A DNA stretch of 35,389 nucleotides from Planctomycetota bacterium (GTDB taxonomy: Bacteria; Planctomycetota; Planctomycetia; Gemmatales; Gemmataceae), in the NCBI GenBank assembly GCA_016872605.1, contig VGZI01000048.1:1-35389 (forward strand), written 5' to 3'. Positions 1-35,389 of this stretch are shown in pieces. The notes under the pieces are model-generated. The model was not told the origin of the DNA and searched no databases. It was given only the letters and a program-made list of their open reading frames with translations. Position 1 is the first letter of the stretch; each line of letters opens with the position of its first letter. The translations under genes were made by a program, and so were the position numbers.

Positions 1-1367
1 GCCGACGGCCCGCCGCTAAACGGCTCTTCAGCAACTGCAGGGAGGAAGGCAGCTTCGCCCGAATCAATCGTGCTCTCGGCGAGGCATACCCGATCGACGC
101 GCATTAGATTCTGCGTCATCGTTCCTGTTTTGTCCGTGCAGATTACCGTCGCCGAACCGATGGTTTCGCAGGCCACGAGTTGGCGCACTAGTGAGTTGGC
201 GCGCGTCATCTTTTGCATGGCGAGAGCCAGTGAGATCGTCACGCTCATCGGCAAACCTTCGGGCACGGCAACGACGATTATGATCACCATTGTCATGAAA
301 TACCCAAGCAGTTCGCTCACGATTTTAGCGAACTCTGCACTCGTGGTTGGCCAAAAAACCTGGCCGGTGCGCATGCCGTGAAACAATAGCGCAACGAAGA
401 TCAATGCCGCGGCGATGTAACCGACCTGGCTGATCAGGCCGGCGAGGACGGCGAGCTTCTGCTGAAGAGGCGTTAGTTCCTTGGAGATCGTCAGCTTGCG
501 CTTGATGCGTGATTCCGTCGTTTCGTCTGGACGCTCGACCTCCAGCGCGGCAAGGCTGTGGGCGATCTTGCCGAGGTCGGTTCGATCGCCGACCTCGATG
601 ACGAGCATCTGGGCGGTTCCGTCGACGACCTGAGTGCCCCGATAAAGACAACCCGGTTGCTCCGGGCCGTGCGTAGTGTCGTCGTGTTGTTGAACGGATT
701 TTGCCGCCGGCTCGGATTCGCCGGTCATCAGCGATTGATCGATGAGCAGTTCATTGGACTGCAAGAGTCGGCCATCAGCGGGGATCTCGTCGCCGGTTTC
801 GAGAAGTACAATGTCGCCGACGACGATCTCCTCGCTCGGCATGCTGTGGACCTTGCCGTCGCGGCGAACTTTGCAGCGTAGCGATTCTTTCTGGGCATTG
901 AGCACGTCGAATTCTCGGTCGCTCTTGTACTCGCTGGCAAAGGCAACGCCGGTCGCCAGAATGACGGCGACCATTACGGCCAACCCTTCAACGAGAAAAT
1001 GGGCGCTCGCGAGCCCGACGCCAAAAACCACGATCGCCGACGCGAACATCAGGATCGGCGTCCAGCGGTTGAGCCCGAGGAGGTATGCCAAGACCACGAT
1101 TGCCATCAGGGCGCCGAAGCAAACACCCGAGGCAACCGGATCGAACTTGAAGATGTCGACGATCATCGACAACAAGGCGGCCGCGATCAGAATCTTGATG
1201 ATGGGCTCGTCAAATTTCTCGATGAACTTGAGCCAGATCGGCTCGCGCGGAATGGGGGTAAGTGCGTTGTCGCCGAACTGCTGCCGACTTGCTTGCACTT
1301 GCGTTTCCGCCAGGCCGACATCGGGACGGACGGCAAGCGATTGCATGACGTCGGCCAAACTGCGCAT
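1..1367 (-). CDS. Calcium-transporting P-type ATPase (PMCA-like), 5' part only
   Basis: P2-type ATPase expected to pump Ca2+ (or a related cation) across the membrane using ATP. About 455 N-terminal residues are visible; the gene runs off the left edge of the window, so most of the nucleotide-binding domain and the last membrane segments are missing. In order: N-terminal cation-ATPase domain from residue 1, two membrane segments near 70-125, actuator domain with the motif MTGES, another membrane pair, the PEGLP motif in the ion-binding helix near residue 370, and the phosphorylation motif DKTGT with the catalytic aspartate at residue 412. The ATG at 1367 is preceded by GAGG at 7-nt spacing. 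It lies 56 bp downstream of frr on the same strand. PEGLP and the wording around DKTGT fit the calcium P2 group; the exact ion is inferred. Confidence 0.9.
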   Translation of the reverse strand, partial: MRSLADVMQSLAVRPDVGLAETQVQASRQQFGDNALTPIPREPIWLKFIEKFDEPIIKILIAAALLSMIVDIFKFDPVASGVCFGALMAIVVLAYLLGLNRWTPILMFASAIVVFGVGLASAHFLVEGLAVMVAVILATGVAFASEYKSDREFDVLNAQKESLRCKVRRDGKVHSMPSEEIVVGDIVLLETGDEIPADGRLLQSNELLIDQSLMTGESEPAAKSVQQHDDTTHGPEQPGCLYRGTQVVDGTAQMLVIEVGDRTDLGKIAHSLAALEVERPDETTESRIKRKLTISKELTPLQQKLAVLAGLISQVGYIAAALIFVALLFHGMRTGQVFWPTTSAEFAKIVSELLGYFMTMVIIIVVAVPEGLPMSVTISLALAMQKMTRANSLVRQLVACETIGSATVICTDKTGTMTQNLMRVDRVCLAESTIDSGEAAFLPAVAEEPFSGGPS

Positions 1368-1391
1368 GAACTAACCTCGTGCCCCGTGAGT

Positions 1392-1408
1392 GCTCGCCGA
1401 AGGCGAGC
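1392..1408. repeat. Short perfect hairpin between frr and the ATPase gene
   Basis: GCTCGCC, a 3-nt loop, then GGCGAGC: a 7-bp perfect stem 15 nt beyond the frr stop. It has no T-run, so it is not a classical intrinsic terminator. The flanking GAGCGGC wording resembles the dispersed palindromes elsewhere in the window. Confidence 0.6.
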
Positions 1409-1423
1409 GGCAAAATGTGGAAT

Positions 1424-1981
1424 CTACTCCATGATCTCTTTCGACTTCTTGTCAGCCATCTCGTCGATTTTGCCTTCAAACGTCTTCAGCAGGTTCTGCA
1501 CCTTTTCCTTGCCGGCGTCGCGCTCATCTTCGGTCATTTCCTTGCCTTTCTCGGCGACATCGAAATGCTTGTTGGCGTCGCGGCGGATATTGCGGCAAGC
1601 GACCTTGGCGTCTTCGCTGTTCTTCTTGATCTCGGCGACCATCTTCTTGCGCTGATCGCCGGACATCGCGGGGACGGTGAGACGAATCATCTTGCCATCG
1701 TTGTTGGGAGACATGCCGAGGTTGCTGGATCGAATCGCCTTCTCGATGTCTTTCAAGCAACTGGCGTCGAACGGCCTGATAACAATCGACTGCGGGTCGG
1801 GGCAGTTGATCTGCGCCAGCGTCTTGAGCGGCGTCGGCGAGCCGTAGTACTCGACGCGCAAGTTATCGACCAGCGCCGGCGTAGCCCGGCCGGTCCGCAA
1901 GCCGCGCAGGTGTTCCTTGAAGACGTCAACGGCCTTCTCCATGCGTTCTTCGGCATCGAATAGGATTTCGTCGGTTGTCAT
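1424..1981 (-). CDS. frr: Ribosome recycling factor
   Basis: Splits post-termination ribosomes together with EF-G in the cytoplasm. 185 residues, the normal length of the family. The reading frame opens further upstream, but I place the start at the ATG at 1981 because an AAGGGGAA Shine-Dalgarno sits just upstream and the protein then begins MTTDEILFDAEERMEKAV, as RRFs do. Recognisable family segments are GRATPALVDNLRVEYYGS (hinge and beta region) and PFDASCLKDIEKAI, followed by the long C-terminal helix rich in Lys and Glu. It follows pyrH on the same strand with a 63-bp gap, the usual pyrH-frr order. rpsB and tsf, which often precede pyrH, are not here. Confidence 0.97.
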   Translation of the reverse strand: MTTDEILFDAEERMEKAVDVFKEHLRGLRTGRATPALVDNLRVEYYGSPTPLKTLAQINCPDPQSIVIRPFDASCLKDIEKAIRSSNLGMSPNNDGKMIRLTVPAMSGDQRKKMVAEIKKNSEDAKVACRNIRRDANKHFDVAEKGKEMTEDERDAGKEKVQNLLKTFEGKIDEMADKKSKEIME

Positions 1982-2044
1982 GGTCGGTTCCCCTTGCCGC
2001 TGGCGTCGTAGCAGTTCATTGCTACGTCGCAAGCGGTGAATGCG

Positions 2045-2803
2045 TCATCCCGCCTCCACCAGCGTGCCGATCGCTTGCCCCGCGATGGCTCGTTCGATGT
2101 TCCCCTCTTTGTTGAAATTGAAAACCAGGATCGGCAGCTTTGCGCTGCGGCACATGTCGATGGCGGCGGCATCCATCACGCGCAAGCTATCGCGCAGCAC
2201 CTGTGTGTGCGTAAGTTTCTGGTACTTCTGAGCGTGCGGATTGATCTCCGGATCCTCCGTGTACACGCCGTCGACTTTGGTTGCCTTGAGCAAAATGTTC
2301 GCTTCCAACTCGCAAGCCCGAAGCGCCGCCGCCGTGTCCGTGGTGACGAACGGATTGCCCGTTCCGCCGGCGAGAATGACGACGCGCCCTTTCTCAAGGT
2401 GCCGAATCGCCCGGCGGTGGATGTACGGTTCGGCGACGGTTTCCATGCGCATGGCGGTCATCAGGCGCGTTTCGCAGCCAAGGCTCTCGAGCGCGCTTTG
2501 CAGTGCGAGCCCGTTGAGGACCGTCGCAAGCATGCCCATGTAATGTGCGGTGGTTTTCTTGATGACCGAACCGCCGGCGCTGAATTGCTCGCCGCGCAAA
2601 AGATTGCCCGCGCCGATAACAACGGCCAACTGCACGCCGCGCTCATGGACTTTCTTGATCTGTTGTGCGATCTTGAGAGTGTCGTCGATGTTAATGCCGC
2701 TCTTGCCCGGCGGGCCGAAGCCTTCGCCGGACAGCTTCAGCAAGACGCGTTTGAACTTGGGTTTCAGCGGATCAGGGGAGTCGTCCATGGGAAGAATATT
2801 CAT
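2045..2803 (-). CDS. pyrH: UMP kinase
   Basis: Phosphorylates UMP to UDP with ATP in pyrimidine nucleotide synthesis. About 252 residues from the ATG at 2803, or 247 from a second ATG at 2788; the first has the better upstream GGGA/TGGA context. Amino-acid kinase fold features: [13 protein letters not shown] near the N-terminus (phosphate loop), [10 protein letters not shown] (family form usually GGGNxxRG), and the C-terminal [11 protein letters not shown] segment that binds nucleotide. The open frame continues upstream to 2893, but that part is made of two inverted copies of a dispersed palindrome and is probably untranslated leader. It is followed by frr on the same strand. Confidence 0.95.
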
Positions 2804-2809
2804 TCCAAT

Positions 2810-2883
2810 CCCAGAGGGGAGCGCAGCGAGCCTCCGGGATTTTACGCTCGATTCCAGGGATTTGCTGCGCTCACCCCTGGGCT
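2810..2883. repeat. Two inverted copies of a CCCAGGGG-type palindrome in the pyrH leader
   Basis: 2810-2838 and 2854-2883 are opposite-orientation copies of an element whose core is close to CCCAGGGGYGAGCGCAGCG and which ends in CCCCGGG or a variant. Together they can form a long stem directly 5' of pyrH. Further copies are at 5110-5141 and 10063-10091. Confidence 0.75.
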
Positions 2884-2905
2884 TCTCGTGCATTATATCA
2901 ACCGA

Positions 2906-4021
2906 TCAAATCGTCAGCACGCGATCGCGCGAGGCGATGTCCCAGCGATCGACGACCTGGTTGTTCTCGACGATATAGGCGAACTGATGCATCGCCGATG
3001 TCGGGCAAACATGGGCGGGCAACGCATACGCGACATCTCCCGGCTGAAAGCGCTCAGCATCCGGCATCTCCACCACGAGGTGCTCCTCGTTCTGAAGCAC
3101 ATGGTCGCCTTTGACATCGAGCAACACACAGCGTTTTCCCGCCGGCGGATCGCTCGCGACGGCCTTGTAGCCCAGGTCGAAGGTCACGCGGGTCGCCGTC
3201 GGCCGGCTGATCACGCGCGTCAACAGAAGGGCCGCATGTGCGAACTCGCCCATGTCCTGGAACCACGTGCCGTAGTTGAAATCGTTCAGCACGCAGGTGC
3301 CGGGCGAGCACTCGGCGCCGGCGATCTCCAGCGTTGCGAACACCGGGAACGTCGGCGTTCCACCGACGACCAGGCGTGGAACGGAGAGTCCGGATTTGGT
3401 CAACGTGTCCCGCAACTCCAGCACCGGCGCCAGCATCTTCTCCACGGCGGCCTTGCGCTCCTCGATCGGGTGCTGATGATTATGCCCATCGTACACGTGA
3501 AATCCGCCCGGCTTCAACCCCGAGGAGCGAGCGAGTTGCTCGTAGAGTTGCCGTGCTGCGGGTCCTGCGGCGATGCCTGTGCGATGCTGGCCGACATCGA
3601 CGTCAAGAAATACTTCGGCGCTGACGCCGGCGTTCCTCATCGCGTCGGACAATTGCTGAATGCCCAGTGCATGATCTGCAATCACGGAATACTTCGTGCC
3701 GGGGTATTTCTTCACCAGCTGAGCGAATCGTGCACAGTTCGGCCCGACCATGGGATAGGCCAACAACACATCGGGGACTTCGCACTGACCGAGCATTTCC
3801 GCCTCCGCGATGGTGGCGCATTTCTGTTTGGTGATGCCGGCCTCGCGCTCCATGCGGACGATCTGCCGAGTCTTGTGCGTCTTCACGTGAGGTCGGAGCC
3901 GGCTTGGATCGCCGACGCGAGCAATAAGGGCTTTAATGTTCCGAGCGATCAGGGTCTTATAGAAGAGAAGGCCTGGGCTGAATACTTGACTCGGGTCTTT
4001 CAAACGATATTCGGGATTCAT
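2906..4021 (-). CDS. D-threonine aldolase / D-serine dehydratase family PLP enzyme
   Basis: Fold-type III PLP enzyme that probably cleaves or dehydrates a D-3-hydroxy amino acid; substrate not determinable here. 371 residues from the ATG at 4021, which has GAGG upstream. The Schiff-base lysine lies in RPHVKTHKT (Lys47). DVDVGQHRTG and the HVYDGHNHQ stretch belong to the alanine-racemase-like barrel. The C-terminal PAHVCPT carries the His and Cys that bind the divalent metal in this family. A longer frame reaches an ATG at 4114 that overlaps the upstream gene's stop (ATGA); its extra 31 residues do not look like family sequence. It sits between the CbiM-like gene and pyrH on one strand. Confidence 0.88.
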   Translation of the reverse strand: MNPEYRLKDPSQVFSPGLLFYKTLIARNIKALIARVGDPSRLRPHVKTHKTRQIVRMEREAGITKQKCATIAEAEMLGQCEVPDVLLAYPMVGPNCARFAQLVKKYPGTKYSVIADHALGIQQLSDAMRNAGVSAEVFLDVDVGQHRTGIAAGPAARQLYEQLARSSGLKPGGFHVYDGHNHQHPIEERKAAVEKMLAPVLELRDTLTKSGLSVPRLVVGGTPTFPVFATLEIAGAECSPGTCVLNDFNYGTWFQDMGEFAHAALLLTRVISRPTATRVTFDLGYKAVASDPPAGKRCVLLDVKGDHVLQNEEHLVVEMPDAERFQPGDVAYALPAHVCPTSAMHQFAYIVENNQVVDRWDIASRDRVLTI

Positions 4022-4110
4022 GGGAGAGATCCTCGATGCGCTTCGGAGAGAGTCTGTGTCGCCGCCGTCGTTTGGCGGATTCGCGAATGGTGTCGCTCGC
4101 CCTGTCGCCG

Positions 4111-5049
4111 TCATGTATTCATTAGTTTATGTGGCGACGCGTCAATCGGAGACGCCTCAGAGGCCAAAGCGTTGGTGAAGGAAGGCGCATCCTTGGCCGG
4201 TGTTTCAGGCTGCGGCGCGATCCCCAGCATCTCCGGCTTCACGCGGGCCAGAAAGCCAACCACGAATCCAAGGATGACACCTTCCACGACGGCAAACGGC
4301 AGATGAGCGATTACCAGCCCCATGATCATCAGCGATGGCAAGTTCTCGCCGGCGATGGCCAGGACCGCGCAATTAAGAGCAACGGTAGCCAGTACGGAAA
4401 GCTCGCCGACCAGGAACCCAATCGGGAACTCTGGAGAGCTTTCAAGCTGCCGTTCGAGCACCGCAGCGAGCGCAGCGAATACGATTCCGGAGCCGACAAT
4501 CCACGGATCGATGAGCCGAGCGTTAGCCAGTTCAATGGCGATCGCTTCCAAGTTGGTGAACGACGAGTTCAGTAACAGCGTCACGCCGTAGGCGGCGCTC
4601 ATGAACCAGACAAATCCACCGATGCCAACGATCAGCGTCCGCCCGATTGAGGTTTTTAGCCAAGCAATCTGGTGCAGGAACCGAAAGAGCGCAAGGGCCA
4701 ACAGCGCAGGGCAGGTCATGATGCAGGCATTGACGCCGAGGACGTAATAGCCGCCGTGGCCGATGAGAAACGCCTGAAGCAGAAGCCCCGTGAAGATCGC
4801 CAGCGGCGCCCGCATGCCGATGACAACGCCGACGAGCCCGGTCAGCAGCAAGTGAATCGATGTCGGACCCACGCGAATGTGGATGGACGAGGAAATAAAG
4901 AATGCTGCGGTGAGAATGGCGATCCGTGGAATCTCGTCGTCGCTCAGCTTGCGTGAGCCGAGCCAAAGCAGCATCATCGTCAACGCGAAGCCGGCCAAAA
5001 GCCAGGCCGGCGCCAGGACGTTGTCGCTGATATGGACGGCAAAGAGCAT
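4111..5049 (-). CDS. CbiM-like metal-uptake membrane protein
   Basis: Integral membrane protein of the CbiM/NikM family, the substrate-binding component of energy-coupling-factor Co2+/Ni2+ importers. 312 residues with about eight hydrophobic segments. The diagnostic stretch runs from HIRVGPTSIHLLLTGLVG to LLLQAFLIGHGGYYVLGVN. Family members begin Met-His, and that N-terminus takes part in metal binding; here the protein begins MLFAVHISD, with the His at residue 6. The last ~35 residues form a polar Pro/Ala/Ser tail. No CbiN, CbiQ or CbiO gene is adjacent, so it is either an orphan that shares a distant module or has another role. The stop overlaps a possible start of the next gene. Confidence 0.82.
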   Translation of the reverse strand: MLFAVHISDNVLAPAWLLAGFALTMMLLWLGSRKLSDDEIPRIAILTAAFFISSSIHIRVGPTSIHLLLTGLVGVVIGMRAPLAIFTGLLLQAFLIGHGGYYVLGVNACIMTCPALLALALFRFLHQIAWLKTSIGRTLIVGIGGFVWFMSAAYGVTLLLNSSFTNLEAIAIELANARLIDPWIVGSGIVFAALAAVLERQLESSPEFPIGFLVGELSVLATVALNCAVLAIAGENLPSLMIMGLVIAHLPFAVVEGVILGFVVGFLARVKPEMLGIAPQPETPAKDAPSFTNALASEASPIDASPHKLMNT

Positions 5050-5109
5050 GCCACGGGTTCCGCGGGCGTCATTCGATTTTCGTTTTTATCATACGCGTGT
5101 CCCCAATCG

Positions 5110-5141
5110 AAGCCCAGGGACGACCAGAGCGAGTCCCCGGG
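5110..5141. repeat. CCCAGGGG-type palindromic element after uvrA
   Basis: Copy of the element at 2810, 2854 and 10063: it begins AAGCCCAGGG and ends AGTCCCCGGG. It lies immediately beyond the uvrA stop codon, within the 93-bp gap before the CbiM-like gene. Confidence 0.7.
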
Positions 5142-5142
5142 T

Positions 5143-8100
5143 TCAGCTTACGAATACCTCGCGAAACCCCTCCAGATGTTGCTGCAACAACTCCCGCAAC
5201 GCTTGTACCGGCATGTGATTGTCATGCTGGAAATGCAACACCAGTGCCTCGCCGTCGGCCGCCGGCTGCAGCGCAGGCTCGATGCCGAACTTCTCGATCT
5301 GATTGAGATTGAATTGCCCCTTCTTGCCCAGGAATCGACAGTGCAGGGCATCCGAGTCCTTGGTCCGCAGATAGGCCCAGGCGCGCGAAACGTCGGGAAC
5401 GGCGATGCTGATATGAGCGCGATTGTCCCAGGCGATTTCGATCTTTGGCTCGACCTTGCGTAGGACATCGAGCAACCGAGGGAGGATGGCACGATCCCAT
5501 TGCAGCTTGCGGCCCGGCGGAAAGCCCTTCTCGTTCAGATGCCATCGCTCGCCGTTGACCTTCCACGGCATCACGTCTTCAGGCTTGGTGTTCATGCGAT
5601 TTAGCGTTTTGTGAAACGACTCGACGGCCTTGCGCAGGAACTCGTCAAACGCGGGCGTGTCGATCTCGTCGAGCTTGTGCATCAACATCCATATCTCTTG
5701 CCAGGGGCCTTTGCGATTGGCGACGTGGACGCGCGGCTCGTTCGAATAGACCTGGATGCCGGGCGTGTCGTTGAGCGTGGGCAAGCCGAGCTTGCGGTTG
5801 AGTTCGGCTTGCTGAAAGGCGTTTTTGCCGACGCGGAAGATGAGCCGAGTGAGCCATTCCATGTTGGTGTGAGCGTGAAAGAACCAACCGAGCGATTTGG
5901 TCGGAGCGGCGATTTCGACAGTGGATTGATGCTTCCAGTTGGTCTCGGCGAAGTCGCCCAGGGCGTGGATTCTGTCGTCGATCCAGCTTAAGATTTCACC
6001 GTCCCAACGGCACGGTTTGCCGTCGTGCGAGAGACGATTTTTGGTATGCCAGGTTTTGCCGTCCGTCTGCCATGGCATGGCGGCATCTTTGCCGACTTGT
6101 TCGAGAGCGACATCTCCATCGCGGTTCTTCTCAGCGGCGAACGGGTCGTACTTCGGCCTCTCGGCGTACGGGCCGGCGTCGAGCATCTGGGCAATGAATC
6201 GCGCGGTGTGGGACTGGTTCGCCGCTTGCGGCTTCGCGCTCGCTCGGCGCCCGGCGAACGCCAAGCCGCAAGCGGCAGCCACCACCTCCGGCGTCCCTTC
6301 CACGACGACTCGGCCGCCGGCGTCGCCCGCTTCGGGCCCCATGTCGATGATCCAGTCCGCGGTCTTGATGACATCGAGGTTGTGCTCCACGACGATCACC
6401 GTGTTGCCGAGATCGACGAGACGATTGAGTACGTCGAGAAGTTTGCGTATGTCATCGAAGTGCAGCCCAGTGGTAGGCTCGTCGAGGACATACACGGTTT
6501 TTCCCGTATTTGGTCGAGATAACTCGGCTGCAAGCTTCACTCGCTGCGCTTCGCCGCCGGAGAGTGTCGGCGCGGGTTGACCGAGAGCCAAGTACTCTAG
6601 TCCGACGTCGGCGAGCGTCTGGAGGATCCGGCGAATCTTCGGGATGTTGCTGAACAACTCGAGCGCGTCGCCGATGCGCACGGCCAACACGTCGGCGATG
6701 CTCTTGCCCTTGTACAGAACAGCGAGCGTTTCCGGATTGTAGCGTCGGCCGTTGCAGATGTCGCACTCGACCCAGACGTCGGGCAGGAAGTGCATCTCAA
6801 TCTTCTTCTGGCCGTTGCCTTCGCACGCCTCGCATCGGCCGCCGGGCTTGTTGAAGCTGAATCGCTTGGGCTGCCAGCCGCGAACCCGCGATTCGGGGAG
6901 TTGCGCGAAGAGCTGACGAATGAGATCGAACACGCCGGTGTACGTTGCGGGATTGGAACTCGGCGAATTTCCCAGGGGATCCTGATCGACGTTGATGACC
7001 TTGTCGATGTTCTCAAGTCCACGGATCTCGTCGTGAGCGCCGACCGTGACGCCGGCGCGATGCAGCTTGCGAGCCAGGGCGCTATAGAGGATTTCATGCA
7101 CGAGCGACGACTTGCCAGAACCCGAGACGCCGGTGACGGCGATGAAGCATCCCAGCGGGAACGCGACGTCGATGTTCTTGAGGTTATTCTGACGAGCGCC
7201 TTTGACGATCAACGCCGCTTGCGGCGAAGCAGACTCTGCAGGGCCGCTAGCGGCCACGCGTCGATTCGTCGGCACCGGTATTGCCTTCTTGCCGCTCAAG
7301 TACTGTCCGGTCAACGAGGTTTTCGACTTCAGGACGACCTTGGGCGATCCCTGCGCGGTGATCTCGCCGCCGCGATCGCCGGCGCCGGGACCGAAGTCGA
7401 GAAGATAGTCTGCGGCCGAGATGACTTCGCGATCGTGTTCGACAAGTACCAACGTATTGCCCAAGTCGCGCAGGTTGTGAAGGGCGTCAAGCAGCCGGCG
7501 GTTGTCGCGCGGGTGCAAGCCGATCGTCGGCTCGTCGAGCACGTACAAGACGCCGGTCAGGCCGCTGCCGATTTGACTGGCGAGACGGATGCGCTGCGAT
7601 TCGCCGCCGGAAAGTGTCGGCGTTGATCGGCTCAACGTCACATAGTCCAAACCGACATCGATCAGAAACTTGACGCGATTCTGCACCTCGCGCAACACTT
7701 CGCCTGCGATTCTCCGCTGCTCTTTCGTGAGGTCGAGATTTTGAAAAAACGCGAAGGTTTGGCGGAGCGGCCAATCGCAGACTTGCGCAATCGTCTGGTC
7801 CTGAAATCGGCATGCGCTGGCGTAGTCCTTGAGGCGTGAGCCTCCGCAAGTGGAGCAGGGGACATCGCTAACGAGGTAATCGAGTCGTTGGCGGAAATAG
7901 AAACTGACTCGCGCCGCTTCCGTCAGAGCAGGCATGACACCCTTGTATTGAAACGTCTCCTGAGCACGCAGCGCAAGCAAGTGCTTTTGAGATCGCACTT
8001 GCTTGCGCTGCGTGCTCGTAGCCTGTGTGTTCGTGAGCGAGATCCACGCGTCGCCGGTGCCATAAAGAACTAGCCGCTGATGAGCCGGCTCGAGCTGCGA

Positions 8101-11100
8101 CCACGGCACGTCGAGCGAGAACCCACCGTGCCTGGCGATTGCCTCGGCGAACAGTGTGAACGGCTGATCGGCGTTCAGATCCGGCCAGGCGACGAGGGCG
8201 CCGGCGCGCAGCGTGCGCGACGGATCGCGAACCAACACGGCCGGGTTGGCGCCTTTTTGCGTGCCCAGGCCCTCGCACGATGCGCACCAGCCTAGCGGAC
8301 TGTTGAACGAAAAATGATGCGGATTGAGCGGCTCGAAACTGCGCCCGCAATTATCGCAGGCAAAATGCTGGCTGTAGCGATCGACCCTCCATTTTGTTTC
8401 GTCCGCGGCGTCATCGACGTGGGCGATGTGCATCACGCCTTTGCCCAAGTCGAGGGCAGCCTCCACGGCGTCGGCGAATCGGCCGCGCTGGCTCTTGCGA
8501 ACTATCACACGATCGATGATCACTTCAATCAGGTGCTTGCGGCGATGGTCGATTGAAGGGGGCGCATCGATGTTGAACGACGTGCCGTCCACACGCATCC
8601 GTACGAAGCCGCTCCGGCGAATTTCGTCGAACACCGCGTCGTACTTCTCTTGGCCGCGCCGTTCGATCGGCGCCATAAGGTACAACTTCGTTCCTTCAGG
8701 CAAGCTCAGGATCCACTCGATGATCTCATCGGACGTTTGCGTTCCGATCGGCAGCTGACATTTTGGGCAGTAGGGTTTGCCGAGCCGGGCAAAGAGGATA
8801 CGCAGATAGTCGTAGATTTCGGTGACAGTGCCGACCGTGGAGCGTGGGCTTTTGCTGGTCGTTTGTTGTTCGATGCTGATCGCCGGCGACAGGCCGCTCA
8901 CGTGCTCGACTTTCGGCTTCTGCACTTGGCCCAGGAATTGGCGAGCATAAGACGACAGCGATTCGACGTAGCGGCGCTGTCCTTCAGCGAAAATCGTGTC
9001 CATGGCCAGCGACGACTTGCCCGATCCGCTGGGGCCGCAGCAGACGGTCATGGCGTCGCGTGGCATTTCGACGGTGATGTTCTTGAGATTGTGCTGCTGA
9101 GCGCCCTGGACAATCAGGTGAGTGAGCGCTTCGTCGGCAACGCGTTTTCGTTTGGCCGCCGGCTTTTGGCCGGCGCGGGCGTTCGCGCTCGGCAATGGCG
9201 AGCGGCTAAACAAATCGGCCAGCGCTTGACCGGTAAAGGACTCGCGGCAACCTGCGACGCTTTCGGGCGTGCCGGTGCAGACGATGTGCCCGCCCCCCGC
9301 GCCGCCGTCGGGGCCCAGATCGATGATCCAATCGGCGGTCTTGATGACATCGAGGTTATGCTCGATGACGACGACCGTGTTGCCCGCGTCGGCGAAACCG
9401 TGCAAGACTTGCAAGAGCTTGCTGATGTCGTCGAAGTGCAGGCCCGTCGTCGGCTCGTCGAGAATGTACAGCGTTTTCCCCGTCGAACGCCGGCACAACT
9501 CGCGGGCCAACTTGATGCGCTGCGCCTCGCCGCCGGAAAGCGTAGGGGAGGGCTGTCCGAGCTTGATGTAGTCGAGGCCCACGTCGTGCAGCGTTTGCAG
9601 CATCTCGCGAACTTTCGGCACGTTCGTGAATAGCTCCAGCGCCTCTTGAACGTCCATCTCGAGCACGTCGTGAATGTTCTTCCCCTTGAAGCGAACTTGC
9701 AAAGTCTCGCGATTGAAACGATGCCCTTCGCACACGGGACAGGTCACCCAGACGTCGGCGAGAAAATCCATCTCCAGGCGGTTTGAGCCGTTGCCTTCGC
9801 ATGCCTCGCAGCGGCCGCCCGGCTTGTTGAAACTAAATCGCCCTGGCTTGTAGCCACGAATCTTCGCCTCCGGCATCAGAGCGAACAGGTCGCGTATCTG
9901 GTCGAAGGCTTTGATGTAGGTCGCCGGGTTCGAGCGCGGCGTGCGACCGATGGGCGACTGGTCAATGTCGATGATCTTGTCGATATGCTCAATGCCTTCC
10001 AGACGATCATGGGCGCCAATGAAATGAGGCATTTCATCAGATTCATCGTCCTGGTCGTCGATCCCCGGGGATCGCTGCGCTCGCCCCTGGGCTTCCTTGG
10101 CGGCTTCCAGCAAGATGTCATTGACGAGCGAGGACTTGCCCGAACCGCTGACGCCGGTGACGCAGACGAAGGTGCCGAGCGGGATCTCGACTGAAATGCT
10201 CTTGAGATTGTTATGCCGGGCGCCGACGATGCGAATAGTGCGATTCGACGGCTTTCGGCGTTGCTTCGGAATGGCGATGGCTTTTGCACTGTGCAGATAT
10301 TGTCCCGTGACGCTGTTTGGACTCGCCACAATGTCGTCGTAAGAACCGGCGGCGACGACGTGGCCGCCGCGCACGCCGGGACCGGGGCCGAAGTCAACGA
10401 TGTAGTCGGCCGCTCGCATTGTCTCTTCATCGTGCTCGACAACGAGGACGGTGTTGCCCATGTCGCGCAGTGTTTCGAGGCTGCGCAAGAGCCGATCATT
10501 GTCGCGCGGGTGCAGGCCGATAGACGGCTCGTCGAGGATATACAGGACGCCGACGAGGCCGGAGCCGATTTGGCCCGCCAGACGAATACGCTGGGCTTCT
10601 CCGCCGGAAAGGGTCGGGGCCGTGCGATCGAGCGAGAGATAGTGCAGTCCGACATTCAAAAGAAACTGAACTCGAGCCCGGATTTCCTTCAGGATTTCCA
10701 CGGCGATTTGACGCTGCACGGGTTCGAGGGAGGATTCCAAAGTGATGCCAGAGCGGAGCGCAAGCGACGGGTCCGCGGCCGAGCCCGTCGCTTGCGCTCC
10801 GGGCTGGTAGATGCCGACCCACACCGCCAACTCGCTGATCGGCATCGCCTCGGCTTCGATCATCGTCTTGCCCGCGACGCGGACGGCCCGGGCCTGCGCG
10901 TTCAAGCGGTGTCCCTGACAGGTCGGACAGCGCATCACGCGCATGTATTTTTCGAGCTGCAGCCGGCGCGGGCCGGCGGCGGTCTTCTTGAAGCTGCTCA
11001 AAAGTTGGGGGACAATGCCCTCCCATGTGCCGCCGTGCTTCCACACATTGCCGCCGCGCATCTTCCACTCGAAGGCGATGTGTTGGTTTCCCGTGCCGTG

Positions 11101-12213
11101 CAAGAGGACATGTTTCGCCTCGTCAGAAAGATCATTCCATGGCTTCTTGACATCGATGCCGAATGCCTTGGCAACGCCTTCGAAGATATGCTTGCGCCAA
11201 CGGCCCATGCCGCGCAGGGGGCCGACGATCGGAATTGCGCCGTCGTAAAAGCTCTTGCTTGAATCGGGAACGAGAAGATCGGGGTCGAACGAGTAGCGCG
11301 TGCCGAGTCCATCGCAATCGAGGCACATGCCATGCGGACTGTTGAAGCTGAAAAGCTGAGGCGAAGGCGGCTCGTAGGAACGATCGCAATGCGTACACGC
11401 ATAATGTGCCGACAGGATGATATCCTCGTCGGCTTGGGAGGGCGAGGCTCCCGCCGAGCCTGGGACTCGCGGCTCGGCAGGAGCCTCGCCCTCCCGGTCG
11501 ATTGCGACGATAATGTTGCCATCTGCCAGGACGAGCGCCTGCTCGACGGCCTCCGCCAGACGTATCCGCACCTTGGAATCTACCTTCAAGCGATCGACGA
11601 CAATCGCAATGTCGTGTTTGATGCGGCGATCCAGTTTGAGGTCATCGGTCAGCCGAACGATCTGCCCATCAACGCGCGCCCGAAGATAACCTCGTTTGAG
11701 CATGTCCTGAAAGAGATCCTTGTACTCGCCTTTCTGACCGCGCACAACCGGCGCGAGCACGAGGAACTTTGTCCCCTCGGGCAGCGCGAGAATACGTTGG
11801 AGGATCTGCTCGCGAGATTGCGCGGTGATGGGCCGATCGCACGCCGGACAGTGCCCTTGCCCGACACGGGCGTAGAGAACGCGCAAGTAGTCGTGAATCT
11901 CGGTGATCGTCCCGACGGTCGAGCGCGGGTTTTTGCCGGCCGCTTTTTGTTGAATGCTGATCGACGGCGACAGACCGGCGAGATAGTCGACGTCGGGCTT
12001 CTGTAGCTGCCCGAGAAACTGTCGAGCATAAGATGAGAGCGATTCGACGTAGCGCCGCTGCCCCTCGGCATAAAGCGTATCGAAAGCGAGCGACGATTTG
12101 CCCGACCCGCTCACGCCGGTGAACACAATGAGCTGATTGCGCGGAAGCTCGAGGTTGATGTTCTGCAGGTTATGTTCGCGGGCGCCGCGAATAATGATGT
12201 TTGTCGAGTCCAT
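5143..12213 (-). CDS. uvrA: Tandem-fused UvrA with a duplicated C-terminal extension
   Basis: Damage-recognition ATPase of nucleotide excision repair; loads UvrB on lesions. 2356 residues from the ATG at 12213 (TGAGAG upstream), roughly two and a half times a normal UvrA (~940). Two full UvrA units follow each other: about 1-1000 and 1030-1975. Walker A motifs lie near residues 33, 687, 1060 and 1695, and LSGGE signatures near 535, 892, 1533 and 1882. Each unit has both CxxC...CxxC zinc modules (for example [10 protein letters not shown]). All four ATPase modules look intact. Residues ~2003-2356 are an extra region with two related halves, each beginning MPWxxxGxxWH (about 2046 and 2214); I do not recognise it. 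At least seven palindromic repeats are translated in linkers and loops. A tandem UvrA is also known in chlamydiae. Transcribed divergently from the sigma-factor gene. Confidence 0.96.
6221..6276. repeat. Palindrome translated at the junction of UvrA unit 2 and the C-terminal extension
   Basis: Perfect 14-bp arms GCCGCTTGCGGCTT (6221-6234) and its complement (6263-6276), with further partial pairing inward. Encodes about residues 1980-1998 ([18 protein letters not shown]) in frame. Confidence 0.85.
7214..7254. repeat. Palindrome translated between the ATPase I and II halves of UvrA unit 2
   Basis: GCCGCTTGCGGC (7214-7225) pairs with GCCGCTAGCGGC (7243-7254), 11 of 12 matching; each arm is itself nearly palindromic. 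Encodes about residues 1654-1667 ([14 protein letters not shown]). Confidence 0.75.
7962..8017. repeat. 23-bp perfect inverted repeat translated inside UvrA unit 2
   Basis: Arms 7962-7984 and 7995-8017 are perfectly complementary over 23 bp, with a 10-nt loop. It encodes about residues 1400-1418 ([18 protein letters not shown]) just before the FQYKG segment of the signature domain, where ordinary UvrA has only a short loop. Confidence 0.92.
9155..9210. repeat. Compound palindrome translated between the two UvrA units
   Basis: Contains CCGCCGGC/GGCCGGCG and a CTCG...CGAG stem, with the wording GGCGAGCGGCTAAA found near other repeats here. Encodes about residues 1002-1020 ([16 protein letters not shown]), the linker between UvrA unit 1 and unit 2. 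Confidence 0.7.
10063..10091. repeat. CCCAGGGG-type palindrome translated inside UvrA unit 1
   Basis: Copy of the element at 2810, 2854 and 5110 (CCCCGGGG...CCCCTGGG). It encodes about residues 708-718 in the loop after the second Walker A motif, which is longer here than in ordinary UvrA. Confidence 0.8.
10755..10800. repeat. 17-bp perfect inverted repeat translated inside UvrA unit 1
   Basis: GGAGCGCAAGCGACGGG (10755-10771) and its exact complement (10784-10800) with a 12-nt loop. Encodes about residues 472-487 ([18 protein letters not shown]), in the segment that precedes the first LSGGE signature. Confidence 0.92.
11436..11495. repeat. 25-bp inverted repeat translated inside UvrA unit 1
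   Basis: Arms 11436-11460 and 11471-11495 match at 24 of 25 positions around a 10-nt loop. Encodes about residues 240-260 (GEAPAEP...GSAGASPS), directly before the first zinc module. The [15 protein letters not shown] wording is, from memory, a recurrent planctomycete coding repeat. Confidence 0.93.
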
Positions 12214-12387
12214 AGCTCTCAGCATCGCGCGTGGGTAAACGATTGTGCACGTATAGTCTCTTTACAAGATCTGAGGTGGAATCTCCAGAGGTCGCCGTAA
12301 GCGCAAATCATTAAATCAGTTACGTTTCCGTTTGCAAACCAAACAATCCCCCGCTATATCAAATGTAAGCGTTCGCCTGACGATTCT

Positions 12388-12413
12388 GGAACCTTTCGGA
12401 GTGTGGCGGCGTC
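12388..12413 (+). promoter_or_regulatory. ECF-type promoter upstream of the sigma-factor gene
   Basis: GGAAC at 12388-12392, 17 nt, then CGTC at 12410-12413: the layout of promoters used by many ECF sigma factors. It ends 22 nt before the GTG start, leaving a short leader that contains AGGA. This suggests autoregulation. The motif is short, so it is a prediction. Confidence 0.55.
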
Positions 12414-12434
12414 TCTTTGTAGCAGTAGGACATC

Positions 12435-13004
12435 GTGACTTCAGACGATAATCGCTTGATCACGGAATGCCGCGAAGGTAGCTCGGCCGCATTCGGCGCG
12501 CTAGTGGCTCGCTATCAAGACCGTCTGTTCAACACGGTATTGCGTTTGGTGGACAACGCCGAGGACGCGCGGGACGTCGTGCAAGAGGCTTTTCTTCACG
12601 CCTACCAATCGCTGCATTCGTTCAAGGGAGACTCGCTCTTTTTTACGTGGCTTTATCGCATCGCGGTCAACACCGCGATCAGCATGAAGCGAAAGCAGCG
12701 GCCCGCCTTGCGGATTCAAGCCGGCGGCGATAGCCAGACGGGCCTGGATCCGCTCGATCCATCCGAAACGGGTCGGCCAGGCCACTCGATCGAGATGGCT
12801 GAGGAAGAACGCAAAGTGCACGACGCGCTGGCCAAGCTATCGCAGGAGCATCGAGCCGTGCTCGTGATGAAGGACATGGAAGGGATGAAATACGAGGAGA
12901 TGGCCGAGATTCTGGGCGTGCCGATCGGAACGATTCGCAGCCGCTTGCACCGGGCCCGCCTGGAGATTCGCGATCTTTTGTTGCAGCAGGAAAAGGTGGA
13001 CTGA
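12435..13004 (+). CDS. ECF RNA polymerase sigma factor
   Basis: Sigma-70 family, extracytoplasmic-function group; directs RNA polymerase to a small regulon. 189 residues. Region 2 covers about residues 20-85 (RLVDNAEDARDVVQEAFLHA and FFTWLYRIAVNTAI). A loose acidic/Ser linker follows at ~95-120. Region 4 is at ~125-180, with the helix-turn-helix EEMAEILGVPIGTIRSRLHRAR. The start is GTG at 12435, with AGGA 5-8 nt before it; no good ATG lies nearby. Its likely anti-sigma factor begins 53 bp downstream on the same strand, and an ECF-type promoter lies just upstream, so autoregulation is likely. The inducing signal cannot be read from the sequence. Confidence 0.95.
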   Translation: MTSDDNRLITECREGSSAAFGALVARYQDRLFNTVLRLVDNAEDARDVVQEAFLHAYQSLHSFKGDSLFFTWLYRIAVNTAISMKRKQRPALRIQAGGDSQTGLDPLDPSETGRPGHSIEMAEEERKVHDALAKLSQEHRAVLVMKDMEGMKYEEMAEILGVPIGTIRSRLHRARLEIRDLLLQQEKVD

Positions 13005-13057
13005 CGTTTAGCCGCGGGTCGTAGACCAGCGCGTGCCGAAGCGTTGTGAGAATTGTC

Positions 13058-14155
13058 ATGCTCTCCGAACAAGAAATGGAACTGTTGACCGGCTACGTCG
13101 ATGGCGAGTTAAATGACCGCCAGCGCGAGGCGGTCATGCGTCTGCTAAACATGTCCGCGGAAGCACGCGAGATGTTGCGGCAGCTTCAAGAGAATGCCCA
13201 CAAGCTCAAGCAACTGCCTCAGCACAACGTTGAGCCGAGCCTCGTCGATGAAATTCTCCAGGCAATTGCCGACGAACAAGCACAAGTTACAACGCAGGCG
13301 CCGAGCAGGCCCGCGCGTGGTTCCTGGGTTCCGTACATCGCCGCTTCGCTGGCTGCCTCGCTGCTGATTGCCGCCATGGGTTTCCTGTACTACAAGCACA
13401 TGATCGATCCGGAGTCGCCAACGAAGGATGAGGCGCCGTTCGCCAAGGGGGAAGAGAAGAAGCCGGAGAAGCAGCAGCCCGGTGTGACGCCGACGCCTCA
13501 ACCGACTCCGCCATCGCCGCGCAAGCCGAATCCGCTCGTGGATCATTTGGTCAACGGCACATTCGACGGATTCAGCAAGCCGATCCCGATAGATCCGGTG
13601 TTTGTTGCGAGGTTCAGCGAAATCAAAGATGGTCAGAAGACGACGCAGCTTGCCAAGGAACTGCAGCGCGACCCCATCGTGCAACTCGATATCACCGTCA
13701 AGGGCAACAAGGTCGCCATGGACCGCCTGAAGAACGTCCTGCGTGAAAACAAGATCACGCTTGTCGCGGATGCGTCGGCAACGAAGAAGCTCGCTGACAA
13801 GACGCAGGGCAAGGTCGAGTACGTCGTCTATGCGGACAACATGACTTCCGACGAAGTCATGAAGCTCATGAGCGAACTGAGCAAGGACTACGTGCAGCCG
13901 TTCAACATGAAGCAAAAAGACATGACCTCTCCGTATCAAAAAGTCACGGTGACGCCGGCGGCCAAAGATGACCGCCAGAAGCTGGACAAACTCCTGGGCG
14001 AGCCGAACATGAAACCGGCGGCGAACCGCGAACGCCAAGCAGTTGTATTGCCCGTCGTCGGCGCCAATCCGTCGGCCGAGGTCGCCCAGTTCGCCAAGCA
14101 GCGTCCCGCGCCGCAGCCGGGCGCCATTCGTCTGCTCATCAAGATTCACGAATAA
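13058..14155 (+). CDS. Membrane anti-sigma factor with large extracytoplasmic domain
   Basis: Probable partner of the ECF sigma factor directly upstream. 365 residues from the ATG at 13058 (GTGAGA upstream). Residues 1-75 are a helical anti-sigma domain (ELLTGYVDGELNDRQREAV...) that lacks the HxxxCxxC zinc motif of many anti-sigma factors. A single membrane segment lies at ~91-112 (YIAASLAASLLIAAMGFLYY), then a Lys/Glu/Pro-rich stretch at ~125-165. The ~200-residue C-terminal domain, predicted outside the cytoplasm, matches no family I know. It has alternating strand/helix wording and repeated phrases such as LKNVLRENKITLVAD and MKLMSELSKDYVQPF. Release of the sigma factor by cleavage or a conformational signal is inferred from family practice. 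Confidence 0.85.
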   Translation: MLSEQEMELLTGYVDGELNDRQREAVMRLLNMSAEAREMLRQLQENAHKLKQLPQHNVEPSLVDEILQAIADEQAQVTTQAPSRPARGSWVPYIAASLAASLLIAAMGFLYYKHMIDPESPTKDEAPFAKGEEKKPEKQQPGVTPTPQPTPPSPRKPNPLVDHLVNGTFDGFSKPIPIDPVFVARFSEIKDGQKTTQLAKELQRDPIVQLDITVKGNKVAMDRLKNVLRENKITLVADASATKKLADKTQGKVEYVVYADNMTSDEVMKLMSELSKDYVQPFNMKQKDMTSPYQKVTVTPAAKDDRQKLDKLLGEPNMKPAANRERQAVVLPVVGANPSAEVAQFAKQRPAPQPGAIRLLIKIHE

Positions 14156-14253
14156 CGCACGTCGGTCGCCCTCTGGCAATCCCGCTCCGCTCGCGTACAC
14201 TATTTTCACCTACGACTGCTTGCGGTGTAGCGGAAACTGCGGGGCGCTAGTCC

Positions 14254-15243
14254 ATGGCCAGTCCTTATCTGCCGTTCGAGAAGGAAATCGAAGAGCTTGA
14301 ATCCGTGCTCGCGCGCATGGAGACGCGCACCGACGACCAGGGCACGGATGAAATCCGCCGCATCCGCCGCGAGCTCACTAGCCTGATCCGCAAGATCTAC
14401 AACAACCTCAGCGCCTGGGACACAGTTCTCGTCTCGCGCCATCCCGATCGGCCGCAGACGGTCGACTACATCGACATGATCTTCGACGAGTTCGTCGAAC
14501 TCCACGGCGACCGTGCCTTCGGCGATGATCGAGCCGTACGCTCAGGGTTTGCTCGCATCGGCGACCACCGCGTCGTGCTAATCGGTCAGCAAAAAGGGCA
14601 TACTCTCAAGGAACGCAATGAGTGCCTATTCGGCTGCGCTCATCCGGAGGGCTATCGCAAGGCGCTCAACAAGATGAAGCTGGCGGCCAAGTTCAAACTT
14701 CCCGTAATATGCTTGATTGACACGCCGGGCGCTTATCCCGGCATCGGCGCCGAAGAACGCGGGCAGGCACAGCTCATTGCGATCAATCTACTGGAGATGG
14801 CCCGGCTCGAAACGCCCGTAATCTGCGTGGTCATCGGTGAAGGCGGGTCCGGCGGCGCGCTCGGCATCGGCATCGGCGATCGCGTCTCCATGCTCGAATT
14901 TGCCTACTACTCGGTCATTAGCCCGGAAGGCTGCGCCGGCATCCTCTGGAAAGAGGCTAACGACCAAACCAAACGTCTCGCTGCCGACGCCCTCAAGCTC
15001 ACCGCCCGTGACCTGTTTCGCCTGCATGTCATCGACGAGATCATCGCCGAGCCGCTCGGCGGCGCACACCGCGATCCCAGGCAGATGGGCAACATCCTCA
15101 AGGCTTATCTCTTGCGATCGCTGCGTGACTTGAAGCAGATGCCCATCCCCGATCTGCTCGAACAGCGCTATCAGAAGTTCCGCAAGATGGGCGTATTCGA
15201 TGAGGGGCTCGCCGAACCGGCGGCGGCTGTTGGCACATCGTGA
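14254..15243 (+). CDS. accA: Acetyl-CoA carboxylase carboxyltransferase subunit alpha
   Basis: Transfers the carboxyl group from biotin to acetyl-CoA together with AccD, giving malonyl-CoA for fatty-acid synthesis. 329 residues, normal length. Family landmarks: FEKEIEELE at the N-terminus, the LHGDRAFGDDRA segment, PVICLIDTPGAYPGIGAEERGQ and VIGEGGSGGALGIG (the crotonase-fold oxyanion region), and YSVISPEGCAGILWK. It lies 98 bp after the anti-sigma gene on the same strand; the Shine-Dalgarno is weak. accD and the biotin subunits are not in the window. It converges with the Uma2 relic 40 bp downstream. Confidence 0.97.
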   Translation: MASPYLPFEKEIEELESVLARMETRTDDQGTDEIRRIRRELTSLIRKIYNNLSAWDTVLVSRHPDRPQTVDYIDMIFDEFVELHGDRAFGDDRAVRSGFARIGDHRVVLIGQQKGHTLKERNECLFGCAHPEGYRKALNKMKLAAKFKLPVICLIDTPGAYPGIGAEERGQAQLIAINLLEMARLETPVICVVIGEGGSGGALGIGIGDRVSMLEFAYYSVISPEGCAGILWKEANDQTKRLAADALKLTARDLFRLHVIDEIIAEPLGGAHRDPRQMGNILKAYLLRSLRDLKQMPIPDLLEQRYQKFRKMGVFDEGLAEPAAAVGTS

Positions 15244-15283
15244 ACCTGCGGATTCGATGCAGTCAAAAGTTGACGTGGAAAGC

Positions 15284-15859
15284 TCACCGTTCTCCATTCG
15301 CCGTCGCGTCGGGCTGCGTGAAGAGCTCGCTGAGCGGCAGGCGGAAGCCGGGGAAGACCGTGCCGCCCTCGAGTACGTCGTTCTTGGACAGCACCGCAAT
15401 TTGCGTCGGCGACATGTAGATGTAAACTATGCTGACGGTTGGATAGACGACCCACACCATTTCGACGCCAGCGCGGAAGTACTCGCAGACCTTTTGCAGC
15501 AGTTCGTCCGCTTTGTCGTTGGGACTGACGATCTCCGTGGTTGGAGTCGGCACCACATCCCACGCATTATCAGTCGGCGGGATCGGTTTGGTCTTCGCTC
15601 AGCGCTGGTACGACACAAACGCCACATCGGGCCGGCGATCGCGGTTGACCGGCGCGGGTAGGTGGAAGAGCGCCTCGGCGATCGCGCGCCCAGCGTCGTA
15701 TGCTTTCGCGCAGGCTGCAAGGTAACCGTGAATGTCTGAGGTAATCCAGACGGAGAATACGCGCATGGGTGGAGTCTTCACGCGCAAGCCGTCGACAACT
15801 TCGTAGAGCTCGTCGTCGCCGATAGCGGCGATCGGTTCTTGAAGGGTTGCGATGCTCAT
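15284..15859 (-). pseudogene. Uma2-family endonuclease relic, interrupted by one TGA
   Basis: Uma2 (DUF820) proteins have a PD-(D/E)XK nuclease fold and are numerous in planctomycetes and cyanobacteria. The frame from the ATG at 15859 (GAGGA upstream) to the stop at 15284 would give 191 residues, normal length. It opens MSIATLQEPIAAIGDDELYE, passes RRPDVAFVSYQR, then meets TGA at 15599-15601 (codon 87), and continues in the same frame as AKTKPIPPTDNAWDVV and EIVSPNDKADELLQKV to the end. Family members usually have Trp at the interrupted position, so TGG to TGA is the simplest explanation. Both halves are otherwise intact, so the loss looks recent. A sequencing error is possible. Confidence 0.85.
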
Positions 15860-15921
15860 CGCGGTTCCTCTTGTCGGGGCGTCTGCTTGCACTCTACACG
15901 TTGCTGCCGCGGGCTTCAAAT

Positions 15922-17475
15922 TCAGCCAAGGAGTGCCTGAATGGGCTGGCCGCGGTGGATGCGGTAGGGGCGTGCTTGGGCATCGCGGAACTCGGCGTGC
16001 GGGCCGACGCCGAGACATTGGAAGATGGTGGCGGCGAGATCTTCGGGCGTGTAGGCTTGCGTGATCGGGACGCCGCCGTGACGATCGGTTTGGCCGATGA
16101 TTTGGCCAGCGCGGATGCCGCCTCCGGCGAAGAAGCACGGGAATACGTCGCCCCAGTGATGCCGGCCCGGCGTAAAGATCTCGCCCGATGCATTGCGGCC
16201 GCCGACGGCGATCGGCGAGATCCGCGGCGTTCGCCCCATCTCGCCGCACATCACAATCAGCGTATCGTCGAGCAAACCGCGTTGATGCAGATCGTCGAGC
16301 AGTCCGCTCAAACAATGATCGAGCGACGGCAACAGCTTGCCCTTCAAGTCGCGAAAGGCGTTCTGATGCGTGTCCCAGCCGCGCAGGTTGACCTGCACCA
16401 TGCGCACGCCGGACTCGACAAGCCGCCGCGCGACTAGAAACGCTTGGCCCCATTCCTCTCGGCCGTAAAGATCGCGGATGCGATCCGATTCGTGCGTCAG
16501 ATCGAATGGGTTGTGTCGTCCGGGCCGCGACGCCGATAGGATGAGCCGCATCGCCCGTTCGCGATGCACGTCCCAGGTTTCAAGCGGCGCCGCCTCAAAG
16601 CCGCGCCGCATTGATTCGAGTTGTTGCAGGATGCTCGCGCGATCGTTAAGCTGCGGGATCGATATCGTTCCGTGCTCGCCCAGGCTCGGCAGATGGAATT
16701 CGGCATTGCGGCAGCTCGTGTTGTTCCACCACGCGTTCGGTCCGGCGCCAGGAGCGCGAGCGGCATCGTTTGGGTCATCGTGGCTAAAGCAGTTCGGACA
16801 CGAGCCGGCCGGATCGGGCGCTCGACATACCGGAGCCAGGTCGACGCCCCAACGATCGTAGCGAGGGCCCAGGATGCCGGAGCCTCGCCCGGGATAGCGC
16901 ATGTTGTTGGCACGCGGTATCTCGACCACGGCAGGCAAAACCACGCCCGGCGGCGTCGGCGCCGCGTAGGCGATCAACGACCCGATCGACGGCCATTCGA
17001 ACCGCCCTTGGCGCGGATTGACGATGCTGGCGTTCGAATCGCCGATCGGCATCTGCGCGAGCCCGGCGTGCAGGAGATACGTGCAGCTATTGTGCTCGTT
17101 GCGAAATTGCCGATCCTCCGGATGATGCATCGTGCGAACGATGGAAAACAAATTGGCCCGTTGTGCCAGCCGTGGCAAGTATTCGCAGAATCGAGCGCCC
17201 GCCAGCGCGGTCTGCGTCGTGCCGTACTCGCCGCGAATGCCGTCGGGAGCGTCAGGCTTGGGATCGAACGTCTCATGCTGCGATGGTCCGCCCGACTGGA
17301 ATATAAAGATGACCGACTTGGCTCGACGCCGCGCGGTGTCCGCGTGTGCTTCGAGCCGCAACAGATCGGCGAGGCCCATGCCGAACATCGCCGTCCCACC
17401 CGCTTGCAACAGCCGGCGGCGGTCGATGCGCGGGTGATCACTTGGCGTACAGCCGTGAATCTCATGAAGCGGCAT
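15922..17475 (-). CDS. DUF1501 family protein, Tat-exported
   Basis: Member of the sulfatase/alkaline-phosphatase-like DUF1501 family, expanded in planctomycetes; function not established. 517 residues. The N-terminus carries a twin-arginine signal (DRRRLLQAGGTAMFGMGLADLL), so export in folded form is likely. Family landmarks: FIFQSGGPSQHETFDPKP, NEHNSCTYLLHAGL, GWDTHQNAFRDLK, VMCGEMGRTPRI and HHWGDVFPCFFAGGGI, which hold the His/Asp/Glu set expected to bind metal. Start ATG at 17475 with GGGGAG upstream. These genes often pair with a DUF1549/DUF1553 cytochrome-type gene, but none is adjacent. A second, divergent DUF1501 gene lies at 31519-32913. Confidence 0.95.
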   Translation of the reverse strand: MPLHEIHGCTPSDHPRIDRRRLLQAGGTAMFGMGLADLLRLEAHADTARRRAKSVIFIFQSGGPSQHETFDPKPDAPDGIRGEYGTTQTALAGARFCEYLPRLAQRANLFSIVRTMHHPEDRQFRNEHNSCTYLLHAGLAQMPIGDSNASIVNPRQGRFEWPSIGSLIAYAAPTPPGVVLPAVVEIPRANNMRYPGRGSGILGPRYDRWGVDLAPVCRAPDPAGSCPNCFSHDDPNDAARAPGAGPNAWWNNTSCRNAEFHLPSLGEHGTISIPQLNDRASILQQLESMRRGFEAAPLETWDVHRERAMRLILSASRPGRHNPFDLTHESDRIRDLYGREEWGQAFLVARRLVESGVRMVQVNLRGWDTHQNAFRDLKGKLLPSLDHCLSGLLDDLHQRGLLDDTLIVMCGEMGRTPRISPIAVGGRNASGEIFTPGRHHWGDVFPCFFAGGGIRAGQIIGQTDRHGGVPITQAYTPEDLAATIFQCLGVGPHAEFRDAQARPYRIHRGQPIQALLG

Positions 17476-17709
17476 GGCGGACGCTCCCCATCGCGTAGTA
17501 ATGCTCTTCCACGCTCTGCAGTCTATCGCGTTGGCCCGGCGATGTCAAACGGAGAAGCGACGTTGTGCATGTACTATCTGCAGCCTGAATTCGGATATGC
17601 CGATTTTATTCCGAATAACTTTGCAATTTGCCGACAGTGCCCTCATACTATGAGGTGTCGGATGAAACCCACAAGAAATGCCAATCGTGCTATGACATGG
17701 GGATGAATC

Positions 17710-18228
17710 ATGAGAGTTCTGTTTTTTGTGTCGGTCAGTCTTCTGGCCTTGTCTGCAATCAGTCCGAGCCTCGCTCAAGAAACCAAAGGGTTTCGGCTTA
17801 TCGGTGTGCCGGCGCGCGAGCATGGGTACAACAACTTCGACTCGCGCGTCATCAACTCGCAAAAACAACTCGACGAGTTCCTGATGCAAATCGAGAAGCA
17901 GCCCGGTTGGAACGAACGCGCCGCCTTTGTCAAAGCGATGCGCAGCGGCAAGATCGAATTCGCCAAGGAGTCGCTCCTTTTGGTTCGCCAGACGGAGGGA
18001 TCGGGGTCCAACCGCGTAACCTTCGCCAAGCCTGAATGGCGGGAGGACACGCTGGTTTGCAAGATCAATCGAGAGGTCCCACGCGTCGGCACGGCTGACC
18101 TTGCCTACTATTGCTTCGCTGTTGCCGTGCACCGGAGCAAAGCCAAGCAAGCGGAAGTCTGGGTGCAGGTGAAGGGCGCCTCACCGCCCAGTAAAGCGCG
18201 CGAAGTGATGCAGATCGCCATCAGGTAG
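17710..18228 (+). CDS. Secreted protein of unknown function
   Basis: 172 residues with a clear signal peptide (MRVLFFVSVSLLALSAISPSLAQ), so exported. I do not recognise the mature domain with confidence. It alternates beta-strand-like and charged segments (SRVINSQKQLDEFLMQIEKQPGW, FAKESLLLVRQTEGSGSNRV) and ends in a basic stretch; a distant relation to PrcB-type C-terminal domains is possible but unproven. A GGGGA sequence stands 7-11 nt before the ATG. It lies 29 bp before hemW on the same strand, with no obvious functional link. The 234-bp gap upstream, shared with the divergent DUF1501 gene, holds no other gene I can support. Confidence 0.75.
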   Translation: MRVLFFVSVSLLALSAISPSLAQETKGFRLIGVPAREHGYNNFDSRVINSQKQLDEFLMQIEKQPGWNERAAFVKAMRSGKIEFAKESLLLVRQTEGSGSNRVTFAKPEWREDTLVCKINREVPRVGTADLAYYCFAVAVHRSKAKQAEVWVQVKGASPPSKAREVMQIAIR

Positions 18229-18257
18229 CGCTGGCGTCGATCAGCTACAATGTATGC

Positions 18258-19439
18258 ATGATTGACGCGAGACCTGCCTGGCTTTGGCCGACGGCGGCGT
18301 ATGTGCATGTTCCCTTCTGCGCCTACCATTGCGGCTACTGCGATTTCGCCGTTGCTGTCGGACAGGACGAGCGGATCGACGCGTATCTCACGGCGCTTGA
18401 GATCGAGCTGGCCACGCTGAACGAGCCGCAGCCGGTGCGAACGCTTTTCTTCGGCGGAGGAACGCCAACTTACTTGCCGCATCGGGCGCTGGAGCGATTG
18501 TTGCGACTCGTGCAACGGTGGCTACCGCTTGACTCCAACGATCGGCAGGGACATGAGTTTTCCGTCGAAGCGAATCCGAGCTACCTCGATCGTGAAAAAA
18601 TTGAGTTGCTCGCACAGTTCGGCGTCAATCGCCTCAGCCTCGGCGTGCAGTCGTTTCAGCCGAGGCTGTTGCAGATACTGGAACGCGATCATCGGCCCGA
18701 CGACGTGCCTCGCGTCTTGGAGTTCATCCGACCATTTATCGGCAACATTTCGGTCGACCTGATTTTCGGCGTGCCCGAGCAAACGCTTGACCAGTGGCAC
18801 GCCGATCTGACTGCCGCTCTGGAGCTTGGGCCGACGCATATCGCCACGTATGGCTTGACCTACGAGAAGGGGACGCGGCTTTGGAAGGACCGCGAACGGG
18901 GCAAGGTTTCCGGCCTCGACGAGGATACCGAGTACGGATTCTACACGCATGCAATGGACGTGCTGGCCGAAGCCGGATTCGAGCACTATGAGATCTCTAA
19001 CTTCGCTCGCCTGGGTAACCGGTGTCGGCACAACCAGGTGTACTGGGCCAATCACGCCTACTTCGGTTTCGGCGTCGGCGCGGCTCGGTACGTGAATGGC
19101 GTGCGCGAGCTGAACACGCGCGACACGGCGACTTATATCCGACGCTTGCTGGCCTGCGAGTCTCCCACGTTTCAATCCGAGTGCTTGCCGCCGCGAGATC
19201 GTGCCATCGAAACGATCGCTGTGCAGTTGCGCCGCTGCGATGGAATCGGACGCGAGGAATTCCACGAACAAACGGGGTTTTTCTTGGATGACCTCGTAGG
19301 GCCAACGATCCGTGACTTTTTCGAGCAGGGAATATTGCGCGACGAGGGAAGCCGCGTCGCGTTGACTCGGCAAGGCAAGTGTGTGGCGGACGCCGTGGTC
19401 GAGAGGATGATGCGAAATAGTCAGAGCCGCGAAAGTTAG
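18258..19439 (+). CDS. hemW: HemW-type radical SAM protein (heme chaperone)
   Basis: Radical SAM protein formerly annotated as oxygen-independent coproporphyrinogen oxidase; HemW members are heme chaperones rather than oxidases. 393 residues, normal length. The [4Fe-4S]/SAM motif is CAYHCGYCDF (Cys21, Cys25, Cys28), the exact HemW form. FFGGGTPTYLP, VEANPSYLD and LSLGVQSFQPRLLQ are typical of the barrel, and the HemN C-terminal domain follows (YEISNFARLGNRCRHNQVYW). The last residues (SQSRES) and the stop codon are encoded inside a long inverted repeat (19421-19479), so the C-terminal tail was probably supplied by that repeat. Confidence 0.94.
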   Translation: MIDARPAWLWPTAAYVHVPFCAYHCGYCDFAVAVGQDERIDAYLTALEIELATLNEPQPVRTLFFGGGTPTYLPHRALERLLRLVQRWLPLDSNDRQGHEFSVEANPSYLDREKIELLAQFGVNRLSLGVQSFQPRLLQILERDHRPDDVPRVLEFIRPFIGNISVDLIFGVPEQTLDQWHADLTAALELGPTHIATYGLTYEKGTRLWKDRERGKVSGLDEDTEYGFYTHAMDVLAEAGFEHYEISNFARLGNRCRHNQVYWANHAYFGFGVGAARYVNGVRELNTRDTATYIRRLLACESPTFQSECLPPRDRAIETIAVQLRRCDGIGREEFHEQTGFFLDDLVGPTIRDFFEQGILRDEGSRVALTRQGKCVADAVVERMMRNSQSRES

Positions 19440-19479
19440 GGAGCGGACAGCGTTCGCTCCCTAACGGTTGCGGCTCTGA
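19421..19479. repeat. 25-bp inverted repeat overlapping the hemW 3' end
   Basis: Arms 19421-19445 and 19455-19479 match at 22 of 25 positions around a 9-nt loop; the outer part is TCAGAGCCGC and the inner part GTTAGGGAGCG. It includes the hemW stop codon and lies between convergent hemW and the BBP7 gene, so it could stop transcription from either side. No T-run. Confidence 0.85.
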
Positions 19480-19497
19480 TGAGTCGTTCGCAGCACA

Positions 19498-20979
19498 TTA
19501 GAACCTGTACAGCAGCCCGAAGTTAAGGCCCTGCGCCCAGTAAGTGCTGGAGTTCAACAGCACGGCGGGCAGCCGCGCGGAAGTCGAAGTCGTGTTGCCT
19601 GTGAAGGGCCGCAAGTCGGAATTGACGCGAACATCGATCTGCTCGCCCGGCCGCGCTACGTTGGTGAGCATCAGATAGTCGTAGCCTACAAAGATGCGCA
19701 GGTGGTCGGTGATGTCATAGCCGATCTTGACGCCGACTTCGCTCAGGACTCCGAAACGATCCTGCGAGTAGCGGCCGATGTTGGTCTGCGTGATGAGCAG
19801 GGCGCCCTTCTCGGTCTTTGCCACGCCGTTCAGCGTTCGCGTCGTATTGGCGTCGAGTTCAATGCTCTGGTGGACATTGCCGAAACCGAGTTTGGTATAC
19901 CATCCGACCGACCACCTGTTCAGCAGTCGGAATTCGCCGTTGAGGCCGATCTGGCCCCCGTGGAAGAGGTTTCGCGTGCGGAAGTACTCGCGTTCGACAA
20001 ACGACGTTCCCTCGGCGACGACCTGGTTATTGAAGATCGTCCCGTTGGGAAAGAGAATGTTCTCCTGGATGTCGATCCCCTCGCTGAGATTGAGGTGACG
20101 ATACCCAACAAGGCAGTCAATCCACCAGCGGTTACCGCAGAGCCATTTGTAGCGTGCGTTTCCTTCAATGCCCCAGAGCTGGGAATAGGTAGTGACGCTG
20201 GCCGAGCCGATGCGATCGACGTCGTTGAAGACTTCGACGTTGTTGCTGAAATTGTTGAGAACGCTTACGAATGGTCGCCCGAGCCTGAGGCCTAAGCCTC
20301 CATCGTAGGTCGCGGTGGATTGTTGCCCGCCGAGGAAGAAATAATCGACTTCAAAACCCAGGTTGTTACAGAAATGCGGGCACCAGCGGCCAATGCTGAA
20401 ACGACCACCGCTGAAATTCTGGTTGGGTTCGCGTTCGTAGAGAATGGTCGAGTTGGGCAGCAAGAGCGTTGAGCCAGGAGCGGCGCCGACAACCAGCGGC
20501 GGCATCGATTGACCTTTCTGCCACCAGAGCAGGTATTCAGCGCTGATCCAACAACCGCCTTGCCGCGAACACCCATCGCCGGCGAAGAAGCGGGGTCTGC
20601 ACACACCGAGTCCGCAGCAATCATCCAGGTCACCGAGATCGGGCGTGAGGCTGTTGGCGATCGGGGTCGGCACGGGCTTAGGCGCCGGTGGGAAGTTGTT
20701 CTTCGGTTTCTGCTCATTCTTGAGATCGGGTCCAATGACCTCCAGTTTAGGCACGGGCGCCAGGTTCTTGTTTTCTGCGGCCTGCGCTCGAATAATCGCA
20801 GCGGCTGGCGCGTCGCTCGACCCGGCCATCGGACGCGGCAGACTGAGTGTGACCGCCCGGGAGGTCGCTGGTGTGGAACTGTTCGCTGCCTGCCATTTTA
20901 TGGCCGAATCTTGTGCATGTACGCCGCCGACGAACCAGCCAAGCGCCAGGAACAATCCGCCCTTGATGAGTGCCTTCAT
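19498..20979 (-). CDS. BBP7-family outer-membrane beta-barrel protein
   Basis: Planctomycete-type outer-membrane barrel. 493 residues from the ATG at 20979, chosen for its GGAGGG Shine-Dalgarno and because the protein then opens with a signal peptide (KALIKGGLFLALGWFVGGVHAQ). A Pro-rich linker (~90-120) is followed by a cluster of Cys residues (DDCCGLGVC...GDGCSRQGGC) and the family motif WISAEYLLWWQKG. The rest is alternating aromatic/polar strands (for example LRIFVGYDYLMLTN) and ends GLLYRF with the C-terminal Phe expected for barrel insertion. Its neighbour on the same strand is another surface protein, and the two share an inverted-repeat element just upstream of their starts. Confidence 0.9.
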   Translation of the reverse strand: MKALIKGGLFLALGWFVGGVHAQDSAIKWQAANSSTPATSRAVTLSLPRPMAGSSDAPAAAIIRAQAAENKNLAPVPKLEVIGPDLKNEQKPKNNFPPAPKPVPTPIANSLTPDLGDLDDCCGLGVCRPRFFAGDGCSRQGGCWISAEYLLWWQKGQSMPPLVVGAAPGSTLLLPNSTILYEREPNQNFSGGRFSIGRWCPHFCNNLGFEVDYFFLGGQQSTATYDGGLGLRLGRPFVSVLNNFSNNVEVFNDVDRIGSASVTTYSQLWGIEGNARYKWLCGNRWWIDCLVGYRHLNLSEGIDIQENILFPNGTIFNNQVVAEGTSFVEREYFRTRNLFHGGQIGLNGEFRLLNRWSVGWYTKLGFGNVHQSIELDANTTRTLNGVAKTEKGALLITQTNIGRYSQDRFGVLSEVGVKIGYDITDHLRIFVGYDYLMLTNVARPGEQIDVRVNSDLRPFTGNTTSTSARLPAVLLNSSTYWAQGLNFGLLYRF

Positions 20980-20995
20980 AAAACCCTCCATGAGC

Positions 20996-21043
20996 AGTGG
21001 CCAGTGAAGACTTGCCTTTGCTGCCCACTGATCACTGACCACT
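20996..21043. repeat. CAGTGGTCAGTG-type inverted repeat upstream of the BBP7 gene
   Basis: AGTGGCCAGTG (20996-21006) pairs with CACTGACCACT (21033-21043), 10 of 11 matching, beginning 17 nt upstream of the BBP7 start codon. Related element at 23730-23778. Confidence 0.75.
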
Positions 21044-21221
21044 AACATCGTCTCTGGGCGGTCAGGCAACTAATGCCTTCCTTCGCAAACTGCCTCGGCG
21101 ACAATCTTTCGCGCTGGCATATCCCTAACCGGTCGAAGAACGGGACTTACCATACTGGCCGCCAGAGTTTTCGCGATCGGAATTATCGGCGCTATCGTGA
21201 CAGGCTGTGCCCAAAATGTAG

Positions 21222-21294
21222 AACGGCCGGCGCCGGCGGATCGGTGTGCCACGCGAGCCATTCGCATGGTTCCAATCAGCAGGCGCCGGCCGTT
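21222..21294. repeat. 13-bp perfect inverted repeat after the SdrD-like gene
   Basis: AACGGCCGGCGCC (21222-21234) and its exact complement (21282-21294), separated by 47 nt. It begins 30 bp past the stop of the minus-strand SdrD-like gene; possible RNA 3' structure, no T-run. Confidence 0.65.
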
Positions 21295-21323
21295 TGACTC
21301 GACCTGGCTTTCGCATTCCCTTT

Positions 21324-23705
21324 TTACGTTATCTGGCTAAAGCAAAGTTGGTAGAACTCCTGGGACGCGAGTAACCTGCGCGTCAGCGCGTCGAGTGTGG
21401 TCGTGCCGGTTTTGATCGGCGTCGCCCAGGTCTGAATCTCATTGGCTGTCGCGGCGCGACGCAGCGTTAGCCGATAAACGTCGTCAATCTGGTTGGCGAT
21501 CGCTTCTTCGGACGTCAGCAGCCCATGGACGACATCCTGCAAAGGTTCATTCCCCATTGACTGCACAAGCATCTGCACCGATTGCGAACCTGGTACCGTG
21601 TTCAGGATGTCCTGGTACAGCGCGGCGGCAAATTCCTCGCTGCTCGGATAAAGAGCCTGGTAGTCTGCCGAAACGAACAGGTTCTCCTTGACCGCCAGTT
21701 CCGTCGCGCCTGCCTTCAGTTCAGCGATCGTGGCTGCTTTTTCTTGAGCGGTCGGCAGCCGACCCAGGACATCCTGGTAGATTGCACTGGCTTGCCAGGC
21801 GCGGTGGGCGTCACTGGCCCACAGTTCGTTGACAAAACTTGCCGGCGACAGGCCGTTGTGGAGCCGATCGACTGCGTTTAGTGTAGCAAAAGCGTCAAGC
21901 TGTCTGCCCGTCAGCGTGATGGTGCTGCCGACGATAAACGCCATCTCTGCTCGCAACGTTGCATTGATCGCAATCGGCTCCGGAATCTCCGTGAGTTGCA
22001 CTTTGCTGATCACCGGCAGGAGACCGAGGGGCGTGACATTCTTGGGCAGTGGAATCGGTGGCGTTTCCGGGCGCAGTTCGCCGAAGTCGTTGTCCACACC
22101 GTCGAATCCGGATGGCAGCTGAATGTTGCTGAACTCGTCATTGGCCGTCATGCCGCCTGGCGTTCCGATCGTGTCCTTGCCGTCGATGTAACCGCCAGGT
22201 TGCGTCTCATTCAACGCATACGTTCCGGGCCGAAGGTTGGTGAAGGAGTATTCGCCCAATGAATCCGTCGTCGTCGAGAGCACAACGGGACCCTGATCGT
22301 CGAAACCAGTGAGCGTCACCGTGACGTCGGCGATCGGCGCTTCATCAGGATCGCGCACACCGTCGTCGTTAGCGTCGTGCCACACATGCCCGGCGATGCT
22401 GGCCGGTTTGATCTCGCCGAAGTCGTTGTTCTCCGAATTGTCGCCCGCATTCAGGGTGATCTCTTGAATCTGGTCCTCTGCTGGATCGTTGACGACATTG
22501 CCTCCAAGCGTGCCGGCGTTATCTTTGCCATCGAGGAAATCGGCGGGCTGAGTTTCTTTGACGGTGTAAGTACCGGGCAGGAGGTTGGTGAATTCGTAGT
22601 AGCCATTGTCGTCGGTAACCGTCGTTTGGATTCCATCGGGACCTTCGAGCGTAATGAATGTGCCAGGAATCGGGGCCTCATCGACGTCGCGCACCCCATC
22701 GTTGTTGGCATCATGCCAGACGTGGCCGGAGAGCTGTGTTGTCTTGAGTTCGCCGAAGTCGTTATGCACGAGGTCGACGTCGCCGAGAGTGACGAAAATT
22801 GTGTCGGTGCCGACCGAGTTTGGATCGACGATGCCATCCATCGACTCCAGGCCGTCGATGAAGCCGTCAGGTTGCTGCGATTGCACGATCTTGTAGTCGC
22901 CGGGTTGGAGGCAGTCGTAGGCTTTGTAGTGATAGATAACGGTGACGGTCGACTGCGCGGTGCTGCGAACGCGGACGTCGAGGTTGCCGCCGCCGGTCGC
23001 GGTGGACGTGGCAATCGCTGTTTCCGTGATTTCAACCTGGCCGGCGCCGATGTAGGCATCCATGTCCGACCCGGTGATGAAGACGGTCTCGGAACCGTCG
23101 GCGGTCTGCTCGCCGAATGAACCGCCGCTGTCGCCGTCGAAATCGGTGATGCCGTCAAATCGCTGGGCGTGGAACGAGCCTGCCGAGCCGGAGATGGTGA
23201 GCGGGCTAATCATGCCCGGACCGCTCAGTGTTAGCGTACCGGATACGATGCCCGTGATTTCCGATTCCGAGTCGCGGCTGAAGTTCTCGGCCTTGATTTC
23301 GCTGGTGATGGACCCGGTGTGCTGGATCTCGATCGACTCGAGCTGACCCAGCGACGGGTCGAACTGATCCAAAAGCCCGGTGAGTTCGAAGTTTGTCTGC
23401 GTCGGATCGAACGTGACTGTCTTCGTCAGCGTTGCGTCGGTCGTCGGATTGGCGAAGTCAGTGTCGAACTTGTAAAACCCGTCGGCGTCGGTCGTCGTGC
23501 TGGCGATGACGTTATCGTTGAGATCGCGCAGTTCGAGGGTGCTGTTGGCGATCGGCGTTTCCGTGCTGGGGTCGTAGAGGCCGTCGTTGTTGGCGTCGAA
23601 GTACACGTAACCGCTCAGGGCCGTGCACGGGGTCACGCGGTTCTCGAGCGTCTCGACTTGCAGCTTTACGTTGAGATCTCTGAAAGGCTTCTTGGAGCGG
23701 CTCAT
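21324..23705 (-). CDS. Large cell-surface protein: SdrD-like repeats, choice-of-anchor-like insert, DUF4214
   Basis: Probable secreted or surface structural protein of 793 residues. The start is the ATG at 23705, 8 nt after GGAG. The N-terminus lacks a standard signal peptide but has the planctomycete surface motif ETLENRVTP (~19-27). Domains: SdrD B-like repeat 1 (~30-90 and resuming ~262-320), interrupted by a beta-rich block (~95-260) that resembles choice-of-anchor E (LLDQFDPSLGQLESIEI); repeats 2 (~325-430) and 3 (~437-545), each with GHVWHDAN(N/D)DGVRD calcium-binding-like loops; and a C-terminal region (~600-790) of DUF4214-like helical repeats (ALYQDILNTVPGSQ, DDVYRLTLRRAATANE). Acidic Asp-rich composition suits Ca2+ binding outside the cell. 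Confidence 0.85.
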   Translation of the reverse strand: MSRSKKPFRDLNVKLQVETLENRVTPCTALSGYVYFDANNDGLYDPSTETPIANSTLELRDLNDNVIASTTTDADGFYKFDTDFANPTTDATLTKTVTFDPTQTNFELTGLLDQFDPSLGQLESIEIQHTGSITSEIKAENFSRDSESEITGIVSGTLTLSGPGMISPLTISGSAGSFHAQRFDGITDFDGDSGGSFGEQTADGSETVFITGSDMDAYIGAGQVEITETAIATSTATGGGNLDVRVRSTAQSTVTVIYHYKAYDCLQPGDYKIVQSQQPDGFIDGLESMDGIVDPNSVGTDTIFVTLGDVDLVHNDFGELKTTQLSGHVWHDANNDGVRDVDEAPIPGTFITLEGPDGIQTTVTDDNGYYEFTNLLPGTYTVKETQPADFLDGKDNAGTLGGNVVNDPAEDQIQEITLNAGDNSENNDFGEIKPASIAGHVWHDANDDGVRDPDEAPIADVTVTLTGFDDQGPVVLSTTTDSLGEYSFTNLRPGTYALNETQPGGYIDGKDTIGTPGGMTANDEFSNIQLPSGFDGVDNDFGELRPETPPIPLPKNVTPLGLLPVISKVQLTEIPEPIAINATLRAEMAFIVGSTITLTGRQLDAFATLNAVDRLHNGLSPASFVNELWASDAHRAWQASAIYQDVLGRLPTAQEKAATIAELKAGATELAVKENLFVSADYQALYPSSEEFAAALYQDILNTVPGSQSVQMLVQSMGNEPLQDVVHGLLTSEEAIANQIDDVYRLTLRRAATANEIQTWATPIKTGTTTLDALTRRLLASQEFYQLCFSQIT

Positions 23706-23729
23706 GGACAACACTCCGTTGTATGCTGT

Positions 23730-23778
23730 GGCCAGTGGTCAGTGGCGATTCGTCATTCCTGGCCACTGACCACTGACC
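23730..23778. repeat. CAGTGGTCAGTG-type inverted repeat upstream of the SdrD-like gene
   Basis: GGCCAGTGGTCAGTGGC (23730-23746) pairs almost perfectly with 23762-23778, starting about 25 nt upstream of the start codon. Same family as the element at 20996-21043. Confidence 0.8.
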
Positions 23779-24123
23779 AATGCGTCCGGTAATTTGCACA
23801 GATTTCATCGGAATGCCGGCCTTGGCGGAATTAACGTGCAGTGAGGAGTTTCGCCAGTTTGACGAGAATTTGGGCAAGGGAGTCGTTTGCGAACTATCGA
23901 GACGAGTAGGTAGTGCGGCGGCCGCGATGTTTCGCGAGACGATTCATCAACGTTTTTCTGTCGGAGCGGTTGAATTCGATCCTAACCTGCCGTGACAGGC
24001 GACATGAGACGAATATCTTCACATCTGCTCGCCGGAAAACGACTGGATTGTCGAGATCAGGAGTTTTCTTTTCACGGACATATTGCAAGAATTACATGAC
24101 GAGCCGTGCGGCTGTCCGGGATC

Positions 24124-24226
24124 GGTGGAGCGGCGAGCGGTCGGCGCCAGCCGGCTGGCATGTGTTCCTGTCGCGTCAGGCGGGACCAGCCGGCTGACGC
24201 GGACCGCTTGGCCGGTCCACCGCTCC
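24124..24226. repeat. Long imperfect inverted repeat upstream of the BON-domain gene
   Basis: About 35-nt arms (24124-24158 and ~24186-24226) around CCAGCCGGCTGG (24147-24158), itself a perfect palindrome. Outer ends read GGTGGAGCGG and its complement. It lies 57 bp before the BON start. Confidence 0.75.
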
Positions 24227-24282
24227 CATGTCGGGGAAGCATCACTTCAAGGAAGTTCATCGCAGTTCCAGAGTCACTGGTC

Positions 24283-25059
24283 ATGTTTGGCCGATCGTTA
24301 ATTGCCCTGTCTCTAATAGTTGGTTTGGGCCCATCGGTTTCTGCTGGGTCGAATCGCATCCCGAGTGGAGCGGCCCGCGACGTGCTGCACACGTTGCAAG
24401 CTCGCAAGCTGCTCGCCGACGACTCGGAGCTTGGCGCCTACAACATCGGCGTCACCGTCATTGATCGGAAGGCGGTTCTCTGGGGGCCGGCGCCGTCGGC
24501 GGAAGCGTCGTTTCGCGCTGAAATCTGCTTGCGGTCGATGGTCGAGTTAATTGAGGTGCGTAATGAACTTTTCGTGAGTGATCTCGTGCAGCCAATGACG
24601 GCCCCGCTAAGGATCGAAACACCGCCTCTGGTGACGCCGCTGCGCGAGGTGCCGCGGATTCCACGCGACGTTACACCGGCGCCGAACCAGCGCAAACTTC
24701 CCGTGGACGGACGCACCTTTGGGTTCTTGATGGGGCAAGAAAAGAACGATGCAAACAATCCGGTGTCCGCCACGTCGCAACCCAAGCCGAAGCGTTCGTC
24801 CGACGAGGTCAACGTGCTGCGGCCCGATCCCAAGACAGCGCCTACTCTCGGTGTGCCACAGGTCGACGACCTGGATCGCCCGCTGACGGCTGCCGTCAAG
24901 GAATTGCTGCAAAGAAACCTGTCACTGCGTGATGTGCAATTTGTCGTCAAGGACCGGCACGTCTATCTGAAGATAACGGGCGCGGTACACGAGGCAGCCC
25001 GCGAGATTTCTCGGCTGCCGAACGTTGCCGGAATCGCAATCGTTGAACGCCTGCCGTGA
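24283..25059 (+). CDS. Secreted BON-domain protein
   Basis: BON domains bind phospholipid or peptidoglycan-associated surfaces and occur in envelope-maintenance proteins. 258 residues from the ATG at 24283, which gives a signal peptide (MFGRSLIALSLIVGLGPSVSA). Residues ~30-95 form a BON-like alpha-beta unit (DVLHTLQARKLL...NIGVTVIDRKAVLWGPA). A Pro-rich, low-complexity linker follows (~100-190), and a clearer BON domain ends the protein (~200-258: AVKELLQRNLSLRDVQFVVK...REISRLPNVAGIAIVERL). The Shine-Dalgarno is weak; the longer frame upstream is repeat sequence and I exclude it. Transcribed away from the SdrD-like gene; ends 7 bp before the convergent transketolase-half stop. Confidence 0.82.
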   Translation: MFGRSLIALSLIVGLGPSVSAGSNRIPSGAARDVLHTLQARKLLADDSELGAYNIGVTVIDRKAVLWGPAPSAEASFRAEICLRSMVELIEVRNELFVSDLVQPMTAPLRIETPPLVTPLREVPRIPRDVTPAPNQRKLPVDGRTFGFLMGQEKNDANNPVSATSQPKPKRSSDEVNVLRPDPKTAPTLGVPQVDDLDRPLTAAVKELLQRNLSLRDVQFVVKDRHVYLKITGAVHEAAREISRLPNVAGIAIVERLP

Positions 25060-25065
25060 CTCCCG

Positions 25066-26001
25066 TCAAGCCGTGGGCAACGACTTCGCGGCTTTCACGA
25101 TGTCGGCCGCCGTCAAGCCATACTTCGTCAAAAGCTCATCCGGCTTTCCCGATTCGGCAAACGTGTCGTTGATGCCGACGAATCGCATCGGCACGGGATG
25201 CTGCCGGGCGACCGACATCGCCACGACGCTGCCTAGTCCGCCATGCAAGAGGTGCTCCTCGGCAACGACGATGCGGCCCGTCTCCATTGCAGCGGCCCGT
25301 ACGGCGGCCTCGTCAAGCGGCTTGATGGTGTGCATGTCGAGCACCCGCGCCTGCACGCCGGACTTCGCTAACTCCTCGGCCGCTTGCAGCGCCGGCGCCA
25401 CCATTAAGCCGCAGGCAATGATGGTCAGGTCCTTCCCGGCACGCACCTGGCTGGCCTTGCCGAGTTTGAAATCACAGCCGTTCTCGTAAATGAGCGGCAC
25501 GGTGGGTCGGCCGGCCCGCAGGTACGCCGGCGTCCGAATCTTGCCGAGCGCCTCGACGGCCTTGAACGTCGATGGCTCATCGGCCGGGACGACCACGGTG
25601 AAGTTCGGCAATGAGCATGCTAACCCGACGTCTTCGATGCCCATCTGTGACGGGCCGTCCTCGCCGATGGAGATGCCGGCGTGCGTGCCGACGACCTTGA
25701 CATCGAGGCACGGAAACGCGACCGACATCCGCAATTGGTCGTAGGCGTTGCACATGACAAACGCGGCAAAGCTCGCCAGCCAAGCACGTTTGCCTGACGA
25801 CGCCAGTCCCGCCGCTACGCCGACGAGATTCGATTCCGCGATGCCCACATTGAAGAAGCGGTTCGGGAACTTCTTGCCGAAAATCTCGGTGCGTGTCGAG
25901 TTGCCCACGTCACCGTCGACGACGACGATGTCCTGTTGCGTTTCGCCGAGTTGTGCCAGCGCGAGACCGAATGCTTCGCGCGTCGCTTTGCCGAGTTTCA
26001 T
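25066..26001 (-). CDS. Transketolase, C-terminal subunit
   Basis: Two-subunit transketolases split the enzyme into an N-terminal ThDP-pyrophosphate half and this C-terminal half with the pyrimidine-binding and transketolase C domains. 311 residues, usual for the half-subunit. FFNVGIAESNLVGVAAGLA carries the catalytic Glu (Glu56). GTHAGISIGEDGPSQMGIED is typical of the pyrimidine domain, and the C-terminal domain runs from ~185 (DLTIIACGLMVAPAL) to the end. The partner N-terminal half normally sits directly upstream, but here only 100 bp and a hairpin separate it from ahpC, so the partner must be elsewhere. Pathway: non-oxidative pentose phosphate or a related ketol transfer; substrate not proved. 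Confidence 0.93.
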   Translation of the reverse strand: MKLGKATREAFGLALAQLGETQQDIVVVDGDVGNSTRTEIFGKKFPNRFFNVGIAESNLVGVAAGLASSGKRAWLASFAAFVMCNAYDQLRMSVAFPCLDVKVVGTHAGISIGEDGPSQMGIEDVGLACSLPNFTVVVPADEPSTFKAVEALGKIRTPAYLRAGRPTVPLIYENGCDFKLGKASQVRAGKDLTIIACGLMVAPALQAAEELAKSGVQARVLDMHTIKPLDEAAVRAAAMETGRIVVAEEHLLHGGLGSVVAMSVARQHPVPMRFVGINDTFAESGKPDELLTKYGLTAADIVKAAKSLPTA

Positions 26002-26042
26002 GCAGGTGTCTCACAGATTCTCACGTTGACCTAAATGCAACA

Positions 26043-26076
26043 CGCAAGCGAGGGGCAGCAGGAGCCCTTGCTTGCG
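26043..26076. repeat. Hairpin between ahpC and the transketolase-half gene
   Basis: CGCAAGCGAGGG (26043-26054) pairs with CCCTTGCTTGCG (26065-26076), 11 of 12 matching, loop 10 nt. The GCAAGC wording is shared with the repeats inside uvrA. Confidence 0.75.
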
Positions 26077-26101
26077 CTCCGAGATTGTTCGGCTTACTTC
26101 C

Positions 26102-26629
26102 TTACACTTTGAGCGGCGGGTCGCCGGGCTTCCAGTTGCACGGGCACAGTTCATCCGACTGAATCGCATCGAGCGTACGAAGCACCTCCGGCACGCTGCG
26201 GCCCACCGGCAGCGGGTTGGCGCTTGCCCACTGGATGATGCCGTTCGGATCGACCAGAAAGGTCGCCCGCAGGCACGCATGCGCTTCCGGGTGCACGATG
26301 CCTAGATCGAAAGCAAGCCTGGCAGCATTGATCATCGGGTAGGGCAGATTCTTGAGGTCGGCGTGAGCGTTGCGCCAGGCTTGGTGGCTGAACTCGTTGT
26401 CCGTGCTGCCGGCGATCAACTCGCAATCGCGATCACGGAAGTCTTTGATCTTCTTGCCGAACTCGACAAGCTCGGTCGGACAGACGAACGTGAAATCCTT
26501 CGGGTAGAAGAAGTAACAAACCCACTTGTCTTTGTAAGTCTCGTTGGTGATCTTGCTGAATCCATCCTTGCCCAGGCCGACGCAGGCATCGACGGTGAAT
26601 TGTGGAAAACGGTCGCCGACAGTCAACAT
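26102..26629 (-). CDS. ahpC: Peroxiredoxin, AhpC type
   Basis: Reduces hydrogen peroxide and organic hydroperoxides in the cytoplasm. 175 residues from the ATG at 26629 (AAAGGGC upstream). The peroxidatic cysteine is Cys50 in FYPKDFTFVCPTE. The C-terminal ELCPCNWKPG holds two cysteines (162 and 164), the arrangement seen in the mycobacterial-type AhpC that uses more than one resolving cysteine. Arg and Thr of the active site are present. No signal peptide. It is transcribed divergently from tpx across 233 bp, so one regulator could control both; I see no clear OxyR or PerR box. No ahpD or ahpF is adjacent. Confidence 0.93.
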   Translation of the reverse strand: MLTVGDRFPQFTVDACVGLGKDGFSKITNETYKDKWVCYFFYPKDFTFVCPTELVEFGKKIKDFRDRDCELIAGSTDNEFSHQAWRNAHADLKNLPYPMINAARLAFDLGIVHPEAHACLRATFLVDPNGIIQWASANPLPVGRSVPEVLRTLDAIQSDELCPCNWKPGDPPLKV

Positions 26630-26717
26630 GGAAAAGCCCTTTCGTTGCAACACAGTGATGAAATCGTCTATGTCGAGTCATCATACGGCTGGGCGTGATT
26701 GCAGCAAGCGGTTGATT

Positions 26718-26776
26718 CAGAGCTTGACGCGCAAGTGAAGGAAGCGCGGACCTTCGCTTGCGCTTCAGGTTCTGGC
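26718..26776. repeat. TCAGAGCYTGACGCG-type palindromic element, copy 1
   Basis: Imperfect palindrome between ahpC and tpx: CGCAAGTGAAGG pairs with CCTTCGCTTGCG (11 of 12), with outer CAGAGCTTGA / TCAGGTTCTG. Copy 2 in the same orientation is at 27384-27440, on the other side of tpx. Confidence 0.8.
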
Positions 26777-26862
26777 GGGCCGTTTGACGCTCGGTTCGCT
26801 CATCCGTAAACTGAGACCAAACTGGTTCGGTTTCAGACAACGATTATCAAGGAGATTTGCAG

Positions 26863-27375
26863 ATGGCTCATCAAGTTACGTTTAAGGGGTCGCCCAAGGA
26901 CCTTCTCGGCCCGAAGCTCAAGGCCGGCGATTCTGCCCCCGATTTCGAATGCGTTTCGCAAAGTCTGGAAGTAATCACGCTCAAGTCCATGCCGCCGAAA
27001 GCGCGCTTGTTCAGCGTCGTTCCGTCGCTTGATACGCCGGTGTGCAGCATGCAGACCAAAAAGTTCGACGAATCGATTGCGAGCATGAAGGATCAGGTCG
27101 TTTGCTACACGGTCAGCCTCGATTTGCCGTTTGCGCAGAAGCGATTCTGCACTGCCGAGACGGTGTCGAATGTGCAGACGCTGTCAGACACGCGCAACCA
27201 GTCGTTCGGCAAGGCCTATGGCGTTCTCTTGCAAGGGTTGCCTCTGCCGTTGCTTGCTCGAGCGATTTTCGTGGTCGACAAGAACAACAAGATCACCTAC
27301 TGCGAGTACGTTTCCGAAGTGACGAATCATCCCGATTACGAGAAGGCCATCGCCGCCCTCAAGGCAGCGGTGTAG
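26863..27375 (+). CDS. tpx: Thiol peroxidase
   Basis: Atypical 2-Cys peroxiredoxin that reduces peroxides with thioredoxin. 170 residues from the ATG at 26863, with AAGGAG at 8-nt spacing. The peroxidatic cysteine is Cys61 in PSLDTPVCSMQT and the resolving cysteine Cys96 in AQKRFCTAE; both contexts are exact Tpx wording. The C-terminal half reads ARAIFVVDKNNKITYCEYVSEVTNHPDYE, as in the family. Cytoplasmic, no signal peptide. Divergent from ahpC, and followed after 81 bp by ribF on the same strand. A palindromic repeat lies on each side of the gene. Confidence 0.96.
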   Translation: MAHQVTFKGSPKDLLGPKLKAGDSAPDFECVSQSLEVITLKSMPPKARLFSVVPSLDTPVCSMQTKKFDESIASMKDQVVCYTVSLDLPFAQKRFCTAETVSNVQTLSDTRNQSFGKAYGVLLQGLPLPLLARAIFVVDKNNKITYCEYVSEVTNHPDYEKAIAALKAAV

Positions 27376-27383
27376 CGCCTGCT

Positions 27384-27440
27384 TCAGAGCCTGACGCGTT
27401 AGCGAAGGATTGCGGACTTCGCTCACGCTTCAGGCCCTGA
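27384..27440. repeat. TCAGAGCYTGACGCG-type palindromic element, copy 2
   Basis: Arms 27384-27407 and 27417-27440 match at 21 of 24 positions. Fills most of the tpx-ribF gap. Direct-orientation relative of 26718-26776. Confidence 0.85.
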
Positions 27441-27456
27441 CCACAATCCGTTTCCA

Positions 27457-28380
27457 ATGGCCATTTTCACCTACGCCCTCGGCGCCGCGATTCCCGATGC
27501 CTTGCGCGGCGGTGTGCTCACCATCGGCAACTTTGACGGCGTGCATCTGGGTCATCAAGCCCTGCTGGCCGAAGCATGCGGCCAAGCGAAGACGCTGCAA
27601 TGTTCGGCCATTGCTTGTACGTTTGACCCGTCCCCCGCACAACTCCTGCGCCCTGATCGTTTGCAGCCGCCACTGACAACGCTTGCTGATCGCGCTGCGC
27701 TGTTGCAGCACCATGGCGCCGATCATGTCATGGTGTTGCAGACATCCAGCGACTTTCTTCAGCTTACGGCTCGCGATTTCTTCGAACGAATCGTCGTCCA
27801 ACATCTGCGGACGCGAGCGATGGTCGAGGGGTTCAACTTCGGCTTCGGCCGAAACCGGGAAGGGACAATCGAAGTGCTGCGCAGGTTCTGCGACGAAAAG
27901 AAAGTACCGTTGACGTTGATTCCGCCGCGAGAAGTGTTGAGTCAACCTGTGTCCAGCAGCCGAGTGCGCAGCGAGTTGCTCGCTGGCAACGTGGACGTTG
28001 TCGCTGAATTGCTCGGGCGATCGTACCGCATTACCGGCATCGTGGGCGTTGGACAACGCCGTGGCGCGACCATAGGCTTTCCGACGGCGAACCTGCACGA
28101 CGTGCCGACCCTGCTTGCGGGGAATGGCGTCTATGCCGTTCGCGCTTTCGTGAATGACAAAGCCTGGCCCGCCGCCGCCAACGTCGGCCCCAATCCCACA
28201 TTCGGTGAAGCCGTACGCAAGGTCGAGGTGCACATCATCGGTTACAGCGGTGATTTGTACGATCAATCCGTTGCAGTCGAATTCGTCAAGAAGATTCGCG
28301 ACACCCGGCCCTTCGCCAGTGTCTCGGAACTTACCGCACAAATCCGCAACGATATCGCTGCCGCATGCAAGGTTCTATAA
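27457..28380 (+). CDS. ribF: Bifunctional riboflavin kinase / FAD synthetase
   Basis: Makes FMN from riboflavin and then FAD from FMN. 307 residues, normal length. The N-terminal nucleotidyltransferase has LTIGNFDGVHLGHQALL (residues ~21-37) and ends with the VSSSRVRSELLAGNVD segment. The C-terminal kinase has GVGQRRGATIGFPTANL and AANVGPNPTF, and ends in the helix of the flavokinase domain. The 81-bp gap upstream is mostly a palindromic repeat, so there is no room for an FMN riboswitch. It converges with the hydrolase gene 56 bp downstream. Confidence 0.96.
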   Translation: MAIFTYALGAAIPDALRGGVLTIGNFDGVHLGHQALLAEACGQAKTLQCSAIACTFDPSPAQLLRPDRLQPPLTTLADRAALLQHHGADHVMVLQTSSDFLQLTARDFFERIVVQHLRTRAMVEGFNFGFGRNREGTIEVLRRFCDEKKVPLTLIPPREVLSQPVSSSRVRSELLAGNVDVVAELLGRSYRITGIVGVGQRRGATIGFPTANLHDVPTLLAGNGVYAVRAFVNDKAWPAAANVGPNPTFGEAVRKVEVHIIGYSGDLYDQSVAVEFVKKIRDTRPFASVSELTAQIRNDIAAACKVL

Positions 28381-28393
28381 CCTCCACGTCCCA

Positions 28394-28408
28394 GACAGGC
28401 ATCCTGTC
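28394..28408. repeat. Small hairpin between convergent ribF and hydrolase genes
   Basis: GACAGG, loop cat, CCTGTC: a 6-bp perfect stem in the 56-bp convergent gap. It may slow transcription from either side, but has no T-run. Confidence 0.55.
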
Positions 28409-28436
28409 GCTCGCTCGGCGGTTTCGCGCCGTTGAA

Positions 28437-29303
28437 TCAATCCAGATGCCGGCGCAGAAAGCTGTGGACCTTTTCCGGGTAATCCGGGAAACGATACAAA
28501 TCCTGGTGTTTGGCGTCCGGAACGATCCAAAGTTCTTTCGGCTCTTTCGCCGCAGCGAATAGTCGGTGCGTGTCATCCGGGGACGTCTTGTCATCGCAAT
28601 CGCCGCTGATGACGAAGACTGGGCACTTCAGCATGGCGATATGATCGACGGGCCGAACGTCGTGAATGTTGAGACCCAGGCGATGCTCGGCGAATGGGAC
28701 CATGAGGCAAGCTCCCACGGCGCCGGGGACGCATAAGTAATGCCGCGTCCGGTGATCGACTGCGTGAACCATTTCGTCATAAACGCTCTCGCAGATGGCG
28801 CATCGTATTTCGGGCAGATGCTCCGCTGCAAAAGCGATTGTCGCGCCCCCTTGCGAGACGCCGAGGCAAGCAATTCGGTCATGGCCGTGTACTTTGAGCC
28901 ATGAGACGGCTGCGATGAGATCGTGTCGTTCGCGGAATCCGAAGGTGATGGCGTCGCCGGTGCTTTCGCCGCACGCGCGGGCGTCGTAGAGCAAGACGGA
29001 ATAGCCTTGCTCGCGGAAGTAGCGGGCCCGCGGCAGCATTTGCTTGCGACTGCCGCCGAAGCCATGCAGGAGGACGATGGCGGGCGCGTTCTTCTTGGCG
29101 GGAACGAACCACCCGTTGAGCGTTTGATGATCGGCCGTGCTAAACGTGACGGACTCGATAGGGAAAGGGAAATCGTCCGGCGGCGGACCGATGATGCTGG
29201 GGCGGGCGCGGGTCAGGCGCTGGGCGGCGATCCACGAACCGGCCACGAACACGACGCCCGCCGCCAGTGTGATGACGATCGTCCACCGGAGCACCCGCAT
29301 CAT
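28437..29303 (-). CDS. Membrane-anchored alpha/beta hydrolase
   Basis: Serine hydrolase of the alpha/beta fold; substrate unknown. 288 residues from the ATG at 29303 (GAGGA at 7 nt). One N-terminal membrane segment (~7-28, TIVITLAAGVVFVAGSWIAA) anchors it, with the catalytic domain probably outside the cytoplasm. Oxyanion region LLHGFGGSRKQ (~78-88), nucleophile Ser150 in GVSQGG, acid likely in SGDCDDKTSP, and catalytic His in DAKHQDLYRFP. It follows the Cys-less peroxiredoxin by 73 bp on the same strand, with a hairpin between, so co-transcription is possible. Confidence 0.88.
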   Translation of the reverse strand: MMRVLRWTIVITLAAGVVFVAGSWIAAQRLTRARPSIIGPPPDDFPFPIESVTFSTADHQTLNGWFVPAKKNAPAIVLLHGFGGSRKQMLPRARYFREQGYSVLLYDARACGESTGDAITFGFRERHDLIAAVSWLKVHGHDRIACLGVSQGGATIAFAAEHLPEIRCAICESVYDEMVHAVDHRTRHYLCVPGAVGACLMVPFAEHRLGLNIHDVRPVDHIAMLKCPVFVISGDCDDKTSPDDTHRLFAAAKEPKELWIVPDAKHQDLYRFPDYPEKVHSFLRRHLD

Positions 29304-29329
29304 GCCGATGTCCTCACAAAAAAACAGCG

Positions 29330-29368
29330 AGCCCGCAGCGGCTGCGACCCTTGCTTGCGCTGCGGGCT
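29330..29368. repeat. Hairpin between the Cys-less peroxiredoxin and the hydrolase
   Basis: AGCCCGCAGCG (29330-29340) and its exact complement (29358-29368), loop 17 nt that includes the TTGCTTGCG wording seen in other repeats here. Confidence 0.75.
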
Positions 29369-29376
29369 TGTTATCG

Positions 29377-30000
29377 CTATTTCGTATCGAGCTTCTTGAC
29401 GATCTCGGCCACGCGTTTGGCGTCGTCGCCGGCTTTGCCGACACGGTCCGCGGCGGCTAGCTTTCCGGTCTTGTCGATCACGAGCGTCACCCGCGCAATC
29501 GTCACGGCGCGGTCGGCGCTTCCTTTTTCGTTCTTGGCATCGATCGTCGGCGACTTGCCTCCTTTGGTCACCGGCACGCCGAATGCTTTGGCGATATCAC
29601 CCTTCTCATCGGAGACAAGCGTGAAGGGGAGCTTGTAGTACGACTTGAAAAGCTTGTGCGTCATTACCGCGTCTCCGCTTACACCGATAACAATGGCGCC
29701 GCTGAGTTTTTCCATCTCATCGCGGTATCCGAGAACTTGAGCAACGCTATCGCCGGTGCCGTCGGCGGGAAAAAAGAAAAGCACTACCGGCTTCTTGCCG
29801 ACCAAGTCGCTGGATTTGACGGGCTTTCCGCCTTCATCGACGCCTTCGAACGCCGGCATAGCTTCGCCCAGTTTCACTTTCAATGCCAGTGTCTGTTCGG
29901 GCTTTTTCTTGTCCTTACCCTTGGCGCTGACCGAAGTCGCGCCGGCAAATCCGACGCAAGCGATTACAGCCACAAGAACCCACCGCGTTAGGCACGCCAT
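29377..30000 (-). CDS. Secreted peroxiredoxin-fold protein lacking both catalytic cysteines
   Basis: Bcp-like thioredoxin-fold protein that cannot use the normal peroxiredoxin chemistry. 207 residues with a signal peptide (TRWVLVAVIACVGFAGATSVSA) and a Lys-rich start to the mature part. It aligns with the upstream gene: VVLFFFPADGTGDSVAQVLGYRD corresponds to VVLWFYPKALTGG-U-TAEACGFRD. The peroxidatic position is Ser85 and the resolving position Leu90. The rest of the fold is kept (IVIGVSGDAVMTHKLFKSYYKLPF, DEKGDIAKAFGVP). An insert of ~15 residues lies near 120-140. Start ATG at 30000 with GAGGAG at 7 nt; 73 bp downstream of the Sec-peroxiredoxin. Role may be structural or regulatory (inference). 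Confidence 0.86.
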   Translation of the reverse strand: MACLTRWVLVAVIACVGFAGATSVSAKGKDKKKPEQTLALKVKLGEAMPAFEGVDEGGKPVKSSDLVGKKPVVLFFFPADGTGDSVAQVLGYRDEMEKLSGAIVIGVSGDAVMTHKLFKSYYKLPFTLVSDEKGDIAKAFGVPVTKGGKSPTIDAKNEKGSADRAVTIARVTLVIDKTGKLAAADRVGKAGDDAKRVAEIVKKLDTK

Positions 30001-30073
30001 AGACTGCTCCTCTTAATGAAATGGGGGAAGCCGGCGATCGCTTCCCCGTTTGAACGATGACTCTCGGCGAGGC

Positions 30074-30661
30074 TCATTTCTTGAAGGTGCTTTTGACATA
30101 CTCCAGGACCTGTTCCGGATGGCCGCCCGCGTTGCCGACAGGGTTGTAAATCTTACTGACCGTCCCATCCTTGGCGATCACAAACGTCGCTCGAGCCGCC
30201 AGATTGTTCTTGGGATTGAGGACGCCATAGGCGGCGGCGAACTTCTTCTCGTTGTCAGCCAATAGCGGGAACGGAAGCTTCTCTTTTTCCGTGAACTTCT
30301 GCTGCAAGGCGAGAGTGTCGACGCTGATGCCGATGATCACCGTGTCGTGTTGAGCAAACTGCTCAAGGCGGTCGCGAAAACCGCAAGCCTCGGCCGTTCA
30401 GCCGCCGGTGAGTGCTTTGGGATAAAACCAGAGCACCACATTCTTTTTGCCCTTGAGATCGCTGATCTTCAACGTCTTGGCGTCTTTCTTGTCGGGGAAG
30501 ATCGTGCCGATCGACGTAGCCGGCAATTCGATTTCTGGCGACGGTTTGCCTTCTTGCACTTTTGCGCCTCCCGCCCAGATGGGACCTGCCATCCAGGCAA
30601 TGCCCGCGAGAACGGCAACGGCCCCCGCCGCGCACATTCTGCGGTTCCACAATGATCTCAT
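30074..30661 (-). CDS. Secreted Bcp-type peroxiredoxin, probable selenoprotein (in-frame UGA at the peroxidatic site)
   Basis: Predicted to reduce peroxides outside the cytoplasm. 195 residues if the TGA at 30398-30400 is read as selenocysteine (Sec88). Start ATG at 30661 with GAGGAG upstream; signal peptide ~1-31 (CAAGAVAVLAGIAWMAGPIWAGG). The active site reads FYPKALTGG-U-TAEACGFRD, where Bcp enzymes read FYPKxxTPGCTxEACGFRD, so UGA replaces exactly the peroxidatic Cys, and Cys93 is the resolving Cys five residues on. The frame continues without a break through IIGISVDTLALQQKF, LPFPLLADNEKKFAAAYGV and ATFVIAKDGTVSKIY to the stop. A bSECIS-like hairpin lies at 30366-30390. Alternative: a recent TGC-to-TGA nonsense mutation. 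The sel genes are not in the window. Confidence 0.85.
30366..30390 (-). promoter_or_regulatory. bSECIS-like hairpin after the in-frame UGA
   Basis: On the minus strand: AGGC + TTGCG, loop GTTTT, CGCGA, a CC bulge, GCCT. That gives a 9-bp stem (one U-G pair, two-base bulge). The apical loop starts with G at the 17th base after the UGA, matching the accepted bacterial SECIS spacing and the requirement for G early in the loop. Predicted by eye only. Confidence 0.65.
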
Positions 30662-30856
30662 GTCGTGCTCCTCGAAAAAAAATTCGCCGGGCGCGCCGAA
30701 CGTCGCCCGGCTCACGTTGGGTATTATTCCTGGACGCATTGCAGTTGGCAAGGACATCTCGCATTGATTTCACACATCGAGTAAGATAGGGGCGACAGTC
30801 CTCCACCCTCGCCTGAGGCAAGCGGCTAGATCAGAGTCAACCACGGAAAAGCAAGC

Positions 30857-31465
30857 ATGCTCGGACTCAAACTCAATCCACGCCAGTTTCTCGATCGTGT
30901 CGGCGATGAACTCGCCAAGATCGACCCTGCCCAGGTTCAAGCTCTCGCCGATGCTCTCTATCGCTGTTACGAATCACGAAATCTCGTCTTCGTCATCGGC
31001 AACGGCGGCAGCGGCTCGAACGCGTCCCACTTCTGCGAAGACCTCGGCAAGTGCACGCTTCGCCGTGAGGATTTCGACAACGACAAGAAAAAACGTTTGC
31101 GCATCCTGAGCCTCACCGACAATACGCCGTACATCCTCGCCTGGGCCAACGACGAAGGCTTTGACCGCGTCTTCGCCGAGCAACTCAAGAACCTGGCGAT
31201 GCCGGGGGATCTGCTCATCGCCATCAGCGGATCCGGCAACAGCCCGAATATTCTCAAAGCCGTCGATTGGGCCAACCGCAATGGCCTCGTCACTTTCGGC
31301 TGCACCGGCTTTTCCGGCGGCAAGCTCAAAGGCATGGCGCAATTGGGGCTGCATGTGCCGCTCGACGACATGGGCATCGTTGAGTCGATCCACCTGACGG
31401 CGTTCCACTGGGTCGTCGATAACCTGCACGCCCGCATCGGCCTGGGCATGAAAACCATAGAATGA
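30857..31465 (+). CDS. SIS-domain sugar-phosphate isomerase, GmhA-like
   Basis: Probable phosphoheptose (sedoheptulose-7-phosphate) isomerase or a close relative, first step toward heptose for LPS. 202 residues, usual for GmhA. SIS motifs: [16 protein letters not shown] (~45-59), [16 protein letters not shown] (~75-90), and [17 protein letters not shown] (~118-133). The C-terminal [14 protein letters not shown] carries the Glu and His of the isomerase site. I leave the symbol empty because other SIS isomerases share these motifs. Divergent from the peroxiredoxin pair; followed after 53 bp by a DUF1501 gene on the same strand. Weak GGAAAAG upstream of the ATG. Confidence 0.88.
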
Positions 31466-31518
31466 CAAGAAGCCCAGAGGTGAGGTAATCCGAGCCTCTG
31501 GTATCGAGGGGGCGACAG

Positions 31519-32913
31519 ATGCTGCGAGTTCTCGGCCACGCCTCAAACGCTTGCGACAAAATGACCCGGCGCACGCTACTCACCGCGGCGTCGGGTCTGG
31601 CACTGTTCGGGGCCACGGCGAACGCCAAGCCGGCAGCGGATCGCCGCATTCGATCGATCATCCTCATCGATCTCTTTGGCGGTCCAAGCCATCTCGATAT
31701 GTTCGACCCGAAACCTGAAGCTCCGGCGGAGATTCGTGGCGAGTTTCAGGCGATTCGCACGTCGCTGCCTGGGGTCATGGTGTCCGAGCATCTGCCGCGT
31801 GTGAGCCGATGGATGGACCGCACCTGCCTGATTCGCACGGTGTCGCATCCTTACAACAGCCACAATCCGTATGCGGTGATGACCGGATTCACCGGCGGTC
31901 AGGATCAGCGCGATTATTTTTCCAGCCCGACCAATCACCCGAGCATGGGTTCGGTATGCCATTTCGCCGGACTGACGACGCCGGGTGTCCCGCCTTATGT
32001 TGTGCTGCCGGCCTATCCAGGATACAGCCAGGGACTGCGTCGCGCCGGTCCGTACGGCGGGTATCTGGGCAACCGGTACAATCCGCTCTTCAGCCAGTGC
32101 AATCCCACGTTTGGCCGCGAGGTGAGCGACCGCGATTTCTATGATCCGACGCTTCGGCCCATGGGCGATCCAACGCTGCCGTCGCTGGAAGCGTCCATCA
32201 CGCTCGACGCGCTCGATCGGCGTCGCTCACTGCTCGACCAAGTCAATCAGCACGCCGCTCGGCTCGACGGTTCGCCCGGCATGCGCGACTTGGGCCAACG
32301 TCAACGCCAAGCGTTCGATCTCTTGATGAACGCCACGTCGCGTTCCGCTTTCGACCTGGCGCAAGAGCCGCCCGCTGTCCGTGAACGCTACGGGCGCGAT
32401 CTATTTGGTTCCAGCGCGCTCTTGGCACGTCGCCTGGTCGAGGCCGGCGTCACGTTCATCACCATTCACACCGAATCGCGAGGCAACGGCCATTGGGACA
32501 CGCACAACAATAACTTCAACCTGCTGCGCGAGTGGTTGCTGCCGTACCTCGATCGCATCCTGACGGCGTTGTTTGAGGATTTGTATCAGCGTGGCCTCTG
32601 GGACACCACGTTGGTGATGGTCAATGGCGACATGGGCCGCACGCCGCGCATCAACGACGCCGCCGGTCGCGACCATTGGCCTCAGTGCGGCTTTTGCCTT
32701 TTCGCGGGCGGAGGCGTCAAGCAGGGCTACGTCCATGGCCGCAGCGATCGGCAAGGCGGCTATCCCGTCGATGGACGCGTGACGCCGGGCGACTTATGCG
32801 CGACGGTATATCACGTGCTCGGTCTCGACCCGCACATGATGGTCCCGGACCAAACCGGCCGCCCGCAGCATGCGGCCCACGGCGGCGAGCCGATCCGCGC
32901 CATTCTGAAATAG
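31519..32913 (+). CDS. DUF1501 family protein (second copy)
   Basis: Same family as the gene at 15922-17475 but clearly divergent. 464 residues from the ATG at 31519 (GAGGGGG upstream). An internal ATG at 31561 would start directly at the Tat signal MTRRTLLTAASGLALFGATANA. Family landmarks: LIDLFGGPSHLDMFDPKP, SHNPYAVMTGFTGG, IHTESRGNGHWDTHNNNF, MVNGDMGRTPRIND, GRDHWPQCGFCLFAGGG and VTPGDLCATVYHVLGLDP. Exported, probably by Tat; enzymatic role not established. It follows the GmhA-like gene closely, so the two may be co-transcribed. Confidence 0.94.
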   Translation: MLRVLGHASNACDKMTRRTLLTAASGLALFGATANAKPAADRRIRSIILIDLFGGPSHLDMFDPKPEAPAEIRGEFQAIRTSLPGVMVSEHLPRVSRWMDRTCLIRTVSHPYNSHNPYAVMTGFTGGQDQRDYFSSPTNHPSMGSVCHFAGLTTPGVPPYVVLPAYPGYSQGLRRAGPYGGYLGNRYNPLFSQCNPTFGREVSDRDFYDPTLRPMGDPTLPSLEASITLDALDRRRSLLDQVNQHAARLDGSPGMRDLGQRQRQAFDLLMNATSRSAFDLAQEPPAVRERYGRDLFGSSALLARRLVEAGVTFITIHTESRGNGHWDTHNNNFNLLREWLLPYLDRILTALFEDLYQRGLWDTTLVMVNGDMGRTPRINDAAGRDHWPQCGFCLFAGGGVKQGYVHGRSDRQGGYPVDGRVTPGDLCATVYHVLGLDPHMMVPDQTGRPQHAAHGGEPIRAILK

Positions 32914-33018
32914 GCTTCTCGAGAAGGTCCGGCATCTGTATCGAGAAAAGCAGCCAAAAAGCTAAGGTTTTCTTGTCACACTTCGAACACATCCCGTTAC
33001 TGGAAATGTGAGCGGACG

Positions 33019-33074
33019 ACGGCTGATCTGCGTCGCGCTCATAGAAAACGGTTACGAAAAATCAGCCGTTTTCT
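33019..33074. promoter_or_regulatory. Two mutually exclusive hairpins upstream of the YbjN-like gene
   Basis: ACGGCTGAT (33019-33027) pairs perfectly with ATCAGCCGT (33061-33069), while AGAAAACGG (33043-33051) pairs perfectly with CCGTTTTCT (33066-33074). The two 3' arms overlap, so only one stem can form. It lies about 135 bp before the gene. The rest of the 295-bp gap (32914-33208) shows nothing else I can name. Confidence 0.45.
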
Positions 33075-33208
33075 GTTAACACCTGGCGTATTTACTTGTG
33101 AAGCGAGTCACGAACATCAGCCCGACGCCTGCAACTAAGCCAGGGCACAACCGTGCCTAAACACCTGCGGAAGCTCGTTCTCCGCGCAACACCCTTGAGG
33201 AGGTTCTC

Positions 33209-33792
33209 ATGTACGTCCGTCAACTGCTCGTCTCTGCGTTGTCCGTGCTCGCCCTGACCGCTTGCGTCACGTCTTCGGTTGACGCACAGACGGCCCGATC
33301 AGCAAGACTCCGGCTCCGGTCGGCGTAAACGGGCCCAACGGCAACGCTATGCCGGCGGCGCAGGGTGCCGCTCTGACCCGCGCTCGGATCGAGAAGCTCA
33401 TGCAGGACAAGGGCGCCGCGACGGAAACCAAAGTCCAGGACGTCGCCGGCAGTCGCATCACCCGCGTCACCGCCCGCCTCGAGAAGGACGACTTCCGTTA
33501 CTCCTTCGAAATCGTCCATGTCGTGCCGGCCAAGGGCGTGCCGATGTGGTTCTTCACCGCTGCCCTCAATAACAACGCCGGCCAACTGCCCATGAACAAG
33601 CTCCAGGGTTTGCTCAAGGAAAACAACGTGATGGCCGGCGACTGTGCGTTCATGATCAACCCGCAAGGCGTGCTGCAACTAAACAGCCGATCGTACGCCG
33701 AGGTTGTCACCGACCAGATCTTCCACAGTCTTGTCAACGGTTTCCTCAAGGACATTCGCGAAACCAGCAACCTTTGGCTGCCCGGTAACTAA
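33209..33792 (+). pseudogene. YbjN/CesT-like secreted lipoprotein gene with a frameshift
   Basis: Starts at the ATG at 33209 after a strong GAGGAGG. The first frame gives an export signal with a lipobox (VLALTAC) and then runs into a stop at ~33328. The rest continues in the -1 frame from about 33289 as GPISKTPAPVGVNGPNGNAM and then a ~145-residue domain (LTRARIEKLMQDKGAATETK, LNNNAGQLPMNKLQGLL, YAEVVTDQIFHSLVNGFLKD) that resembles the YbjN/CesT-like fold. One missing base near 33290 explains both halves. No slippery heptamer is present, so programmed shifting is unlikely; mutation or sequencing error is likelier. Its stop codon TAA is part of the IS target duplication. Confidence 0.75.
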
Positions 33793-35280
33793 TACGACAG
33801 CGCTACTTGCATTGCAGCTGACATTGATGGTATTCTGTAACTCCTTAATTCACGGATGTTTGCAAGGAGTTATGGATGACCACCGATCAGATCCTTTCTT
33901 TGGGTCCGCAACTGGCGGATTTCCTCGGCGAGTTTGACGACTGCTTTGGGCGCTCCGAGCCGCGCGGCCACCTGGCCAGTTATGTCAAAGGCCAACTCTC
34001 CGATCTGCCGCGCAAGAGCGTGCAGCCCATCGCGGACTTCAACGGCACGCCGCGCCGGACGTTGCAAGAGTTCCTCGCCTGGTCGCCCTGGGAGCACACG
34101 CGACTACGCGATCGTGTTCAGCGGTTGGTCGTGCGCGATCACGCCGATCCCCGGGCCATCGGCATCATTGACGATTCGGGCCATCCCAAGTCTGGCAAGA
34201 AAACCGCCTGCGTGCAACGGCAATGGTGCGGCAACACCGGCAAGATCGATAACTGCGTCGTCAGCGTGCACCTCAGCTACGTCAGCTTCGATACGCGTTT
34301 CCGCACCATGCTCGACAGCACCCTGTTTCTTCCCGAGCACACCTGGAACGATCCGGCGCGACGCGAAGAAGCGGCCATTCCCGATGACGTTGTCTACCGA
34401 CCCAAGTACGAGATCGCCCTCGAACAACTCCGCAGCGCCTTGGCCAACGGTGTCCATTTCGCCTGGCTCACCTTCGACGAATGGTACAGCAGTTGTCCCG
34501 ACTTTTTGGCCGGGCTCGAAACCCTCAAGCAACGTTTCGTCGGCGAAGTCCGCTGCGACTTTCACGGTTGGCTGTGCGATCCACGCAGCCAAACACGTGC
34601 CGTCTACCGCGATGTCGAAACGCTGTGCCGGTACTCGCAAGCCATGATGTGCCAGCCCTGGCAGCGCGTCCACATCAAGGACACTGACAAAGGGCCGACG
34701 GTCTGGGAAGTCAAGCGTGCTCCGTTCTGGCTACAGCGCGATGGCCAAGTGCTCGGTCCTTATTGGCTCATCTACGCGCGTAATGTTCTCGATCCCAAAG
34801 AAGAAAAATACTTCCTTTGCAACGCCCAACCGGGCACGCCTCTGGAAGTCATCTTGCACGTCGCCTTTGCGCGCTGGCCGGTGGAGCGCACCCTGGAAGA
34901 CGAGAAGGACGAATTGGGCATGAGTCATTTCGAAGTTCGCCGCTACGACGCCATCATGAGACACTTCGCGGTGACGCAAGTGAGCCATTTGTTCCTGGCC
35001 CGCCAAACCAAGCGGCTGCGGGGGGAAAAATCCGGAGATCACCTTGTGCCAAGTCCGGACGGCGACAAATGCCTTGATCGATGCGCTGCCTCTGCCGCCT
35101 CGTCACCGCCTTGAGCGACTGGAACGAACCTCCAAGAAGCTGGTCGACGATCAACACAAGAATGCGCAGAGCCGACGCTCGCACACAAAAACCCGCCGAG
35201 CTCGTCTCGATAAACTTCAGATTAACCTTGCCGAACTCCCTTGCTGCGTACCAAGATAGAGATCAAGTAGCGCTGTCGTA
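33793..35280 (+). mobile_element. Complete IS701-family insertion sequence
   Basis: 1488 bp bounded by perfect 17-bp terminal inverted repeats: TACGACAGCGCTACTTG at 33793-33809 and its complement at 35264-35280. A 4-bp direct repeat CTAA flanks both ends (33789-33792 and 35281-35284), matching the YTAR targets reported for IS701-type elements. It contains one transposase gene that carries a frameshift near its 3' end. Confidence 0.95.
33876..35259 (+). pseudogene. IS701-family transposase, frameshifted near the C-terminus
   Basis: DDE transposase, ~461 residues if the frame is repaired. ATG at 33876 with AAGGAG upstream. Family landmarks: the N-terminal FGRSEPRGHLASYVKGQLSDL, then IGIIDDSGHPKSGKKTACVQ with the first catalytic Asp, YVSFDTRF..., WLTFDEWYSS with the second Asp, and the Glu region FARWPVERTLEDEKDELG. 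As read, the frame ends at 35114 with an unrelated tail. After the run GGGGGG-AAAAA at 35020-35030 the family sequence resumes one frame over (NPEITLCQVRTATNALIDAL...) and stops at 35259. One extra G in the run explains it. The catalytic domain is upstream of the shift, so activity is not excluded. Confidence 0.88.
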
Positions 35281-35332
35281 CTAAGCCCTCCTAGCCTCCG
35301 TTCTACCGCTCGTCTTCTGACAAGCGTTCTCC

Positions 35333-35371
35333 GCCGCTCGTAGTCGCCTGGTTGCGAGCGGCGATATTTTT
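35333..35371 (+). terminator. Intrinsic terminator beyond the insertion sequence
   Basis: GCCGCTCG (35333-35340) pairs perfectly with CGAGCGGC (35355-35362), loop 14 nt, followed closely by TTTTT (35367-35371). Before the IS inserted it would have lain ~50 bp after the stop codon of the YbjN-like gene, so it is probably that gene's original terminator. Confidence 0.7.
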
Positions 35372-35389
35372 CCCTCACCCTCTCACCCT

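Follow-up and report, generated by a model that had tools for sequence, protein, structure and literature searches.

A planctomycete Bcp/PrxQ-like peroxiredoxin gene with an in-frame UGA very probably read as selenocysteine

The locus and its genes

The window, that is, the whole stretch of 35,389 nucleotides analysed here (contig VGZI01000048.1 of assembly GCA_016872605.1, from a planctomycete of the family Gemmataceae), holds four genes of the peroxiredoxin family within 4.6 kb (26102-30661): a 2-Cys peroxiredoxin, a Tpx, a Cys-less peroxiredoxin and a Bcp/PrxQ-like peroxiredoxin with a TGA at its catalytic codon (Table 1). The last of these genes is encoded on the minus strand and read from 30661 to 30074; the preliminary description had the coordinates right and left the strand unstated, and frame 1 of the plus strand over the same interval encodes no peroxiredoxin. 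Its product begins with MRSLWNRR and ends with STFKK, followed by a TGA stop. The claims that a TGA occupies the place of the peroxidatic cysteine within one continuous frame, and that the resolving cysteine is kept at +5, were borne out: the TGA is codon 88, in the context FYPKALTGG-U-TAEACGFRD (U, selenocysteine, Sec), and the resolving residue is Cys93. Read with translation table 11, the gene stops at codon 87, so that it is likely to be annotated as truncated, as are its counterparts in the 23 further genomes in which the TGA was found.

Table 1. Coordinates of the genes and sequence features of the window
Feature	Position	Strand	Remarks
Double-length UvrA	5143-12225	-	2360-residue frame; UvrA interaction and UvrA DNA-binding stretches, two of each
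2-Cys peroxiredoxin	26102-26653		Within 5 kb of the TGA-bearing gene
Tpx	26857-27375		Within 5 kb of the TGA-bearing gene
Peroxiredoxin paralogue	29377-30000	-	73 nt downstream of the TGA-bearing gene, same strand; Pfam AhpC-TSA 86.5 bits; peroxidatic Cys replaced by Ser, resolving Cys by Leu
Hairpin between the TGA-bearing gene and the paralogue	30047-30024	-	Given no weight
Bcp/PrxQ-like peroxiredoxin, coding sequence	30074-30661	-	195 residues with TGA read as Sec; terminal stop TGA at 30076-30074
Favoured SECIS hairpin (predicted)	30350-30366	-	UUGAGC[AGUUU]GCUCAA; loop starts 37 nt past UGA; -6.2 kcal/mol
Alternative SECIS hairpin (predicted)	30372-30386	-	UUGCG[GUUUU]CGCGA; loop starts 16 nt past UGA; -15.4 kcal/mol with outer pairs
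Resolving Cys93 (Sec +5)	30383-30385	-	In the same model helix (86-97) as position 88
In-frame UGA, codon 88, predicted Sec	30398-30400	-	Column of the peroxidatic Cys; TGA in 24/48 homologues, TGC or TGT in 24/48
Putative signal peptide, residues 1-30	30572-30661	-	Basic start, then a hydrophobic stretch; pLDDT below 50 over residues 1-31
Shine-Dalgarno-like GAGGAG	30668-30673	-	6 nt 5' of the ATG; predicted from sequence
Promoter-like match ahead of the TGA-bearing gene	30751-30723	-	0.6 expected by chance; given no weight
SIS-domain gene	30857-31465	+	Divergent; Pfam SIS_2
DDE_5 transposase-like gene	33876-35114	+	Close to the contig end

The domain is clearly that of a peroxiredoxin, with a Pfam AhpC-TSA (PF00578) score of 118.4 bits (E 2.4e-34) against a cut-off of 26. 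The top NCBIfam match is the Bcp/PrxQ thiol peroxidase model NF006960 at 97.8 bits, which is below the curated cut-off of 140, and the protein is thus Bcp-like and cannot be assigned to that equivalog. Its closest solved relative in a sequence search of the PDB is the Bcp structure 3drn (E 4.9e-37). One type of Bcp/PrxQ has its resolving cysteine five residues past the peroxidatic residue. An AlphaFold2 model, built from a 25-row alignment with Cys substituted for Sec, reached a mean pLDDT of 86.4 and a pTM of 0.79, with pLDDT of at least 90 in 147 of the 195 residues; confidence stays below 50 over residues 1-31 and is mostly good over the mature part, in which positions 88 and 93 both fall within helix 86-97.

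The N-terminus resembles a signal peptide. A simple hydropathy script found among residues 1-30 a 13-residue stretch with a mean hydropathy of 2.25 and a possible, A-x-A-like cleavage site, IWA-GG. Of 48 homologues, the window's own included, 47 have such a stretch, with a mean above 1.6, ahead of the mature part; the exception, G036, is under the threshold and has a twin-arginine-like start. In a contrast set of ten generic Bcp genes, of which eight had the length needed for scoring, a single one barely passes (1.63), and it does so on residues that precede the likely start. The pattern indicates that the peroxiredoxin of the window is probably exported.

The paralogue that lies next to it had been called Cys-less, and rightly, for its only cysteines are residues 3 and 15, within the putative signal peptide of that protein. 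At the catalytic site it reads TGDSVAQVL where relatives (e.g., that of G003) have TGGCTKQAC. A search among 95 genomes of the family gave 20 matches at E 1e-30, the paralogue itself included, and the peroxidatic cysteine is kept in all 19 others. The paralogue is closer to another group of peroxiredoxins (59% to G008) than to the TGA-bearing gene, and may be a non-catalytic protein of peroxiredoxin fold.

Parts of this neighborhood recur in relatives. The SIS-domain gene, 81-89% identical, stands divergently beside the TGA-bearing gene in G001, G002, G006 and G010. In G001, G002, G006 and G009 (loci L056, L057, L058 and L059) the TGA-bearing gene lies directly ahead of selB on the same strand, together with selA in G009, and the downstream slot held by selB in these four relatives is held by the second peroxiredoxin in the window. 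An operon of the peroxiredoxin and selB was considered and rejected: all four spacers contain a strong inverted repeat, T-rich afterwards in three, and then a TATAAT-like box, which in G001 stands about 60 nt ahead of the start of selB and in the other three closely precedes it. From these spacer sequences, the two genes are probably neighbors and not parts of one transcript.

The catalytic codon among homologues

A first search covered 41 genomes (that of the window and 40 relatives), 39 of which had peroxiredoxin matches at E 0.001. The set of 95 family genomes yielded a close homologue, at E 1e-28 or better, in 61; one internal TGA is present in 22 of these, no internal stop in 38, and a TAG in one (G071), where it lies 101 codons past a catalytic codon that is TGC. 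The catalytic codon was read in 48 genes, namely 45 of the 61 (16 being left unread) and, from beyond the family, the homologues of G028, G029 and G036. It is TGA in 24 of them, that of the window included, and a cysteine codon (TGC or TGT) in the other 24, and the frame stays open for 98 to 108 codons past the site in all 48.

The preliminary description had argued that a TGA would only rarely fall by chance on this very codon, and the comparison agrees with it. Each of the 24 TGA genes has exactly one internal stop, always TGA and always on the catalytic column; these counts come from the genome searches, the extracted genes having been ended at flanking stops and so providing no independent control. 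Of the 173 codons in the compared region of the window gene, 6 could become TGA by a single change. It had also been said that cysteine throughout the sister strains, combined with decay of this gene, would refute a selenoprotein. Four of the seven genomes of the same genus, that of the window included, have a close homologue, with TGA in all four, and G003, G004 and G005 of this genus gave no match at E 1e-28.

The distribution of the subfamily suggests that it is narrow in the sample of the phylum: among 392 genomes, E 1e-30 was reached by the window genome and by two others without an internal stop. It was found only in the family of the window, in one other family of its order and in one other of its class. 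A scan of named species had, among the best 80 loci listed, 75 with Cys and five with TGA, all planctomycete, and these five (G006, G009, G022, G100 and G088) add no new cases. Variants of the active site were seen as well. The gene of G036 (L025) reads UTIEAIGF and lacks the resolving cysteine at +5, and a UTVEC group (e.g., L173 of G077 and L172 of G085) has a cysteine at +4 in place of +5. Three distant peroxiredoxin-like matches (26-36% identity; G036:C87:26364-26840, G022:C184:1106-1636 and G010:C88:128294-128611) each contain one internal TGA and are possible further selenoproteins.

Selection acts on both sides of the codon. In the six same-genus pairs, the 65 codons ahead of the TGA gave dN 0.085-0.179 and dS 0.68-1.50, and those after it gave dN 0.124-0.195 and dS 0.50-1.95. 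This purifying selection runs counter to gene decay, the other half of that refuting condition.

Machinery for selenocysteine insertion

Absence of the decoding machinery had been named as another refuting finding, and a search for selA, selB, selD and a tRNA-Sec gene had been proposed; all four were found in the genome of the window. The scores were 579.8 bits for selA, 368.3 bits for selB (on another contig than the peroxiredoxin), 345.8 bits for selD and 72.9 bits for tRNA-Sec, whose anticodon is tca according to ARAGORN. The selD gene contains one in-frame TGA (YASCAGUAGKLPP) and is, at L054:3351-4280 on the minus strand, a second predicted selenoprotein of this genome (CAGUAGK).

The Sec trait is widespread in the family, with selA in 85 and selB in 76 of the 95 genomes, and is by itself no predictor of the TGA. 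Among the 24 TGA genomes, which are drafts of many contigs, selA was found in 22 (not in G022 and G091), selB in 22 (not in G060 and G091) and tRNA-Sec in 20 (not in G009, G022, G097 and G100), and each genome has at least one of the three. In G022, rated 95% complete, the TGA gene is present and searches for selA and tRNA-Sec found neither; both are present in its near-twin G074. The Sec machinery of planctomycetes, among them Gemmata obscuriglobus, has already been published (PMC4807772, in its accessible text).

A SECIS-like hairpin after the codon

Two candidate hairpins follow the UGA of the window gene (Table 1). Bacterial SECIS elements are described, in the accessible text of a recent review, by a loop of 3-9 nt opened by G and then G or U, a stem of 4-16 bp, a spacing of 16-37 nt and an energy of -7.5 kcal/mol or lower (PMC13188914). 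The hairpin that we favor agrees with these constraints in shape, loop and spacing, but its energy falls short of the -7.5 limit; its stability has a p of 0.01 against 300 synonymous-codon shuffles, and the predicted optimum fold of the window RNA is a different one. The alternative hairpin does not discriminate, as it overlaps the codons for CGFRD and similar ones occur in Cys homologues. In six loci searched with Rfam, no SECIS match reached the gathering score, and for the window only matches at chance level were obtained.

The comparison over the 48 genes favors a SECIS, with the reservation that these genes are related, so that the tests overstate their independence. Over the 54 nt after the codon, folding z-scores against synonymous-codon shuffles, which preserve the protein and its codon usage, averaged -1.56 in the 24 TGA genes versus 0.07 in the 24 Cys genes (Mann-Whitney p 1.6e-5). 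Of eight windows along the gene, only two gave an uncorrected p below 0.05, one beginning at the codon itself and the other 18 nt further on. An initial test for hairpins with a GU loop had been designed after the sequences were viewed, and we place weight on its repeat under the published shape constraints. In this repeat, a hairpin of -5 kcal/mol or lower was present in 18 of 24 TGA genes versus 3 of 24 Cys genes (Fisher p 1.3e-5), -5 being one of three thresholds tried (19 versus 9 at -3, and 17 versus 1 at -6), and 13 TGA genes versus a single Cys gene reached p 0.05 when set against synonymous shuffles of themselves. Under the same constraints, no hairpin of -3 kcal/mol or lower was found in five of the 24 TGA genes (G019, G077, G060, G091 and G089). 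A looser search that tolerated bulges did not separate the two sets (p 0.28), with -7.5 kcal/mol or lower in 14 of 24 genes of each.

Within the favored hairpin, a core of 13 nt, GAGCAGUUUGCUC, is identical in nine TGA genes from five genera (G000, G001, G002, G006, G009, G010, G022, G074 and G029), and this identity spans four third codon positions. The pair next outside the core is U-A in four genes, C-G in three, A-U in one and unpaired in one, and the pair beyond is unpaired in four of the nine. The covariation score of the whole helix was reached by 4 of 500 shuffles; a slide by one column gave a similar covariation (0.167 versus 0.176) but paired 31.5% of the cells versus 90.7%. For a second class of SECIS the covariation was weak, 102 of 500 shuffles scoring as high.

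Sister genes with Sec and Cys show how such hairpins may change. In G024, G099, G100 and G088 the hairpin after the TGA is UUUCAGC[GGUCUU]GCUGAAA; GGUCU is also the loop of E. coli fdhF. The corresponding genes of G102 and G103 have TGT, their loop codon reads GGG or GGA in place of GGU, still for glycine, and further hairpin positions differ. The hairpins of both still conform to the published loop pattern, and these two genes are among the three with Cys that passed above. The dN of G102 after the site is as low as 0.025 and 0.038 versus G099 and G024, respectively. In genus g22, G029 (TGA) has GAG CAG TTT GCT CAA where G028 (TGC) has GAA CAG TTT GCC CAG, for the same five residues, and the hairpin is gone, another one of -5.2 kcal/mol being found at 16 nt in G028. 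Six comparisons of sisters were made, of which one (G085/G087) has weak support in the tree; folding is better on the TGA side in five of them and worse in the sixth (G077/G060 versus G078). The Cys gene of G092 has almost the same hairpin as G091, its TGA sister. Across relatives, a SECIS-like hairpin tracks the TGA, and several Cys sisters have it in changed form or lack it, in part through synonymous changes.

How the UGA is read

We consider it highly probable that the product of this gene is a Bcp/PrxQ-type peroxiredoxin (COG1225, TxxU) with selenocysteine, probably exported, the UGA being read as Sec with the help of SelB, the UCA-anticodon tRNA-Sec and a SECIS. Four other readings have to be set against this one. 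The least improbable among them, itself very unlikely, is that the UGA is decoded in another way, by readthrough with tryptophan or some other residue or through a reassignment of UGA in the lineage. The identity of residue 88 is a prediction from the sequence, which leaves room for such decoding, but the gene has TGA as its own stop and the matched stretch of the TGA homologues holds no second internal TGA. Moreover, TGA exchanges with cysteine in all 48 genes, at the catalytic position, and the genome possesses a tRNA-Sec with a UCA anticodon along with the Sec enzymes. Harder still to accept is a pseudogene, in which a random nonsense mutation hit codon 88 and the remainder of the gene is decaying: one change from TGC or TGT to TGA would be sufficient for it and the adjoining paralogue did lose its own catalytic cysteine, but the same TGA is the sole internal stop in 24 of the 48 homologues read, purifying selection is similar after the TGA and before it, and the RNA that follows is more structured than coding needs in the TGA genes only.

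A pair of proteins, one a truncated N-terminal piece and the other a C-terminal piece started internally, deserves even less credit than a pseudogene. A shortage of Sec would let the UGA terminate translation, and some truncated product is to be expected from it; the break, however, would fall inside the catalytic helix 86-97 of a compact peroxiredoxin domain in the model, from which two useless pieces would be expected, and in 48 of 48 genes the frame continues for the 98 to 108 codons given above. Since the window is one contig of a 372-contig draft, an error of sequencing or assembly might be suspected, but with the same TGA read in 24 different genomes it is the least credible explanation of all. 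In favor of the reading of UGA as selenocysteine are the sharing of the TGA among relatives, the purifying selection on both of its sides, the presence of the Sec machinery and the hairpin that tracks the TGA.

With selenocysteine at the catalytic position, a plausible course of events can be drawn from the genes present and from the chemistry of Bcp/PrxQ. SelB, the UCA-anticodon tRNA-Sec and the hairpin just past the UGA would insert Sec at position 88, and the signal peptide suggested by the sequence would send the chain across the inner membrane. There, the selenolate of Sec88 may attack H2O2 or another hydroperoxide, the resulting selenenic acid would form a selenenylsulfide with Cys93, in line with the +5 spacing, and an exported thioredoxin-like protein might then reduce it.

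Probable exchange of selenocysteine and cysteine in the subfamily

The catalytic codon has changed repeatedly along the tree. Unrooted, the tree needs 11 changes of state, nine of which are forced by well-supported branches, and Sec and Cys appear to have been exchanged about 11 times in this planctomycete subfamily with putative signal peptides. The direction of these changes depends on the costs given to them. With Cys Bcp genes as the root, parsimony counts four gains and seven losses of Sec at equal costs, one gain or none if gains are costlier, and 13 gains if losses are costlier; a single ancient origin of Sec is possible without being established.

We lean, with moderate confidence, towards a broader proposal, that the exported PrxQ of Gemmataceae and their relatives is a natural hotspot of Sec/Cys exchange. 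Most of the genomes concerned retain the Sec machinery; the catalytic residue would have changed about 11 times within this one group, and SECIS hairpins, located at several different sites, would arise or decay with it, in part by synonymous changes. If so, the subfamily would offer a ready-made series for studying the value of Sec to an extracytoplasmic peroxidase and the gain and loss of SECIS elements. Conversion between Sec and Cys with SECIS remnants was described across bacteria in 2006 (PMC1794560, in its accessible text), and the planctomycete subfamily would be a dense example of it. Close Sec/Cys sisters, such as G102 versus G099 or G024 (dN 0.025-0.056), offer a test of two old questions, namely why certain lineages bear the cost of Sec and in what way a SECIS emerges inside a coding sequence.

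Comparison with known systems

The preliminary description spoke of a probable new selenoprotein, which holds for the gene but not for its family, as COG1225 (Bcp) with a TxxU motif is already listed (PMC9312934 and PMC1088965, in their accessible text). This family is documented in the literature: 43 genes of peroxiredoxin COG1225 TxxU in the Sargasso Sea set (PMC1088965), 12 Sec-peroxiredoxins in a table of 2006 (PMC1794560), 91 in 78 organisms in 2016 (PMC5029168), the COG1225 (Bcp) TxxU entry in a review of 2022 (PMC9312934) and the motif PxxxTxxU in a review of 2026 (PMC13188914). A word search of PMC12013277 gave nothing on peroxiredoxins, and PMC8038987 had no bearing on the gene. In the accessible text of two recent reviews (PMC9312934 and PMC13188914), the words signal peptide, secreted and exported do not occur and periplasm occurs only in another context. 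Across the open-licence literature, supplementary tables aside, we found no description of an exported planctomycete Sec-peroxiredoxin. The gene of the window is very probably functional as a selenoprotein gene, a new one within a known family, and the planctomycete subfamily to which it belongs is probably exported. If real, it would provide an extracytoplasmic selenium enzyme in planctomycetes known mostly from environmental genomes.

The protein shares with Bcp/PrxQ of NF006960 (PRK09437) the position of the catalytic and resolving residues, five apart and on one helix; it differs in its predicted Sec in place of Cys, its putative signal peptide and its score below the cut-off. PrxU (NF040737), a model linked to the Sec-peroxiredoxin of Eubacterium acidaminophilum, has Sec at the peroxidatic position as well, and the window protein scored 51.1 bits with this model against a cut-off of 270. 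The E. acidaminophilum protein is cited in the reference lists of the reviews. The thiol peroxidase Prx-SUH and the Prx-like UxxC selenoproteins are also listed as Sec-containing Prx-like proteins (PMC13188914, in its accessible text), but their Sec motifs, CxxU and UxxC, differ, and the Prx-SUH model (NF045827) gave 31.2 bits against a cut-off of 298. With the COG1225 Sec-peroxiredoxins, the window protein has in common the AhpC/TSA domain, the segment PKALTGGU, which fits PxxxTxxU, the UGA in place of the peroxidatic Cys codon, a SECIS-like hairpin just downstream and widespread Cys homologues. It may differ from them, as judged from the wording of the reviews in their accessible text, by the signal-peptide-like start of its subfamily.
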